Assembly: GCF_029267215.1 (NCBI RefSeq)
Contig: NZ_JARIDH010000060.1
Span: forward strand, 1-59,683
DNA length: 59,683 nt
DNA from: Clostridium sp.
GTDB lineage: Bacteria; Bacillota; Clostridia; Clostridiales; Clostridiaceae
Reading direction: 5' to 3'
Numbering within the stretch: the stretch's first letter is position 1; each line of letters opens with the position of its first letter. Of this stretch, positions 1 through 59,683 are shown piece by piece. The translations under genes were made by a program, and so were the position numbers. The notes beneath the pieces were generated by a model. That model did not search any database. It was not told the origin of the DNA and was given only the letters and a program-made list of their open reading frames with translations.

Positions 1-17
1 TTTAAGAGGTGAATATA

Positions 18-1211
18 ATGAACTTCAATAAAAAGACTATAGAAGACGTTCAAGTAAAAGGTAAAAAAGTATTAGTAAGATGCGACTTTAACGTTCCATT
101 AAAAGATGGTGTTATAACTGATGAAAACAGATTAAACGGAGCTATGCCAACTATAAAATACTTAGTTGATAATGGCGCTAAAGTAATCCTTTGCTCACAT
201 ATGGGTAAACCAAAAGGAGAAGTTAAACCAGAATTTTCATTAGCACCTGTAGCAAAAAGATTAAGCGAAATGCTTGGTAAAGAAGTAGTATTTGCTGCGG
301 ACGACAACGTTGTTGGAGAAAATGCTAAAAAAGCTGTAGCTGAAATGAAAGATGGAGACGTAGTTTTACTTCAAAATACAAGATACAGAAAAGAAGAAAC
401 TAAAAATGGTGAAGAGTTATCAAAAGAATTAGCTAGCTTAGCTGAAATGTTTGTTAACGATGCATTCGGTACTGCTCACAGAGCTCACTGCTCAACGGTT
501 GGAGTAACTGAATATTTAAAACCAGCAGTATGTGGATACTTAATCCAAAAAGAGCTTAAGTTCTTAGGAGATGCTGTAGAAACTCCAGAAAGACCATTCG
601 TTGCTATCTTAGGTGGAGCTAAAGTTTCAGACAAGATAAACGTTATAAACAACCTTTTAGAAAAAGTTGATACTTTAATAATAGGTGGAGGAATGGCTTA
701 CACATTCTTAAAAGCTCAAGGATATACTGTAGGAAGTTCATTAGTAGAAGAAGATAAAGTTGAATACGCTAAAGAAATGTTAGCTAAAGCTGAGGAAAAA
801 GGTGTTAAATTATTATTACCTATAGACCACAGAGTAGCTAAAGAATTCAAAGATGTTGAAGCTGTAGTTACAGAAGATCAAAACATCGCTGAAGGATTCA
901 TGGGATTAGATATCGGACCAAAAACTGAAGCTATCTACGCTGAAGCTATAAAAGATGCTAAAACAGTTATCTGGAACGGACCAATGGGAGTATTCGAATT
1001 TGAAAACTTCAACAAAGGAACAATAGCGGTTGCTAAAGCTATGGCTGATGCAGATGCTACTACTATAATAGGTGGTGGAGATTCAGCTGCTGCTGTAAAT
1101 ACATTAGGATTTGGTGACAAAATGTCTCACATTTCAACTGGTGGTGGAGCTTCATTAGAATTCTTAGAAGGTAAAGTATTACCAGGAATAGCTGCTTTAA
1201 ATGATAAGTAA
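18..1211 (+). CDS. pgk: Phosphoglycerate kinase
   Basis: Cytosolic glycolytic enzyme that transfers the acyl phosphate of 1,3-bisphosphoglycerate to ADP, giving ATP and 3-phosphoglycerate. The 397-residue length is normal for bacterial Pgk. Visible family motifs are [11 protein letters not shown] near the N-terminus (substrate site), NTRYRKEE, and the C-terminal nucleotide-site glycine runs GGGDSAA and [12 protein letters not shown]. The ATG at 18 is chosen over an in-frame GTG at 9, because the GTG lies inside the ribosome binding site AAGAGGTG at positions 4-11. It heads a glycolytic run with tpiA and gpmI. The upstream neighbour and promoter lie outside the window. Confidence 0.98.
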
Positions 1212-1278
1212 TTATTATACCTTAAAGTAGTAAATTTTTAGATTGCAGTATAAAGGTTGTTGTTTTATAAAAGAAAAT

Positions 1279-1312
1279 ATGGTGTTTGGTAATGTGATTT
1301 ACCATACACCAT
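1279..1312 (+). other. Intercistronic hairpin between pgk and tpiA
   Basis: ATGGTGT-T-TGGTAA pairs with TTACCA-T-ACACCAT: 13 pairs around one T-T mismatch, with a short loop. No T-run follows, so this looks more like an RNA-stabilising or processing hairpin inside a pgk-tpiA transcript than a full terminator. Confidence 0.6.
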
Positions 1313-1346
1313 TTAGTATTTAAAATATTAATAGAGGTGAATATAG

Positions 1347-2093
1347 ATGAGAACTCCAATAATCGCAGGAAACTGGAAAATGCATTATACAATAGACGAG
1401 GCTGTTAAATTAGTTGAAGAATTAAAGCCATTAGTTAAAGATGCTAAATGTGAAGTAGTTGTATGTCCAACTTTCGTTTGCTTAGACGCTGTTAAAAAAG
1501 CAGTTGAAGGATCAAACATAAAAGTAGGTGCTCAAAACATGCACTTCGAAGAAAAAGGTGCTTTCACTGGAGAAATCGCTCCAAGAATGCTAGAAGCTAT
1601 GGGAATAGACTATGTTATAATTGGACATAGTGAAAGAAGAGAATATTTCAACGAAACAGATGAAACTTGTAACAAAAAAGTTAAAGCTGCTTTCGCTCAT
1701 AACTTACTTCCAATGCTTTGCTGTGGAGAAACTTTAGAGCAAAGAGAAAATGGAACTACTAACGATGTAATAAAAGCTCAAATAACTGCAGACTTAGCTG
1801 GATTAACTAAAGAGCAAGCTGAGAAAGTCGTTATAGCCTATGAACCAATTTGGGCTATCGGAACTGGTAAAACAGCTACTTCAGACCAAGCTAATGAAAC
1901 AATAGCTGCTATAAGATCTATGGTTGCTGAAATGTTCGGACAAGAAGTTGCTGATAAAGTAAGAATACAATACGGTGGATCAGTTAAACCTAATACTATA
2001 GCTGAACAAATGGCTAAATCAGATATTGATGGTGCTTTAGTTGGTGGAGCTAGCTTAGTTGCAACTGATTTTTCACAAATTGTAAACTACTAA
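1347..2093 (+). CDS. tpiA: Triosephosphate isomerase
   Basis: Interconverts dihydroxyacetone phosphate and glyceraldehyde 3-phosphate in glycolysis. The 248-residue protein carries all hallmarks: the N-terminal GNWKMH with catalytic Lys, IIGHSERR with the electrophilic His, [11 protein letters not shown] with the catalytic Glu and mobile loop 6, and the phosphate-binding YGGSVKP. The ribosome binding site AGAGGTGA precedes the ATG. It follows pgk by 135 bases with no clear terminator between, so the two are probably cotranscribed. A strong terminator follows it. Confidence 0.98.
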
Positions 2094-2145
2094 GAAAAGG
2101 TAATGTTATTAAATAATAGTTTTTATTAAATAATATTAGTAATTA

Positions 2146-2196
2146 AACAGTAGCAATAGGCAAATAATACTTAGTGTCTGTTGCTATTGTTTTTTA
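2146..2196 (+). terminator. Rho-independent terminator after tpiA
   Basis: A 15-pair stem (2146-2160 with 2177-2191, three G-U wobbles) is followed by a T-run. It separates tpiA from gpmI. Confidence 0.85.
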
Positions 2197-2252
2197 ATAA
2201 TAGTATATTATAATATACACATAAATAGAATTTTATTTTTTGGAGGGTTATT

Positions 2253-3791
2253 ATGAGTAAAAAACCTGTAATGTTAATGATATTAGATGGATTTGGAATA
2301 TCTCCAAATAAAGAAGGTAATGCAGTAGTTGCTGCTAAAAAACCTAATTATGATAGATTGTTTGCAAAATACCCACACACTGAGTTACAAGCTTCAGGAT
2401 TAGAAGTTGGTCTTCCAGAAGGACAAATGGGTAACTCAGAAGTTGGACATTTAAATATAGGTGCTGGAAGAATAATATACCAAGAGTTAACTAGAATAAC
2501 TAAAGAAATCAAGGATGGAAATTTCTTTAAAAACGTTGCTTTAGTTAAAGCTATGGATGAAGCAAAGGAAAATAATACTTCATTACATTTAATTGGATTA
2601 TTATCAAATGGGGGAGTTCACTCTCACATAGACCACTTAAAAGGACTTTTAAGCTTAGCTAAGCAAAAAGGACTTCAAAAAGTTTATGTTCATGCTTTCA
2701 TGGATGGAAGAGATGTTGCTCCATCATCAGGTAAAGACTTTATAGTTGAATTAGAAAATGCTATGAAAGAAATTGGTGTTGGTGAAATAGCTACTATAAG
2801 TGGTAGATATTATGCAATGGATAGAGATAATAGATGGGAAAGAGTTCAATTAGCTTACAATGCTATGGTTTTAGGAGAAGGTGAAAAAGCTTCTTCAGCT
2901 GTAGAAGCTATAGAAAAATCATACCATGACAATAAAACTGATGAGTTCGTTTTACCTACAGTGATAGAAGAAGACGGACATCCAGTTGCTAGAATTAAAG
3001 ACGGAGATTCAGTAATATTCTTTAACTTTAGACCAGATAGAGCTAGAGAAATGACTCGAGCTATAGTTGATACAGAGTTTTTTGGATTTGAAAGAAAGCA
3101 ATTACATGTTAATTTCGTTTGTATGACTCAATATGACGAATCATTAAAATGTGTAGATGTTGCTTATAGACCAGAAAGTTATTCAAATACTTTAGGAGAA
3201 TATGTTGCTTCTAAAGGATTAAATCAATTAAGAATAGCTGAAACTGAGAAATATGCTCACGTAACATTCTTCTTCAATGGTGGTGAGGAAGTACCAAACA
3301 CTAATGAAGATAGAGCTTTAATAGCTTCACCAAAAGTTGCTACATATGATTTACAACCAGAAATGAGTGCTTATGAAGTAACTGAAGAATTATTAAAGAG
3401 ATTAGATCAAGATAAATATGATATGATAATATTAAACTATGCTAACCCAGATATGGTTGGACATACTGGAGTTGAATCAGCTGCTATAAAAGCTATAGAA
3501 ACAGTTGATAAGTGCTTAGGAAAAGTTGCTGATAAGATTTTAGAAAAAGAGGGAACTTTATTTATAACAGCTGACCACGGAAATGCTGAAATAATGATAG
3601 ATTATTCAACAGGAAATCCAATGACAGCCCATACTTCAGATCCAGTTCCATTCTTATGGATTTCAAAAGATGCTGAAGGAAAATCACTAAAAGATGGTGG
3701 GAAATTAGCTGATATAGCTCCTACTATGTTAAATGTAATGGGACTAGAAGTACCAGCTGAAATGACAGGAAATTGTCTTTTAAATAAATAA
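2253..3791 (+). CDS. gpmI: Cofactor-independent phosphoglycerate mutase
   Basis: Interconverts 3- and 2-phosphoglycerate using two Mn2+ ions and a phosphoserine intermediate; belongs to the alkaline phosphatase superfamily. The 512-residue length is standard. Visible motifs are MLMILDGFG (first metal Asp), GNSEVGHLNIGAGR carrying the nucleophilic Ser, DGRDVAP, RPDRAR, ANPDMVGHTG and the C-terminal metal motif ADHGNAE. The ribosome binding site TGGAGGG sits ahead of the ATG. It lies between its own flanking terminators, so it may be expressed separately from pgk-tpiA. Mn2+ dependence makes it a pH-sensitive step in clostridia (family knowledge). Confidence 0.98.
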   Translation: MSKKPVMLMILDGFGISPNKEGNAVVAAKKPNYDRLFAKYPHTELQASGLEVGLPEGQMGNSEVGHLNIGAGRIIYQELTRITKEIKDGNFFKNVALVKAMDEAKENNTSLHLIGLLSNGGVHSHIDHLKGLLSLAKQKGLQKVYVHAFMDGRDVAPSSGKDFIVELENAMKEIGVGEIATISGRYYAMDRDNRWERVQLAYNAMVLGEGEKASSAVEAIEKSYHDNKTDEFVLPTVIEEDGHPVARIKDGDSVIFFNFRPDRAREMTRAIVDTEFFGFERKQLHVNFVCMTQYDESLKCVDVAYRPESYSNTLGEYVASKGLNQLRIAETEKYAHVTFFFNGGEEVPNTNEDRALIASPKVATYDLQPEMSAYEVTEELLKRLDQDKYDMIILNYANPDMVGHTGVESAAIKAIETVDKCLGKVADKILEKEGTLFITADHGNAEIMIDYSTGNPMTAHTSDPVPFLWISKDAEGKSLKDGGKLADIAPTMLNVMGLEVPAEMTGNCLLNK

Positions 3792-3811
3792 AATAATAGT
3801 TATATATTTCA

Positions 3812-3848
3812 AATAGTATTCTTTTTAATGAAGAATACTATTTTTTTT
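3812..3848 (+). terminator. Rho-independent terminator after gpmI
   Basis: AATAGTATTCTT pairs perfectly with AAGAATACTATT around a short loop and runs into eight T. Confidence 0.9.
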
Positions 3849-3940
3849 AGTAAAATAAATTAAATATGTTAAATATATTATAGTTTTATTTAATCTTTAA
3901 AAATCAAATGAAATAAATTAATTATGCTTTCAAAAAAGAT

Positions 3941-3993
3941 TTAACAAACAATAGGTTAAGAGTTATAATATAAATATAAATAAAACGTTAACA
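3941..3993 (+). promoter_or_regulatory. Promoter and cre-like site for the amino acid permease
   Basis: TTAACA (3941-3946), a 17-base spacer and TATAAT (3964-3969) form a good sigma-A promoter. ATAAAACGTTAACA (3980-3993) starts 11 bases after the -10 box and matches the catabolite-repression consensus TGWAANCGNTNWCA at 12 of 14 positions, so CcpA repression is plausible. The promoter geometry is direct; CcpA control is inferred. Confidence 0.6.
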
Positions 3994-4107
3994 AAGAGTT
4001 AATTTTATTTACACTCAAAAATTTAAAAGTTTCTTACTTCTCTTTGAAGCAACTAACTTTTTAATTTATTTGAGCTAATCAAATAACTTAAAGGGAGTTG
4101 AATTTAA

Positions 4108-5565
4108 ATGAAACAAGAAGGAACAACAAAAAAATCATTAACATTATTTGAATTTTTTGCAATGACAGCATCTATGGTTATGGCTGTATATGAGTATCCT
4201 ACCTTTGCAACATCAAAATTGCATTTAGTATTTTATTTGCTTTTGGCAGGATTTTTATGGTTTATTCCAGTTGCTTTGTGTGCTGCTGAAATGGCAACTG
4301 TAGATGGTTGGGAAAAAGGTGGAGTTTTCACCTGGACTGGAAAGAATTTAGGTAAAAAATATGGTTTTGCAAACTTATTTTTTGAATTCTTTGAAATAAC
4401 AGTTGGATTTGTAACTATGATTTACTTTATTCTTGGAGCTTTGTCATATGTATTTGACTGGCCAGCATTAAATAGTAATCCAATGATAAAATTTATAGGT
4501 GTATTAGTAATTTTTTGGATTTTAGCATTATCTCAATTTGGAGGAACAAAATATACTGCTAAAATAGCTAAAATAGGATTTGTAATAGGCATATTGTTAC
4601 CGGCAAGTATTTTAATAATTTTAGCACTTGTATATATACTTCAAGGAAATCCTATATGTATATCAAATAAAGATACTTTTGTTCCGGATTTTACAAATGT
4701 TAATACATTAGTTGTGTTTGTATCATTTATATTATCTTACATGGGAGTAGAAGCATCAGCTACTCATGCAAATGAGATGAATAACCCTAAAAAAGAATAT
4801 CCATTAGAAATGTTTTTATTAGTTATAGTAGCAATTGTTGTTAGTACTTTAGGAGGACTTGCAATAGCTTCAGTTATTCCACAGAATCAAATAAATTTAA
4901 GTGCTGGCGTAGTTCAAACATTTGCTGTTTTATTAGGTCATTTTACATCTAAAAATATAATTTTAGTTAAGATAATAGCCTTATTACTTGCTTTTGGTGT
5001 TATTGCAGAGGTAAGTTCATGGGTTGTAGGACCAACAAGAGGCATGATTATAGCAGCTGAAGAAGGTGCTATTCCAAAATCATGGGCTAAAACAAATGAA
5101 CATGACGTACCAATTTATTTAGTTATAGCACAAGGTATAATTGTTAGTATATGGGATGCTGTTTTAACATTCGGAGCAGGGGGAAGCAATCTTTCTTTTT
5201 TAGCTGCAATGTCATTAACAGTTGTGATTTATTTAAGTGGATATATTTTATTCTTTGTAGGATATATAAAAGCTATATTAGGAAAAGGATTAGATGGAGC
5301 TTATCAAATGCCTGGAGGAAAACCAGTTAAGATTGTAGTAGCTATAATTGGATTTTTAACTTCTATATTTGCATTCTTTATATCATTTGTTCCACCTACA
5401 TCAATTGCAGGAGATGCAGTTAAATCACACGAATACATGTGGATGCTTATTATAAGCTATGTAATATCATTAATATTACCATTTGTTGTTTATGATTTAT
5501 GTCAAAAATACATGAATTCTCATGAAAAAAATGTAAATTATGAAGTATCTATTAATAAACATTAA
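4108..5565 (+). CDS. APC-family amino acid permease (GadC/YjeM-like)
   Basis: Integral membrane amino acid transporter or antiporter of 485 residues with about twelve hydrophobic segments. The sequence resembles the glutamate:GABA antiporter branch of the APC superfamily: an N-terminal FFAMTASMVMAVYEYPTFATS segment, then SYMGVEASATHANEMNNP in the middle, where this branch has its conserved acidic and asparagine residues, and EVSSWVVGPTRGM further on. No decarboxylase gene is adjacent, so a GABA role is not supported by context and the substrate is unknown. The gene stands alone between terminators, with the ribosome binding site AAGGGAG before the ATG. The upstream cre-like site suggests carbon control. 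Confidence 0.8.
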   Translation: MKQEGTTKKSLTLFEFFAMTASMVMAVYEYPTFATSKLHLVFYLLLAGFLWFIPVALCAAEMATVDGWEKGGVFTWTGKNLGKKYGFANLFFEFFEITVGFVTMIYFILGALSYVFDWPALNSNPMIKFIGVLVIFWILALSQFGGTKYTAKIAKIGFVIGILLPASILIILALVYILQGNPICISNKDTFVPDFTNVNTLVVFVSFILSYMGVEASATHANEMNNPKKEYPLEMFLLVIVAIVVSTLGGLAIASVIPQNQINLSAGVVQTFAVLLGHFTSKNIILVKIIALLLAFGVIAEVSSWVVGPTRGMIIAAEEGAIPKSWAKTNEHDVPIYLVIAQGIIVSIWDAVLTFGAGGSNLSFLAAMSLTVVIYLSGYILFFVGYIKAILGKGLDGAYQMPGGKPVKIVVAIIGFLTSIFAFFISFVPPTSIAGDAVKSHEYMWMLIISYVISLILPFVVYDLCQKYMNSHEKNVNYEVSINKH

Positions 5566-5626
5566 ATTTAACATATTTAATTTAAAATTCTAAAATAATA
5601 TTAAGTTCGAATATTAATAGTTTAAA

Positions 5627-5678
5627 CAAAAGCCACCATAAAAAGTTTAGAATTGAGCTTCTTCATGGTGGCTTTTTG
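5627..5678 (+). terminator. Rho-independent terminator after the permease
   Basis: AAGCCACCAT pairs with ATGGTGGCTT across a 25-base loop, followed by a T-rich run. Confidence 0.85.
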
Positions 5679-6335
5679 TTTGGTTGTACATTGTTTTTTT
5701 ACATAATAAAGATTATTCTTTTATTTAAAATGGCTTTTTTGTTTTGTTATATATTAGTGTGGTGAGAAGAATTGATATTTGTTTGTTAAATTATAAATAG
5801 TTTAGTTATAAAAGGTTTACTTTTAACTTATATTAAAAGATCAAAAAAATTTTTGTATTAATAAATACTACATATTTTACATATGATTCTAAAAAGCTTA
5901 TAGTTATACGGAAAGAATTTTAAATATCAATATGTTTAGGTTTTTTAGTGATTTTTAAGAGTTTGAAAAGCTAATAAAAAATATACTTAAATATTTTTCA
6001 TGATTTATTTTTAAAAATTAGGTATTATAATTGAAAATAATTATAAGTGAATTTCCAAAAAGTTTTATAGTTATACTTTAAATCAAAATTAGTTAAAAAT
6101 GTAGATTATATGGTATATGTGTTTTTTGATTTTCTGATTTGATTAAAACAAAAGTAGAAAAATATTATAGATTGTTTATAGAAACTTAAAGTTAGTTTAA
6201 AGTAAAGCCAATAAAATTGTGAATATAAATTAAAAGTTAGTTTTGAATGTAGTATATATTTAAAAGAAATAAGTAGAAAATGTAATAATTTTATTTATTT
6301 TAGAAATAATATTTTATGACTAAAATAACAAAGAA
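5679..6335 (+). other. Gene-poor AT-rich intergenic stretch
   Basis: About 650 bases with no convincing coding sequence on either strand. Two similar segments, AAAAAGCTTATAGTTATAC near 5891 and AAAAAGTTTTATAGTTATAC near 6057, are the only repeated structure I noticed. No riboswitch or tRNA signature was recognised. Confidence 0.5.
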
Positions 6336-6351
6336 AAAGGAGTTGATCTTG

Positions 6352-6492
6352 GTGGGTAAGAAAAAAACGTTAAAAGGAATACAAGATGCTATGAAAAAAC
6401 ATAATGATGATTCATCAAATTCTAAAAATGGCTTTAATGATAGAAGTAATTCAGGAAAAGAGCCAGGAATAGTTAATAGAAAAGGGCTGTAG
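6352..6492 (+). CDS. Small unrecognised hydrophilic protein, 46 aa
   Basis: A short gene with good signals: AAAGGAG at 6337-6342, nine bases before a GTG start. An in-frame TTG at 6349 is an alternative start with closer spacing. The product begins MGKKKTLKGIQDAMKKHND and is Lys/Asn/Ser rich, with a basic N-terminus, a polar middle and the C-terminus IVNRKGL. It has no hydrophobic segment, so it is probably cytosolic; a basic amphipathic first half followed by a disordered tail would suit a nucleic acid- or partner-binding microprotein, but the function is unknown. It is bounded downstream by its own terminator. Confidence 0.55.
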   Translation: MGKKKTLKGIQDAMKKHNDDSSNSKNGFNDRSNSGKEPGIVNRKGL

Positions 6493-6578
6493 AATTTTGA
6501 ACTATAATTAAACTTAAAATTTAGGTTTTAATTAAGAATATTTAAAGGCATAAAATATATTTAAAAATAAAGTTTGAT

Positions 6579-6611
6579 AAAAAAGCTGTATTTAAAGTAC
6601 AGCTTTTTTAT
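6579..6611 (+). terminator. Rho-independent terminator after the small gene
   Basis: AAAAAAGCTGTA pairs with TACAGCTTTTTT around a short loop. Its presence supports a real transcript ending after 6492. Confidence 0.8.
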
Positions 6612-6712
6612 TATGTAAAGTTATAAAGTATTAATTTGTTTATAAGTTTTGAATAAAATGTTAATAGGTAGTAAAATTATGGTGTATGAAGATGAAGAAG
6701 GAGGAAGACAGC

Positions 6713-7297
6713 ATGCATATACTTTCAATTTTATTATTTGCTATTTCATCCAACTTAGATAATCTAACTGTAGGCATTGGTTATGGTATGGAGAAGATTG
6801 AAGTGAATCCTTTAAGTAATTTAATAATTAGTTTAATTTCAGCAATTGGCACATTCATTTCAATGTACTTAGGAACTATTGTATTAAAGTTTTTAAATAA
6901 GGAGATTACTAATTTGATTGGAAGTGGGATTCTTATAGCTATAGGATTATTTTTTTGCTATCAATTTTTTAAAAGTAAAGATGTTAAAAATGATGATGAT
7001 TTAATTAAGAATCCAAAGAAGGCAGATAAAGACAATTCTAAGCATATAGAACCAAGAGAAGCAGTATCACTTGGTTTTGCCCTTACCATAAATAATTTTG
7101 GAGTAGGTTTTGGAGCTAGTATTGCAGGATTAAGTTTTATTTTAACAAGTATAGTTACATTTTTCATAAGTATTATTTTCTTAGAAGGGGGATATTTATT
7201 AGGTAATGATGTTTTTGCAAAAATATTTGGTAAGTACTCTGATTTAATATCTGGACTTATAATAATTTTTATAGGTATTTATGAAATATTCTTCTAA
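6713..7297 (+). CDS. ytaF: Sporulation membrane protein YtaF, MntP-like
   Basis: A 194-residue membrane protein of the YtaF/MntP (DUF204) family. MntP proteins are manganese exporters; YtaF members are associated with spore formation, mechanism unknown. Two homologous halves are visible, each with an Asn/Asp-containing helix: SSNLDNLTVGIGYGM near the N-terminus and TINNFGVGFGASIAG in the second half, separated by a polar Lys-rich loop. The ATG at 6713 is chosen because AAGGAGG at 6698-6704 lies just before it; longer in-frame readings overlap that site. No terminator was seen between it and the eno upstream region, so readthrough is possible. Confidence 0.85.
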   Translation: MHILSILLFAISSNLDNLTVGIGYGMEKIEVNPLSNLIISLISAIGTFISMYLGTIVLKFLNKEITNLIGSGILIAIGLFFCYQFFKSKDVKNDDDLIKNPKKADKDNSKHIEPREAVSLGFALTINNFGVGFGASIAGLSFILTSIVTFFISIIFLEGGYLLGNDVFAKIFGKYSDLISGLIIIFIGIYEIFF

Positions 7298-7301
7298 AAT
7301 T

Positions 7302-7342
7302 ATTAATGATAATCATTTTCAATAAGTGTGATTTAAATCACA
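7302..7342 (+). promoter_or_regulatory. Fur-box-like site and Crp-type palindrome upstream of eno
   Basis: ATTAATGATAATCATTTTC (7302-7320) matches the 19-base Fur consensus GATAATGATAATCATTATC at 16 positions. Seven bases on, TGTGATTTAAATCACA (7327-7342) is a perfect 16-base palindrome that fits the Crp-family pattern TGTGA-N6-TCACA. Both lie between ytaF and eno. The sequence matches are direct; binding by a Fur- or Crp/Fnr-family protein is inferred. Confidence 0.55.
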
Positions 7343-7379
7343 TAATTATATGAAAAAATAAACTAAAATAAAAGCATAA

Positions 7380-8813
<1,434 letters not shown>

Positions 8814-8827
8814 TAAATAATTTATAT

Positions 8828-8860
8828 AAAGGTTCTAAAATTTAGAACCTTTATTATTTT
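8828..8860 (+). terminator. Rho-independent terminator after eno
   Basis: AAAGGTTCTAAA pairs with TTTAGAACCTTT and is followed by a T-rich run. Confidence 0.85.
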
Positions 8861-9041
8861 GAATAAATTTTTAGGGAATTATAAAGTTGTAAAACAATAT
8901 TATAAACAGATTTAAAACTTAATTTATTTTGAAATATTATGTTCATATAAATTTTATAATCTTAAATAATTTACTCGTAAATGACAATAAAAATAAAAAA
9001 ATATCATAAAATAGAATTACTTATATAACAGTATATAAATA

Positions 9042-9070
9042 TTGTAAATTTTACATTGGTGTGGTATGAT
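9042..9070 (+). promoter_or_regulatory. Predicted sigma-A promoter of secG
   Basis: TTGTAA (9042-9047), a 17-base spacer and TATGAT (9065-9070) lie 50 bases before the secG start. The remaining eno-secG gap (8861-9041) shows nothing else I can name. Confidence 0.6.
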
Positions 9071-9119
9071 ATTTTTATGGAAGTATGCAACTATATCAAA
9101 GCTTAGGGAGGTTTTTCTT

Positions 9120-9350
9120 ATGAATACAGTTTTAATAGTGGTTGAAACTATTTTAGCTATAGTAATCTTGGTTTCAATAATGATGCAACCAAGTAAAGCA
9201 GATGCATTAAGTGGATTGATTCAAGGAAGTCAAGAGAGTTTCTATTCAAAAAATAAAGGTAGAACAAGAGAGGCAATGCTTATAAAAGTAACTGTCATTT
9301 CATCTATATTATTTGCTATCAATACAATTGCTATAAACTTAGTTAAATAG
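9120..9350 (+). CDS. secG: Preprotein translocase subunit SecG
   Basis: Small accessory subunit of the SecYEG channel in the cytoplasmic membrane, stimulating SecA-driven protein export. The 76-residue protein has the family layout: an N-terminal transmembrane helix (about residues 4-21), a cytoplasmic loop with MMQPSKADALSGLIQGSQE, and a second helix near the C-terminus. The ATG at 9120 follows GGGAGG with normal spacing; a longer in-frame reading from 9066 would overlap the predicted promoter. It is followed by a terminator and then rnr, an arrangement common in Firmicutes (secG-rnr-smpB-ssrA). Confidence 0.93.
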   Translation: MNTVLIVVETILAIVILVSIMMQPSKADALSGLIQGSQESFYSKNKGRTREAMLIKVTVISSILFAINTIAINLVK

Positions 9351-9359
9351 TTGTTTTAT

Positions 9360-9389
9360 AGGGCCACCCATGTTTAAAGGGTGGCTTTT
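9360..9389 (+). terminator. Rho-independent terminator after secG
   Basis: GCCACCC pairs with GGGTGGC around a short loop, then TTTT. The gap from here to rnr at 9611 shows no further recognisable element. Confidence 0.85.
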
Positions 9390-9610
9390 GAATTATAAAT
9401 TTGGAGTGAATTACCTTAATCAAAGCTATGAATTAAACATATTATATTAGTAAGAAAGTAATATTATAAATAATATTTTAATTTATAAAATTATTTAAAA
9501 ATACTAATTTTTAAAATACTTTAATTATAGGAAAGATTTTTTATATAAAGTATTTAATGTTAATACATGTTGCAGATTGATTTTTATATGTAGAACGGAG
9601 GAAAAAGATT

Positions 9611-11866
9611 ATGAAAATAAAAGATATAATTTTAGGTCTTATGAAAGAAGAAGCTTATAGACCAATGACAATGTTAGAATTATCTAAGATTTTTAATATA
9701 AATAAAGCTGAATATAAACAGTTTAAAAAGGTTTTTAAAGCTTTAGAGGCAGAAGGATTAATAGCAAGAGATGATGAAGATAGATTTGGTTTAATAAATA
9801 CTGTGGGTTTAGTACCAGGTAAAATTCAAATACATCAAAAAGGATTTGGATTCTTAATACCAGATGAAGAGGGAATGAAAGATATATTCATACCTAAAAA
9901 TGCTTTATGTGGAGCTATGAACGGAGATAGAGTATTAGGTAAGGTTGTAAAGGAAAGTGAAGAAGGAAAAAGACGTGAAGGTGAAATAGTAAGAGTAACT
10001 GAGAGAGTAAATACAAGGGTTATTGGAATATATGAAGATAATAAAAGTTTTGGATTTGTTCTTCCTCAAGATCAGAGAATAAGAAATGATATATTTATAT
10101 CTAAGAAAGATAGAAATGGAGCTAAAAAGGGAAATATAGTTGTTGTTGAAATAACTAGATGGCCTGATGAAAGAAGAAGAAATCCAGAGGGAGTAGTTGT
10201 TGAAATCCTAGGAAATAGAGGAGATTTAGGCTTAGATATTATAACTGTAATAAAAAAATATAATCTTCCTGAAGAATTCCCTGTGAATGTATTATCTTTT
10301 GCTGATAAAATATCAGAAGAAATTCCAGAGTCAGAAATAAAGAGAAGAACAGATTTAAGAGACATTAAGATGGTTACTATAGATGGAGAAGATGCTAAGG
10401 ATTTAGATGATGCTGTTTCTATAGAAAGACTTTCAAATGGAAACTACAAATTAGGAGTTCATATTGCAGATGTAACTCACTATGTTACAGAAAATAGTCC
10501 TTTAGATAAAGAAGCATTTAAGAGAGCTACTTCTGTGTATTTAGTTGATAGAGTTATTCCTATGCTTCCTAAGAAATTATCAAATGGAATATGTTCATTA
10601 AATCCACAGGTTGATAGATTAGCTTTAACTTGTTTTATGGAGATAAATTATAGAGGGGATGTTGTAAATCATTCAATTCATGAGAGTGTAATAAGAACCA
10701 ATGAAAGAATGACTTATACAAATGTAACTAAGATTTTAAGAGATAATGATTCAGAGTTAATTGAAAGATATAAATATTTACTTGATGATTTTAAAGCTAT
10801 GGAAGAACTTTTTAAAATATTAAATAAGAGAAGAATGGGAAGAGGGGCTATTGATTTTGAGTTTGCTGAATGTAAAATAATCTTAGATGAAAAAGGTAAA
10901 CCAGTAGAAATCAAGCCTTATGAAAGAGCTATAGCTAATAGAATTATAGAAGAATTTATGTTAGTTTGTAACGAAACTATAGCAGAGCATATGTATAAAC
11001 TTGAATTACCATTTGTATATAGAATTCATGAAAATCCAGATAGTGAGAAACTTCAAAGATTCAAAAATTTTGCATATAGCTTAGGATATACATTTAATTT
11101 TGGAGAAGAAATTGAGCCTAGAGATTTACAAAGGGTTGTAGAAAAAGTTAAAGGAAAAGATGAAGAGTTAGTAATAAACACATTACTTTTAAGAAGTATG
11201 ATGCAAGCTAAGTATTCTCCAGAATGTGCAGGTCACTTTGGATTAGCAGCTGAGTATTATAGTCACTTTACTTCACCAATTAGAAGATATCCTGACTTAC
11301 AAATTCATAGAATAATAAAAGAATATATAAATAAAAAAATTGATGCTAAGAGAATTAAAAAGCTAACTACTATTGTTGATTCTGCATCAAAACAATCATC
11401 AGAAATGGAAAGAATAGCACAAGAAGCTGAAAGAGAGACAAATGATCTTAAAAAAGCTGAGTATATGAAAGATAGAATTGGAGAAATATTTGATGGTATT
11501 ATTTCTTCAGTAACTGGATTTGGAGCCTTTGTTGAACTTTCTAATACAATAGAAGGATTAGTTCATGTTACAAGCTTTAGAGATGATTATTACATTTATG
11601 ATGAGGAAAATCTTCAATTAGTAGGTGAAAGAAATAAGAAAGTTTATAAATTAGGTGAAAAAGTTAAGGTTATATGTTCAAAGGTAGATTTAGATTCAAG
11701 AGAGGTTTACTTTGAAATAGTTGAGGATAAATATACTATTGAAGAAAAAGAAGAAGAAACTTCTGAAAGAGAAGATTTAATGGAAGAAGTTAAAAAGGAA
11801 CTTGAGGCAGAGGGTAAGGTTAAAGTTGTGGAACCAAGAGAAGAATCTGTTGAAGAAGAATTTTAA
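9611..11866 (+). CDS. rnr: Ribonuclease R
   Basis: Processive 3'-5' exoribonuclease that degrades structured RNA and works with SmpB-tmRNA to destroy non-stop mRNA. The 751-residue protein shows the family order: an N-terminal winged-helix region (about 1-65), cold-shock domains (GFGFLIPDEEGMKDIFIP), the RNB catalytic domain with the metal-binding cluster DAKDLDDAVSIERL, PIRRYPDLQIHR late in RNB, and a C-terminal S1 domain (GIISSVTGFGAFVELSNTIEG) followed by an acidic tail. CGGAGG lies before the ATG. It sits directly upstream of its functional partners smpB and ssrA. Confidence 0.97.
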   Translation: MKIKDIILGLMKEEAYRPMTMLELSKIFNINKAEYKQFKKVFKALEAEGLIARDDEDRFGLINTVGLVPGKIQIHQKGFGFLIPDEEGMKDIFIPKNALCGAMNGDRVLGKVVKESEEGKRREGEIVRVTERVNTRVIGIYEDNKSFGFVLPQDQRIRNDIFISKKDRNGAKKGNIVVVEITRWPDERRRNPEGVVVEILGNRGDLGLDIITVIKKYNLPEEFPVNVLSFADKISEEIPESEIKRRTDLRDIKMVTIDGEDAKDLDDAVSIERLSNGNYKLGVHIADVTHYVTENSPLDKEAFKRATSVYLVDRVIPMLPKKLSNGICSLNPQVDRLALTCFMEINYRGDVVNHSIHESVIRTNERMTYTNVTKILRDNDSELIERYKYLLDDFKAMEELFKILNKRRMGRGAIDFEFAECKIILDEKGKPVEIKPYERAIANRIIEEFMLVCNETIAEHMYKLELPFVYRIHENPDSEKLQRFKNFAYSLGYTFNFGEEIEPRDLQRVVEKVKGKDEELVINTLLLRSMMQAKYSPECAGHFGLAAEYYSHFTSPIRRYPDLQIHRIIKEYINKKIDAKRIKKLTTIVDSASKQSSEMERIAQEAERETNDLKKAEYMKDRIGEIFDGIISSVTGFGAFVELSNTIEGLVHVTSFRDDYYIYDEENLQLVGERNKKVYKLGEKVKVICSKVDLDSREVYFEIVEDKYTIEEKEEETSEREDLMEEVKKELEAEGKVKVVEPREESVEEEF

Positions 11867-11945
11867 TAATATGTAGATAAAAACTTATAGATAGATCCTT
11901 ATACAGTATATCTATAAGTTTTTCATATAATCTACACATATTATT
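11865..11945 (+). terminator. Nested double hairpin after rnr
   Basis: The inner stem pairs AAAACTTATAGATA (11880-11893) with TATCTATAAGTTTT (11909-11922), 14 perfect pairs ending in a short T-run. An outer stem pairs AATAATATGTAGAT (11865-11878) with ATCTACACATATTATT (11930-11945). The inner part can act as a terminator; the outer arms make the whole unusually long. Confidence 0.7.
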
Positions 11946-12167
11946 AAAGACTTTTTATAAAATGATAACGTAAAACCTTGTGATTCATGCTATAGGATAT
12001 AAGAGCATTATTTTAACTTTTGATTTTTTTATATTTTTAAATTTAAAGAGGTATAATTTGGATTTAAACTTTCTAAATGGTATAAGGGTTGCTTGTTAAT
12101 TAAAGTTGCACTTAAATATCAAACTAGTCTAAAAGAATCTTCGTGGTCTTGTACCAGAGGGGGTTCA

Positions 12168-12299
12168 ATGAATTTACATTTAAATAGTATATATGTTAAA
12201 ATAATAAGAAAAGAAATAAAGGTTTATTCTTCATTTGAAGGATATAGTTTAAATATAACCATAGTAGGTGAGAAGTATGGCAAAGAGAAGAGAAAATAA
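12168..12299 (+). other. Possible 43-codon upstream ORF overlapping smpB
   Basis: An ATG at 12168 follows AGAGGGGG closely. The frame stays open for 43 codons and ends 23 bases inside smpB in another frame. The peptide begins MNLHLNSIYVKIIRKEIK and resembles nothing I know. A short TGGT/ACCA hairpin (about 12143-12156) lies just upstream. It could couple translation to smpB or be chance. Nothing else is evident in the 410-base rnr-smpB gap beyond the double hairpin. Confidence 0.2.
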
Positions 12300-12747
12300 A
12301 ACATTAGCAGAAAATAGAAAAGCAAGACATGATTACTTTGTTGATGAGGCCATGGAAGCTGGTATAGCTTTAGTTGGAACAGAGGTTAAATCTATAAGAA
12401 ATGGAAGAGTAAATTTAAAGGATTCATATGCGGATGTTTATAATGGAGAAGTTTATATAAATAATATGCATATAAGTCCATATGAACAGGGAAATATATT
12501 TAATGTTGATCCTTTAAGAAAGAGAAAATTACTTCTTCATAAAAGCGAAATTCAAAGACTTATAGGTATAGTTCAGCAGCAAGGGGTTGCTTTAATTCCA
12601 CTTTCTTTATACTTAAAAAATGGAAGAGTAAAAGTAAACTTAGGAATATGTAGAGGTAAGAAAAACTACGATAAGAGAGATTCTATGCTTGAGAAAGCTC
12701 ACAAAAGAGAAATGGATAGACAGCTTAAAGAAAGAAATAGATATTAA
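12277..12747 (+). CDS. smpB: SsrA-binding protein SmpB
   Basis: Binds the tRNA-like domain of tmRNA and delivers it to stalled ribosomes for trans-translation. The 156-residue product matches the family: an N-terminal basic stretch with [13 protein letters not shown], the OB-fold motif [21 protein letters not shown], then [12 protein letters not shown] and the Arg/Lys-rich tail [12 protein letters not shown]-like region that becomes helical on the ribosome. The start at 12277 follows AGGTGAG; a longer reading from 12268 would start inside that site. The tmRNA gene lies 2.3 kb downstream, with the TPR gene and xpt between. Confidence 0.97.
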
Positions 12748-12760
12748 TATAGTTTACATG

Positions 12761-12807
12761 GCGTTTAGAAGTTTAAAACAAAAAATAACTTTTAGACGCA
12801 TTTTTTT
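12761..12807 (+). terminator. Rho-independent terminator after smpB
   Basis: GCGTTTAGAAGTT pairs with AACTTTTAGACGC (two wobbles), followed by seven T. Confidence 0.85.
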
Positions 12808-12817
12808 ATGGAATTTA

Positions 12818-12855
12818 AATAAAAGTGAATAAATTTTTTGTTATTCACTTTTATT
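12818..12855 (-). terminator. Hairpin at the 3' end of the TPR gene
   Basis: AATAAAAGTGAATAA pairs perfectly with TTATTCACTTTTATT. It lies just beyond the stop of the minus-strand TPR gene and could terminate it, although the trailing T-run on that strand is poor. Confidence 0.6.
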
Positions 12856-12893
12856 ATTTTGTAAACTTATAAATATAACAAATATTTTATTTA

Positions 12894-13871
12894 TTATTTT
12901 AAATCAAGTAATTCTTTAAATTTAGAGAAAAATTTTAAGTTGTTAATCATATTATCCTCTAATGCAATTTGTTTTATGCAAGGACAATGAGCTATTGCTC
13001 TTTCAAGGTAATATAAGGCATTATCATTATCTTTTTTTAATGCATAAGCTCGTGTTTTGTAGTAAAAAGCTATAAAGTTATAGGGAGAAAGGGCAAGGGC
13101 AGTATCTAAAACTTCTAATGCCTCATCATATAGACCTAGATATATTAGTACATTTGCATATTCACAGTAATACATAGAGTCTTTAGGATTTAAACTTAAA
13201 GCTTTCTCATACATCTTTTTACTAGCCTTAATTTTGTTTAAGTAAAAATAACATTCACCAAGTTTTTTATATGCAGTGGCTTCTGTTGGATCAATAGAGA
13301 TAAATTTTTCTAATAGTTGTGCTGTTTTTTCATAATCCTCTTTTTCATAAGTACAATATGATTTGCCTGATAATGCATTCTTAAAGGAAGGATTAAATTC
13401 TAATGCTTTATCAAAACATGCCTCAGCTTTCTCATACTCTCCAATTTTAATGTGGGCAAATCCTTTGTTACTTAATGCGAATAAATCTAGTGGATTTAAG
13501 GAAAGTGCTTTCTTAGATAGTTCTATAGCCCTGTGATAAAGATTTAAATTGTAATATACAAAAGCTATATTATTATAGAGTTGATGGTTTGGATTTTTAA
13601 TATTCTTTAGTGCTTCTATAGAAAGTTCATAGGCTGTGTTAAATTCTTTTATCTTAGAAAGAGCTAAAATTTTATTGTTATAGAAAAAAATAGGATCTAA
13701 TTTTTCTGAATACTTATCTAAAAAATAAATTGCTCTATTAAACTTTCCACGAGAGATATATTTTTTGATTTGTTTTTTAGGTGAAAAATTATCTGATTCT
13801 ATTAAATATAAAATGATAATTATGGTTAAGATACATATAAGTATCATTATGAAGGATTGGATTTTAGTCAT
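12894..13871 (-). CDS. Membrane-anchored TPR-repeat protein
   Basis: A 325-residue protein with one N-terminal transmembrane helix (about residues 6-26, FIMILICILTIIIILYLIES), followed by at least five consecutive tetratricopeptide repeats recognisable from units such as YNNIAFVYYNLNLYHRAIEL and ALSNKGFAHIKIGEYEKAEA. TPR arrays are protein-binding scaffolds; the partner is unknown. The second ATG (13871) is preferred over 13877 because GGAGAG directly abuts the first ATG. It is convergent with smpB and divergent from xpt, so it is probably monocistronic. Confidence 0.8.
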   Translation of the reverse strand: MTKIQSFIMILICILTIIIILYLIESDNFSPKKQIKKYISRGKFNRAIYFLDKYSEKLDPIFFYNNKILALSKIKEFNTAYELSIEALKNIKNPNHQLYNNIAFVYYNLNLYHRAIELSKKALSLNPLDLFALSNKGFAHIKIGEYEKAEACFDKALEFNPSFKNALSGKSYCTYEKEDYEKTAQLLEKFISIDPTEATAYKKLGECYFYLNKIKASKKMYEKALSLNPKDSMYYCEYANVLIYLGLYDEALEVLDTALALSPYNFIAFYYKTRAYALKKDNDNALYYLERAIAHCPCIKQIALEDNMINNLKFFSKFKELLDLK

Positions 13872-14042
13872 ATTCATCTCTCCAAAAAGATTTTTATACT
13901 ATTATTATATAAAAAAGATTTCAAAAGGATTACATGAACAGTAATAATACTGTATAATAAAATAAGATGAGAATATATTTCCCTCTTATGATATAATAGA
14001 GGAAATTAATACTAAATTAATAGTAAGAAAGGATGTAACCAA

Positions 14043-14621
14043 ATGGAACTATTAAAAGATAAGATAAAAAAAGAAGGAAGAGTTACAGAAGATAATATTT
14101 TGATGGTTGATTCTTTTTTAAATCACCAAATGGATGTACAATTTTTTAATGAGGTAGGAAAAGAGTTTAAAGATAGATTTAAAAATGATCAAGTAGATAA
14201 AATACTTACAATAGAATCAACAGGGATAGGACTAGGTATAATAACAGCTCAATATTTTGATAATGTACCAGTAGTTTTTGGTAAGAAAATAGAGAGATTA
14301 GCAAGAAATAAAAGAGAATCAGTATTTAGTTCAGAAGTTTATTCATTTACTAAGAAAACAATATACAATGTTGTAGTTGATAAGAAATTCATAAAACCAG
14401 GTGAAAAAATACTTATAATTGATGATTTCTTAGCAAATGCATGTGCTGTATTTGGATTAATAGATGTTGTTAAACAAGCAGGTGCTGAGGTTGTTGGCGT
14501 TGGAATAGTTATAGAAAAAGGATTCCAAAATGGAAGAGTAAACTTAGAGAATAAAGGAATAAGAGTAGAATCTTTAGTTACTATAGATAAAATAGAAAAT
14601 GGAGAAGTTTACTTTAAATAA
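14043..14621 (+). CDS. xpt: Xanthine phosphoribosyltransferase
   Basis: Salvages xanthine with PRPP to form XMP. The 192-residue length and sequence match Firmicute Xpt: an N-terminal [15 protein letters not shown] region, [17 protein letters not shown], and the PRPP-binding loop [17 protein letters not shown] in the second half. The ribosome binding site AAAGGATG precedes the ATG. A TATAAT at about 13991-13996 lies in an imperfect inverted repeat (TTTCCCTCT/AGAGGAAA). In many Firmicutes xpt carries a purine riboswitch; I could not find its conserved core here. Confidence 0.92.
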
Positions 14622-14645
14622 AATATAAAGCTTTTTAAATATAAT

Positions 14646-14715
14646 AATTTTTAGGTTAGACCTTTGGAAGTACTTGATTTCTTAAAGTGTTTATAGGGGG
14701 ACTAACTTAAAAATT
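14646..14715 (+). other. Strong structured RNA candidate 3' of xpt
   Basis: AATTTTTAGGTTAG (14646-14659) pairs with CTAACTTAAAAATT (14702-14715), 14 pairs with one wobble, enclosing 42 bases in which CCT/AGG and ACTT/AAGT can form further stems. No T-run follows, so it is not a standard terminator. The rest of the 435-base gap also holds an AAGTCAAAAT/ATTTTGACTT inverted repeat (14741-14821). Confidence 0.5.
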
Positions 14716-14892
14716 AATTAAGATAAAAAACTCTTTGTAAAAGTCAAAATAATATTAAAGATTAAATATTAAATGAGTTTAAATAGGTTTATATAATATG
14801 AATGAATAGAAATTTTGACTTAGGTAAAAATAACCATTGATATTTTAAGTAGAATTAGGTATTATATAAATTGTCTATTTTAAAATGTTAAA

Positions 14893-14974
14893 AGTTAATT
14901 AATTAGTCAAGGATTTTAACTCTTACAAACACAAATATATGTCCCTTGACTAACTTAATTAATTGATATATAAT
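14893..14974 (+). promoter_or_regulatory. ssrA promoter embedded in an inverted repeat
   Basis: TTGACT (14946-14951), 17 bases, TATAAT (14969-14974) is a near-consensus sigma-A promoter; transcription would start about 75 bases before mature tmRNA. The -35 box lies in the right arm of an inverted repeat (TTAGTCAAGG at about 14903-14912 with CCTTGACTAA at 14944-14953), extended by AATTAA arms. The left arm therefore carries a mirrored TTGACT on the other strand. Confidence 0.75.
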
Positions 14975-15056
14975 ATAAAAGAAGTTTTCTTAAAAACTTT
15001 AAATTTAAAAATTGAATATGGAATTAGCGTTTAGACCATATTATTATCTCATACAT

Positions 15057-15417
15057 GGGGGCGTTTTGGCTTCGACGGGGGTAAGATGGGTTTGATAAGC
15101 GGGTCGAGGTAAGCATGTTCCCTCGTTAATCAAGTATGCATTAAAGATAAACGCAGAAGATAATTTTGCATTAGCAGCTTAATTTAGCGCTGCTCATCTT
15201 TCCTCAATTGCCCACGGTTGAGAGTAAAGGTGTCATTTTAAAGTGGGGAACCGAGCTTAGCAAAGCTTTGAGCTAAGAACGGAATTTATGAAGCTTACCA
15301 AAGAGGAAGTTTGTCTGTGGACGTCTTCTGAGGGAATTTTAAAACACAAGACTACACTCGTAGAAAGTCTTACTGGTCTGCTTTCGGACACGGGTTCGAC
15401 ACCCGTCGCCTCCACCA
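15057..15417 (+). ncRNA. ssrA: Transfer-messenger RNA (tmRNA)
   Basis: Rescues ribosomes stalled on non-stop mRNA together with SmpB. The 5' end GGGGGCG pairs with CGCCTCC just before the encoded ACCA at the 3' end, giving the 7-bp acceptor stem. Canonical blocks are present: TTTTGGCTTCGACGGGG at the 5' end and GGGTTCGACACCC as the T arm. The resume frame reads GCA GAA GAT AAT TTT GCA TTA GCA GCT TAA, tag peptide AEDNFALAA, which I recall as the C. perfringens tag. The 361-nt length is normal. An open frame across 15288-15491 is an artefact of the RNA gene. Confidence 0.98.
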
Positions 15418-15419
15418 TG

Positions 15420-15458
15420 AAAACCTCGACAATATATATGTTATTGTTGAGGTTTTTT
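15420..15458 (+). terminator. Rho-independent terminator of ssrA
   Basis: AAAACCTCGACAA pairs with TTGTTGAGGTTTT, followed by further T. Confidence 0.9.
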
Positions 15459-15672
15459 CGCTTTTTATATAAGAAGAGAAATATTATATAAAAGCATTAT
15501 TATATGGATAATCTTTTTACTAAATTATTGTGTAATATTAAAACTTGTTACACGATTCTTTTAAATAATTATTAGTATAAGTCAGTATTGGAATATAATC
15601 TTTTTATTTTTATTATAAATTTTAATTATTATCAACTAAGTTATTATATAGGATTAAGAAATATAGAAACTA

Positions 15673-15714
15673 TTGACAAAAAAGGAAAAGCAATATACAA
15701 TGTAACCGTTAAAA
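15673..15714 (+). promoter_or_regulatory. pflB promoter with overlapping cre-like site
   Basis: TTGACA (15673-15678), 17 bases, TACAAT (15696-15701). TGTAACCGTTAAAA (15701-15714) begins on the last base of the -10 box and matches TGWAANCGNTNWCA at 13 of 14 positions, so a CcpA-like repressor would cover the start site. This promoter implies a 5' untranslated region of about 300 bases before pflB, in which I recognise no known motif. Confidence 0.65.
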
Positions 15715-16015
15715 GATTAATTTAATAAATTTGGAAATTTATTAAATAGTATGTAAAATAATTATTTAAATATAATATTAAATAAAAATGTTAATAAAGT
15801 AATTGATAAGTTAGTAAAGAATAAGTTCATTCATTGCCATTGTTTATAATTATAAAGTTTTGACTTAGTCTTAATAAAATTTGTTGATATATTTTTATAT
15901 AACTGAGCAATTTAAGTTTGTTTTAAAATAAAGTATAGTATTTTATATAATTATTTTATCTTTTAATAATATAAATAGATTACAAAAGTATATAAGTTTA
16001 TAAGGAGGAGTATAA

Positions 16016-18268
16016 ATGTTAGAAAACGATCAATGGGTTGGTTTTGAAGGAAGAATTTGGAAAGAGGAAATAAATGTTAGAGATTTCATTCAAAAAAACT
16101 ATAAACCATATGATGGAGATGAAAGTTTCCTTGCAGATTCAACAGATACTACAAAAAAACTTTGGGGTAGATTACAAGAATTACAAAAAGAAGAAAGAGC
16201 TAAAGGCGGAGTGCTTGATATGGAAACAGAAGTTGTTTCTGGACTTACAGCTTATGGCCCTGGATATATTGATGAGTCTTTAAAAGATCTTGAAAAAATC
16301 GTAGGTCTTCAAACAGACAAGCCATTAAAGAGAGCTTTCATGCCTTATGGTGGTATTAAAATGGCTGAACAAGCTTGTGAAAACTATGGATATAAACCAA
16401 GTCAAGAATTACACAAAATCTTTACTGATTACCATAAAACACACAATCAAGGGGTATTCGATGCATATACACCAGAAATGAGAAAAGCTCGTAGCAGTCA
16501 TATCATAACAGGACTTCCAGATACTTATGGACGTGGACGTATTGTAGGTGACTACAGAAGAGTAGCTCTTTATGGTATTGATCACCTTATGGAAGAAAAA
16601 GAGAAAGATTTTAACAACTGTGGCGATGGAACTATGACAGATGAGATCGTTCGTCAAAGAGAAGAAATCAGAGATCAAATCAAAGCTCTTGCAGATATGA
16701 AGAAAATGGCTGAAAGCTATGGGTTTGACATCTCAAAACCAGCTAAAAATGCTAAAGAAGCTGTTCAATGGCTATACTTTGGATATCTTGCAGCAATCAA
16801 AACTCAAAACGGTGCTGCAATGTCAATAGGACGTATTTCTACTTTCCTTGATATATATATTGAAAGAGATATTGAGAATGGAGTTCTTACTGAAGAAGAA
16901 GCTCAAGAATTAATTGACCATATGACAATGAAATGTAGAATGGTTAAATTCGCAAGAATAACTTCTTACAATGAATTATTCTCAGGAGACCCTTCATGGG
17001 TTACTATTGCTTTAGGTGGTATAGGTGTTGATGGACGTCACATGGTTACAAAAAATGACTATCGTTTCCTTCGTACTTTACAAAATATGGGACCTTCACC
17101 AGAACCAAATATTACTGTCCTTTATTCTTCTGCACTTCCTGAAAACTTCAAGAAATATGCAGCTAAGATTTCAGTAGAAACAAGTTCTATACAATATGAA
17201 AATGATGATGTTATGAAACCAGCATGGGGCGATGATTATTCAATATGTTGTTGCGTATCTGCTACTGAAACAGGTAAAGAAATGCAATTCTTTGGAGCTA
17301 GAGCTAACCTTGCAAAATGTTTACTTTATGCAATCAATGGTGGTATTGATGAAAAATCAGGTAAACAAGTTGGACCTGAATATAGACCAATTGAATCAGA
17401 ATACCTTGATTATGATGAAGTAATTGAAAAATATGAAAGAATGAGTGACTGGTTAGCAGGTCTTTATGTAAATATATTAAACCTTATTCAATATATGCAT
17501 GATAAATATAACTATGAAGCAGCAGAAATGGCTCTTATTGATACAGACGTAAGACGTACATTTGCAACTGGTATTGCAGGATTCTCACATGTAATTGATT
17601 CACTTTCTGCAATTAAGTATGCAAAAGTTAAAACAATCCGTAATGAAGCTGGTATTGTTACAGATTACGAAATTGAAGGTGATTTCCCAAGATATGGTAA
17701 TGATGATGATAGAGCAGATGAAATTGGTATATATGTTCTTAAATCATTCCTTGATAAAATTAAAAAGAGACACACATACAGAAATTCAGAGGCTACTACA
17801 TCACTTCTTACTATTACATCAAATGTAGTATATGGTAAGTATACAGGTAATATGCCAGATGGACGTGAAGCTTGGACTCCACTTTCACCAGGTGCTAGCC
17901 CATCTTATGGAGCTGAAAAGAACGGATTACTTGCTTCATTAAATTCAGTAGCTAAACTTCCTTATGAGTGGGCTTTAGATGGTATTTCAAATACACAAAC
18001 AATTAACCCAAGTGCATTAGGACATACTGAAGAAGAACAAGTTGATAAACTTGTACAAGTATTAGATGGTTACTTTGATCAAGGACCACATCACTTAAAT
18101 GTTAATGTATTCGGTGTTGAAAAATTAAAAGATGCTATGGAACATCCTGAAAAAGAAGAATATGCAAACTTCACTATTCGTGTATCAGGTTATGCAGTTA
18201 AGTTTATAGATTTAACAAGAGAGCAACAACTTGATGTTATCTCTAGAACATGTCATGAAAGAATGTAG
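16016..18268 (+). CDS. pflB: Formate C-acetyltransferase (pyruvate formate-lyase)
   Basis: Glycyl-radical enzyme that splits pyruvate with CoA into acetyl-CoA and formate in anaerobic metabolism. The 750-residue length is typical. The catalytic Cys pair lies in [17 protein letters not shown] (an extra Cys precedes the usual pair), and the radical Gly in RVSGYAVKF near the C-terminus. AAGGAGGAG precedes the ATG. It is translationally coupled to pflA, which starts inside its end. Arginine is often encoded by CGT (at least ten times, e.g. around 16557-16565 and 17060-17075), unlike the AGA-only usage of neighbouring glycolytic genes. Confidence 0.97.
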
Positions 18269-19028
18269 TTTGGATAAAAATATAGGAAGAATTCATTCTA
18301 TAGAGACCTTTGGATCCGTTGATGGGCCAGGAATACGCTTTGTCGTTTTTTTTAAGGGATGCCCTATGAGATGCAAATTCTGTCATAATCCAGATACATG
18401 GGATATAAATGGCAGTGAGATGAAAACTGCAGATGAGCTTTTATCTCAAGCTCTTAGATATAAATCTTATTGGAAGAAAGGGGGAGGAATCACAGTAAGT
18501 GGTGGTGAACCTCTTCTTCAAATAGATTTCTTGATTGAATTCTTTAAAAAAGCTAAAGAAAAAGGTATTCATGTTACACTTGATACATCTGGAAGTCCAT
18601 TTACAAGAAAAGAACCTTTTTTAAGTAAATTTAATGAACTTATGAAAGTAACAGATCTTGTAATGCTTGATATTAAAGAGATAGATGAAGATGATCATAA
18701 AATACTTACAGGATGTAGTAATTCAAATATTCTTGATATGGCAAAATATTTATCAGAAATCAATAAACCAGTATGGATTCGTCATGTATTAGTACCTGGT
18801 ATGAGTGATAATGATGAAAAGTTGATAAAACTTGATAAATTTATAAAGACTTTGAAAAATGTAGATCGTGTTGAAGTACTTCCTTATCATACTCTTGGAA
18901 CTTTTAAATGGGAAGAACTTGGCATTGAGTATCCTTTAAAAGGAGTTAATCCTCCTACTAAGGAAAGAATAGAAAATGCTAATAAGCTTCTTCACACAAA
19001 TGAATATACTGGATATTCATTACGATAA
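18255..19028 (+). CDS. pflA: Pyruvate formate-lyase activating enzyme
   Basis: Radical SAM enzyme that installs the glycyl radical on PflB. The CX3CX2C cluster motif is visible in [15 protein letters not shown], followed by [14 protein letters not shown] (SAM-binding GGE motif) and LDTSGSPF. The ATG at 18255 overlaps the pflB stop by 14 bases and gives 257 residues. A TTG at 18270 and an ATG at 18231 are in-frame alternatives; none has a strong ribosome binding site, which suggests translational coupling. The start is the least certain part of the call. A strong terminator follows. Confidence 0.95.
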
Positions 19029-19050
19029 TCAATGTTCGTGAAATATTTTA

Positions 19051-19096
19051 AAAAGACTATGTTGAATACTTATTCAACATAGTCTTTTCTTTTTAT
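19051..19096 (+). terminator. Rho-independent terminator after pflBA
   Basis: AAAAGACTATGTTGAATA pairs perfectly with the mirrored arm ATTCAACATAGTCTTTT around a 3-base loop and runs into T-rich sequence. Confidence 0.9.
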
Positions 19097-19180
19097 TTTG
19101 GATAGATAAAATTTGTAAGGAATAAATTTTTGTAGTAATGAAATTTGCTATATTTAAAAATAAATTTCCCTACATTATCC

Positions 19181-19228
19181 AATCAACCTATTTATATATT
19201 CTCAATTAGATATGTAAATAGGTTGATT
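19181..19228 (-). terminator. Hairpin at the 3' end of the AraC regulator gene
   Basis: AATCAACCTATTTA pairs perfectly with TAAATAGGTTGATT (14 pairs) across a 20-base loop, immediately beyond the stop of the minus-strand gene. Confidence 0.6.
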
Positions 19229-20062
19229 TTATTTATATTTTTTTATTTGACTATAATACTCTTTTGGGGTAATTCCAAACTCTTTTTTGAAAGCACGAAA
19301 TAAATTATTATAGCTTCCTAATCCACATATATGAGAAACATCTACTATAGGTTTTCCTTCTTCTATAAGTTTTTTGCAAAGATCTAATTTAGCTTTTACT
19401 ATATAACTATGTAAGGTTAATCCTGTAGCTTTTTTAAATTCTCTTGATATATGAAATTTGCTAACATAAAATTTTTTTTCAAGGTCATGAAGAGAAATTT
19501 CTTCTGTAATATTATTATTAATATATATAAAAATATCATCAATTAAAAATTGTTTATTCCTTTTTATTTTTTGTTTTGAGTCTACATTTATACATTCTCT
19601 TAAAGTTAAAATTAGAATTATAGATATCATGTTTTTAATATATAGATGGTCAGCAAATTTATAATCTTCATTTTTCATATAAATAAGTTTTTTTAATATA
19701 TTTTTTATTAACATAGTTGTTTCTGCATTGGCATCTATTATTGCATATTCAAAAGGTACAGTATTAAAACTTTCTAAAAAATTCACTTCTTTATCTGACA
19801 AATTAAGAAGCAATTCTTCTGTAAATATTAACTTATATACTACAAGGGTGCTATCTGCTATTAAATCTATAGTAAGGTCATTATTAGGATTTATTAAAAT
19901 AATATTATCTGTACCACATTTATGAATTTTATTAGTTAATTGAAAATGGCATTTGCCTGAGAATATAAATAATATTTTGTAATATTTATCAGACTTAATA
20001 ATCTTATTTTTTTTCTCATTTAACTTAATTTCATACATAAAATAATCTTTTCTTTTAGTCAT
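19229..20062 (-). CDS. AraC-family transcriptional regulator
   Basis: A 277-residue regulator with an N-terminal sensory half (likely cupin-like) and a C-terminal double helix-turn-helix (about 170-277). The DNA-binding half is recognisable from DDIFIYINNNITEEISLHDL, KFYVSKFHISREFKKATG and the closing YNNLFRAFKKEFGITPKEYY. GGGAG precedes the ATG at 20062. It is divergent from the transporter-esterase-reductase genes across a 165-base intergenic region containing two identical 14-base direct repeats, so it most likely activates them in response to the imported substrate (inference). Confidence 0.92.
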   Translation of the reverse strand: MTKRKDYFMYEIKLNEKKNKIIKSDKYYKILFIFSGKCHFQLTNKIHKCGTDNIILINPNNDLTIDLIADSTLVVYKLIFTEELLLNLSDKEVNFLESFNTVPFEYAIIDANAETTMLIKNILKKLIYMKNEDYKFADHLYIKNMISIILILTLRECINVDSKQKIKRNKQFLIDDIFIYINNNITEEISLHDLEKKFYVSKFHISREFKKATGLTLHSYIVKAKLDLCKKLIEEGKPIVDVSHICGLGSYNNLFRAFKKEFGITPKEYYSQIKKYK

Positions 20063-20093
20063 TAATATCTCCCTTTTATAAAAATAACTGTTT

Positions 20094-20161
20094 AAAATAT
20101 CAATTTTGGGTAATAAAATATCAATTTTTGAATATGATTCTATTTTACAATGTGAGATAAT
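20094..20161 (+). promoter_or_regulatory. Direct-repeat operator and promoter in the AraC-transporter gap
   Basis: AAAATATCAATTTT occurs at 20094-20107 and 20115-20128, exactly 21 bases apart (two helical turns), the arrangement used by AraC-type activators. A GATAAT -10 candidate lies at 20156-20161 with no good -35, as expected for an activated promoter. The second repeat abuts the expected -35 position. Confidence 0.6.
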
Positions 20162-20227
20162 GAAAGCACAAAGGTTTTGTTATTTGTTTAACAAAATATT
20201 AATTTATTAGGTATAGGGGAGAAGTTT

Positions 20228-21595
20228 ATGAGGGAATTTTCAATGAAAGACAAAATTGGATACACTTTAGGGGATTTAGGGTGTTGCTGTACAGAACAAT
20301 TTAGAGCTATGTTTTTAACGGTATTTTACACATTAGTTCTAAAAATTAATCCTATTCATGTAGGTACAATACTTTTAATAACAAAAATTTGGGATGCTGT
20401 TAATGATCCTATAATAGGGGCTATTATAGATTCTCGTAAAGCAAAGGCAGGTAAAAAATTCATACCTTGGATGAGGGCTTTTTCAATACCATGTGCCATA
20501 TTAATGTGCGTAGGTTTTTTAAACGTTTCCAATATGAATTATGGTTTTAAATTAGCTTACGTTTTAATAACTTATGTACTATATGAATCTATGTATACAT
20601 GTGTAAACGTTCCTTTTGGTTCATTATCTAGTGTTATGACAGATGATACAAATCATCGTACAGATCTATCAAGATATAGAAGTTTAGGTGGAACTATTTT
20701 TATGACTGTAATAGTTATTGTTGGACCATTATTTTTATATAAAGATAATCAACCTGTTGCTTCAAATTTTTTATTATTAGCTATTATTTGTGCTTGTATA
20801 AGTGTTTTTTGTATTCAAGTTACATGTGTATGGTGTAAAGAACGTGTTGAAATACCAGAGGTAGAAAGAGAAAAAGTTAATTATTTTGAAGTATTAAAAA
20901 ATATATCAAAAAATAGAGCGTTATTAGGCATTATAATTGCTAGCTTAGTTGGTATGATATCAGCTAGTGTAGTTAATGGATTAAACACTTATTTATTTAG
21001 AGATTATTTTGGAAATGTAAAACTTATGTCTGTATCAGGTATGCTAAGTACAGTTTATGCCATAATCACATTTATCGGGACTAAATTTGTTGCTAATAAG
21101 TTTGGTAAAAAAGAATGGTGTATGTATGGAGCTGGATTTGCTGCAATAGTTTATGGAGTTTTATTCTTCTTCCCAATAAAGAATCCTATAATGTTTATAA
21201 TTGTAAATGGTGTTTGTTATATAGGAGCTTCTGGATTTCAAATATTAATTTGGGCTATGGTAAATGATGCTATAGATTATCAAGAATTACAAACAGGAAC
21301 TCGTAATGAAAGTATAGTTTATTCAACATATTCATTTTTTAGAAAGATTGCTGCAGCCTTAAGTGCTAGTTTAAGTAGTTTTATACTTGCATTTATAGGA
21401 TATAACGTAAATAATCTTACACAAACACCAGAAGTTATTTCAAATCTTTGGAAGTCTTATACAGGTATTTATTCATTAGGATATGTAGTTGCAATTTTAT
21501 CTTTATATTTTATATATCCTTTAAGTAAGAAAAAGACTGAAGAAATGTTAAAGAATTTAGCCATTAAAAGACAAAAACAAAGCCTGTTTAAATAG
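20228..21595 (+). CDS. GPH-family sugar/glycoside:cation symporter
   Basis: A 455-residue, twelve-helix transporter of the glycoside-pentoside-hexuronide family in the major facilitator superfamily. Family signatures are the N-terminal KDKIGYTLGDLGCCC, ITKIWDAVNDPIIGAIIDS with the cation-site Asp residues, and RYRSLGGTIF. The substrate cannot be read from sequence; family members import sugars, glucuronides and glycoside conjugates. GGGGAG precedes the ATG. It opens an operon with the esterase (25 bases on) and the ene-reductase, so the substrate is probably what those enzymes process. Confidence 0.88.
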   Translation: MREFSMKDKIGYTLGDLGCCCTEQFRAMFLTVFYTLVLKINPIHVGTILLITKIWDAVNDPIIGAIIDSRKAKAGKKFIPWMRAFSIPCAILMCVGFLNVSNMNYGFKLAYVLITYVLYESMYTCVNVPFGSLSSVMTDDTNHRTDLSRYRSLGGTIFMTVIVIVGPLFLYKDNQPVASNFLLLAIICACISVFCIQVTCVWCKERVEIPEVEREKVNYFEVLKNISKNRALLGIIIASLVGMISASVVNGLNTYLFRDYFGNVKLMSVSGMLSTVYAIITFIGTKFVANKFGKKEWCMYGAGFAAIVYGVLFFFPIKNPIMFIIVNGVCYIGASGFQILIWAMVNDAIDYQELQTGTRNESIVYSTYSFFRKIAAALSASLSSFILAFIGYNVNNLTQTPEVISNLWKSYTGIYSLGYVVAILSLYFIYPLSKKKTEEMLKNLAIKRQKQSLFK

Positions 21596-21619
21596 CAAGT
21601 ATTAATTAGGAGGGGTTTT

Positions 21620-22381
21620 ATGATTAAATTAATAGAAATAAAAAATAGAAAAAATAAGGTGTTAAGGGGAGTTCTTACACTCCCTGAAAACACAGAAAAT
21701 CCTATTATAGTATTAAATCTTCATGGGTTTGCAGGAGATAAATCAGGATATAAATATGCACATACTCATTTATCAAGAGTTCTTGAAGAGAATGGATTTG
21801 GGTGTGCTAGATTTGATTTTTATGGTTGTGGTGAAAGTGATGGAGAGTTTGAGGAAATGACTTTTACAGGGCTTATAGAAGATGCTATTGATATGTACAA
21901 TTGGTTAGTTGATTCTAAAATAACAACCTCTGACAGAATTATTTTATCAGGTCATAGCATGGGAGGATATGTAGCCTCATGTGTTGCACCAAAGCTAAAT
22001 CCAATTGGATTAATTTTAATGTGTCCAGGAGGAGGAATGTGGTTTGGATGTAAAGAACGTTCTGACCAGTTGAAAAATAAAAAGATTCAATATGCTGATA
22101 TGGAAGGTTTAAAATTCAATATTGATTTTAATTATGATTTATATAATTATGAGCCATTTTCTAGTGCAAAAGGATATGAAAATGACGTCTTAATCATAAG
22201 AGGGACTGAGGATAAATTAGTTAATGATCAAATTTGTAGGACTTACTTAGAGTGTTATGACAGTAATAAGTCAAAATATATAGAAATTGAAACTGGGGAT
22301 CATAATTTTGCAAACATAAAAGCTAAAGAAGGATGTGAAAAGGCAATTATTGATTTTTGCAAATTAATTAATAATAAATAA
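21620..22381 (+). CDS. Alpha/beta hydrolase, cinnamoyl/feruloyl esterase-like
   Basis: A 253-residue cytosolic hydrolase with the full triad layout: HGFAGDKSG as the oxyanion region, the nucleophile elbow GHSMGGYVAS, an acid in IIRGTEDKLV and the His in ETGDHNF. The stretch FDFYGCGESDGEFEEMT, followed by IEDA, closely resembles the lactobacillar cinnamoyl esterase group as I recall it. Likely reaction: cleavage of a carboxylic ester of an aromatic or similar acid. AGGAGGGG precedes the ATG. No signal peptide is present, so it acts after import by the adjacent symporter. Peptidase or lipase activity remains possible. Confidence 0.8.
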   Translation: MIKLIEIKNRKNKVLRGVLTLPENTENPIIVLNLHGFAGDKSGYKYAHTHLSRVLEENGFGCARFDFYGCGESDGEFEEMTFTGLIEDAIDMYNWLVDSKITTSDRIILSGHSMGGYVASCVAPKLNPIGLILMCPGGGMWFGCKERSDQLKNKKIQYADMEGLKFNIDFNYDLYNYEPFSSAKGYENDVLIIRGTEDKLVNDQICRTYLECYDSNKSKYIEIETGDHNFANIKAKEGCEKAIIDFCKLINNK

Positions 22382-22396
22382 TTTGAGGTGATGAAT

Positions 22397-24319
22397 ATGA
22401 AACTTTTAGAACAAATTAATATAGGAAATATTACATTAAAAAATAGAGTTATGTTTCCTCCATTAACTACTGGATATGAGGGGAGAGATGGAAGTATAAC
22501 TCCACAATGTATTAACTTTTATGAAAGACTTGCAAAGGGAGGGGTTGGATACATAGTAATTGGTGATGTTGCTCCAATTAATAGTTTTTCTCCTACACCA
22601 AAATTATTTGATGACAGACAAATTGAAGGATTTAAAAATTTAGCTGATTCGGTTCATAAACATGGATCTAAAATTGCAATTCAAATATTTCACCCAGAGT
22701 ATGACTGCCATGCTATAAACAAAATGTTTGAGAGTGGAGATATTAAAGGATTAAGAGAAAAATTGCATCATGATATGAAACATTTTGTCAATGAAATTAG
22801 TGAAGAGGGTTTAAAAGAGATTATAAATAAAATGTGTAATTGTGCAATTCGTGCTGAAAAAGCTGGGGTTGATATGATTCAAATACATGGAGATAGATTA
22901 GTAGGTTCATTATGTAGTACCATATTAAATAAAAGAACTGATAAATATGGTGGTAGTTTAGAAAATAGAACTAGATTTGCATTAGAGTTTGTAAGAGCCT
23001 TAAAAAAGGCAGTACCTAATATGCCTGTTGATTATAAATTTTCTGTTGTTACACCAGAGAGAGGGAAAGGGGGAGTAAATTTAGATGAAGCTCCGATTTT
23101 TGCTAAATGGCTAGAAGAGGCTGGGGTTGATATGCTTCATGTAGCTCAAGCAAATCATACTGGAAATATGTCAGATACCATACCTCCAATGGGAGTACAA
23201 CCTTATGGATTCTTCGTTGATATTGCTGCTAAAATAAAAAAAGAAGTAAATATTCCAGTTAGTACAGTTGGAAGAATATTTAATCCTAAAATGGCTGAAG
23301 GTATTTTAGAATCTAATAAAGCAGATATAATTGGTCTTGGTAGAATTTTGCTTGCAGATCCTGATTGGGTTAACAAAGTCATGGAAAATAGGAAAAAAGA
23401 TATACGTGAATGTATATGTTGTAATAAAGGATGCACAGATAATATACAAAATCGTAAGTTCTTAAGTTGTATTTTAAATGCTGAAAATGGATATGAAGGA
23501 ATTAGAAATATCAATAAAGCTGAAATTAAGAAAAAAGTAATAGTAGTTGGAGGAGGACCTGCAGGACTTGAAGCCTCTCGTGTAGCAAGTCTAAAAGGAC
23601 ACGATGTTATTTTATTTGAAGAAAAAACATCATTAGGGGGACAATTAAATTTAGCTTGTATTCCTCCTAGAAAAAATGAAATACGTAGAGCAATAAGATA
23701 TTTAACACATTCTGTAGTTTCTCAAAATGTAGATTTAAGACTTGGCAAAAAAGTAACTCAGGAAGATATATTATCTTTAAATCCAGATGTTGTATTAGTT
23801 GCTGTGGGAGCGAGTAATGTTATACCACATATAGATGGATATGACAGAGAAATAGTATGTGATTCTTGGAAAATATTAAATGGAGAAGAACAAGTATTTG
23901 GTAACGTTGCTGTGATTGGTGGAGGTATGGTAGGTTGTGAAGTAGCTGAATATCTATGTCTTGAATATGGAAATAATGTTTCTATAATAGAAATGGACAG
24001 TAATATTGCTAAAGGAGAAAGCAACACTATACTTCCCACTATGATGAATAATTTTTCTAAAAACGATGTTAAAATCTATACTAATCATAAGGTTAATAAA
24101 ATAGATAAAGACTATATAATTTGTGAAAATGAGGATAAAGAAATTAAAATACATTGTGATTATGTAGTTATGGCAGTTGGTGCTAAAGCAAATGATTTTG
24201 AAGTTAATAAATTATTGGAAAATAATATTAAAGTTGTTAAAATTGGTGATTGTCTTTATAAGGCATCAAATATAGAAAATGCAATTAAAACAGCTTATGA
24301 TGCTGCTAATAAAATATAA
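22397..24319 (+). CDS. NADH:flavin oxidoreductase, 2-enoate/2,4-dienoyl reductase type
   Basis: A 640-residue flavo-iron-sulfur protein: an N-terminal old-yellow-enzyme barrel (about 1-340; GVDMIQIHGDR, NRTRFALEF, DIIGLGRILLADPDW), a 4Fe-4S Cys cluster at CICCNKGCTDN, then two Rossmann folds (VVGGGPAGLEASRVAS and AVIGGGMVGCEVAEYL) for FAD and NAD(P)H. The family includes FadH, clostridial 2-enoate reductase and BaiCD/BaiH; it reduces C=C bonds conjugated to a carbonyl. The usual first-motif HxH and the catalytic Tyr are not clearly matched (DRLV in place of HGYL), so the exact substrate class is open. The ATG at 22397 has the best spacing from GAGGTG; it is third in the operon. Confidence 0.88.
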   Translation: MKLLEQINIGNITLKNRVMFPPLTTGYEGRDGSITPQCINFYERLAKGGVGYIVIGDVAPINSFSPTPKLFDDRQIEGFKNLADSVHKHGSKIAIQIFHPEYDCHAINKMFESGDIKGLREKLHHDMKHFVNEISEEGLKEIINKMCNCAIRAEKAGVDMIQIHGDRLVGSLCSTILNKRTDKYGGSLENRTRFALEFVRALKKAVPNMPVDYKFSVVTPERGKGGVNLDEAPIFAKWLEEAGVDMLHVAQANHTGNMSDTIPPMGVQPYGFFVDIAAKIKKEVNIPVSTVGRIFNPKMAEGILESNKADIIGLGRILLADPDWVNKVMENRKKDIRECICCNKGCTDNIQNRKFLSCILNAENGYEGIRNINKAEIKKKVIVVGGGPAGLEASRVASLKGHDVILFEEKTSLGGQLNLACIPPRKNEIRRAIRYLTHSVVSQNVDLRLGKKVTQEDILSLNPDVVLVAVGASNVIPHIDGYDREIVCDSWKILNGEEQVFGNVAVIGGGMVGCEVAEYLCLEYGNNVSIIEMDSNIAKGESNTILPTMMNNFSKNDVKIYTNHKVNKIDKDYIICENEDKEIKIHCDYVVMAVGAKANDFEVNKLLENNIKVVKIGDCLYKASNIENAIKTAYDAANKI

Positions 24320-24384
24320 TTTTATATAAAAAATTAAAATTAGAGTTTTAGAAAATACTGTTAAGAGAATATATATTTAAAAGT

Positions 24385-24434
24385 GAAATTTTAAGAAATA
24401 ATTTTTAAGTTCTTAAAATTTCTTTTTGTTTTTT
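24385..24434 (+). terminator. Rho-independent terminator after the ene-reductase
   Basis: GAAATTTTAAGAA pairs perfectly with TTCTTAAAATTTC and is followed by a T-rich run. Confidence 0.8.
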
Positions 24435-24437
24435 AAT

Positions 24438-24580
24438 AGACAAGTTAATAGACAAGTTTAATCTTTAGGAATTTGTAGAAATATTTATCTAAAACCTATA
24501 AAAATAAGAATATAACTAGTATTGAAATTATTAATAAATTGTGATAATATTGAGCTTGTATAAAAACAGACAAGTTTAAT
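24438..24580 (+). promoter_or_regulatory. Three direct repeats upstream of the Tet-like exporter
   Basis: AGACAAGTTAAT (24438-24449), AGACAAGTTTAAT (24450-24462) and AGACAAGTTTAAT (24568-24580). The first two are head to tail with 12-base periodicity; the third is 118 bases on, close to the gene. They are candidate operator sites for an unlinked regulator. The remaining sequence to 24652 shows no riboswitch or leader ORF that I can recognise. Confidence 0.45.
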
Positions 24581-24652
24581 ACTAAATAATGTTTTATTTT
24601 GATTATCTTGTAAACGATTATTGAACTTTATAAAAACAAAAGAGGTGTAAAA

Positions 24653-26044
24653 ATGGAAAATTCGCTTAAAAGAACAGAAGAGAAGGATGAAGTCAATATA
24701 AAGAAAGCTGTCCCTGCTGTATTAGCTTTAATGATTTTTGCTTTAGTTATTGATAATTCATTTAAGATTGTTTCTCCAGATTTAGCAAAGGCTTTCCACA
24801 TATCAGCAACTACTGTAAGTTGGCAAGCGACTTTAGCTGGATTAGTTATAGGAATTGGAGCTATTGTATATGCTTCATTATCAGATTCAATAAGTGTTAG
24901 AACTTTACTAGCAATAGGAATCATATTAATATGTGCTGGATCACTATTAGGATTTATTTTTCAAAAATCCTTTGTGATGGTAGTTGTTTCAAGAATAATT
25001 CAGTCAGCTGGATTAGGAAGTGCAGAAACTTTATATGTAATATTTGTAGCAAAATATTTTAAAGAAGCTGAGCATAAGAAATACTTAGGATTTAGTACAA
25101 GTAGTTATGCTATTTCTCAGGTAATTGGTACTATAACAGCTGGATATATATCAACATATTTAAGCTGGCAAGTATTATTCTTAATACCATTATTAACATT
25201 GATAATATTACCATTTATATTAAAATATATACCTAAAGAAAAAACGAAGGCTGGAAATATAGACTTTATAGGATTTATATTAGTAGCAGCAGTAGCTGCA
25301 ACACTAATGGTTTTTGTTTCAGAATTTAATTGGATATTCTTATTAGCATTTATAGTAGCTATTATATTATTTTTAACTTATATAAGTAAAAATAATAAAG
25401 CATTTATCACAATTAAATTTTTCAAAAATAGAAACTTTATATCAGTTTTATTTGTAGCTTTTATTATATATAGTGTACAACTTGCATTTATATTTATGTT
25501 TCCATTTTTAGTAGAATCTATTTATCATTATAGATTAGATCAAGTTTCATTACTTTTAGTTCCATCATACGTTTTAGCAGCAACTGTGGGAGCTTTATCA
25601 GGTAAAGTTGCTAAAAGAAGTGGAAGTAAGAAATGTATTGAAATAGCTATAGTAGGTATAATAATAAGTCTTATTATAGGAGCTTTATTTGTAGAAGCAA
25701 CAGTATGGGTATTTGTATTTGTAATGATATTATTCTCATGTTCATTTGCTTTAATGTATGCACCAATGATTGATACATTAACAAGAACAATACCTAAAGA
25801 AAATACAGGAACTGCTATTGGTTTTTATAACTTCTGTTTAAATATAGCAGCATCAATTGGTATAACATATGTTGCAGTACTTATGGATAGCAAAAGTTTA
25901 GGAAGAAATATTACTAAACTTTTTGAAAATTCAAAAGCTATACAATATAGTAATGTATTAATTGTACTAGCTATAATATCAGTAGTATCACTTTTAGTAT
26001 ATTGGATTTTAATTGGAAGAAGAGAAAAAAGAGTACAAAAATAA
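24653..26044 (+). CDS. MFS drug efflux transporter, Tet(K/L)-like
   Basis: A 463-residue, about fourteen-helix major facilitator protein. The N-terminal half follows the Tet(K)/Tet(L) pattern: ATTVSWQATLAGLVIGIGAIVY, ASLSDSISVRTLLAIGIILI, RIIQSAGLGSAETLYV (antiporter motif C region) and VIGTITAGYISTYLSWQVLF. Divergence from true tetracycline determinants is considerable, so resistance should not be assumed; the family also exports other cationic compounds and exchanges Na+ or K+ for protons. AGAGGTG precedes the ATG. Monocistronic, bounded by terminators, with direct repeats upstream. Confidence 0.85.
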   Translation: MENSLKRTEEKDEVNIKKAVPAVLALMIFALVIDNSFKIVSPDLAKAFHISATTVSWQATLAGLVIGIGAIVYASLSDSISVRTLLAIGIILICAGSLLGFIFQKSFVMVVVSRIIQSAGLGSAETLYVIFVAKYFKEAEHKKYLGFSTSSYAISQVIGTITAGYISTYLSWQVLFLIPLLTLIILPFILKYIPKEKTKAGNIDFIGFILVAAVAATLMVFVSEFNWIFLLAFIVAIILFLTYISKNNKAFITIKFFKNRNFISVLFVAFIIYSVQLAFIFMFPFLVESIYHYRLDQVSLLLVPSYVLAATVGALSGKVAKRSGSKKCIEIAIVGIIISLIIGALFVEATVWVFVFVMILFSCSFALMYAPMIDTLTRTIPKENTGTAIGFYNFCLNIAASIGITYVAVLMDSKSLGRNITKLFENSKAIQYSNVLIVLAIISVVSLLVYWILIGRREKRVQK

Positions 26045-26073
26045 ATTATAAATAAATTTATTTTTAAATAGGA

Positions 26074-26132
26074 TTCCCATTAGCTACGTTTATATATTAT
26101 TTATATTAAAATGTAGCTAATGGGATATTTTA
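26074..26132 (+). terminator. Rho-independent terminator after the exporter
   Basis: TCCCATTAGCTAC pairs perfectly with GTAGCTAATGGGA across a 25-base loop, then TATTTTATT. Confidence 0.75.
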
Positions 26133-26176
26133 TTGTTATAATAAAATTTTAGAATATTATTATAAGGAGTCTAAAG

Positions 26177-27142
26177 ATGAAGTATTATTTAGCACCTATG
26201 GAGGGTATCACAGGATTTATATATAGAAATGCATATGAAAAGTATTTTGGGAAGTTTGATAAATATTTTGCACCTTTTGTTGTTCCAAATACAAGTAAAA
26301 GTCTTAAAACAAAGGAACTTAGAGATGTTCTTCCTGAAAATAATGAGGGAATTAGCTTGGTTCCTCAAATACTTACTAATGAATCAGAAGGATTTATTTC
26401 AACTGCTAATAAGTTAAAAAAACTCGGATATGAGGAAGTGAATTTAAATTTAGGATGTCCCTCTGGAACCGTTGTTGGAAAGAAGAGAGGATCTGGTTTC
26501 TTAGCCTATAGAGAGGAATTAGACAAGTTTTTAGATGATATATTTAAGATGGATCATATTAAGATTTCCATAAAAACTAGATTGGGAATGGAAGATCCAG
26601 AGGAATTTTATGAACTTATTAAAATTTATAACAAGTATCCACTAGAAGAACTTATTATTCATCCTAGAACAAGAAAAGATTTTTATGGAAACAAGCCTAA
26701 TTTAGAAGTCTTTAAGGATGCAATAGAATTAAGCAAAAATCAAATAGTTTATAATGGAGATATATTTACTTTAAAAGATTATAAAAAATTTGTTGAAGTA
26801 TTTCCTAATGTAGATAAAATAATGCTTGGAAGAGGAATTTTAGCTAATCCGGCCTTATTAAATGAGATTAAGGGAGAAGAGGTAATAAACAAAGAAATAC
26901 TAAGAAAATTCCATGATGAAATATTTAGTAATTATAAAGAAGTGTTTAATGAAGAAAGAAATGCAATGTTTAGGATGAAAGAGTTATGGGGGTACATGAT
27001 TTATATGTTTTCAAATAATAAAAAATATGCTAAACAAATAAAGAAAGCACAGAAAACAGTAGATTATAATCAAGCTGTAATAAGTTTATTTAGTGAACAG
27101 GAAATCATAAAAGATGCAGGCTTATTCTATAGTGAGGAATAA
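26177..27142 (+). CDS. dus: tRNA-dihydrouridine synthase
   Basis: FMN-dependent enzyme reducing specific uridines in tRNA to dihydrouridine. The 321-residue protein has the N-terminal YYLAPMEGITGFIYR FMN motif, NLNLGCPSGTV with the catalytic Cys, KTRLGM, LIIHPRTRKDFY and the late VDKIMLGRGILANP. The shortened C-terminal domain matches the single-gene clostridial Dus group. AAGGAG precedes the ATG. It is convergent with the flavodiiron fusion gene and shares a bidirectional terminator with it. The tRNA positions modified cannot be read from the sequence. Confidence 0.93.
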   Translation: MKYYLAPMEGITGFIYRNAYEKYFGKFDKYFAPFVVPNTSKSLKTKELRDVLPENNEGISLVPQILTNESEGFISTANKLKKLGYEEVNLNLGCPSGTVVGKKRGSGFLAYREELDKFLDDIFKMDHIKISIKTRLGMEDPEEFYELIKIYNKYPLEELIIHPRTRKDFYGNKPNLEVFKDAIELSKNQIVYNGDIFTLKDYKKFVEVFPNVDKIMLGRGILANPALLNEIKGEEVINKEILRKFHDEIFSNYKEVFNEERNAMFRMKELWGYMIYMFSNNKKYAKQIKKAQKTVDYNQAVISLFSEQEIIKDAGLFYSEE

Positions 27143-27151
27143 TTTTAAGTA

Positions 27152-27190
27152 AAAAAAGATATTAGCAAAATTTTGCTAATATCTTTTTGT
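27152..27190. terminator. Bidirectional terminator between dus and the flavodiiron gene
   Basis: A near-perfect palindrome in which AAAGATATTAGCAAAA faces TTTTGCTAATATCTTT, with A-runs and T-runs on opposite sides, serving both convergent genes. Confidence 0.85.
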
Positions 27191-27195
27191 TTATA

Positions 27196-29832
27196 TTATA
27201 GTAAGTCACTTGATAAAGCGTCTATTTTTGATAATCTATTGTCTATTGCAATAATTATTTGACCTGCTTTAGTAGTATCACCAACTATTATTCCACCAAC
27301 TAAAACATTGTTTTTGAAGAATAATTTAGTATATTGTCCTTTTTCTTCATCTTTAGAACTAATTTTTTCATATTGAGTTTCATTGAATCTTATTAATCCT
27401 GCTGAGAATACATGAGTATCTAATGCATCTAAGATTATTGAAGGAGTAAAGTTTTCAAATACTTTATCTTCACAAGTAGCATTCGCACCAGCTGTTTTAC
27501 CCATTTCTATAGCTGCAGGCCAGTTTCCATATACAAGACCATTGTATTCAGCAACATCACCACAAGCATATATATCTTTAACGCTAGTTTCCATTCTTCC
27601 ATTAACAATAACACCTCTGTTGCACTCTATACCAGTTTCTTGAGCTAAGGCAATATTACTTCTTATACCAGTTGAAACTAATAAGATTTGAGCTTCTAAT
27701 GATTTTCCGCTCTTTAAGTTTACAGTAGTCAATTTACCATCTTTAACTACGATTTCGCTACATTCTTCTGAAGTTAAGAATGTTATTCCACAGTTTTCAA
27801 CATTCTTTCTGAATAAATCAGCACCTTCTTGGTCTAATTGGTTATTCATTAAGTTTGGTAAGAATTCAACTACAGTTACATCAATACCTGCGTTTTTCAT
27901 TTCCCAAGCAGCTTCTAATCCAAGAGGACCAGCACCTATTATAACAGCTTTTTTAGCTTCATTCATCATTTCTTTAACATCAAATGTATCTTTTAAGTCT
28001 TTAATAGAGTAGATTCCTTTGAAATCTTCAATATTATCACTACTTAATTTTATTGATTCACCGTTATTTGAAACATTGAATGGTGGTATGAAGTTATGGC
28101 TACCATTTGCTAAGATAAGTTTAGTGTATGGTATTTCAGTTCCATCTGATAAAATAACTTTTTTATTGTCTTTATCAATCTTACTTACAACAACACCTAA
28201 CATCTCTTCAACATGGTTTTCTTTGTACCATGAATCTTTAGCTAAGTAGAATGTATCTAAGTTCATTTCTTCTGTTAAAAGATCTGATAAATTAGGTCTT
28301 GAATATGAAGAAACTTCTTCGCTTGAAAGTAATTTTAAAGTAGCTGTTGAGTTGATTTCTCTGATTGTTTTAGCAGCATAGAAACCAGCAGCTCCGTTAC
28401 CAATTATAACGAAATTATCTTCAGTATCATTTTTCTTAAAGTTTTGAACTTCAACTTCTATAAATTGTTCTTTACCAGCTCCACAAACTGGGCATACATC
28501 AGGACAAACTGGACTTTCGAATATTTCTCCACATACTAGACATTTCCAATATCTTGTTTTCCCGTTTCCTGTTATAATTTCTTGAGTATTAGTATTTTTA
28601 TCAGGAGAGTAGTTTAATTCTTTTTCTCCAAACATTATTTTACTAAAATCTCTACCAAATTCATAAGCAGTTCTTAATTCTTTTTGTGAAGGTTTGAATC
28701 TTATTTTTAATCCAGGCCCAACTAATTTCATTTTTAATTCTTTTAATCTAGCTTCTATTCTTGGAACAGCTTCACCACTCCATCCATATGAACCAAAGGC
28801 TGCCGCATATTTTCCACCATGAATAATTGGGTTTAAATTAGCTAAAAGAATTCTTATTGGAGGTAATAGTTCAGCAACTATTGTTGGTGAACCAAATAAC
28901 ATTCCATCTGATTCAGCTATATCGTTTAAAACATCTTCTTGTTTAGCATAAACTAAATCATATAATTTAACTTCAACATTATGATCAGCTTTTAATCCTT
29001 TTTCTATTTCCTTAGCTAACTGTTCAGTATATCCATAAGCTGAAACATAAGGAATAGTAATTTTTTTATCACCTTTTATTTCAGGTTTTACAGGTGTACT
29101 CCATTCTTTATAAGTATTTATTACTTCCCATGGATTTTCTCTTAAAACTGGACCATGTCCTGGACAAACTAATTCAATATCTAAATCTTTGATTTTATCA
29201 ATAGCTTTTAATACATAGTTTTTATATGGTCCGAATATACAATCAAAATAGTATCTTAAAGCATCTAAGTATTCTTCTTTACTTGGAACTAAATCATTGA
29301 AAACTTCTTCACATGAGTAGTGACTTCCAAATGAATCACAAGTTATTAAAGCTTTATCTTCTGGAATATAAGTGTACATTGAATCTGGCCAATGTAAGAA
29401 AGGAGCTGATATAAATTCTAATGTTTTATTACCAAGTGACAATTTATCACCATCTCCAACAATTATATATTCAAAATCTTTATTTACAATTTCTTTTAAG
29501 AATTCTATAGCTTGCATTGAACCAACAACTTTAGCTTGAGGAGAAAGGTTTAATAGTTTCTCTGCTGAACCTGCATGATCTGGTTCTGTGTGATCAACAA
29601 CTATATAATCTATTTTTTTAGGATCTACTCCTAAATTAGTTAATTTTGATAAATAATCATCAAAACATTTTTCTTTAACTGTTTCGAAAACAGCAGTTTT
29701 TTCGCTTCCTTTAACAACGTATGAGTTGTAAGTAGTTCCATATGGAGTGTACATTATAATATCGAACACTCTAAGTTCAGGATCTAATGAACCAACCCAG
29801 TATATATCATTTTTTATTTCTAAATAATTCAT
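27196..29832 (-). CDS. Flavodiiron protein-rubredoxin-NADH:rubredoxin reductase fusion
   Basis: An 878-residue three-part electron chain on one polypeptide for reducing O2 (or NO) with NADH. Residues about 1-250 are the diiron beta-lactamase-like domain (VVDHTEPDHAGS, FHWPDSMYTY, CDSFGSH, GHGPV ligands). About 255-400 is flavodoxin (PYVSAYGYTEQLAKEI). About 430-465 is a rubredoxin with CLVCG and CPVCG iron ligands. From about 475 an FAD/NAD reductase follows (FVIIGNGAAGFYAAKTI, AVIIGAGPLGLEAAWEM, VKDIYACGDVAEY). The start at 29832 follows AGGTGGTG; a reading from 29877 adds 15 residues across that site. It belongs to the multi-domain class in which all partners are fused, and fits oxygen defence with the SOD in this window. 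Confidence 0.95.
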   Translation of the reverse strand: MNYLEIKNDIYWVGSLDPELRVFDIIMYTPYGTTYNSYVVKGSEKTAVFETVKEKCFDDYLSKLTNLGVDPKKIDYIVVDHTEPDHAGSAEKLLNLSPQAKVVGSMQAIEFLKEIVNKDFEYIIVGDGDKLSLGNKTLEFISAPFLHWPDSMYTYIPEDKALITCDSFGSHYSCEEVFNDLVPSKEEYLDALRYYFDCIFGPYKNYVLKAIDKIKDLDIELVCPGHGPVLRENPWEVINTYKEWSTPVKPEIKGDKKITIPYVSAYGYTEQLAKEIEKGLKADHNVEVKLYDLVYAKQEDVLNDIAESDGMLFGSPTIVAELLPPIRILLANLNPIIHGGKYAAAFGSYGWSGEAVPRIEARLKELKMKLVGPGLKIRFKPSQKELRTAYEFGRDFSKIMFGEKELNYSPDKNTNTQEIITGNGKTRYWKCLVCGEIFESPVCPDVCPVCGAGKEQFIEVEVQNFKKNDTEDNFVIIGNGAAGFYAAKTIREINSTATLKLLSSEEVSSYSRPNLSDLLTEEMNLDTFYLAKDSWYKENHVEEMLGVVVSKIDKDNKKVILSDGTEIPYTKLILANGSHNFIPPFNVSNNGESIKLSSDNIEDFKGIYSIKDLKDTFDVKEMMNEAKKAVIIGAGPLGLEAAWEMKNAGIDVTVVEFLPNLMNNQLDQEGADLFRKNVENCGITFLTSEECSEIVVKDGKLTTVNLKSGKSLEAQILLVSTGIRSNIALAQETGIECNRGVIVNGRMETSVKDIYACGDVAEYNGLVYGNWPAAIEMGKTAGANATCEDKVFENFTPSIILDALDTHVFSAGLIRFNETQYEKISSKDEEKGQYTKLFFKNNVLVGGIIVGDTTKAGQIIIAIDNRLSKIDALSSDLL

Positions 29833-29965
29833 AAAAACACCACCTGTATATGTTAATCTTCTAACAATCAAAATCAATCAATATTAATTATTAATTAATA
29901 TCTATAATTAAATTATAATCTTTTTTAAAGAAATGTAAATAGTTTTTTATAAAATTTTAAAATAA

Positions 29966-29998
29966 TAAAAATATAGTAGAAAAAATCTACTATATTAT
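29966..29998 (-). terminator. Terminator of the PHP gene
   Basis: On the minus strand ATATAGTAGA pairs with TCTACTATAT, followed by a T-rich run. It separates the PHP gene from the flavodiiron gene. Confidence 0.75.
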
Positions 29999-30019
29999 TT
30001 AAATAATTTAATTAAAATT

Positions 30020-30856
30020 TTATTTATTATGGTAAGCAGTTAAGAATTTTTCTAAATATTTTTCTGGAATTTGCATACAGCCAATATTACCATGTCTTTC
30101 ATCACCTTCATGATTTCCATGAAAATCAGAACCGCAAGTTATTAAAAGATCATTATATACAGCATAAGATAAGAAGAAATCAGTATCTTTTTTAGTATTT
30201 TGATAGTATATAGCTTCTATTCCATCAAAAGGAAATGCCAGTACTTCTTTAACAGGAACTCTTTTTATAAGCTTTGGATGAGCAAGCACTGTTAAGGCAT
30301 TATTTTCTTTTAATATTTTTATTCCCTCTTCCACAGAAATCTTTTTATTAGGTACATAAGCTGGACTATCATTTCCTATAAAATTATCAAAGATATATTC
30401 CCATTCATAAGGATAACCAGCATCAATTATACATTGAGCTATGTGAGGCCTTGCAACAACACCATTTCCTTTAGCTAGTACATCTTTATAATCTAATTTT
30501 ATATTGAAATATTCTTCTAAATTAGAAACAATTTTTTTAGCTCTATCTATTCTAGAGTTTTTTAGTCCATCTAAAAATTTTTGAAATTTCAAAGATTTAT
30601 AAGAATCATCTTTGAAGTATCCAAGAACATGAATTGTCGCACCTTTATGTTCACAACTAAGTTCAATTCCAGGAATAAATATTAAGCCTAATTTTTCAGC
30701 TTCTTCTTTTGCTTCATCTAATCCTGAAGTTATATCGTGGTCTGTTAGTGCTATTACTGATATGCCATTCTTTTTAGCTTCTCTAATTACATTCTTTGGA
30801 GCCATAGTTCCATCAGAAGCCAGTGAGTGACAATGAAATTCTGCATTAATATTAAT
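30020..30856 (-). CDS. PHP-domain phosphoesterase with probable ATT start
   Basis: A metal-dependent phosphoesterase of the YciV/TrpH-like PHP family, acting on nucleotides or short RNA (family knowledge). The first in-frame ATG (30805) would delete the family's first metal motif: the 17 codons before it encode NINAEFHCHSLASDGT, exactly the PHP motif HxHSxxSDG. The frame runs open into AAAGGAGG at 30871-30864 with no ATG, GTG or TTG after the SD, so an ATT at 30856 (spacing 7) or 30859 (spacing 4) is the likely start, giving 278 residues. Other metal motifs are ALTDHD, PGIELSC, AHPK and CGSDFHG. Confidence 0.85.
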   Translation of the reverse strand: MNINAEFHCHSLASDGTMAPKNVIREAKKNGISVIALTDHDITSGLDEAKEEAEKLGLIFIPGIELSCEHKGATIHVLGYFKDDSYKSLKFQKFLDGLKNSRIDRAKKIVSNLEEYFNIKLDYKDVLAKGNGVVARPHIAQCIIDAGYPYEWEYIFDNFIGNDSPAYVPNKKISVEEGIKILKENNALTVLAHPKLIKRVPVKEVLAFPFDGIEAIYYQNTKKDTDFFLSYAVYNDLLITCGSDFHGNHEGDERHGNIGCMQIPEKYLEKFLTAYHNK

Positions 30857-31117
30857 AATAAGCCCTCCTTTAACTTTGTAATAATTTATGTATAAGTATT
30901 AGTTTTATATGATATTTTAAATTTAAAATCTTGTTATAGATATTTTAACACAGAATTTATAAGAAAATAAATTAAAAAATATTTAAGGGGTTAAGAATAA
31001 GGCTTTATTATATTATTAATTAATATAGTAAGAATATGTAAGTGGTACAAAATTAATATTTTTTTTTATAAGTTTTTGATATAATGATTTTAAACTAAAC
31101 AATTTAGAGGTGAATTA

Positions 31118-31690
31118 ATGTTTTTAATAATAGATAATTATGATTCATTTGTTTTTAACTTAGTTAGATATTTTAAAGAAATAGATGAAGAAGTTTTGGT
31201 TAGAAGAAATGATAAAATTTCTATAGAAGAGATAAGAAATATGAATCCTGAAGGAATTATAATATCACCAGGACCTAAGTCACCTAAAGATATGAAAGAG
31301 TGCTTAGATATTATTCATAATTTCAAGGGGATAATACCTATACTTGGAGTATGTTTAGGTCATCAATGTATAGGATATTATTTTGAAAGTGAAGTTATAA
31401 AAGGGAAATTTCCTGTTCATGGCAAAATAAGCTCTATAAAACATGATGGAGAAGGGGTTTTTAGTGGGATTAAGAATCCTTTAAATGTTACTAGATACCA
31501 TTCATTAATTGTTGATAGAGAAAATCTAGGAAAAGAACTTCAAATAACAGCCTTAACAGAGGATGGAGTTATTATGGGAATAAGGCATAAGAAATACAAA
31601 ATAGAAGGGGTACAATTTCACCCAGAGGCAGTTTTAACTGAATGTGGTCATGAAATTCTTAAAAATTTTGTTAATATAAGTAGAGAGTAA
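31118..31690 (+). CDS. pabA: Aminodeoxychorismate synthase, glutaminase subunit
   Basis: Supplies ammonia from glutamine to PabB for 4-amino-4-deoxychorismate synthesis. The 190-residue class I amidotransferase carries NYDSFVFNLVRYF at the N-terminus, the Cys nucleophile in LGVCLGHQCIG, and the His-Glu pair in VQFHPEAVLTE. The homologous TrpG is a possible alternative, but every neighbour is a folate gene, which settles the role. AGAGGTG precedes the ATG; a TATAAT at 31080-31085 is the likely operon promoter. It is the first gene of the eight-enzyme-function folate operon. Confidence 0.92.
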   Translation: MFLIIDNYDSFVFNLVRYFKEIDEEVLVRRNDKISIEEIRNMNPEGIIISPGPKSPKDMKECLDIIHNFKGIIPILGVCLGHQCIGYYFESEVIKGKFPVHGKISSIKHDGEGVFSGIKNPLNVTRYHSLIVDRENLGKELQITALTEDGVIMGIRHKKYKIEGVQFHPEAVLTECGHEILKNFVNISRE

Positions 31691-31725
31691 TAAAAAAGAA
31701 TATATAAATAGGAGGGAAATAGATT

Positions 31726-33072
31726 TTGAATTTTAGAATTGAAGAAATAAATGTAGATATGAATCCTCATGAGGTATATTCTTTATTTAAAGTTGAAAAG
31801 GATAGTATATTTTTAGATAGTTCTAAAGAGGAAAGTGAATTTTCTAATTATTCATTTATAGGATTAAATCCCTTTAAAAAATTTACATCCTATGGAGAGG
31901 ATATTTACATAAATGGAGAAAAGTTAAGAGGAGAACCTTTTTTTGAACTTGAAAAATTATTGAGTGAGTATAAAATTGAAAATAATAGTGAAATACCTTT
32001 TTTAGGTGGTGCAATTGGTTATTTTTCTTATGATATAGGTAGGTGCATAGAAAAAATACCAAGTACTGCAAAGGAAGATGTTAAAATTCCAGATAGCTAT
32101 TTCTTATTTTATAATAATGTAATAATATTTGATTTAAGAAAAAGAAAAAGCTATGTAACTTCTCTTGGGATAAATGAAAAAAATGAGGATAGTATAGAAA
32201 AAATAAAAAATAGAATAAACAATGGAAAGCCAGAGTTTTCTTTAAAGTTAGATTCTAATACTAAGTTTCATTCTAACTTTAAGAAAGAAGAGTACATGAA
32301 AAGCATAAGTAAACTTAAGGATTACATAAAAGAAGGACATACTTATATTGCCAATATGACGCAGAAATTTACTTGTGATTATAATGATGATCCTTTTAAT
32401 ACATATTCAAGTTTAAGAAGTATAAATAAAGCTCCTTTTTCTGCATATTTAAATTTAGGAGGGTTTCAAATAATAAGTTCTTCACCAGAAAGATTTTTAA
32501 GGGTTTATAATAATCATGTAGAAACAAGACCTATAAAGGGAACAAGACCTAGAGGGAAAAATAAAGAAGAGGATATTAAAAATAAGAAAGAACTTTTAAA
32601 TAGTGAAAAGGATAAATCTGAATTACTAATGATTGTTGATTTAGAAAGAAATGATTTAAGTAAGGTGTGTAAGCCTTTTTCAGTAAAGGTTACAGAACTT
32701 TTTAAATTAGAAGAGTATGCCACAGTATTTCATTTAGTATCAACCATAGTTGGAGAACTAAATGAGGATGTATCTTCAGTAAAATGCATTAGAGAATGTT
32801 TTCCAGGGGGATCTATAACAGGAGCGCCTAAAATAAGAAGTATGGAAATTATTGAGGAACTAGAGGGAGTAAGAAGAGGAATTTATACTGGTGCTATTGG
32901 GTACTTTGATTTAAGAGGAAATTGTGATTTTAATATAGTTATAAGAACAATACTTACTAAGGATAATAAGGCTTATTTTGGAGTAGGTGGAGGAATAACC
33001 ATAGAATCAGAGGAAGAGATGGAGTATGATGAAACCTTAGATAAGGCAAAAGCTTTGATGAGAGTTTTATAG
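31726..33072 (+). CDS. pabB: Aminodeoxychorismate synthase component I
   Basis: Aminates chorismate using ammonia from PabA. The 448-residue protein has the chorismate-binding C-terminal domain: SSSPERFLRV, RPIKGTRPRG with the nucleophilic Lys typical of PabB, the DLERNDLSKVC block, GGSITGAPKIRSMEII and the closing FGVGGGITIESEEEMEYDE. The N-terminal third is shorter and divergent, as usual. It starts with TTG at 31726 after AGGAGGG. It follows pabA by 35 bases. Confidence 0.93.
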   Translation: MNFRIEEINVDMNPHEVYSLFKVEKDSIFLDSSKEESEFSNYSFIGLNPFKKFTSYGEDIYINGEKLRGEPFFELEKLLSEYKIENNSEIPFLGGAIGYFSYDIGRCIEKIPSTAKEDVKIPDSYFLFYNNVIIFDLRKRKSYVTSLGINEKNEDSIEKIKNRINNGKPEFSLKLDSNTKFHSNFKKEEYMKSISKLKDYIKEGHTYIANMTQKFTCDYNDDPFNTYSSLRSINKAPFSAYLNLGGFQIISSSPERFLRVYNNHVETRPIKGTRPRGKNKEEDIKNKKELLNSEKDKSELLMIVDLERNDLSKVCKPFSVKVTELFKLEEYATVFHLVSTIVGELNEDVSSVKCIRECFPGGSITGAPKIRSMEIIEELEGVRRGIYTGAIGYFDLRGNCDFNIVIRTILTKDNKAYFGVGGGITIESEEEMEYDETLDKAKALMRVL

Positions 33073-33151
33073 AGTTTAAGGATTGTTTAAAGTGTATAGT
33101 GATTTTTAGATAGACTTTAATACCTACTTAAATGTATTAAAAGGAGCAAAA

Positions 33152-33925
33152 ATGTTTTATATAAAGGAAAATAAGCTAAATTGTGAGTTTGAAAAAGGTG
33201 ATTTAGTAAAATTAGATTCTTCTAATTTTTTTGGAAGAGGGGTTTTTGAGACCATACTTTTAAAGAGAAAATGTGTTTTTTTAGAGGAACATTTAGAGAG
33301 ATTAAGAGAAGGATGTAAAATCTTAGATTTAGAATGCAATATTTCTAAAGAAGAAGTAGAAAGTTTTGTTGAAAGGGAGAATATTAAAAACAAAGCTTTA
33401 AAAATAACTGTTACTGAGAAAAACATAATTATTTCCTTAAGAGAAATTCCATATAATAAGAAAAATTATGATGAGGGATTTGCTTTGAAAATAAGTAAAG
33501 TATTAAGAAATAGTACTTCAAATCTTACATATATAAAGAGTACCTGTTATGTGGAAAATCTAATAGAAAAGGAAAAAGGAAGAAAAGAAGGATTTAGTGA
33601 GGTTATTTTCTTAAATGAAAGAGGAGAAATAACAGAGGGAGCAACAAGCAATTTATTCTTTTTAAAGGAAAATAATATCTATACCCCAAAGGTTAGGTCT
33701 GGACTTTTAAATGGTATAATTAGAAAATGGATAATTAAAAATTATTCTGTGATTGAAGGGTCATATACTTTAGAAGATTTAAAAAATAGTGATGGAATTT
33801 TTCTTACTAATTCCTTAATGGGAATTATGAAGGTGAATAGACTAGAAAATTTAATGTTTAATGAAAATAGAATCATAGAGGATATAAGGATAAAATATGA
33901 AAGGTCTTTAAAAGAGTTTTTATAG
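33152..33925 (+). CDS. pabC: 4-Amino-4-deoxychorismate lyase
   Basis: Pyridoxal phosphate enzyme of fold class IV that releases pyruvate from aminodeoxychorismate to give p-aminobenzoate. The 257-residue protein shows GRGVFETILL near the N-terminus, the probable PLP Lys in LTYIKSTCYVEN and the phosphate-binding EGATSNLFFLKEN. The closely related branched-chain aminotransferases are longer. AAAGGAG precedes the ATG, and the stop is 12 bases before folE. Context completes the PABA branch with pabA and pabB. Confidence 0.9.
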   Translation: MFYIKENKLNCEFEKGDLVKLDSSNFFGRGVFETILLKRKCVFLEEHLERLREGCKILDLECNISKEEVESFVERENIKNKALKITVTEKNIIISLREIPYNKKNYDEGFALKISKVLRNSTSNLTYIKSTCYVENLIEKEKGRKEGFSEVIFLNERGEITEGATSNLFFLKENNIYTPKVRSGLLNGIIRKWIIKNYSVIEGSYTLEDLKNSDGIFLTNSLMGIMKVNRLENLMFNENRIIEDIRIKYERSLKEFL

Positions 33926-33937
33926 ATGGAGGAAAAA

Positions 33938-34495
33938 ATGATTGATAAAGAAAAAATAAGAGAAGGTATGAGATTAATCCTTGAGGCCATAGGAGAAGAT
34001 GTTAATAGAGAGGGACTTTTAGAAACTCCAGATAGAGTTTCTAGAATGTATGAAGAGATATTTTCAGGCATAGGAAAAGATGCAAAGGATCATTTAAGTA
34101 AGACTTTTGAAGTGGATAGTAATGATTTAGTTTTAGAAAAGGATATAACATTTCATTCAATGTGTGAGCATCATTTAGTTCCTTTCTTTGGGAAGGTTCA
34201 TATAGCTTATATACCAAATGGAAGAGTTGTTGGATTATCTAAACTTGCAAGATGTGTTGAAGTTTATTCAAAGAAACCTCAGCTTCAAGAAAGATTAACA
34301 AAGGAAATAGCTGATTCAATAATGGAAAGCTTAGATGCAAAGGGAGTTATGGTTGTTATTGAAGGAGAACATATGTGCATGACTATGAGAGGGGTTAGAA
34401 AACCAGGAACTAAAACCATAACTACTACATATAGAGGAAGTTTTTTAAAGGATGAAAGTCTTAAAAATGACGTATTTAGAATGATATCTATGTAG
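33938..34495 (+). CDS. folE: GTP cyclohydrolase I
   Basis: Opens the pterin branch by converting GTP to 7,8-dihydroneopterin triphosphate. The 185-residue protein has the zinc Cys/His set in [16 protein letters not shown] and [15 protein letters not shown], plus [20 protein letters not shown]. The ATG at 33938 is chosen because an earlier in-frame ATG at 33926 forms part of the ribosome binding site ATGGAGG. The whole catalytic core is intact, so this is a functional type IA enzyme. Confidence 0.96.
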
Positions 34496-34519
34496 TCTTA
34501 TATAGAAAGGGGTAAATTT

Positions 34520-34993
34520 ATGGAGAGAGTAAATAAAATATTTAATAATTCTAAATATAAATACTATTTATCTAAAAATAATTACTGCGAAAGAGAGAGA
34601 ATTTTTTGTAAGCATAATTTAGAACATTTTTTAGATGTGGCTAGAATAGCATATATAATGTCTTTAGAAGAAAATCTAAATATTCCAAAGGAAATAATAT
34701 ATGCAACATCACTTTTACATGATATTGGAAGATGGGTTGAATATGAAGAGGGGGAAAGTCATGAGAAAGCTTCATATAGATTAAGCAAAGAAATATTAGA
34801 TGAATGTGGTTTTAATTATAAAGAGAAGGAATTCATATTAGGAGGAATTTCTAATCATAGAAATAAAAATTCTAGTGGATTTAATAAAATTATGTATTTA
34901 GCAGATAAAAAGTCTAGAGCATGTTTTTTATGTGAAGCAGAAAAACTTTGCAAATGGAGTAAGGAAAAGAAAAACTTAGAGATAATGATTTAA
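34520..34993 (+). CDS. HD-domain hydrolase in the folate operon
   Basis: A 157-residue metal-dependent phosphohydrolase of the HD superfamily. Ligand motifs appear in order: KHNLEHFLDVAR (first His), SLLHDIGRW (HD pair), GESHEKASYR (extra His) and YLADKKSRACF (last Asp). The tail carries Cys residues (ACFLCEAEKLC). It sits 24 bases after folE and 13 before folP, exactly where the pathway needs an enzyme to remove phosphates from dihydroneopterin triphosphate, and no Nudix enzyme or phosphatase is present in the operon. That role is an inference from position; MptB of archaeal pterin synthesis is a precedent for an HD enzyme in such a step. Confidence 0.8.
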   Translation: MERVNKIFNNSKYKYYLSKNNYCERERIFCKHNLEHFLDVARIAYIMSLEENLNIPKEIIYATSLLHDIGRWVEYEEGESHEKASYRLSKEILDECGFNYKEKEFILGGISNHRNKNSSGFNKIMYLADKKSRACFLCEAEKLCKWSKEKKNLEIMI

Positions 34994-35006
34994 GGGGTGA
35001 CTAAAT

Positions 35007-35822
35007 ATGAAAATCGGAAATAAAACCTTTGAAATAGGAAAAAGAACTTATATAATGGGAATTTTAAATGTAACTCCAGATTCATTTTCAGATGGAGGAA
35101 AGTTTAATGAAATAAATAAAGCATTAGAACAAGCTGAGAAAATGATAAATGATGGTGTAGATATAATTGATATTGGTGGAGAGTCAACAAGACCTAATCA
35201 TACACCAGTTAAAGAAGAGGAGGAACTTTTAAGAGTTATCCCAATAATAAAGGCAATAAGAGAAAAATATGATGTTCCAATATCAATAGATACTTATAAG
35301 GGAAGAGTAGCAGAAGAAGCTATAAAGGCTGGTGCTAACTTAATAAACGATGTTTGGGGATTTAAAAAGGATCCATATATATCAGAGGTTGCTTTTAAAT
35401 ATGATGTTCCATGTTGTTTAATGCATAACAGAGAAAATTCAAAGTATGGAGAAGACATAATAGATACTATGAAAAAAGATATTATGGAAAGCGTAGAAAT
35501 AGCATTAAAAGCTGGAGTTAAAAAGGAAAATATAATTTTAGATCCAGGTATAGGCTTTGCAAAAACTTATGAGCAAAATTTAGATGTTTTACATAGACTA
35601 GAAGAATTTTGTAAACTTGATTATCCAGTTCTACTTGGTACTTCAAGAAAATCAGTAATAGGAAACACTTTAGATTTACCAGCTAATGAAAGGGTTGAAG
35701 GAACTTTAGCAACCACTTCAATTGGAATAGCTAAGGGATGTGAGTTTGTAAGAATTCATGATGTTTTAGAAAATAAAAGAGTAGCAGTTATGACTGATGC
35801 TATAATAAGAAGAGGAGAATAA
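35007..35822 (+). CDS. folP: Dihydropteroate synthase
   Basis: Condenses p-aminobenzoate with hydroxymethyl-dihydropterin diphosphate; the sulfonamide target. The 271-residue TIM barrel has MGILNVTPDSFSDGGKF, DIGGESTRPNHTPV, the ANLINDVWG region, ILDPGIGFAKT and LLGTSRKSVIG, the complete substrate-loop set. AAGGGGTG precedes the ATG. The ribosome binding site of folBK lies in its last codons, so the two are tightly coupled. Confidence 0.97.
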   Translation: MKIGNKTFEIGKRTYIMGILNVTPDSFSDGGKFNEINKALEQAEKMINDGVDIIDIGGESTRPNHTPVKEEEELLRVIPIIKAIREKYDVPISIDTYKGRVAEEAIKAGANLINDVWGFKKDPYISEVAFKYDVPCCLMHNRENSKYGEDIIDTMKKDIMESVEIALKAGVKKENIILDPGIGFAKTYEQNLDVLHRLEEFCKLDYPVLLGTSRKSVIGNTLDLPANERVEGTLATTSIGIAKGCEFVRIHDVLENKRVAVMTDAIIRRGE

Positions 35823-35826
35823 GCTT

Positions 35827-36645
35827 TTGGACAAAATAGTTATTAAGGATTTTGAAGTCTTTGGGAATCATGGAGTTTTTGAAGAGGAAAAAAGATTAGG
35901 ACAAAAATTTGTTTTAAGCATAGAACTTTCTTTAGATACAAGAGAAGCTGGAATTACAGGTGATTTAAAAAAATCAGTTCATTATGGAGAGTTAGCCCAT
36001 AAGATTGAAGAGGAATTTAAGAAAAAAAGCTATGATTTAATAGAAACAGTTGCTGAAAAGATGTGTGAATTTATATTATTAGAATATCCATTAGTTAAAA
36101 GTGTAAAGATTAGAGTGAAAAAACCATGGGCACCTATTTTAAGAAGCTTAGATACGGTTTATGTGGAAGTTGAAAGAGTATGGAATGAAGCTTACCTTTC
36201 ATATGGTTCAAACATAGGTGATAAGAAGTTCTATATAGAGGAAGCGCTAAAAGAACTTTCAAAAGAATATCATACAAAAGTTTTGAAAACTTCAAAACTT
36301 AAAAAAACAGAGCCTTGGGGATATACTGATCAAGATGAATTTCTAAATGGAGCTTGTAAAATAAAAACCTTATTAAATCCTAAAGAACTTATGAATTTTC
36401 TTTTAGGAATAGAGAAAAAGCTTAAAAGGGAAAGAAAGATAAAGTGGGGTCCTAGAACCATAGATTTAGATATAATATTCTTTAATGATTTAATTAGTGA
36501 AGATGAAGAAGTGATACTTCCACATCCTAGAATGCATGAAAGAAGTTTTGTTTTAGAACCATTAAATGAAATAGCACCATATAAAATACATCCTTTGTAT
36601 AAAAAGCGAGTGTTTGAATTATTAGAAGATATTAAAAATATTTAA
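35827..36645 (+). CDS. folBK: Fused dihydroneopterin aldolase-HPPK
   Basis: Bifunctional folate enzyme of 272 residues. Residues about 1-120 are FolB (FEVFGNHGVFEEEKRLGQKF, aldolase fold). About 122-272 are FolK (YLSYGSNIGDKK at its start, WGYTDQDEFLNGACKI, then WGPRTIDLDIIFF and LPHPRMHERSFVLEPL). It converts dihydroneopterin to hydroxymethyl-dihydropterin and then to its diphosphate, the FolP substrate. It starts at TTG 35827, four bases after folP, with AGAGGAG upstream. Such fusions are common in clostridia and lactic acid bacteria. It is the last gene of the operon. Confidence 0.94.
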   Translation: MDKIVIKDFEVFGNHGVFEEEKRLGQKFVLSIELSLDTREAGITGDLKKSVHYGELAHKIEEEFKKKSYDLIETVAEKMCEFILLEYPLVKSVKIRVKKPWAPILRSLDTVYVEVERVWNEAYLSYGSNIGDKKFYIEEALKELSKEYHTKVLKTSKLKKTEPWGYTDQDEFLNGACKIKTLLNPKELMNFLLGIEKKLKRERKIKWGPRTIDLDIIFFNDLISEDEEVILPHPRMHERSFVLEPLNEIAPYKIHPLYKKRVFELLEDIKNI

Positions 36646-36748
36646 TATAAGGTTCTGTTTTAAGAAAATGTTGATTTTAGATAGAACTTTTTGACCATCT
36701 TAATGGCTAACTAAAATCAACACTAATTTAAAACAGAGTCTTATATTA
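36643..36748. repeat. Long imperfect inverted repeat, copy 1 of a small repeat family
   Basis: Stem segments are TAATATAAG/CTTATATTA (9 pairs), TCTGTTTTAA/TTAAAACAGA (10) and TGTTGATTTTAG/CTAAAATCAACA (12), separated by small internal loops, with a 30-base apical loop. It lies between convergent genes and may end both transcripts. A relative lies at 50521-50587, sharing the AGGTTCT left end and the TTTAAAACAGAG right end. Confidence 0.75.
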
Positions 36749-36751
36749 GTT

Positions 36752-37225
36752 CTATTTATCATCTTGTTTTTTTTCAAATACGTAATGACAGAAAGGTTCT
36801 AATTTAAAGGAATTAGGGACTTCTTTTAATGAAATATAATCTTTATCAAAATCGCTATCCCAAGGGTAGAGGGTAACCAAATCATCTCCAAAAATATCTA
36901 AAACATAAATTTCTTTATCTATATTAGCAAAAAGTTTAAAAAGAGGCTTTTTTGGAAGCTCTTCTTTAGGAATAAAGTTATTATCCTTAAGACTTAATAC
37001 TAAGTCCTTTAATATTCTAATATCTTCTTCATCTACAACTATTTCACTATAAATATTCATATCTAATATTCTAATTTTAGGAGTAGTGTTTTCAAGTGCT
37101 TTTTCTAGGTTTTTTGTGTGATAAGAGAGTGAGGTTTTTTCTTTATTAAATATGTTCATTGTATTACATGAGGTAAAACCTAAACACAATAATACTGCTG
37201 TAATTAAGATTAGAAGTTTTTTCAT
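36752..37225 (-). CDS. Putative lipoprotein of unknown function
   Basis: A 157-residue exported protein. The N-terminus MKKLLILITAVLLCLGFTSC is a lipoprotein signal with lipobox-like FTSC, so the mature protein would be a membrane-anchored lipoprotein on the outer face. The rest is acidic and without recognisable motifs. The best ribosome binding site, AAGGAGGTGAT, is better placed for a three-codon minigene (ATG ATT TCA TGA, 37233-37222), whose stop overlaps this ATG as ATGA; the lipoprotein start is 12 bases from the SD. Confidence 0.7.
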   Translation of the reverse strand: MKKLLILITAVLLCLGFTSCNTMNIFNKEKTSLSYHTKNLEKALENTTPKIRILDMNIYSEIVVDEEDIRILKDLVLSLKDNNFIPKEELPKKPLFKLFANIDKEIYVLDIFGDDLVTLYPWDSDFDKDYISLKEVPNSFKLEPFCHYVFEKKQDDK

Positions 37226-37343
37226 GAAATCATATCACCTCCTTAAGTTTAATTTATGAAATTTATGTACTTTATAGAACTTTTTCTTAAATTTTGAATA
37301 ATATATATTATTACGATACTTTATAAAACTAAGGAGATGCTTT

Positions 37344-37772
37344 ATGAAATACGTATTAGATATAAAGAACTCCGATATAAGAGATTTTTTTATGGAAAAG
37401 TTAATTGAGAATGGAAATTTAATTATAGATTATTCAAATGAAGAAGGAGGTTTAGAAAAAAGTTTTTCAAAAAAGAATTTATTAAAGGCTGATTTATTTG
37501 TAAGGATAAATTTTGATGTGGATTATGAAAAGAAAATAGAGTTTTTTGGAGAGGAAAAAATATTAAGAAAAATGATGGCTTTAAATTTAGACGATATGAT
37601 TGAGTATCTAAATTTAGGAAAGATATTTATAAAAAGTTATAGTGGACTGTACTTAGTCAAAAATTTAGAGTCTTTATGCTTAATTATTAATATAAGTGAT
37701 GAAGAAAATGAAAAAATAGATAGAAGTAAATTAAAAGAAGTTTTATACAAATTAATAATAGAAGCAAGTTAA
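37344..37772 (+). CDS. Unrecognised 142-aa protein
   Basis: A cytosolic-looking protein with AAGGAG before the ATG and no signal peptide or membrane segment. One stretch, KKNLLKADLFVRINFDVDYE, loosely recalls the ADLFVSIHxN core of N-acetylmuramoyl-L-alanine amidases (Amidase_3), but the catalytic His/Glu set is not convincingly there, so it would be at best a degenerate relative. It is flanked by a divergent lipoprotein gene and a convergent membrane protein gene. Function unknown. Confidence 0.6.
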   Translation: MKYVLDIKNSDIRDFFMEKLIENGNLIIDYSNEEGGLEKSFSKKNLLKADLFVRINFDVDYEKKIEFFGEEKILRKMMALNLDDMIEYLNLGKIFIKSYSGLYLVKNLESLCLIINISDEENEKIDRSKLKEVLYKLIIEAS

Positions 37773-37781
37773 GAGGAATTT

Positions 37782-37806
37782 GGACTAGTATAAACTAGTC
37801 CTTTTT
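37782..37806. terminator. Terminator shared by convergent small genes
   Basis: GGACTAGT pairs with ACTAGTCC around a 4-base loop, followed by five T on the plus strand. Confidence 0.8.
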
Positions 37807-38262
37807 CTCTTTTTCTGAACATATTAAGTTTATTTCTTCTGAAATATCATGACTTTTAGATTTGCTTATTAAAAAACCTACGGATAAGAATAATAAATTT
37901 CTTATTTCAATAATAGAGGTACTTTCTTGATCTATATTTACAAGAGAACTTATCATAAGTACTATTAATGAAAAAAATGATATTATACTAGCTATTATTG
38001 TATAGAGGTTTTTAGAATTTGATTTATCTTTCTTTAACACATTATCACCAAATAAATATCCAAAGATTGAAGACATAATAGATTGAATAGTTAATAAAGA
38101 TGGGTTTTTTAAATAATCTATATAGAATATAGAAATAGCAGTAAAGAAAAAAGATATCAATCCAAGTAAAATAATGACTTTACTAGCTAAACAGTGCTTT
38201 TTTATCAATTGAACTAAGTATAGATTTTTAAAATAGGTATTTATTTTTGAGAATATTTTCAT
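37795..38262 (-). CDS. Unrecognised integral membrane protein, 155 aa
   Basis: About four hydrophobic segments are visible (for example VIILLGLISFFFTAISIFYI, TIIASIISFFSLIVLMISSLV and NLLFLSVGFLIS), with a basic N-terminus and a charged C-terminal tail ending CSEKEKKD. AGGAGG precedes the ATG at 38262. Its stop codon overlaps the shared terminator. No family recognised. Confidence 0.65.
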   Translation of the reverse strand: MKIFSKINTYFKNLYLVQLIKKHCLASKVIILLGLISFFFTAISIFYIDYLKNPSLLTIQSIMSSIFGYLFGDNVLKKDKSNSKNLYTIIASIISFFSLIVLMISSLVNIDQESTSIIEIRNLLFLSVGFLISKSKSHDISEEINLICSEKEKKD

Positions 38263-38379
38263 AAGAATACCTCCTATAACATATAGTATGTAAATGTGAA
38301 AAATATGTTATTTCAAATTAATATTTAGCCTTATAAAGGCATATATATGATTAAATAGCAGTATTTTTAGGAGGAACTT

Positions 38380-39453
38380 GTGGATATTATAGGAAGTATC
38401 AATACTAGGTTTATAAGTAAAAATGAGCAGGGTAAGAAGGAAATAATAAGTAAAATAAATAATATAGCATTAAGTGGAGCTAATATAATAAGAATGAATC
38501 TTTCTCATAGTAAACATGAAGATGTATTATTTTGTATAAATTATATAAGATATAATCATAAAGATATTAGAATACTTTTAGATTTACAAGGGAATAAGGT
38601 GAGAGTTTCTAATCTTCTTAAAGAAACATTTAAGGTTATGAAAGAGGAGATTGTTTATTTTTGTTCAGAGGATGCCTATGAAATTTATAAGAATAATATT
38701 TATGAAAATAACAAGTTAATTCCTCTAAACATAAAAAACAAGTTTATATATAATAAAAAGTTTAAAAAAATATTTATGAAAGATGCAACAATGGAATTTG
38801 GAGTTATAAGTAATAATAATGGATTAATAAAAACTAAAGTTAAATTAGGTGGAGTTGTAAGAAGTGAAAAAGGGTGTAATCTTCCATTGCTAGATAGAAA
38901 AGAGTGGGGGGTTACAGATAAAGATAAGAAAGATATATCTTTTGCACTAAATAATGGAATTGATATTATAGCATATTCATATTGTTCATATGTTGATGAA
39001 TGTAGAGAGTTTAAAAATTATGTGTTTAGAAATGTAAATAAAAATCAAGTCTTACCTAAACTATGGGGAAAAATAGAGACTAATGATGGATTAAATAACA
39101 TAAAAGACATAGCAGAAGAATTAGATGGAATAGTTATTGCAAGAGGAGATTTGTCGGCAGAAATTGGAATTAAAAATGTACCAATTGCCCAAGAAAAGAT
39201 ATTATATACATTAAAAAAACAAAAGAAAGAGGTTATTGTTGCTACAAATGTTTTAGGAAGTATGAATAGATTGAATATTAAAAATCCTACCATAAATGAA
39301 TTAAGTGATATATATAACTTAATTAAACATGGAGCCACTGGATTTATGCTTACAGGAGAGACTAGCACTGGAAAAAATGAAAAAGAGATTGTACTTGAGT
39401 TAAAATATGTTACGGATTATTACTACAAATTAATAAAAAAGTTGAAAAAATAA
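38380..39453 (+). CDS. Divergent, truncated pyruvate kinase homologue
   Basis: 357 residues covering pyruvate kinase domains A and B but not the C-terminal allosteric domain (normal bacterial enzymes have about 470-580). Matching motifs: GANIIRMNLSHS, ILLDLQGNKVRVSNL (canonical LLDTKGPEIRTG), KKIFMKDATMEF, the KIE Lys and Glu in LWGKIETNDG, the metal Asp in ARGDLSAEIG, and ATNVLGSM for ATQMLDSM. The second motif has lost its usual Lys, Pro and Glu, while the proton-transfer Lys (KIE) and catalytic Thr are kept. Starts at GTG 38380 after AGGAGGAA. Monocistronic. Activity on PEP is doubtful; another PEP/enolate-type substrate or a regulatory role is possible. Confidence 0.8.
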   Translation: MDIIGSINTRFISKNEQGKKEIISKINNIALSGANIIRMNLSHSKHEDVLFCINYIRYNHKDIRILLDLQGNKVRVSNLLKETFKVMKEEIVYFCSEDAYEIYKNNIYENNKLIPLNIKNKFIYNKKFKKIFMKDATMEFGVISNNNGLIKTKVKLGGVVRSEKGCNLPLLDRKEWGVTDKDKKDISFALNNGIDIIAYSYCSYVDECREFKNYVFRNVNKNQVLPKLWGKIETNDGLNNIKDIAEELDGIVIARGDLSAEIGIKNVPIAQEKILYTLKKQKKEVIVATNVLGSMNRLNIKNPTINELSDIYNLIKHGATGFMLTGETSTGKNEKEIVLELKYVTDYYYKLIKKLKK

Positions 39454-39488
39454 ACTAAGTGAGCTTATTTCTCACTTAGTTTATTTTT
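39451..39488. terminator. Bidirectional terminator
   Basis: TAAACTAAGTGAG pairs perfectly with CTCACTTAGTTTA, beginning on the stop codon of the kinase-like gene and shared with the convergent PAP2 gene. Confidence 0.85.
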
Positions 39489-40007
39489 AAATTTAATATT
39501 ATAAATTTTTATTACTATTAAAAAACTTATAAATCCTAAAAGTATTCCACTTAATACATCACTTGGATAGTGAACTAATAAATATATTCTAGAAAATGCT
39601 ATTAATGAAGCCAGTGTATAAAAATATACTTTGTATTTTTTTATACAGTAGGATAACATAAAAGCTGCTGCAAAGGAAGCTGAAGTATGGCCAGATGGCA
39701 TTGAAAAACTATTTGGTTTTGATATTATTATGTTTAAATCTTTATATGTAACAAAAGGTCTAGGTCTTTCTATTAAATGTTTCAGTATGCCTTCTCCTAA
39801 AATAGTATTAACAATAAGCACTGCAAGAGTCAATATTCCTATTTTTCTATATTTTTTAGAAATTAAAAGACCTAAGCTTATAACAATCCAGATAAATCCT
39901 AAATTTCCTAATGAGGTGAAAAAAATCATTATTGGATTTAAAAAACTATTTTCTATGTGATTTTGGAAAAAGTAGAGAATATTTATATCTATATTTTGAA
40001 TAAACAT
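39465..40007 (-). CDS. PAP2-family membrane phosphatase
   Basis: A 180-residue, roughly five-helix membrane protein with the three phosphatase motifs in order: KHLIERPRPF, PSGHTSASF and SRIYLLVHYPSDVLSG, giving the catalytic His pair facing outward. BcrC-type members recycle undecaprenyl diphosphate for cell wall synthesis; others dephosphorylate phosphatidic acid or related lipids. Which one applies here cannot be decided. GGAG precedes the ATG at 40007. Confidence 0.9.
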   Translation of the reverse strand: MFIQNIDINILYFFQNHIENSFLNPIMIFFTSLGNLGFIWIVISLGLLISKKYRKIGILTLAVLIVNTILGEGILKHLIERPRPFVTYKDLNIIISKPNSFSMPSGHTSASFAAAFMLSYCIKKYKVYFYTLASLIAFSRIYLLVHYPSDVLSGILLGFISFLIVIKIYNIKFKNKLSEK

Positions 40008-40109
40008 TTAAATCTCCTTTCTTTATTTAAAAATTTAATTTTATTATGTAATTATTTTTAGTATATTAAACTTTATAAAAAAAATTAATATTTTGCAATT
40101 GGAAAAAAT

Positions 40110-40138
40110 AAAAAACAGACTTAAAAGCCTGTTTTTTA
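40110..40138 (-). terminator. Terminator of the crcB-DUF190 operon
   Basis: On the minus strand AAAACAGGC pairs with GTCTGTTTT-type sequence (one wobble), followed by T. Confidence 0.7.
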
Positions 40139-40477
40139 TTGCTCGTCTTTTCTAAATCTTGTGACATTTACATTGTCTATAATAGTTAAGGTTCCAGTTT
40201 CAATCATAGGTTCTAAAATTTCAGCTAATTCATATATTTTTTCTGTGCTGTCAATAACTTCTATAATTATAGGAAGATTTCTAGCTAATATTTCTATAAA
40301 ATCAGAATGTATTTTATGATGTCTATCAAGTCCTTCTATTCCTCTAAAAACTGTAGCGCCTAAAATATCTTTTTCTTTTAATTTAGCTAATATTTCAGTA
40401 TAAAGAGGTTTTCCATTATACTTATCAGCTTCATCAATGAAAATTTTTAAAAAACTTCCTTTAAATTGTTTTTTCAT
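40136..40477 (-). CDS. DUF190 family protein
   Basis: A 113-residue soluble protein of the small DUF190 family, which has a PII-like ferredoxin fold. Recognisable sequence is FIDEADKYNGKPLYTEILAK, GATVFRGIEGLDRHH and PIIIEVIDSTEKIYEL. It lies 19 bases downstream of crcB in one operon; this pairing is common in bacteria and suggests that DUF190 modulates the fluoride channel (inference). AGGAGG precedes the ATG. Confidence 0.88.
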   Translation of the reverse strand: MKKQFKGSFLKIFIDEADKYNGKPLYTEILAKLKEKDILGATVFRGIEGLDRHHKIHSDFIEILARNLPIIIEVIDSTEKIYELAEILEPMIETGTLTIIDNVNVTRFRKDEQ

Positions 40478-40496
40478 AAAAAATTCCTCCTAAATA

Positions 40497-40883
40497 TTAA
40501 AATAATAATCTAGCTACTTTTTGACCAAGTACAACAAAAATTAAACTACATCCTAAGTTTAACATAGCATTCTCTATTCCTAATACAATGTGACCATTAT
40601 TTAACATACTTATAGTTTCATATGAGAAGGTTGAAAAAGTAGTAAGTCCTCCCATAATACCTGTTGTTAAAAATAATCTCATATTTGATGATATAAGAGC
40701 ACTATCCATACTAAATTCCATTATGAATCCTATTAAAAGAGCACCTAAAATATTTGCCATTAAAGTACCATAAGGAAAGTTACCACCTAAATTTTTAGCT
40801 GCAAATATAGATATAAGGTATCTTGAAGCTGCACCAATAAATCCACCACACCCTACAACTAAAGCTAGTATAAGTTTCTGCAT
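40497..40883 (-). CDS. crcB: Fluoride ion channel CrcB/Fluc
   Basis: A 128-residue, four-helix dual-topology fluoride channel. Typical sequence is GGFIGAASRYLI, FPYGTLMANILGALLIGF with the conserved Asn, and GIMGGLTTFSTFSYE with the Phe-box Phe residues and the Na+ site. One gene is present, so a homodimer is expected. The second ATG at 40883 is preferred: AAGGAG directly abuts the ATG at 40892. Upstream I did not find the fluoride riboswitch. Confidence 0.94.
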   Translation of the reverse strand: MQKLILALVVGCGGFIGAASRYLISIFAAKNLGGNFPYGTLMANILGALLIGFIMEFSMDSALISSNMRLFLTTGIMGGLTTFSTFSYETISMLNNGHIVLGIENAMLNLGCSLIFVVLGQKVARLLF

Positions 40884-40892
40884 TTTGAACAT

Positions 40893-41265
40893 CTCCTTGG
40901 ATAATAATCTAAATAAGATAAATATATTTTAAAATAAAAATTTTTAATTTATGGATATATATTAACAAAATATTAATTGAAAGTAAAAAAAAATCAATAG
41001 CACATGATTTATAATAAAGATAATTTCTTAGCAAATTAGTAATAAAACATATTTTTAAAAATTAAAAAGCGTATATTTAGTAAATGAATGCTATAAATTA
41101 ATAAAATATCTTATTAATTTAAATATAAATATATAATTTTGTTATATGGATAAATTTTAGAAAAGTTGAATAAATTATATATATATAAATATTGTTTATG
41201 AGTAAAAATATATATATTTTCAAATATTTAAAAAAATTAACAGAAAATATAAAAAAATCATCGTG
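40893..41265. other. AT-rich gap between divergent crcB and the lipoprotein gene
   Basis: About 370 bases with no coding sequence or structured motif I can name beyond stretches of A and T. The promoter-side remainder to 41522 is described separately. Confidence 0.5.
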
Positions 41266-41468
41266 TTTAAAAATCAACAAAAGTAAGATATAATGCTGGT
41301 TTAGAGGATATAAACTCTCTTTTTTTATAACATTGACTTTTATTAAATTATATTATAAATTAACTATAGAAACTTAAATCACTAAAATTTTTATAAAATT
41401 AATTTAGTAAAAATCATTTATTTAAAAGGGTGTAAAAAATGATTTGAGGATTTTTGTAAACGTTTGAT
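41266..41468 (+). promoter_or_regulatory. Promoter, weak hairpin and cre-like site of the lipoprotein gene
   Basis: TTTAAA (41266-41271), 17 bases, TATAAT (41289-41294). About 10 bases after the -10 box, AGAG/CTCT (41303-41318) followed by seven T resembles a weak early terminator. TGTAAACGTTTGAT (41455-41468), close to the gene, matches the cre core TGWAANCGNT but not its final CA. Premature termination and CcpA control are both inferred. Confidence 0.4.
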
Positions 41469-41522
41469 GAAATTCTTTAGATTTAAGTATCTAGGTATAA
41501 AATGTATAAGGGGGATTTAAAA

Positions 41523-42974
41523 ATGCTTAAACACAAAAAATTAAAGGCATTAATTTTAGGAGGAATGATTACAACATCAGCAGTGCTTACTGGATGTGGA
41601 TCAAGTGGAAATACCTCATCAGAAGGTGGAGCAGGTGAAAAACCAGTTAACTTGGTTTGGTACACCATAGGTGATGCTCCAAAGGATAATGAAATGGTAG
41701 AAGAGGAAGTAAATAAATATTTAAAAGACAAGATAAATGCAACTGTTGATATAAAACATATTTCATTTGGAGATTACACACAAAAAATGAATGTATTAGC
41801 AAATTCAGGAGAAGACTATGATTTAGCATTTACATGTTCATGGGCTTTCCCATACTTAGAGAATGCTAGAAAAGGAGCTTTTTTAGAAATAAATGATTTG
41901 TTGGATGAAAAAGGAAAAGATTTAAAAAAGGTTATAGATGAAAGACTATGGAAAGGTGCTGAGGTTGATGGAGGTTTATATGCAGTACCAAACCAAAAAG
42001 AAATAGCTGGAGCACCTATGTGGGTATTTGATAAGGAGCTTGTAGAAAAATACAATATACCTTATGAAGACATTCATTCTGTAGAGGATTTAGAACCTTG
42101 GCTTAAAGTTATAAAAGAAAAAGAACCAGAATTCGTTCCATTCTACACACAAGGAGATGGAATTCCATTAGAATTTGATGAGGTATTAAGACCTTTAGGT
42201 GTATTCTATAATGATGATACCTTAACAGTTAAAAATATGTATGAAACTGAAGAAATGAAAAATATGATGGTTAAATTAAGAGAATACTATGAAAAAGGAT
42301 ATATTAATCATGATGCAGCTGTAAATAATATGAAAAATGAAGTTAAGAGATTTTTATGGAAAGCTGATGGTCAACCATATGCTGAGAATGGTTGGGGACA
42401 AAGTTTAGGAAGAGAGGTTGTTACTTCATCAATAATTCCTGCATATGTTACAAACAACTCAACAACAGGGGCTATGACTGCTATATCATCTACTTCTAAG
42501 CATCCAGAAAAAGCTATGGAACTTTTAAATTTAGTAAATACTGATTCAAAGTTAAGAAATATGCTAATGTTTGGATTAGAAGGAACTCATTATGAGAAAG
42601 TTGGTGACAATCAAATTAAGAGAGATCCTAATAATAATGGATACAATGTAACTAGCTGGGGATATGGTAATTTATTTGATACTTATGTATTAGATGCTGA
42701 CCCAGTAGATAAATGGGATGCTTTTGAAGAATTTAATAAAAAAGCTAAGACTTCACAACTTTTAGGATTTAAGTTTAATACTGAGAAGGTTTCAAATCAA
42801 ATTTCAGCTATGAACAATGTCTTAAATGAGTTTGAAAGATCCTTATATTCAGGTTCAGTAGATCCAGTAGATGCTTTAGAAAAATTAAATAAAAAGCTAA
42901 ATGAATCAGGATTAGAGGAAGTTAAAGTTGAAATGCAAAATCAAATAAATGAATGGAAAAAATCAAATAAATAG
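41523..42974 (+). CDS. ABC-type sugar-binding lipoprotein, LplA/DUF3502-like
   Basis: A 483-residue extracellular solute-binding protein. The signal peptide (about 1-24) ends in the lipobox LTGC, then a Ser/Gly-rich linker. The mature part begins NLVWYTIGDAP and shows YDLAFTCSWAFPY and EVDGGLYAVPNQKE, in the style of Firmicute LplA-type carbohydrate-binding proteins. No permease or ATPase gene is adjacent, so it is an orphan that must use a transporter encoded elsewhere. The ATG at 41523 follows AAGGGGGA; a reading from 41502 adds seven residues over that site. Confidence 0.88.
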   Translation: MLKHKKLKALILGGMITTSAVLTGCGSSGNTSSEGGAGEKPVNLVWYTIGDAPKDNEMVEEEVNKYLKDKINATVDIKHISFGDYTQKMNVLANSGEDYDLAFTCSWAFPYLENARKGAFLEINDLLDEKGKDLKKVIDERLWKGAEVDGGLYAVPNQKEIAGAPMWVFDKELVEKYNIPYEDIHSVEDLEPWLKVIKEKEPEFVPFYTQGDGIPLEFDEVLRPLGVFYNDDTLTVKNMYETEEMKNMMVKLREYYEKGYINHDAAVNNMKNEVKRFLWKADGQPYAENGWGQSLGREVVTSSIIPAYVTNNSTTGAMTAISSTSKHPEKAMELLNLVNTDSKLRNMLMFGLEGTHYEKVGDNQIKRDPNNNGYNVTSWGYGNLFDTYVLDADPVDKWDAFEEFNKKAKTSQLLGFKFNTEKVSNQISAMNNVLNEFERSLYSGSVDPVDALEKLNKKLNESGLEEVKVEMQNQINEWKKSNK

Positions 42975-42985
42975 TATATAAATTT

Positions 42986-43025
42986 AAAAATGAGGCGAGT
43001 AAATTCTCACCTCATTTATTTTTTA
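42986..43025 (+). terminator. Rho-independent terminator after the binding protein
   Basis: AAATGAGG-C-GAG pairs with CTC-A-CCTCATTT (one mismatch), then T-rich sequence. Confidence 0.85.
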
Positions 43026-43181
43026 GAAATTTTTAAGTAAGTAGAAAAAAGAAAAGTAGTTTTAGGAATAAAATCAAATTTAAATAAATAAAATGTAAAG
43101 TAGAATCTATACTAAATATAAATCTTCTTTTTAAAAATTTTAAATAATTTTATTAATATGTATTTGTTAGGAGGAAATATT

Positions 43182-44348
43182 ATGGCAAGATTTACTTTAC
43201 CTAGAGACATATATCATGGAAAGGACTCTTTAGAAATACTTAAAACATTAGAAGGAAATAAAGCTTTCATAGTTGTTGGAGGCGGTTCAATGAAGAGGTT
43301 TGGTTTCCTGGATAAAGTTTTAAGTTATTTAAGGGCAGCTAATATAGAAACTAAGGTTTTTGAAGGAGTGGAACCAGACCCATCAGTTGAAACTGTAATG
43401 AAGGGTGCTAAAGAAATGCAAGAATTTGAACCAGATTGGATTATTTCAATAGGAGGAGGTTCACCAATAGATGCCGCTAAGGCTATGTGGATTTTCTATG
43501 AATATCCAAATTTCACATTTGAAGAAGCAATAGTTCCATTTGGATTACCAAAGCTTAGAAAAAAAGCTAAGTTCATAGCAATTCCTTCAACATCAGGAAC
43601 AGCTACTGAGGTTACTGCATTCTCAGTTATAACTGATTATAAGGCTAAGATTAAATATCCTTTAGCTGATTTTGAAATTACTCCTGATATAGCAATAGTT
43701 GACCCTAGTTTAGCTGAGACAATGCCAAAAAAATTAGTTGCTCACACAGGAATGGATGCTTTAACTCATGCTATAGAAGCATATACAGCAGGACTTAAAT
43801 CAAACTTTACAGATCCACTAGCACTTAAGGCTATAGAAATGGTTAATATAAATTTAGTAAATTCATATAAAGGAGATATGAAGGCTAGAGGAGAAATGCA
43901 TGAAGCTCAATGTTTGGCAGGAATGGCATTCTCAAATGCATTATTAGGAATAGTTCATTCTATGGCTCATAAGGTTGGGGCAGTATTTCATATTCCTCAT
44001 GGATGTGCAAATGCAATATTCTTACCATATGTAATTCAATATAACAGAAAAGTTTGTGAAGATAGATATGGTAATATAGCTAGACATATAGGATTAGAGG
44101 GAGAAAATGATGAAGTTTTAACTAATAATCTTATAAAACTTATTGATGAATTTAATAAGGAGCTAAATATTCCTTCATCAATGAAAGAATATGGAGTAGA
44201 CGAAGAGGAATTTAAGAATAATCTTAAGTTCATAGCTCACAATGCTGTTTTAGATCCTTGTACAGGTTCAAATCCAAGAACTATTGATGATGAAAGTATG
44301 GAAAAACTTTATTCTTGTGCTTATTATGGAGAAAAAGTTGATTTTTAA
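43182..44348 (+). CDS. Iron-containing alcohol dehydrogenase (butanol/ethanol type)
   Basis: A 388-residue group III alcohol dehydrogenase that reduces aldehydes to alcohols with NAD(P)H for redox balance. Motifs are the nucleotide-site GGGSPIDAAKAMW, the PSTSGTATEVTAFSVITD block, and the metal His/Asp set in HTGMDALTHAIEAY, HSMAHKVGAVFHIPHG. It resembles clostridial NADPH butanol dehydrogenases. The ATG at 43182 follows TTAGGAGG; 43158 is the less likely alternative. Monocistronic. Confidence 0.94.
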   Translation: MARFTLPRDIYHGKDSLEILKTLEGNKAFIVVGGGSMKRFGFLDKVLSYLRAANIETKVFEGVEPDPSVETVMKGAKEMQEFEPDWIISIGGGSPIDAAKAMWIFYEYPNFTFEEAIVPFGLPKLRKKAKFIAIPSTSGTATEVTAFSVITDYKAKIKYPLADFEITPDIAIVDPSLAETMPKKLVAHTGMDALTHAIEAYTAGLKSNFTDPLALKAIEMVNINLVNSYKGDMKARGEMHEAQCLAGMAFSNALLGIVHSMAHKVGAVFHIPHGCANAIFLPYVIQYNRKVCEDRYGNIARHIGLEGENDEVLTNNLIKLIDEFNKELNIPSSMKEYGVDEEEFKNNLKFIAHNAVLDPCTGSNPRTIDDESMEKLYSCAYYGEKVDF

Positions 44349-44483
44349 TAATTCCTAAAAATTTAAAACTTAATTTTTGAAAAGTTAAGTATATTTAAAA
44401 AGATAATTTAATTCTGTTTTAGCATAAGATTTTAATATCTTTTGAGAGTTTTAATTTAGTAGCTAAATAATTTCAAAAGATTT

Positions 44484-44517
44484 AAGCCTCTAAAAATTTT
44501 ATTTAGAGGCTTTTTAT
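44484..44517 (+). terminator. Terminator ahead of nfnA
   Basis: AAGCCTCTAAA pairs with TTTAGAGGCTT, followed by a T-rich run. It ends 34 bases before nfnA. Upstream, ATCTTTTGA (44437-44445) could pair with TCAAAAGAT (44473-44481), but not with the terminator stem itself. Confidence 0.8.
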
Positions 44518-44551
44518 TTACTTATAATTAAATAAAATATAGGAGAGAAGT

Positions 44552-45451
44552 ATGTTTAAAATTTTAGAAAAGAAAAATTTAAATGAAAGTATATACCTTA
44601 TGAAAATACACGCACCAAGAGTAGCTAAAAAAGCTAATCCAGGACAATTTATAATACTAAGAACTGATTCAGAGGGAGAGAGAATTCCACTTACTATAGC
44701 TGATTATGATAAGGATGAGGGATCAGTAACAATAGTTGTGCAAAGTATTGGAGAATCTACTAAGGAGTTGTCAAAGTATGATGAAGGTGAATATATAAAA
44801 GATTTCGTAGGACCATTAGGAAAAGCAAGTGATTTTATAAATGAGGATTTAGAAAAATTAAAAGAAAAGAAAATGATTTTTATAGCTGGAGGAGTGGGAG
44901 CTGCCCCTATTTATCCACAGGTTAAATGGCTTCATAACAGAGGAATAGAAGTTGATGTTATAGTTGGTGCTAGAACTAAGGAATTATTAATATTTGAAAA
45001 TGAATTAAAAGAAGTATCAAAAAACTTATATATAGGAACAGATGATGGTTCTTATGAATTTAATGGAAGAGTTACAGACATTTTAAAAGATTTAGTTTTG
45101 AAAAAAGGAAAAAAATATGATAAAGCTGTTGTTATAGGCCCTATGATAATGATGAAATTTATGTGTGAGCTAACTAAAAATTTAGAAATACCTACAATAG
45201 TTAGTTTAAATCCAATAATGGTTGATGGCACAGGTATGTGTGGAGCCTGCAGGGTTACAGTAGGTGGAAAAGTTAAGTTTGCCTGTGTTGATGGTCCTGA
45301 ATTTGATGGTCATTTAGTTGATTTTGATGAATCAATGAGAAGGCAAGTTATGTATAAAACAGAAGAAGGAAGAGCTTTATTAAGAAAAAAAGAAGGAACT
45401 TCCCATAGTCATGGTGGATGTGGTTGTAAGGGGGATAACAAAAATGAGTAA
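44552..45451 (+). CDS. nfnA: NfnA: NAD(H)-binding subunit of ferredoxin:NADP+ oxidoreductase
   Basis: A 299-residue FAD/NAD-binding protein with a 2Fe-2S cluster, the small subunit of electron-bifurcating NfnAB, which couples ferredoxin and NADH oxidation to NADP+ reduction. Sequence: RIPLTIADYDKDEG (FAD), IAGGVGAAPIYPQVKWL (nucleotide) and the Cys set GTGMCGACRVTVGGKVKFACVDG. The tail SHSHGGCGCKGDNKNE is an extra His/Cys-rich extension. GGAGAG precedes the ATG. It overlaps nfnB by eight bases. The same fold is used for PyrK and SudB, but the NfnB partner decides the call. Confidence 0.9.
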   Translation: MFKILEKKNLNESIYLMKIHAPRVAKKANPGQFIILRTDSEGERIPLTIADYDKDEGSVTIVVQSIGESTKELSKYDEGEYIKDFVGPLGKASDFINEDLEKLKEKKMIFIAGGVGAAPIYPQVKWLHNRGIEVDVIVGARTKELLIFENELKEVSKNLYIGTDDGSYEFNGRVTDILKDLVLKKGKKYDKAVVIGPMIMMKFMCELTKNLEIPTIVSLNPIMVDGTGMCGACRVTVGGKVKFACVDGPEFDGHLVDFDESMRRQVMYKTEEGRALLRKKEGTSHSHGGCGCKGDNKNE

Positions 45452-46832
45452 TGATAGAAATAAAAAAGTTAAAGTGAGAGAACAGGATCCTTTAGAGAGA
45501 GCAAAGAATTTTAGGGAAGTTTCTTTTGGATACGATAGCGAAGAGGCAATTAAAGAAGCTAATAGATGTTTAGGATGTAAGAAAGCTAAATGTATGGAAG
45601 GGTGCCCAGTTTCTGTTAATATACCTTCTTTCATATCTTATATTAAAAATGGAGAATTTGAAAAGGCAGCAAAAGAACTTACTAAATATAATTCTCTTCC
45701 AGCAATTTGTGGAAGGGTGTGTCCTCAGGAAGTTCAATGTGAAGGAAAGTGTGTATTGGGAATAAAAGGGAAAGCTGTATCAATAGGAAGATTAGAAAGA
45801 TTTGTTGCAGACTTTGCTAGAGAAAATTCTTTGAATTTGTTAGAAAAATCTGAAGAAAATTTAGAAAAAGTTGCAATAATAGGAAGTGGACCTGCTGGAT
45901 TAACTTGTGCTGGAGAATTAGCTAAGCTTGGATATGATGTTACTGTTTTTGAAGCACTTCATGAAATAGGAGGAGTATTAGTTTATGGAATTCCTGAATT
46001 TAGGCTTCCAAAAGAAGAAGTAGTTAAATATGAAATAAGTCAGATTGAAAAATTAGGTGTAAAATTTGAAACCAACGTGGTTGTTGGAAAAAGTGTAGAC
46101 ATAGAAGAACTTATGGAAAATGAAGGCTTTAAAGCTGTATTTATAGGTTCAGGAGCAGGCCTTCCTAAATTTATGGGAATAAAAGGAGAAACTTTAAATG
46201 GAGTATTTTCAGCAAATGAAATATTAACTAGAGTAAATTTAATGAAAGCTTTTAAAGAAAATAGCAAAACTCCAATTAATATAGGAAATAAGGTGGCAGT
46301 AGTTGGAGGAGGAAATGTTGCTATGGATGCCGCTAGAACTGCTTTAAGACTTGGAGCCAAAACTCATATAATATATAGAAGAAGTGAAAAGGAACTTCCA
46401 GCTAGATTAGAAGAAGTACATCATGCTAAGGAGGAAGGAGTTATTTTTGACCTTTTAACTAATCCTATAGAAATAATAGGTGATGAAAATGGATGGGTTA
46501 AAGGAATAAAATGTGTAAAGATGGAACTTGGAGAAGCTGATGAATCAGGAAGAAGAAGACCAGTAGAAATTAAAGGTTCAGAATATATAATGGAGGTTGA
46601 TAGAGTTATAATGTCTCTAGGGACTTCACCAAATCCATTAATATCTTCATCTACAGAGGGATTAAAGATTAATAAATGGGGGTGTATAGTTGTTGAGGAG
46701 GAAACTTTTAAGACAAGTGTTAATGGAGTTTATGCAGGTGGTGATGTAGTTACAGGGGCAGCCACAGTGATATTAGCCATGGGAGCAGGAAAAAAGGCAG
46801 CTAAATCAATACATGAATATTTAAGAAAATAG
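45444..46832 (+). CDS. nfnB: NfnB: NADPH-binding subunit, GltD-like
   Basis: The 462-residue large subunit of NfnAB, homologous to the small chain of glutamate synthase. The N-terminal region holds the Cys-rich 4Fe-4S motifs CLGCKKAKCMEGCPV and CGRVCPQEVQCEGKC, followed by two Rossmann units, VAIIGSGPAGLTCAGELA and VAVVGGGNVAMDAARTALRLG, and the C-terminal GVYAGGDVVTGAATV. The ATG at 45444 follows AAGGGGG; a longer reading from 45411 adds 11 residues across that site. No glutamate synthase large subunit is present. Confidence 0.92.
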   Translation: MSNDRNKKVKVREQDPLERAKNFREVSFGYDSEEAIKEANRCLGCKKAKCMEGCPVSVNIPSFISYIKNGEFEKAAKELTKYNSLPAICGRVCPQEVQCEGKCVLGIKGKAVSIGRLERFVADFARENSLNLLEKSEENLEKVAIIGSGPAGLTCAGELAKLGYDVTVFEALHEIGGVLVYGIPEFRLPKEEVVKYEISQIEKLGVKFETNVVVGKSVDIEELMENEGFKAVFIGSGAGLPKFMGIKGETLNGVFSANEILTRVNLMKAFKENSKTPINIGNKVAVVGGGNVAMDAARTALRLGAKTHIIYRRSEKELPARLEEVHHAKEEGVIFDLLTNPIEIIGDENGWVKGIKCVKMELGEADESGRRRPVEIKGSEYIMEVDRVIMSLGTSPNPLISSSTEGLKINKWGCIVVEEETFKTSVNGVYAGGDVVTGAATVILAMGAGKKAAKSIHEYLRK

Positions 46833-46849
46833 ATAAACGAGAATTATAA

Positions 46850-47188
46850 ATGAAAAACAACAAAAATACAATAACTAGGGTGATTTTTTGGGGTATTTTC
46901 CTGTTTACCTTAATAATATTAAAAGTTCTTACTCCTTTTAATGGTAAAGGAATAAAGCTTTTTATTATTTACTTGGTTTTAGTGTGTATATTATATAAGT
47001 TTTGGATTATTACAACTTATGGATTTATATGTAGAAATTGTGGATATGAATTTAAAATAGGAATAATTAACAGGTGTTTTAGTTTAAAAAACAAGAAAAT
47101 TTGTCCTGTATGCAATTCAAAAAATTTAATTAAAGAGGGAATAAGAAACTATTATTTTGAAAAATGGGTAGATATAGATGAAGATTAA
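46850..47188 (+). CDS. Small membrane protein with zinc ribbon, 112 aa
   Basis: Two transmembrane helices (about residues 8-25 and 35-55), then a cytosolic zinc-ribbon with CRNCGYEF and CPVCNSKN four-Cys pattern, and an acidic C-terminus. It follows nfnB by 17 bases with a weak ribosome binding site and is probably its operon partner. The function is unknown. Confidence 0.7.
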   Translation: MKNNKNTITRVIFWGIFLFTLIILKVLTPFNGKGIKLFIIYLVLVCILYKFWIITTYGFICRNCGYEFKIGIINRCFSLKNKKICPVCNSKNLIKEGIRNYYFEKWVDIDED

Positions 47189-47212
47189 AATATTTAGTAA
47201 TATTATGTTTAT

Positions 47213-47243
47213 GAGGACAAGAAATCTTTGTCCTTATTTTTTT
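47213..47243 (+). terminator. Terminator after the zinc-ribbon gene
   Basis: AGGACAAG pairs with CTTTGTCCT (one unpaired base), followed by TTATTTTTTT. Confidence 0.8.
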
Positions 47244-47451
47244 ATATTAAATATTAACATTGTTTTAAAATATAGAGTATTTAATTATTATTTTTTGTAT
47301 TGTTTTTATGAAAATAAGAATATAAAGTGAATATTATGTAAAAAATATATAAATAATAAGTGCTTTGAATATTATAAATGAAATGAATTTGACATAACTA
47401 AAGAGTATAATTTAAAATATAGAAAACATATAAAGTTTAGGAGGTAATAAT

Positions 47452-48180
47452 ATGAGAAGAGAATCAAATCCTACATTGGCAATTGGGTTTGATAAGGCTG
47501 TAAGTGATGGAACAACTATGACAGTAAGAGGAACAATAACTAAAATATTAATAATGACAGCTATTTTAGGAATTGCCTTTGTCTACAGTTGGATAGCTTT
47601 TCAAAATCCAGATATAAATTATAAAAGTGCATTGGTGGTATCAGGTGGAGGAGCTTTAATTTTAGGTATTATAACTTCATTTGTTCCTAAGGCAGCTCAA
47701 TATACAGCATTATTTTATGCTGGATTTGAAGGGGTTTTACTTGGATCAATTTCAAGATATTTTGAAAATATGTTTCCAGGAATAGTATTCCCTGCAATGC
47801 TTATTACAATAATTTGTTTAGTTATGACAGTACTAATATATAGAAGAACACCAGAAATTGCAGGAAGAATAAGCAAGGGTGTGTTTATAGCTATAATGTC
47901 AATAGCTTTAGTTTATTTAGTTTCTATGATATTTAGCTTATTTGGAATAACATTACCGATATTCGGTTCAGGATTATTAGGAATTGGCTTTAGCTTATTT
48001 GTTGTTGTAGTTGCTACAATGAGCTTAATAATGGATTATGACTTTATTTTAAAAGCTTCACAGTATGGATACCCAAAATATATGGAGTGGTATGGTGCTT
48101 TTGGATTAATGGTAACATTAATTTGGTTATATACTCAAATATTAGAGCTTTTAGCTAAAATAGCATCAGATAATAACTAA
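47452..48180 (+). CDS. Bax inhibitor-1/YccA family membrane protein
   Basis: A 242-residue protein with about seven hydrophobic helices and the family C-terminal region DYDFILKASQYGYPKYMEWYG, including the conserved Asp residues of the calcium-leak pore. Bacterial members are pH-sensitive calcium leak channels or FtsH modulators. A 25-residue polar N-terminus begins MRRESNPTLAIGFDKAV. AGGAGG precedes the ATG. Monocistronic, ending at a strong terminator. Confidence 0.88.
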   Translation: MRRESNPTLAIGFDKAVSDGTTMTVRGTITKILIMTAILGIAFVYSWIAFQNPDINYKSALVVSGGGALILGIITSFVPKAAQYTALFYAGFEGVLLGSISRYFENMFPGIVFPAMLITIICLVMTVLIYRRTPEIAGRISKGVFIAIMSIALVYLVSMIFSLFGITLPIFGSGLLGIGFSLFVVVVATMSLIMDYDFILKASQYGYPKYMEWYGAFGLMVTLIWLYTQILELLAKIASDNN

Positions 48181-48187
48181 TTACTTA

Positions 48188-48223
48188 AATAACCAGTGGT
48201 TTTTCACCATTGGTTATTTTTTT
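48188..48223 (+). terminator. Rho-independent terminator
   Basis: AATAACCAGTGGT pairs with ACCATTGGTTATT (one wobble), followed by a T-run. Confidence 0.9.
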
Positions 48224-48395
48224 AGTTTTTTTAAGTAATTTTTACTAAAAGATTAAATTATTTAAAAGATTTATATATTTATATTTACATATATAGTAAA
48301 TAAAGTATAATTGTTGTATATAAAAGCGTGTTATAAGATTTAATATTGGTATTTAAGGATTATTGTTGTAAATTGGCAGTAAGTTAGGAGGAAAT

Positions 48396-49382
48396 ATGGA
48401 AAATAGAAAGGATAAAAGATTAATTGATGATTTTAATAACTTGGTTTCAGAAATAAGTAAGGATGTTTTCAATAAATCAATATATAGAGATTTAAAGTTA
48501 ACAGAGGAAAATTTGATTAAAACACTTACAAATACCTCTGAAAAAACTGCAATCATAAATAGGAATAATCTGATTAGTTTACAAAACAATCTAAAAGTTA
48601 TATTAGATCAAGCTGTAGAGGATTTTAATGTTGGAGTTCAAAATGGAGAAAAGCTTTTTGAACATAAGGCAGATAAGTTTTTAGAGAAAACAAGAGAGGT
48701 TTCAGAAAGATGTCAGGCTGATATTATTGAAACTAGCAATAAAACAAATAATTTAAAGAGTAACATAGAAATTTTAAATGAAAATGTTAGAAATATAAAT
48801 GAAAGTATAGAGTATTTATCTTCAGCTGAAGGTGTTAATAATTTAGATAATCTAAAGGATTTAATAATTACTTTAAATAATAGTATAGAACTTAGTAATA
48901 AAATATCACTTAAGTATATTAAAAAGATGGAAGAAATGGATAAAGGGTTTAAAAGTGATTATATAAAAATAATGAATTGTGTAAATAAGCTTGAAAATAA
49001 GATTAATCTTGAAAAGATTGATGCTTCATATGCCATTAATGAGTATAAGGAGCTGATTGAAATTAGTTTAGATGAGTTTCAAAAAAAAATATTTATTGAA
49101 ATAAATGAATTTAAGGATTTACTTGAGGAAGGAAATACAAATACAGATAACAAAATGGAGTTTATAAATAGCACATTGCCAAAATACAATAGTGATGTGG
49201 TAGATTCAGTTAGAAGAATTGGAGATAGAATTAATTCTTTAGAAAAGAAGATACTCATTAGAAATAAAATTGAAAATAAAGAGGAAGAAATTAGTGAGCG
49301 TATTAAAAATGAATTTGATAAAAAGTATAATTTTCTAGTACTTATTATAATTGCTTTTGGAATTATTTCGATTATATTTTAG
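48396..49382 (+). CDS. Coiled-coil protein with C-terminal membrane anchor
   Basis: 328 residues of mostly alpha-helical, charged sequence with long heptad-like stretches (e.g. NNLKSNIEILNENVRNINES, VRRIGDRINSLEKKILIRNK) and a single C-terminal transmembrane helix, NFLVLIIIAFGIISIIF. This tail-anchored shape suggests a membrane-tethered tether or scaffold facing the cytosol. AGGAGG precedes the ATG. It is 12 bases from the next gene and evidently in an operon with it. No family recognised. Confidence 0.7.
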   Translation: MENRKDKRLIDDFNNLVSEISKDVFNKSIYRDLKLTEENLIKTLTNTSEKTAIINRNNLISLQNNLKVILDQAVEDFNVGVQNGEKLFEHKADKFLEKTREVSERCQADIIETSNKTNNLKSNIEILNENVRNINESIEYLSSAEGVNNLDNLKDLIITLNNSIELSNKISLKYIKKMEEMDKGFKSDYIKIMNCVNKLENKINLEKIDASYAINEYKELIEISLDEFQKKIFIEINEFKDLLEEGNTNTDNKMEFINSTLPKYNSDVVDSVRRIGDRINSLEKKILIRNKIENKEEEISERIKNEFDKKYNFLVLIIIAFGIISIIF

Positions 49383-49394
49383 ATGAGGTTAATT

Positions 49395-50519
49395 ATGAGT
49401 GGACCAATAGTAAAAGAAGAGATTTTAATTAAAGGAAATAATAAGGATTTATCACGTGATTTTTTAAGGTTTTATAAGAGGTTAAATAAATGTAATAGTG
49501 ATTATTTAAGTGAAATTATATATATAAGAATAAAAAAAAGATTGATTTTAGTTAACAAGTTATTAGATAAAATATATGAAGAAAATAATATTTTGGCAGA
49601 ATATAGATTTGAGAATGAGGATTTAAATAAAATATACGAAGAAATAAAGAAATCTATAATTTTACTAGACTCTATTTATGAGGGGGTAAATTATAGTAAT
49701 TATGAAGAATTTATTATCAATTTAAAGTTAAAAATACTCCCTAATATAGAATTACATTTAGAAAAATATGAAAGAACCTACGATTACTATAAAACTTTAA
49801 AGAGGGAATTTGAAGATGTTAGTAATAATACTATGGAGCTTTGCAAAAGAGAGGTTAAAGAGTTTTTAGAAAAAAGTCAAGAAGAGGCTAAAGAATTAAT
49901 AAATAAAGAATACAAAGAAATATTAAAGTATATAAAAAGTTGTGATAAGAAAGATGTTAATCTTATGGCTTTAAATAAAATAAAGGAGGAAGTTTTTAAT
50001 ATAGAAAAACTTAATTTAGAAGTATTTAATTTATATACAAAGTTTAAAGAAATTATTATAAATAACTTTAAAGATTTAAGCTTATTAAAAAAAGAGCATG
50101 AGAATAATAACTTTGAGTTTAAGAGTGAGCTTTTAAATCTTAATAAATTAAATAAAAGGTATTTAAAGATTATAGAAGAATATAGTTCTTTTGGCCTTAA
50201 AGAGAAAATAATAAAGGATTTAAATGAACTTTTAGGAGCAGATACATTTAAAGAAAAATTATTTGTTGAATATATTTATACAAATGATTTTGTTAGCTCT
50301 GAATATGAGAAAGACTTTAAAACTTTTGTTTGTGAATTGAAAGAAAAATTTCATGCAGAGGTGTATATAAAATTTATGGAATATTATGGTGATATGAATA
50401 ATTTTAGAGAAGAAAAATCTTTGTTAGTAAAAATATATGACGAAATTAATTGTATGTCTTTTAATGAAATGAGTAAGGTTTCTTTAGTTGATATACTTAA
50501 TCATAGTAAATTAAAATAA
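49395..50519 (+). CDS. Soluble coiled-coil protein, partner of the preceding gene
   Basis: 374 residues, helical and highly charged, lacking a signal or membrane segment. Coiled-coil-like regions include EFLEKSQEEAKELINKEYKE. The start at 49395 is chosen because GATGAGG, including the earlier in-frame ATG at 49383, forms the ribosome binding site. The two genes are likely to encode a complex. No known catalytic motif was found. Confidence 0.65.
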   Translation: MSGPIVKEEILIKGNNKDLSRDFLRFYKRLNKCNSDYLSEIIYIRIKKRLILVNKLLDKIYEENNILAEYRFENEDLNKIYEEIKKSIILLDSIYEGVNYSNYEEFIINLKLKILPNIELHLEKYERTYDYYKTLKREFEDVSNNTMELCKREVKEFLEKSQEEAKELINKEYKEILKYIKSCDKKDVNLMALNKIKEEVFNIEKLNLEVFNLYTKFKEIIINNFKDLSLLKKEHENNNFEFKSELLNLNKLNKRYLKIIEEYSSFGLKEKIIKDLNELLGADTFKEKLFVEYIYTNDFVSSEYEKDFKTFVCELKEKFHAEVYIKFMEYYGDMNNFREEKSLLVKIYDEINCMSFNEMSKVSLVDILNHSKLK

Positions 50520-50520
50520 A

Positions 50521-50587
50521 AGGTTCTTTTTTTAGTGGAGGTTAATTTCTAGCTATATCTAGAAATTAACAATAGTTTAAAACAGAG
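50521..50587. repeat. Small inverted repeat, copy 2 of the repeat family
   Basis: The core GTTAATTTCTAG (50541-50552) pairs perfectly with CTAGAAATTAAC (50559-50570). The flanks AGGTTCT (left) and TTTAAAACAGAG (right) match the ends of the element at 36643-36748, while the interior differs. Confidence 0.65.
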
Positions 50588-50647
50588 CAAAATAAAAAGA
50601 TTGATAGAGCGTATTCTAAAATATATTAAATCTAAAAAAATTGTAGA

Positions 50648-50684
50648 TAAAGTACTTCTTATTAGCTAAGTACTTTATTTTTTT
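50648..50684 (+). terminator. Rho-independent terminator after the coiled-coil pair
   Basis: TAAAGTACTT pairs with AAGTACTTTA, followed by seven T. Confidence 0.85.
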
Positions 50685-50720
50685 ACCACTTTTACATAAA
50701 TTTTGACCAGTTAAGCAATA

Positions 50721-50751
50721 TAACTTTAAATTTATTTAAAGTTATTATAAT
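50721..50751 (+). promoter_or_regulatory. Palindrome and -10 box upstream of an exported protein
   Basis: TAACTTTAAAT and ATTTAAAGTTA (50721-50744) form a perfect palindrome with two central bases, followed by a TATAAT at 50746-50751. A repressor dimer bound there would cover the -35 region. Confidence 0.5.
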
Positions 50752-50775
50752 ATCAAAATATAAGGGGGATGTTAT

Positions 50776-51267
50776 ATGGGAAAAAGGATATTAGTAGCTA
50801 TAATCTTACTTTTGGTTATAATTATTTGCTTTGCTATGAATATTACAAAAAGAGCTACCACTTTAGATATTAATCAAAATAAAATAGTTTCATTAAAATA
50901 TTATGTAGATGAAAATACATATAAAAACTATTATACAATTCCGAAAGATTTAAAAAATAAAAGTGTAGATAATATATTGAATTCTTTAAATGAAAATGAA
51001 TTAAACAAAGGTATAAAGATTTCAAAAGTTAAGAATTCTAACAGAAAAATATACATGATTTTAGAAGGGAAAGAAACTATAATAATTAATAATAATAAAT
51101 TAGATGATAATAAATACATAGTTCAATTTTATGGAGATTCGTTTTTGGATTTAAATAGAAAATATAATTACATAATGATAGATTCAGAAAATATTAAAAA
51201 TGTGTTTTTAAATTTAGATGAATATTTCTTAGGAAAAAATTACATAGATAATAAAATATCGATATAA
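50776..51267 (+). CDS. Unrecognised membrane-anchored exported protein, 163 aa
   Basis: One N-terminal helix (about residues 5-21, LVAIILLLVIIICFAMNI) that is likely an uncleaved anchor, then a polar Asn/Lys-rich extracellular domain with no Cys. AAGGGGGA precedes the ATG. Monocistronic with its own terminator. The upstream palindrome hints at specific regulation. No family recognised. Confidence 0.6.
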   Translation: MGKRILVAIILLLVIIICFAMNITKRATTLDINQNKIVSLKYYVDENTYKNYYTIPKDLKNKSVDNILNSLNENELNKGIKISKVKNSNRKIYMILEGKETIIINNNKLDDNKYIVQFYGDSFLDLNRKYNYIMIDSENIKNVFLNLDEYFLGKNYIDNKISI

Positions 51268-51299
51268 AAACGATTTCATACTGTGAATCGTTTTTTTTA
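51265..51299 (+). terminator. Rho-independent terminator
   Basis: AAAACGATT pairs with AATCGTTTT around a loop, then a T-run. Confidence 0.8.
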
Positions 51300-51376
51300 T
51301 TTTGAATTTAAAGCTAAATAATGTAGAATAATAATTAATATAATTTTAAAAGGAATAAAAAGGAGAGAGTATAATA

Positions 51377-52309
51377 TTGAAATTAAAGATAAATAAAAAT
51401 ATCAAGATATCTATAAAATTTGCTTTTATAACAGGGGTTCTTATTTTAGTTTTCTTTGGTTTTAGAAAAATGTTTAAAGAATTTAATATGACGTATTTTA
51501 ATATGTATAGAGATAGACTTCATTTTCCCCAACTTATGATAATTGGAGTAGCAGGAATATTGGCATATATGCCTTTATCTTTATATGATTTTATTTTAAA
51601 GAAAAATGTAGGAATAGATATTCCAAATAAAAAACTATATAAGTACTCATGGATAGCAAGTTCCATAGCAAGTTTATTAGGATTTGGAGGAGCAACCTCT
51701 TTGGCATTTAAACAATATTTTTATGGAAATCACGTAAAAGATAAAAAGAAACTTTTAAAGGAAATAGGAAAGATTATAATATTAAATTTAAGTGGATTAT
51801 CAATACTTTGTTTAATATATATAACATTAGATTTTAAAAGCATACAAAGTATGGGATTAATAAAATATGTAGTTTTTGCAATTTCTCTTTATACACCAAT
51901 TTTGATTATAAACTCAATATATACATATAAAAAGAGAAAAGAAAAAGGGGAGGAAAGTTTCACTATTAAAATAATTGGGGTTTCATTTTTAGAATGGATA
52001 ACAAATGTAATATTTATATACCTAATATTAGTGATAACAGGATCTCATATAAATATATTAGAATGTTTTTATGTATATGTTAGAGCTATGGCCATTGGTA
52101 TTGTGAGTATGGTACCTGGAGGACTTGGTACATTTGATTTAACATTTATTGAGGGGTTTAAAAATTTAGGAATTCCAATAGAACAGACATTTCTAGTTAT
52201 TATATTATATAGAATAGGATATTTTATACTTCCAGCAATAATTGGAGTTTGTTTATACATACATGATTTCGGAATGAATTTTAAAGAATTACTAAAAAAC
52301 AGAAAATAA
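51377..52309 (+). CDS. MprF/AglD-type flippase-domain membrane protein (UPF0104)
   Basis: A 310-residue, about eight-helix protein that matches the N-terminal flippase part of MprF (lysylphosphatidylglycerol synthase), with SIASLLGFGGATSLAFKQYF and the family-characteristic SMVPGGLGTFDLTFIEG. The cytosolic synthase domain is absent, so it probably moves a lipid (or acts with a separate synthase) instead of aminoacylating it. It starts with TTG at 51377 after AGGAGAG. Monocistronic. Confidence 0.85.
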   Translation: MKLKINKNIKISIKFAFITGVLILVFFGFRKMFKEFNMTYFNMYRDRLHFPQLMIIGVAGILAYMPLSLYDFILKKNVGIDIPNKKLYKYSWIASSIASLLGFGGATSLAFKQYFYGNHVKDKKKLLKEIGKIIILNLSGLSILCLIYITLDFKSIQSMGLIKYVVFAISLYTPILIINSIYTYKKRKEKGEESFTIKIIGVSFLEWITNVIFIYLILVITGSHINILECFYVYVRAMAIGIVSMVPGGLGTFDLTFIEGFKNLGIPIEQTFLVIILYRIGYFILPAIIGVCLYIHDFGMNFKELLKNRK

Positions 52310-52352
52310 AACAAAACTCATCATAGATTTTCTATGATGAGTTTTGTTTTTT
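52309..52352 (+). terminator. Rho-independent terminator
   Basis: AAAACTCATCATAGA pairs with CTATGATGAGTTTT (one base offset), then GTTTTTTT. Confidence 0.9.
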
Positions 52353-52382
52353 TAGTTAAAATTATTTTTTTAATAGACTTTT

Positions 52383-52589
52383 TTATAATTTTTGTACATT
52401 TATAGCCATAGGACCTTTTTCTCCATGGGTTATATCAAATGATACACTTTCACCTTCATGTAGGTCTTTTTCAGGACCTTTTGATTTTACTTGAGATATA
52501 TGCACAAATATATCATCTCCTTCATCACAAGCTATGAAGCCAAATCCTTTTTCTTGATTAAACCATTTAACTATTCCTGTTCTACTCAT
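52383..52589 (-). CDS. csp: Cold shock protein
   Basis: A 68-residue single-stranded nucleic acid chaperone. The RNA-binding motifs GIVKWFNQEKGFGFI and DIFVHIS are intact, as expected for CspA/CspB-type proteins. AAGGAG precedes the ATG at 52589. A long AT-rich 5' region (52590-52721), ending near a 30-base palindrome, would make its leader. It is convergent with the flippase gene and divergent from the YdcF-like gene. Confidence 0.96.
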   Translation of the reverse strand: MSRTGIVKWFNQEKGFGFIACDEGDDIFVHISQVKSKGPEKDLHEGESVSFDITHGEKGPMAINVQKL

Positions 52590-52721
52590 AAAACATTCTC
52601 CTTAAGATTAAAGTATTAAACAAAAATAGTATTTGCAAAATTAATATAATTAAACACTAATTTAATATATTAATTTTGAAAGCATATATTCTATATATTA
52701 ATATGTTTGAATTTATGATCT

Positions 52722-52751
52722 TCTACTTATTTTTAATTAAAAATAAGTAGA
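52722..52751. repeat. Perfect 30-base palindrome between csp and the YdcF-like gene
   Basis: A perfect palindrome: 15-base arms, beginning TCTACTTATTTTTAA, mirror each other with no loop. It lies between divergent genes and could be an operator, or a hairpin in the csp leader transcript. Confidence 0.7.
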
Positions 52752-52847
52752 GAAAATGTCAAATTTAAAATGTATTTAGTTGAAAAAATGTAAAATTTAA
52801 AATATATTTAAAAGTAGAAATATTATGGAGGAAAGTTTTGATATTGT

Positions 52848-53606
52848 ATGTTTAAAATAGTTGGGTTATTAATTGGAATAGGATTTATAGCATATTATTT
52901 TTTTATAAATAAAATAGAGGGAAAAACTACTTTTACTAGTTTTTATTTAATAAGTGGAATATCGATAGTAATATATTCAATAATTATCAACAAATTACTT
53001 AGATATGAAATGTTTAGTAAGATTTATAATCCGCTAAAGAATATCTTCTCAATAGGAATAGTTATATTTGTGATTATTGAAGTTCTTATAATATTGTATC
53101 CTAAAAAGAAAGTTGTAAATTGTGATTATGTTATAGTTTTAGGATCAGGTATAAGAGGAGATAAATTAACTTTAACTTTGAAAGATAGACTTCTTAAAAC
53201 TTTAGAATATTTAAAGAAAAGTGAGTTTAAAGGAAAGATAGTTTTATCAGGTGGACAAGGCCATGATGAAAGCATAACAGAGGCTAGTGCTATGGAGAAG
53301 TTTTTGTTTTTAGAAAGTATTGATAAAAAGAGATTATTACTAGAAGAGAAATCTACTAATACTTATGAAAATTTAAAGTTTTCTAAGCTTATATTAGAAG
53401 AAGACAGTGAAAAAAACATTGAAAACTTAAAAGTTTTAATTATAACAACTGATTTTCATGGAATGAGAAGTGCTTTTTTAGCTAAGAGAAATGGGTATAA
53501 AGATATTAATTTATATACAAGTAAAAGCAAATGGTATCTCATACCAATTATGTATGTTAGAGAATTTTTTGCTTTAGTAAAATCTTTTTTGTTTGATAGA
53601 AATTAA
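52848..53606 (+). CDS. YdcF-like DUF218 membrane protein
   Basis: A 252-residue protein with three N-terminal helices followed by a cytosol/exterior-facing DUF218 domain, recognisable from DYVIVLGSGIRGDKLTLTL, KIVLSGGQGHDESITEA, STNTYENLKFSK and the late VLIITTDFHGMRSAFLAKRNG. The family includes ElyC, implicated in cell envelope (undecaprenyl phosphate) metabolism; the activity is undefined. The start is odd: the ATG at 52848 lies 16 bases after the best ribosome binding site GGAGG (52827-52831), and a TGA at 52839-52841 blocks earlier in-frame starts. Confidence 0.85.
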   Translation: MFKIVGLLIGIGFIAYYFFINKIEGKTTFTSFYLISGISIVIYSIIINKLLRYEMFSKIYNPLKNIFSIGIVIFVIIEVLIILYPKKKVVNCDYVIVLGSGIRGDKLTLTLKDRLLKTLEYLKKSEFKGKIVLSGGQGHDESITEASAMEKFLFLESIDKKRLLLEEKSTNTYENLKFSKLILEEDSEKNIENLKVLIITTDFHGMRSAFLAKRNGYKDINLYTSKSKWYLIPIMYVREFFALVKSFLFDRN

Positions 53607-53757
53607 TGAAATCAGATTCAAATAAACTGCTCTTCTTAAAATTTTGTATGTAGTTATGAATTAAAATATAAAATAAGAATTAGAATATAAATATAGTTTA
53701 AATTTATAGGAATTTTATAAAAAATATTACTTTTAACATAAAATAAAAAAATTTTTA

Positions 53758-53786
53758 TTTACAAAATATTTAAAAATGCTTAATAT
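53758..53786 (+). promoter_or_regulatory. Predicted promoter of the mgtE leader
   Basis: TTTACA (53758-53763), 17 bases, TAATAT (53781-53786). The transcript would begin near 53793, about 50 bases before the leader ORF. Confidence 0.65.
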
Positions 53787-53841
53787 AAATATAGGGCAAT
53801 GTAATCTTTGAAATTTAAGTTTTAGTTTGGAGGTGGTGTAA

Positions 53842-53940
53842 ATGGAAGGAGATCCCCTTAGTAGAAGGTTTGGTTGTAATTTTAAAAACAAGAAGAGGAT
53901 AGGTATGCTATTTGTGCCACAACTAACTATGTTTTTATAG
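53842..53940 (+). CDS. Leader peptide ORF upstream of mgtE, 32 aa
   Basis: A short gene with a strong, well-placed ribosome binding site (GGAGGTGGTG at 53829-53838). It encodes MEGDPLSRRFGCNFKNKK (residues 1-18), then a basic and hydrophobic end finishing TMFL; total 32 residues. The start resembles MgtL of enterobacteria (which begins MEPDP and carries an Arg run), a leader whose acidic/Pro N-terminus destabilises the translating ribosome when Mg2+ is low. Its codons 18-20 contain AAGAGGATA, one arm of the switch described next. There is no membrane segment. Product function in trans is not expected. Confidence 0.75.
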   Translation: MEGDPLSRRFGCNFKNKKRIGMLFVPQLTMFL

Positions 53941-53993
53941 ATAATTTAATAAATATTGGCTAGTTTATCCTCTTTGATAATTAGAAAAGAGGA
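53893..53993 (+). promoter_or_regulatory. Translational attenuator controlling mgtE
   Basis: Two mutually exclusive pairings. AAGAGGATA (53893-53901, inside the leader ORF) pairs with TATCCTCTT (53966-53974), 9 perfect pairs. Alternatively TCCTCTTT (53968-53975) pairs with AAAGAGGA (53986-53993), which is the mgtE ribosome binding site. A ribosome reading the leader through to its end would disrupt the first pairing and permit the second, closing mgtE; early ribosome loss would do the opposite. The bases are direct; the logic is inferred. Confidence 0.65.
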
Positions 53994-53999
53994 AATTTT

Positions 54000-55340
54000 A
54001 TGAGTGATAGAATAACAAAAAAAGAATTAAAAGATATTTTATTAAAGTATCCAAATGAAGGTACTTTAGATTTATTAGAAGATATTCATCCAGCTGACAT
54101 AGTTGACTTATTAGAAGAGGATGAAAAGAATATAAAGCTTATAGGTAAGCTTTCTGATGATATGATTGCAGATGTAATAGATTTTGCTAAAGATGAAAAT
54201 AAAATTTTAATTTTAAAAAGTTTGCCTGAAGAAAAAAAGAAGAGTGTATTAAACAAAATAGCATCAGATGAGCTTACAGACTTAATGGCTAATCTTGATC
54301 GTGAAGAAACAAGTAAATTGCTTTCAAGCATGAAAGTTAAGGAAGCTAAAGATGTAAAAAAATTATTAACCTATGCTCCAGATACAGCAGGTGGAGTAAT
54401 GGCTACAGAATATATATCAATAAAAGAAACAATGAGTGTTAAAGAAACTTTAGAATATCTTCAAATTGTTTCCCCACAGGCTCAATCAGTTTATTATATA
54501 TATGTTGTTGATGATTTAGGTATTTTAAAAGGTGTTGTATCATTAAAAGAACTTGTTGTAAATAAATTTGATGAAAAAATATCAGATATTGCAAATAAAA
54601 ATGTAATCAGTGTTCCTTTTGATATGGACCAAGAAGAAGTTGCAAATGTGTTCGATAAATATGGACTTTTAACAATACCAGTAGTTGATTATAAAGATAT
54701 GCTTTTAGGTATAATCACAATAGACGATGTTATTGAAATAATAAAAGAAGAAACAACAGAAGACATACACAGATTAGGTGGAGTTGATGGAGAAGAAAAG
54801 GTAGATAGTACAGTTAAAGAATCTGTAAAAAGTAGATTACCTTGGTTATTTGTAAACTTAATAACAGCTTTTTTAGCTTCAGCAACTGTAGGACTTTTTC
54901 AAAATACAATAAGTAAAGTTGTAATTTTAGCAACATTCATGCCAATTGTAGCAGGTATGGGTGGAAATGGTGGAACTCAAACACTAACAATCATAGTAAG
55001 AGGTATTGCCTTAGGAGAGTTAACATTTAAAAATGCAAAAAGAATATTCTTTAAAGAAATTTGTGTTGGAATTTTAACAGGTGCTGCCACTGGTGTTGTT
55101 ACTGCTTTAGTTGCTGTTGTTTGGTCACAAAAACCAGCAATTGGATTAGTTATTGGATTAGCAATGGTATTAAATATGACAGCTGCTACATTTGCAGGAT
55201 ATTTAGTTCCAGTTATACTTAAAAAATTAAAAGTAGATCCAGCCTTGGCATCAGCAGTTTTTGTTACAACAGTTACAGATGTATGTGGATTCTTCTTTTT
55301 CTTAGGACTAGGAACATTATTCTTACCATATTTAACTTAA
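54000..55340 (+). CDS. mgtE: Magnesium transporter MgtE
   Basis: Mg2+ channel of the cytoplasmic membrane, 446 residues. Domains are the N-terminal superhelical Mg2+-sensing domain (about 1-125; LEDIHPADIVDLLEED), a tandem CBS pair (about 130-255; PDTAGGVMATEYISIKETMS), and five C-terminal helices with the pore signature VAGMGGNGGTQTLTIIVRG. MgtE is gated closed by Mg2+ bound to its cytosolic domains, so transcription or translation control by Mg2+ would add a second level. The ATG at 54000 follows AAAGAGGA with six-base spacing. A small membrane gene follows by 22 bases. Confidence 0.96.
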   Translation: MSDRITKKELKDILLKYPNEGTLDLLEDIHPADIVDLLEEDEKNIKLIGKLSDDMIADVIDFAKDENKILILKSLPEEKKKSVLNKIASDELTDLMANLDREETSKLLSSMKVKEAKDVKKLLTYAPDTAGGVMATEYISIKETMSVKETLEYLQIVSPQAQSVYYIYVVDDLGILKGVVSLKELVVNKFDEKISDIANKNVISVPFDMDQEEVANVFDKYGLLTIPVVDYKDMLLGIITIDDVIEIIKEETTEDIHRLGGVDGEEKVDSTVKESVKSRLPWLFVNLITAFLASATVGLFQNTISKVVILATFMPIVAGMGGNGGTQTLTIIVRGIALGELTFKNAKRIFFKEICVGILTGAATGVVTALVAVVWSQKPAIGLVIGLAMVLNMTAATFAGYLVPVILKKLKVDPALASAVFVTTVTDVCGFFFFLGLGTLFLPYLT

Positions 55341-55362
55341 AATATAAAAGAAGGTGTAGTTT

Positions 55363-55521
55363 TTGGACAAAAAGAGCTTTAAAATAAAAAATATACTAAT
55401 GATAATAATATTATCTCTTATTATATTTATAGGAGGAAATTTATTTTTAAGTAATAAAGCAAATTTAGAAGTGTCAAATAATAACCAAGGAATAATGAGT
55501 ATTCAAGAAAGAAATAATTGA
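55363..55521 (+). CDS. Small single-pass membrane protein, probably cotranscribed with mgtE
   Basis: A 52-residue product starting with TTG at 55363 seven bases after AGAAGGTG (55348-55355). It opens MDKKSFKIKNILMIIILSL, has one hydrophobic helix (about residues 11-29) and a polar tail. It starts 22 bases after the mgtE stop, and the terminator follows it, so mgtE and this gene share a transcript. Such a position fits small membrane regulators of Mg2+ transporters (MgtR, MgtS), but no homology was recognised. An internal ATG at codon 13 is an alternative start with a poor ribosome binding site. Confidence 0.6.
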   Translation: MDKKSFKIKNILMIIILSLIIFIGGNLFLSNKANLEVSNNNQGIMSIQERNN

Positions 55522-55525
55522 TTTC

Positions 55526-55577
55526 AAATCGTCATAATTAAGGTTTAATTTAAAATTTTAATTATGGCGATTTTTAT
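55526..55577 (+). terminator. Terminator of the mgtE operon
   Basis: AATCGTCATAATTAA pairs with TTAATTATGGCGATT (one wobble), followed by TTTTAT. Confidence 0.85.
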
Positions 55578-55628
55578 ATTCATATTTTATTCATAAACTT
55601 AGAATATTATAAAAAAGAGGTGATTAAA

Positions 55629-55856
55629 ATGTGTGGATATTCTTTTAATTCTGGATTTATGGGCGGGTTTGGGCTTATTATGCCTCTAATGATCATAGCA
55701 ATGCTTATAGTTACAATTGCAATAGGTTATTTCTTATTTAATATTATTAGAGAGTTTAGTAATCCTAATAAAGAAGCTTTAAAAGAGCTTTCAAAAAGAT
55801 TTGCAAATGGAGAAATAAGTAAATCTGAGTATGATGAAATAAGAAAGAGTTTATAA
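55629..55856 (+). CDS. SHOCT-domain small membrane protein
   Basis: 75 residues: a Gly/Met-rich start, one transmembrane helix (about residues 14-36), and a C-terminal SHOCT motif, KELSKRFANGEISKSEYDEI, a short oligomerisation helix pair common in bacterial membrane and stress proteins. The ATG at 55629 follows AAAGAGGTGA; an in-frame GTG at 55620 would lie within it. Function unknown. Confidence 0.85.
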   Translation: MCGYSFNSGFMGGFGLIMPLMIIAMLIVTIAIGYFLFNIIREFSNPNKEALKELSKRFANGEISKSEYDEIRKSL

Positions 55857-55857
55857 T

Positions 55858-55893
55858 AAAAAAGTTGGCATGATTTTCACGCCAACTTTTTTA
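55858..55893. terminator. Bidirectional terminator
   Basis: AAAAAAGTTGGC pairs with GCCAACTTTTTT; it serves the SHOCT gene and the convergent MFS gene. Confidence 0.85.
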
Positions 55894-57333
55894 TTTATCT
55901 TTACATTTAATATGTTCTACTAAAGAAATTATAAATCCTATAAAACATAAAATTGCTACTAATATATATACGAATCTCATACCGCTTATGAAAATTTCAG
56001 GTTTTCCAGGAATAGCACCTAAAACTCTAAATCCAGCTATATCACTCATTTTAGCATATAAAATAGAGGTTGAAGCTGAAACACCAAATGCTAGTCCTAA
56101 ATTTCTTATTAGGGCATTAGTACCACCTGCTATTCCTAATTTGGTTTTAGAAACAGAAGACATTATTAAATTTGTATTTGGTGACTGAAATAATCCATTT
56201 GCAAATCCTAATAATGATAACATTAAGAATATTATTAATTCTTTTGATTCTCCATTCAATGAAGCTAATAAAATTAGGGAAACCCCAGTTAAAAATAATC
56301 CTACTAATGTAAGAAGTTTACTACCTATTTTATCTGATAAGCTTCCACTAAGTGGAGCAACAACAAATAAGACTATAGGATAGGCTGTCATTATTATAGA
56401 AATTTTACCAGGTGAATAAGATAATATATCATTTAAGTAAAATGGTTGAATAACATTAATTGTGTTTATAGCTGTGAAAGATATAAATGCACATATTAAA
56501 CTAACAGAAAATATAGGCTTTTTAAATAAATCTAAATGAAGCATAGGATTTTTTGTTTTAGCTTCAAAGATTAAGAATAAAGATAAAATAACAAAGCCTA
56601 ATAGTAATCCTAAAACAACATAAATACTACTAAATCCCAGGTGTTGACCTAAAAGTATAGAAGTGAATATTAAAATTGTTGAAAGGAAAAACATTATAGC
56701 ACCAGGCTTATCCATTTCTTCTTTAGTATTTGATACTCTTATTGGTAAGTATTTTTTAGCAAATATATATGATACTATACCTATAGGAATATTTATTAAG
56801 AATATGTAATGCCATGTGAAATATGTTACTATAAATCCTCCTAAAGCAGGTCCTAATATTGATCCAAGGGCAACAAAAGAACCAGATATTCCTAATGCTT
56901 TTCCTCTTTCATTTGGAGGGAAAACATCAGTTATGATACCTTGATTTGTAGCCATTAGCATTGAAGCCCCTATAGCTTGAATAACTCTAGAAAAAACCAA
57001 AATATTTAATGATGGTGACATTCCACAAAGAAGTGAACCTAAAACGAATATTAGAATTCCTTTTATAAATATAGAGCTTTTAGAATTCATATCTCCAAGT
57101 CTACCAAATATTAATATGGTTGCTGAAATAACTATTAAATAAGAACTTATAATCCACTCAGTTCCAGCCATGTTAGAACCTAAATTTTTCTGTATAATTG
57201 GAAGTGCTACATTTACTATACTACTATCTAAACAAGCCATAAATGGTTGCATTACCAATACGGCTAGTATATACCATCTCCTTTTATGTATTTCCTCAGC
57301 TGAAGTTTGAAGATTTCTTTTAGTATCAATCAT
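55891..57333 (-). CDS. MFS multidrug exporter, DHA2/EmrB-QacA type
   Basis: A 480-residue, fourteen-helix proton-coupled exporter. Signatures: FMACLDSSIVNVALPII (motif D1 with the membrane-embedded Asp), GRLGDMNSKSS (motif A), FSRVIQAIGASMLMATNQGI, and GPALGGFIVTYFTWHYIFLINIP (motif C). Substrate unknown; relatives expel dyes, antiseptics and antibiotics. GGAG precedes the ATG at 57333. The only other gene nearby reads away from it, so it is monocistronic and its regulator is elsewhere. Confidence 0.9.
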   Translation of the reverse strand: MIDTKRNLQTSAEEIHKRRWYILAVLVMQPFMACLDSSIVNVALPIIQKNLGSNMAGTEWIISSYLIVISATILIFGRLGDMNSKSSIFIKGILIFVLGSLLCGMSPSLNILVFSRVIQAIGASMLMATNQGIITDVFPPNERGKALGISGSFVALGSILGPALGGFIVTYFTWHYIFLINIPIGIVSYIFAKKYLPIRVSNTKEEMDKPGAIMFFLSTILIFTSILLGQHLGFSSIYVVLGLLLGFVILSLFLIFEAKTKNPMLHLDLFKKPIFSVSLICAFISFTAINTINVIQPFYLNDILSYSPGKISIIMTAYPIVLFVVAPLSGSLSDKIGSKLLTLVGLFLTGVSLILLASLNGESKELIIFLMLSLLGFANGLFQSPNTNLIMSSVSKTKLGIAGGTNALIRNLGLAFGVSASTSILYAKMSDIAGFRVLGAIPGKPEIFISGMRFVYILVAILCFIGFIISLVEHIKCKDK

Positions 57334-57510
57334 CCAATCATCTCCTTTATTTAATTATGAACTATACAATTATAAGACTACTGATTTTAAATGTCAAAAT
57401 TGAAAAAATTTATAATTCATATTATGAAAATGTTTAAAATATTTCTAATTTATTAATTTTTATAAAAGATTATAAATTTAAAAAAATAAAATATATTAAT
57501 TGAAGTTTTT

Positions 57511-57558
57511 TATATAAAGATTAAATAATTTTAATCAAAATTATTTAATCTTTATATA
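57511..57558. repeat. 22-bp perfect inverted repeat in the 57.3-57.6 kb gap
   Basis: TATATAAAGATTAAATAATT at the start of the left arm (57511-57532) mirrors the right arm (57537-57558) with no mismatch and only AATC between. The remaining gap has no gene or motif I recognise. Confidence 0.75.
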
Positions 57559-57621
57559 TTATATTTTAATTAAAAGTGCTAGAATTAGTTTTAATAATTA
57601 GATGGAAAGGATATTAAATTT

Positions 57622-58181
57622 ATGAAAGAAAAAATATCATATTTAAACAATAACATCATAGAATATAAACAATTGATGGTTGGAATAGTTTTGGCTTTAT
57701 TTTTAGCTGGTTCTCTTAAAGGAAGTTTTTTAGATATATTGTAGGAATATTAATATCTTTTATTATTATATTAGACTATGATGAAAATTTAGAGTTTTAT
57801 ATTAACAATAAGGAATTTCTAATCAAAAAGTATAAAAATGAGTTATTTATCATAATAGAAAGTTATATTATAGGAGTGGTAACGAATGCGGTATTTGGAT
57901 TTATTATAAAAAATCAAATTTTTCAATTAAGTGAAGAAATTATGAAAAAAATATTAATTGCTTCTGTATTTATAGTCTTTATCATAAACATAACTTTTGT
58001 TTTATCAATTAATAATAAAATTTTAGAGAAAATAAAATATATAGAAATGGTTATTGTTCTTACATATCTAAATAGCACTTTTATAGATAAATTCATAAAT
58101 TGGTTACCAATAATTATTTTTGAATTTGGATATGTAATTCTTAAAAATATTATTAATTTTAATACTAAGCTTAAGTTTTAA
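57622..58181 (+). pseudogene. Frameshifted membrane protein gene
   Basis: The first part (57622-57744) encodes MKEKISYLNNNIIEYKQLMV, a helix and then GSLKGSFLDIL before a stop. From the same spot another frame continues as FRYIVGILISFIIILDYDEN through more helices to 58181. A single missing T in the six-T run at 57726-57731 explains the break and would give about 186 residues with roughly five helices. The same bases form a T TTT TTA heptamer in the right frame for -1 ribosomal frameshifting, so the gene might still yield full-length protein. AAAGG lies upstream of the ATG. No family recognised. Confidence 0.65.
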
Positions 58182-58241
58182 ATTAATATAAAAAGTACTT
58201 ATGGGAAAACTTATATTAAAAATATTTACGGAGGGTTAAAA

Positions 58242-58925
58242 ATGATAAATAATCAATTAAACTTTAAATTAAAACCAATATGCTATCCAGCATACGGTGA
58301 ATCAACTTCATCAACAGGAGAAGGATTTAAATTAAAACCATTAGATTTTAATTATGATGCGTTAGAACCATCAATAGATAAAGAAACTGTAAAAATTCAT
58401 CATGACAAGCATCAACAAGCTTATGTTGATAAATTAAATAAAGCTTTGGAAAACCACCCTGAATTGTATGGAAAAACTTTGAGATATATACTAAGTAACT
58501 TAGATAATATGCCAGAAGATATAATGAAGGATTTGGTTAATCAAGGTGGTGGAGTTTATAACCATGAGTTTTATTGGAGTGTACTAGGAAAAGGATGCAA
58601 TAGACCAGTAGGAGATTTAAAAGATGCTATAGACAGAGATTTTGGTTCTTTTGAAAAATTTAAAGAAGAGTTTAAAAAGTGTGGAGTAGGTATTTTTGGA
58701 TCAGGATGGGCATGGTTAGTTTCAGATAAAGATGGAAACTTAGAAGTTATATCTACTAAAGACCAATCAACTCCAATTTCGCTAGGATTAATTCCATTAT
58801 TAACAATGGATGTTTGGGAGCATGCATATTACTTAAAATATGAGAATAAACGTATAGAATATATAGAAAATTTCTTTGATATAATAAATTGGAAAAAATG
58901 TGACGAATATTATATAAATAGATAA
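58242..58925 (+). CDS. sodA: Superoxide dismutase (Mn/Fe type)
   Basis: A 227-residue SOD. Metal ligands are the first His in KIHHDKHQQAYV (residue 53), the His in YNHEFYW and the DxxxH pair in MDVWEHAYYLKY. It is about 28 residues longer at the N-terminus than usual. This extension, with FKLKPICYPAYG, looks like a partial duplication of the true start FKLKPLDFNYDA. The extension has a Cys but no signal peptide. GGAGGG precedes the ATG at 58242. Together with the flavodiiron fusion it supports oxygen defence. Confidence 0.95.
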   Translation: MINNQLNFKLKPICYPAYGESTSSTGEGFKLKPLDFNYDALEPSIDKETVKIHHDKHQQAYVDKLNKALENHPELYGKTLRYILSNLDNMPEDIMKDLVNQGGGVYNHEFYWSVLGKGCNRPVGDLKDAIDRDFGSFEKFKEEFKKCGVGIFGSGWAWLVSDKDGNLEVISTKDQSTPISLGLIPLLTMDVWEHAYYLKYENKRIEYIENFFDIINWKKCDEYYINR

Positions 58926-58934
58926 TAAATAAAT

Positions 58935-58980
58935 TTTTTAATGGAGACTTATTTTTTAGGTCTCCATTTAAAATTTTATT
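58935..58980 (+). terminator. Rho-independent terminator after sodA
   Basis: AATGGAGAC pairs with GTCTCCATT, followed by T-rich sequence. Confidence 0.8.
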
Positions 58981-59183
58981 TATAAAATTATTCAATATGA
59001 AAGTTGAATACTTATAAATATAAAAAAATGATACTATTTTCGAAAAGTCTTCAAACCTTAATTTGGAAAAATATATGATAATAACTCTCAATTGTTGAAG
59101 TTAAATAAAAAAATTGAGTTTTTTTAGAAAAAATTTTAGAAATATATTGTTACATGGCCATTGTTTTGTTAAAATAAACGTGA

Positions 59184-59263
59184 GGGTAATTTAATATCCC
59201 ATAGGGACGAAAAAAGTCCCGAGTTGTTAAGAGGAATAGATATAGTAAAACATAATTTACTAT
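59184..59263 (+). other. Structured 5' leader of the NifU-like gene
   Basis: A run of alternating G and C blocks: GGG (59184-59186), CCC (59198-59200), GGGAC (59204-59208) and GTCCC (59216-59220). The last two form a 5-bp stem with a GAAAAAA loop; the others allow rival pairing. Downstream TATAGTAAA (59241-59249) pairs with TTTACTATA (59255-59263), followed by TTTTTT just before the ribosome binding site. I do not match it to a known riboswitch class. Confidence 0.45.
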
Positions 59264-59292
59264 AAGTTATTTTTTAGGGAGGAGAAATGAAT

Positions 59293-59683
59293 ATGATGTA
59301 TTCAAGCGAAGTTCAAGAAATGTGTGTAATTGCTAAAGGTCCAAACCATGGTCCAGCACCAATCCCTGTAGAAGGTAGATGGGTTCAATCAAAAGAAATA
59401 AAAGATGTTTCAGGTTTAACTCACGGAGTTGGCTGGTGTGCACCACAACAAGGAGCATGTAAATTAACTTTAAACGTTAAAGACGGTATCATAGAAGAAG
59501 CTTTAATAGAGACTATAGGATGTTCAGGTATGACTCACTCAGCTGCTATGGCTTCTGAAATATTACCAGGAAAAACTATATTAGAGGCTTTAAACACAGA
59601 CTTAGTTTGTGATGCTATAAATACTGCAATGAGAGAATTATTCCTTCAAATAGTTTATGGTAGAAGCCAAACTGCTTTCTCAG
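59293..59683 (+). CDS. NifU-like iron-sulfur cluster scaffold, truncated by the window end
   Basis: The first 130 codons of an Fe-S scaffold-like protein, with SGLTHGVGWCAPQQGACKLTL and ETIGCSGMTHSAAM as the Cys-bearing cores of the NifU/IscU-type fold. It resembles the clostridial scaffold that is usually followed by a GGGtGRT protein gene; that neighbour would lie outside the window. Three ATGs in frame (59287, 59293, 59296) are possible; 59293 has the best spacing from GGAGG at 59278-59282. Confidence 0.85.
   Translation, partial: MMYSSEVQEMCVIAKGPNHGPAPIPVEGRWVQSKEIKDVSGLTHGVGWCAPQQGACKLTLNVKDGIIEEALIETIGCSGMTHSAAMASEILPGKTILEALNTDLVCDAINTAMRELFLQIVYGRSQTAFS

Follow-up and report, generated by a model that had tools for sequence, protein, structure and literature searches.

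The mgtE gene of the Clostridium contig analyzed here, which encodes a magnesium transporter, is probably controlled by a translational attenuator that would read the passage of ribosomes over the first codons of an acidic, proline-rich leader peptide. The same switch appears to front magnesium-transport genes of several types in numerous related bacteria. Six things are shown below, namely the leader open reading frame (ORF), selection on its coding, the helices of the element, covariation in the helix designated P1, association with particular genes, and the predicted accessibility of the mgtE Shine-Dalgarno (SD) sequence.

The leader-mgtE locus

In the window, by which we mean the whole stretch of DNA analyzed (59,683 nucleotides; all features below are on its plus strand), mgtE lies at 54000..55340. 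As the sequence-only reading of this DNA had proposed, its product is an MgtE transporter, with the Pfam domains MgtE_N, CBS, and MgtE. Upstream is a leader ORF of 32 amino acids, MEGDPLSRRFGCNFKNKKRIGMLFVPQLTMFL (53842..53940), which starts with ATG, encodes a peptide beginning MEGDPLSRRF, and belongs to a class with frame-specific amino acid conservation. It is preceded by its own SD sequence, GGAGGTGG (53829..53836). Codons 2 to 5, E-G-D-P (53845..53856), form a putative ribosome-destabilizing start, a function suggested by mgtL and mgtQ.

Four regions of the RNA are distinguished. Region 1, the 5' arm of P1, lies over the leader start codon (53833..53845). Region 2 consists of two segments: 2a, AAGAGGATA (53893..53901, codons 18 to 20), an arm able to hold the anti-SD in the ON pairing, and 2b, CTATTTGTGCCAC (53908..53920, codons 23 to 27 of the leader ORF), the 3' arm of P1. 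Region 3, TATCCTCTTT (53966..53975), is the anti-SD, and region 4, AAAGAGGA (53986..53993), is the mgtE SD, which pairs with region 3 in the OFF state. The portion of the anti-SD facing region 2a, TATCCTCTT (53966-53974), pairs with it at 9/9 positions (-10.5 kcal/mol), and the portion facing the mgtE SD, TCCTCTTT (53968-53975), pairs at 8/8 positions (-9.0 kcal/mol). The leader ORF, its strong SD, the arm, the anti-SD, the mgtE SD, and mgtE all lie at the coordinates given by the sequence-only reading. Its claim that one anti-SD can enter either of two pairings also holds. The score of the window's anti-SD for pairing with both the arm and the mgtE SD was reached in 0/40 dinucleotide shuffles. 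In the minimum-energy fold of the window region the mgtE SD is paired with the anti-SD, and both this hairpin and P1 appear in the plain unconstrained fold; the overall folding energy of the region is ordinary (z, -0.23 and -0.62) and has no diagnostic value.

The promoter that had been assigned to this locus fares less evenly. The putative site, TTTACA-17-TAATAT (53758..53786), matches the consensus and is conserved in the sister genome G001, and it would put the start of the transcript ~50 nt upstream of the leader ORF, for a leader RNA of ~207 nt; it carries no statistical weight, two promoter-like sites being found in the window stretch against 7.0 expected.

The two nearest mgtE genes in the window's genus, in genomes G001 and G004, have leaders of their own, each with an arm, an anti-SD, and an SD. 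The G001 leader, MESVPPSRNL..., precedes an MgtE that is 87% identical to the window's, and the G004 leader reads MDSSWPKRSR.... Further mgtE upstream regions came from a family-wide MgtE search (206 genomes, of which 81 matched at E <= 1e-60) and from 80 loci in named records. Leader candidates were SD-led ATG ORFs of 14 to 50 amino acids located <=420 nt upstream of mgtE-like genes. Some mgtE genes, such as those of L026, L039, L040, and L048, have no such leader.

Helix P1 and the predicted default state

P1 is a third helix, absent from the sequence-only reading, and it completes a four-region attenuator. In the window it is a 13-bp helix (53833-53845/53908-53920), 13/13 paired with G-U pairs included, at -11.4 kcal/mol. 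In most elements it joins positions -10 to +8 around the leader start with positions about +57 to +80, within the leader ORF. As the arm for the anti-SD is found near +50 in many elements, adjoining or overlapping the 3' arm of P1, the regions follow the order 1 (start), 2 (arm and P1 3' arm), 3 (anti-SD), and 4 (SD). The window's P1 and arm:anti-SD helices do not overlap, and so they conflict by topology, not by sequence.

Conservation of P1 was assessed in a set of 57 elements, picked by an acidic residue 2 together with SD and Pro rules, so that residue-2 composition is no evidence here. Two alignments were drawn from these, A4 (39 of 57; L073, L074, L079, and L094 were left out though listed for alignment) and A5 (25 of 57). 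Most rows of both carry a GGAGGTGG/GGTGGTG-like leader SD. Both were chosen after the P1 pairings had been seen, and the paired percentages refer to these choices: in A4, a sequence-only alignment on which the helix was placed from the window's P1, 75% of P1 cells are paired, against 36 to 49% when the arms are slid by 1 to 3 columns, and in A5, whose elements were chosen for P1, the values are 85.7% and 37 to 50%. Changes on both sides occur at 10/13 pairs in A4, with a covariation score reached by 0/500 shuffles. RNAalifold returned no consensus structure for the 39 sequences of A4, and counts of named helices were used in its place. In an alignment-free swap test, an element's own P1 arms outpair 95% of swapped arms in 45/86 elements. 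Against shuffled sequences, P1 scores above 95% in 30 of the 57 elements and fails to in the other 27; the trio of arm, anti-SD, and SD, with its shared anti-SD, does so in 22/57, and the ungapped anti-SD:SD pairing alone in 13/57, which is weak evidence. Across these comparisons of sequences, P1 is the best-supported helix of the element.

To relate these helices to translation, we computed ViennaRNA ensembles in which a ribosome was represented by a block barred from pairing and the readout was accessibility of the mgtE SD. The set comprised 35 non-redundant elements, after removal of near-identical elements, of L096, L098, L136, L149, L162, and L166, and of elements >240 nt from the gene. 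Mean predicted accessibility, 0.239 without a ribosome, becomes 0.405 when the ribosome sits at the leader start and is 0.242 when it sits in mid leader. A ribosome at the start raises accessibility in 25/35 elements, leaves 8 flat, and lowers it in 2, L020 and L077, where the predicted change is thus in the wrong direction (Wilcoxon p 1e-6). Shuffled cores show no such rise (0.456 with no ribosome, 0.412 at the start, and 0.487 in mid leader). When a single ribosome is scanned along the leader, the mgtE SD opens at codons 1 to 5, tapering to about codon 8, and codons 1 to 5 are where the acidic and Pro residues are encoded.

For the window's own element, predicted SD accessibility is 0.14 without a ribosome, 0.37 to 0.46 with one at codons 1 to 4, 0.13 to 0.23 at codons 5 to 26, and 0.27 to 0.79 at codons 27 to 30, the highest values being at codons 29 and 30 (0.79 and 0.75). 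The gap between its ON and OFF states was matched by 1/600 shuffles. One caveat is that a ribosome near the leader stop likewise exposes the SD across the set, with means of 0.36 to 0.50 at codons 25 to 30.

As P1 lies over the leader start, the predicted default state of mgtE is closed. The sequence-only reading, which lacked P1, held mgtE to be open by default once the arm was freed; its default state is thereby reversed. Since the element is closed without a ribosome in these ensembles and opened by one at the start site, loss of the leader start codon is predicted to turn mgtE off, not on. A two-state switch, in which drop-off at EGDP frees the arm, full translation covers it, mgtE is open unless the leader is efficiently translated, and P1 has no role, is unlikely. 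Both of its pairings do exist, the window's arm/anti-SD/SD trio beats shuffles, and Escherichia coli corA expression rises when the corL start codon is removed (PMC11552253; cited papers are represented here and below by extracts of their text), but such a switch must contend with a P1 that is conserved and covarying and with the low accessibility predicted in the absence of a ribosome, both in the window and on average.

Genes downstream of the element

A covariance model, R1, trained on 25 mgtE leaders only, was used to scan genomes at four taxonomic levels, with partial overlap in the genomes drawn. Matches were present in 133 of 206 genomes of the family at E <= 0.1, in 94 of 225 genomes of the order at E <= 0.005, in 28 of 391 genomes of the class at E <= 0.001 (9 of the 28 from the window's own family), and in 15 of 398 genomes of the phylum, own genome included, so that past the family only a minority of genomes carry the element.

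We read 87 matches from the family, order, and class scans (E, 2.7e-10 to 8.3e-3), chosen from sites other than the mgtE leaders already identified, with the exception of L246, a known mgtE place. In 80 of them an M[D/E] leader is followed directly by a Mg2+-related gene, which, with identities based on Pfam searches of ten representatives, is a PRC-MgtE_N-CBS gene in 50 cases, MgtE in 21, a P-type cation ATPase in 4, CorA in 3, and Nramp in 2. The PRC-MgtE_N-CBS gene is itself followed by Nramp in 16 of the 50, and in one (L240) it consists of the PRC barrel only. The remaining seven matches comprise L266, whose leader precedes an ABC permease, and six with neither a leader nor such a gene. 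The window's own genome has a second leader, MEDSPRED..., ahead of its PRC-MgtE_N-CBS gene.

A hand tally of the family search at E <= 1e-3 gave 80 matches. Of these, 31 immediately precede an mgtE match that was already known, and many of the 31 had served to train the model; of the other 49, all but one (G151:C214) were read, and 44 of these 48 precede genes of the families named above. The same holds for 19/20 matches at the class level outside the window's own family and, at the phylum level, for 9/9 loci read (of 15 non-own matches). Judging by these matches, the element is placed before Mg2+ genes in Clostridiaceae and, less often, in further families and classes within the phylum. As it fronts five Mg2+-related gene families, its tie to Mg2+ transport is stronger than the sequence-only reading, with mgtE alone in view, had it.

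An M-box, an aptamer that senses Mg2+ directly (PMC4072509), is present just ahead of the leader in 19 of the 40 loci scanned (10/20 and 9/20), a count that is a lower bound for loci around R1 matches, which carry ~300 nt of upstream sequence. M-box followed by leader would make two Mg2+-linked devices in series, and the window has the leader alone. If this reading is true, one mRNA carries both a direct and a ribosome-based Mg2+ sensor.

Intrinsic-terminator-like hairpins were found in 4 of 86 approximate leader-to-gene stretches and in none of the window's, and control by an intrinsic terminator was set aside on this count. Control at translation, as originally suggested for this locus, is more likely.

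Coding selection on the leader

Among 80 distinct ORF peptides upstream of mgtE, many of them related and each counted separately, 53 have Asp or Glu at residue 2, compared to 25/332 elsewhere in the same loci. The combination of an acidic residue 2 with Pro at positions 4 to 6 occurs in 30/80 compared to 2/332.

Two sets of leaders, both with near-identical elements removed, were used to examine coding selection. In 36 non-redundant leaders (L014, L096, L098, L136, L149, L162, and L166 having been dropped as doubtful), amino acid conservation over codons 2 to 8 is confined to frame 0 (z, 6.9, a value reached by 0/300 column shuffles; -1.2 and -0.8 in the other two frames). In 86 leaders (L149 and L166 dropped here, as from the swap and terminator counts, which likewise omit near-identical elements), codons 3 to 8 give a z of 11.9, and the other frames 1.7 and 1.8. 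All 86 have an acidic residue 2, which is no evidence because that residue was a selection criterion. Serine at residue 3 is encoded by both TCN and AGY codons, and Pro at residue 5 by CCT, CCC, and CCG. As judged by these counts, the leaders of relatives are a translated and selected peptide, usually M-[D/E]-x-x-P, with frame-specific conservation. Direct tblastn searches with the leader peptide found nothing in plasmids and phages and, in 58 relatives, only the leader itself and weak matches (best E, 0.19); for such a query the peptide has too little length and, past about residue 8, too much variation.

The composition of the leaders bears on what the stall would sense. The cue might be proline supply or charged tRNA-Pro, EF-P capacity, or general translation stress instead of Mg2+, given that 67/86 leaders have a Pro at positions 4 to 6 and that Salmonella mgtP is described as responsive to charged tRNA-Pro (PMC8092293). 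We consider this distinctly unlikely, as 19/86 leaders have no Pro at 4 to 6, the great majority of matches read (80/87) adjoin Mg2+-related genes and not amino acid or stress genes, and an M-box stands in series at nearly half of the loci scanned. In nine of the 86, both that Pro and a second acidic residue at positions 3 to 6 are missing.

Leaders of mgtE and mgtA are classic sites of Mg2+ RNA sensors, and a covarying helix would be expected if the RNA itself bound Mg2+ as a riboswitch, with the ORF a by-product of the fold or incidental. That is highly unlikely in view of the strong frame-specific conservation of amino acids and the use of both serine codon families at residue 3. Moreover, A4 and A5 reveal one simple helix and, apart from the leader SD and the opening codons, lack an extended core of conserved unpaired positions, and the window site matches none of the Rfam 15 families, M-box RF00380 included, at gathering score. 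We give next to no credence to the idea that the leader encodes a micropeptide with a function of its own, such as binding to the transporter, and that the RNA pairings are secondary: a coding signal does extend over codons 9 to 20 of the 86 leaders (z, 9.6), but it may stem from relatedness and composition, only about the first 5 to 8 residues are visibly alike, and similar N termini precede unrelated transporter families.

A model for the switch and comparison with known systems

The following account of the attenuator sets out what we infer about ribosome behavior, the response to Mg2+, and the direction of control. Without translation of the leader, the 1:2 and 3:4 pairings would form and mgtE would be closed. 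The strong leader SD would keep ribosomes initiating, and at codons 2 to 5 (E-G-D-P) they may stall or drop off. Ribosomes failing there would hold region 1 and leave region 2 free, so that the 2:3 pairing could form, expose the mgtE SD, and turn mgtE on. Ribosomes traversing the leader would instead cover region 2, allowing 3:4 to form and closing mgtE. Low Mg2+ would cause the early failure through intrinsic ribosome destabilization, as described for enterobacterial mgtL and mgtQ. These two precedents, the genes downstream, and the adjacent M-boxes suggest a Mg2+ response in the clostridial leaders.

The closest parallel is Salmonella mgtQ, an 8-amino-acid ORF between mgtC and mgtB. Ribosomes that initiate there again and again, yet do not get past the first acidic codons, occupy region 1, release region 2, and open the transporter SD, whereas both an untranslated and a fully translated leader leave it closed, and expression is lost or lower without the start codon (PMC8092293). 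As with mgtQ, the clostridial element is predicted to control a Mg2+ transporter at translation, through 1:2 and 3:4 stems that alternate with a 2:3 stem, and it has early acidic residues, at positions 2 and 5 in mgtQ and as E2 and D4 in the window's leader. The mgtQ-type four-region topology is found here: region 1 belongs to the leader, the target SD forms region 4, and 1:2 and 2:3 cross in the window. In contrast to mgtQ, the clostridial leader has ~30 codons and is usually M-[D/E]-x-x-P, the start site of the leader itself serves as region 1, and the element precedes MgtE, CorA, Nramp, P-type ATPase, and MgtE_N genes instead of lying between mgtC and mgtB. We suggest that the element works like mgtQ and do not claim homology to it.

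An acidic, Pro-containing leader N terminus is also shared with mgtL, which acts on mgtA, and corL, which acts on corA. In mgtL, ribosomes drop off on the EPDP motif at low Mg2+ (PMC11282234), and translation of these leaders is inversely related to expression of the transporter (PMC11552253). Both of these act via Rho-dependent transcription termination (PMC11282234 and PMC11552253), whereas the clostridial pairing covers the target SD. Four of the R1 matches read precede P-type cation ATPases, an mgtL-type target; the window's target is mgtE. The M-box (ykoK, RF00380) has the same target genes, and the clostridial leader is a separate element. The Mycobacterium tuberculosis pe20 Mbox, with uORF2 (rv1805A), also places a conserved small ORF after an M-box. 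There the M-box controls the uORF, with Rho-dependent termination, and the extracts of that report describe no acidic-start attenuator (PMC12810186).

In the literature covered, ribosome-based Mg2+ sensing by leader peptides has been studied in enterobacteria, with an mgtQ-like ORF noted in Brucella (PMC8092293, in extract). No clostridial leader peptide for Mg2+ was found described in the full-text literature searched, a scope without bioRxiv and most subscription papers that falls short of proving absence; nor do the extracts of two structured-RNA surveys (PMC6429828 and PMC8632094) or of a Staphylococcus start-site study (PMC13009471) contain one.

On balance, we favor viewing the element as a regulon signal of Clostridia, hitherto undescribed, whose range extends into other classes of the phylum. 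The first codons of its leader would make ribosome stability a gauge of Mg2+, and a four-region RNA switch that covers the leader's start site would pass the reading on. Its targets would be Mg2+ transporters of four families (MgtE, CorA, P-type ATPase, and NrmT-type Nramp) along with soluble MgtE_N/CBS proteins, and an M-box would often stand in series with it. The R1 type of search model can be used to look for uncharacterized Mg2+ genes, and the leaders form a sharp, testable set. They might also help explain why clostridial M-box reporters respond poorly outside their home host. If our reading is true, the principle known from enterobacteria also operates in a distant phylum, where it controls a Mg2+ regulon through a single portable element placed before unrelated transporters, and ribosome destabilization by acidic, Pro-rich N termini would be a general sensor and not a special case.

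Genes downstream of the leader

The same leader, a short ORF with an M[D/E] start, also precedes genes for soluble PRC-MgtE_N-CBS proteins of ~420 aa (locus L017 and its relatives L013-L020 and L170). In relatives of the window, this gene is followed by a T-box and a cysK-like gene, and in many other genomes by an Nramp gene. This soluble protein may be a free-standing sensor of Mg2+.

A second leader subtype (MESGSDSM..., MESGSSNI...) occurs at two mgtE loci, L286 and L290, in tandem or at a distance, ~430-450 nt 5' of mgtE; at L286, the covariance model trained solely on mgtE leaders (R1) gives two matches spaced 336 nt apart. Leaders of a comparable GSS subtype lie 185-326 nt 5' of P-type ATPase genes and start with MEAGSSS (L208 and L295), MEEGSS (L209), or MDSGSS (L225).

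Among the 87 R1 hits read in context, a single leader, L266 (MDDGPADSNLINKFN...; G029:C1:1917790-1917875, minus strand), lacks a recognised Mg2+-related gene downstream. Downstream of it lie an ABC-permease-like ORF of 572 aa and a second ORF resembling an ABC ATPase, both so named from sequence only; together they could possibly encode an unrecognised metal importer.

Other structured RNAs and the M-box

Within the window, Rfam yields a single match at gathering score, a tmRNA gene (15057-15417). At L030 and L034, a fluoride riboswitch (2880-2941) lies directly 3' of the mgtE gene.

As described in a published study (PMC4072509), a reporter carrying the clostridial Ca_c3329 M-box, an Mg2+ riboswitch (RF00380), barely responds in Bacillus subtilis, whereas the Ca_c3329 gene does respond in its own host. 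A putative leader of the present kind 3' of the M-box might explain the weak reporter response.
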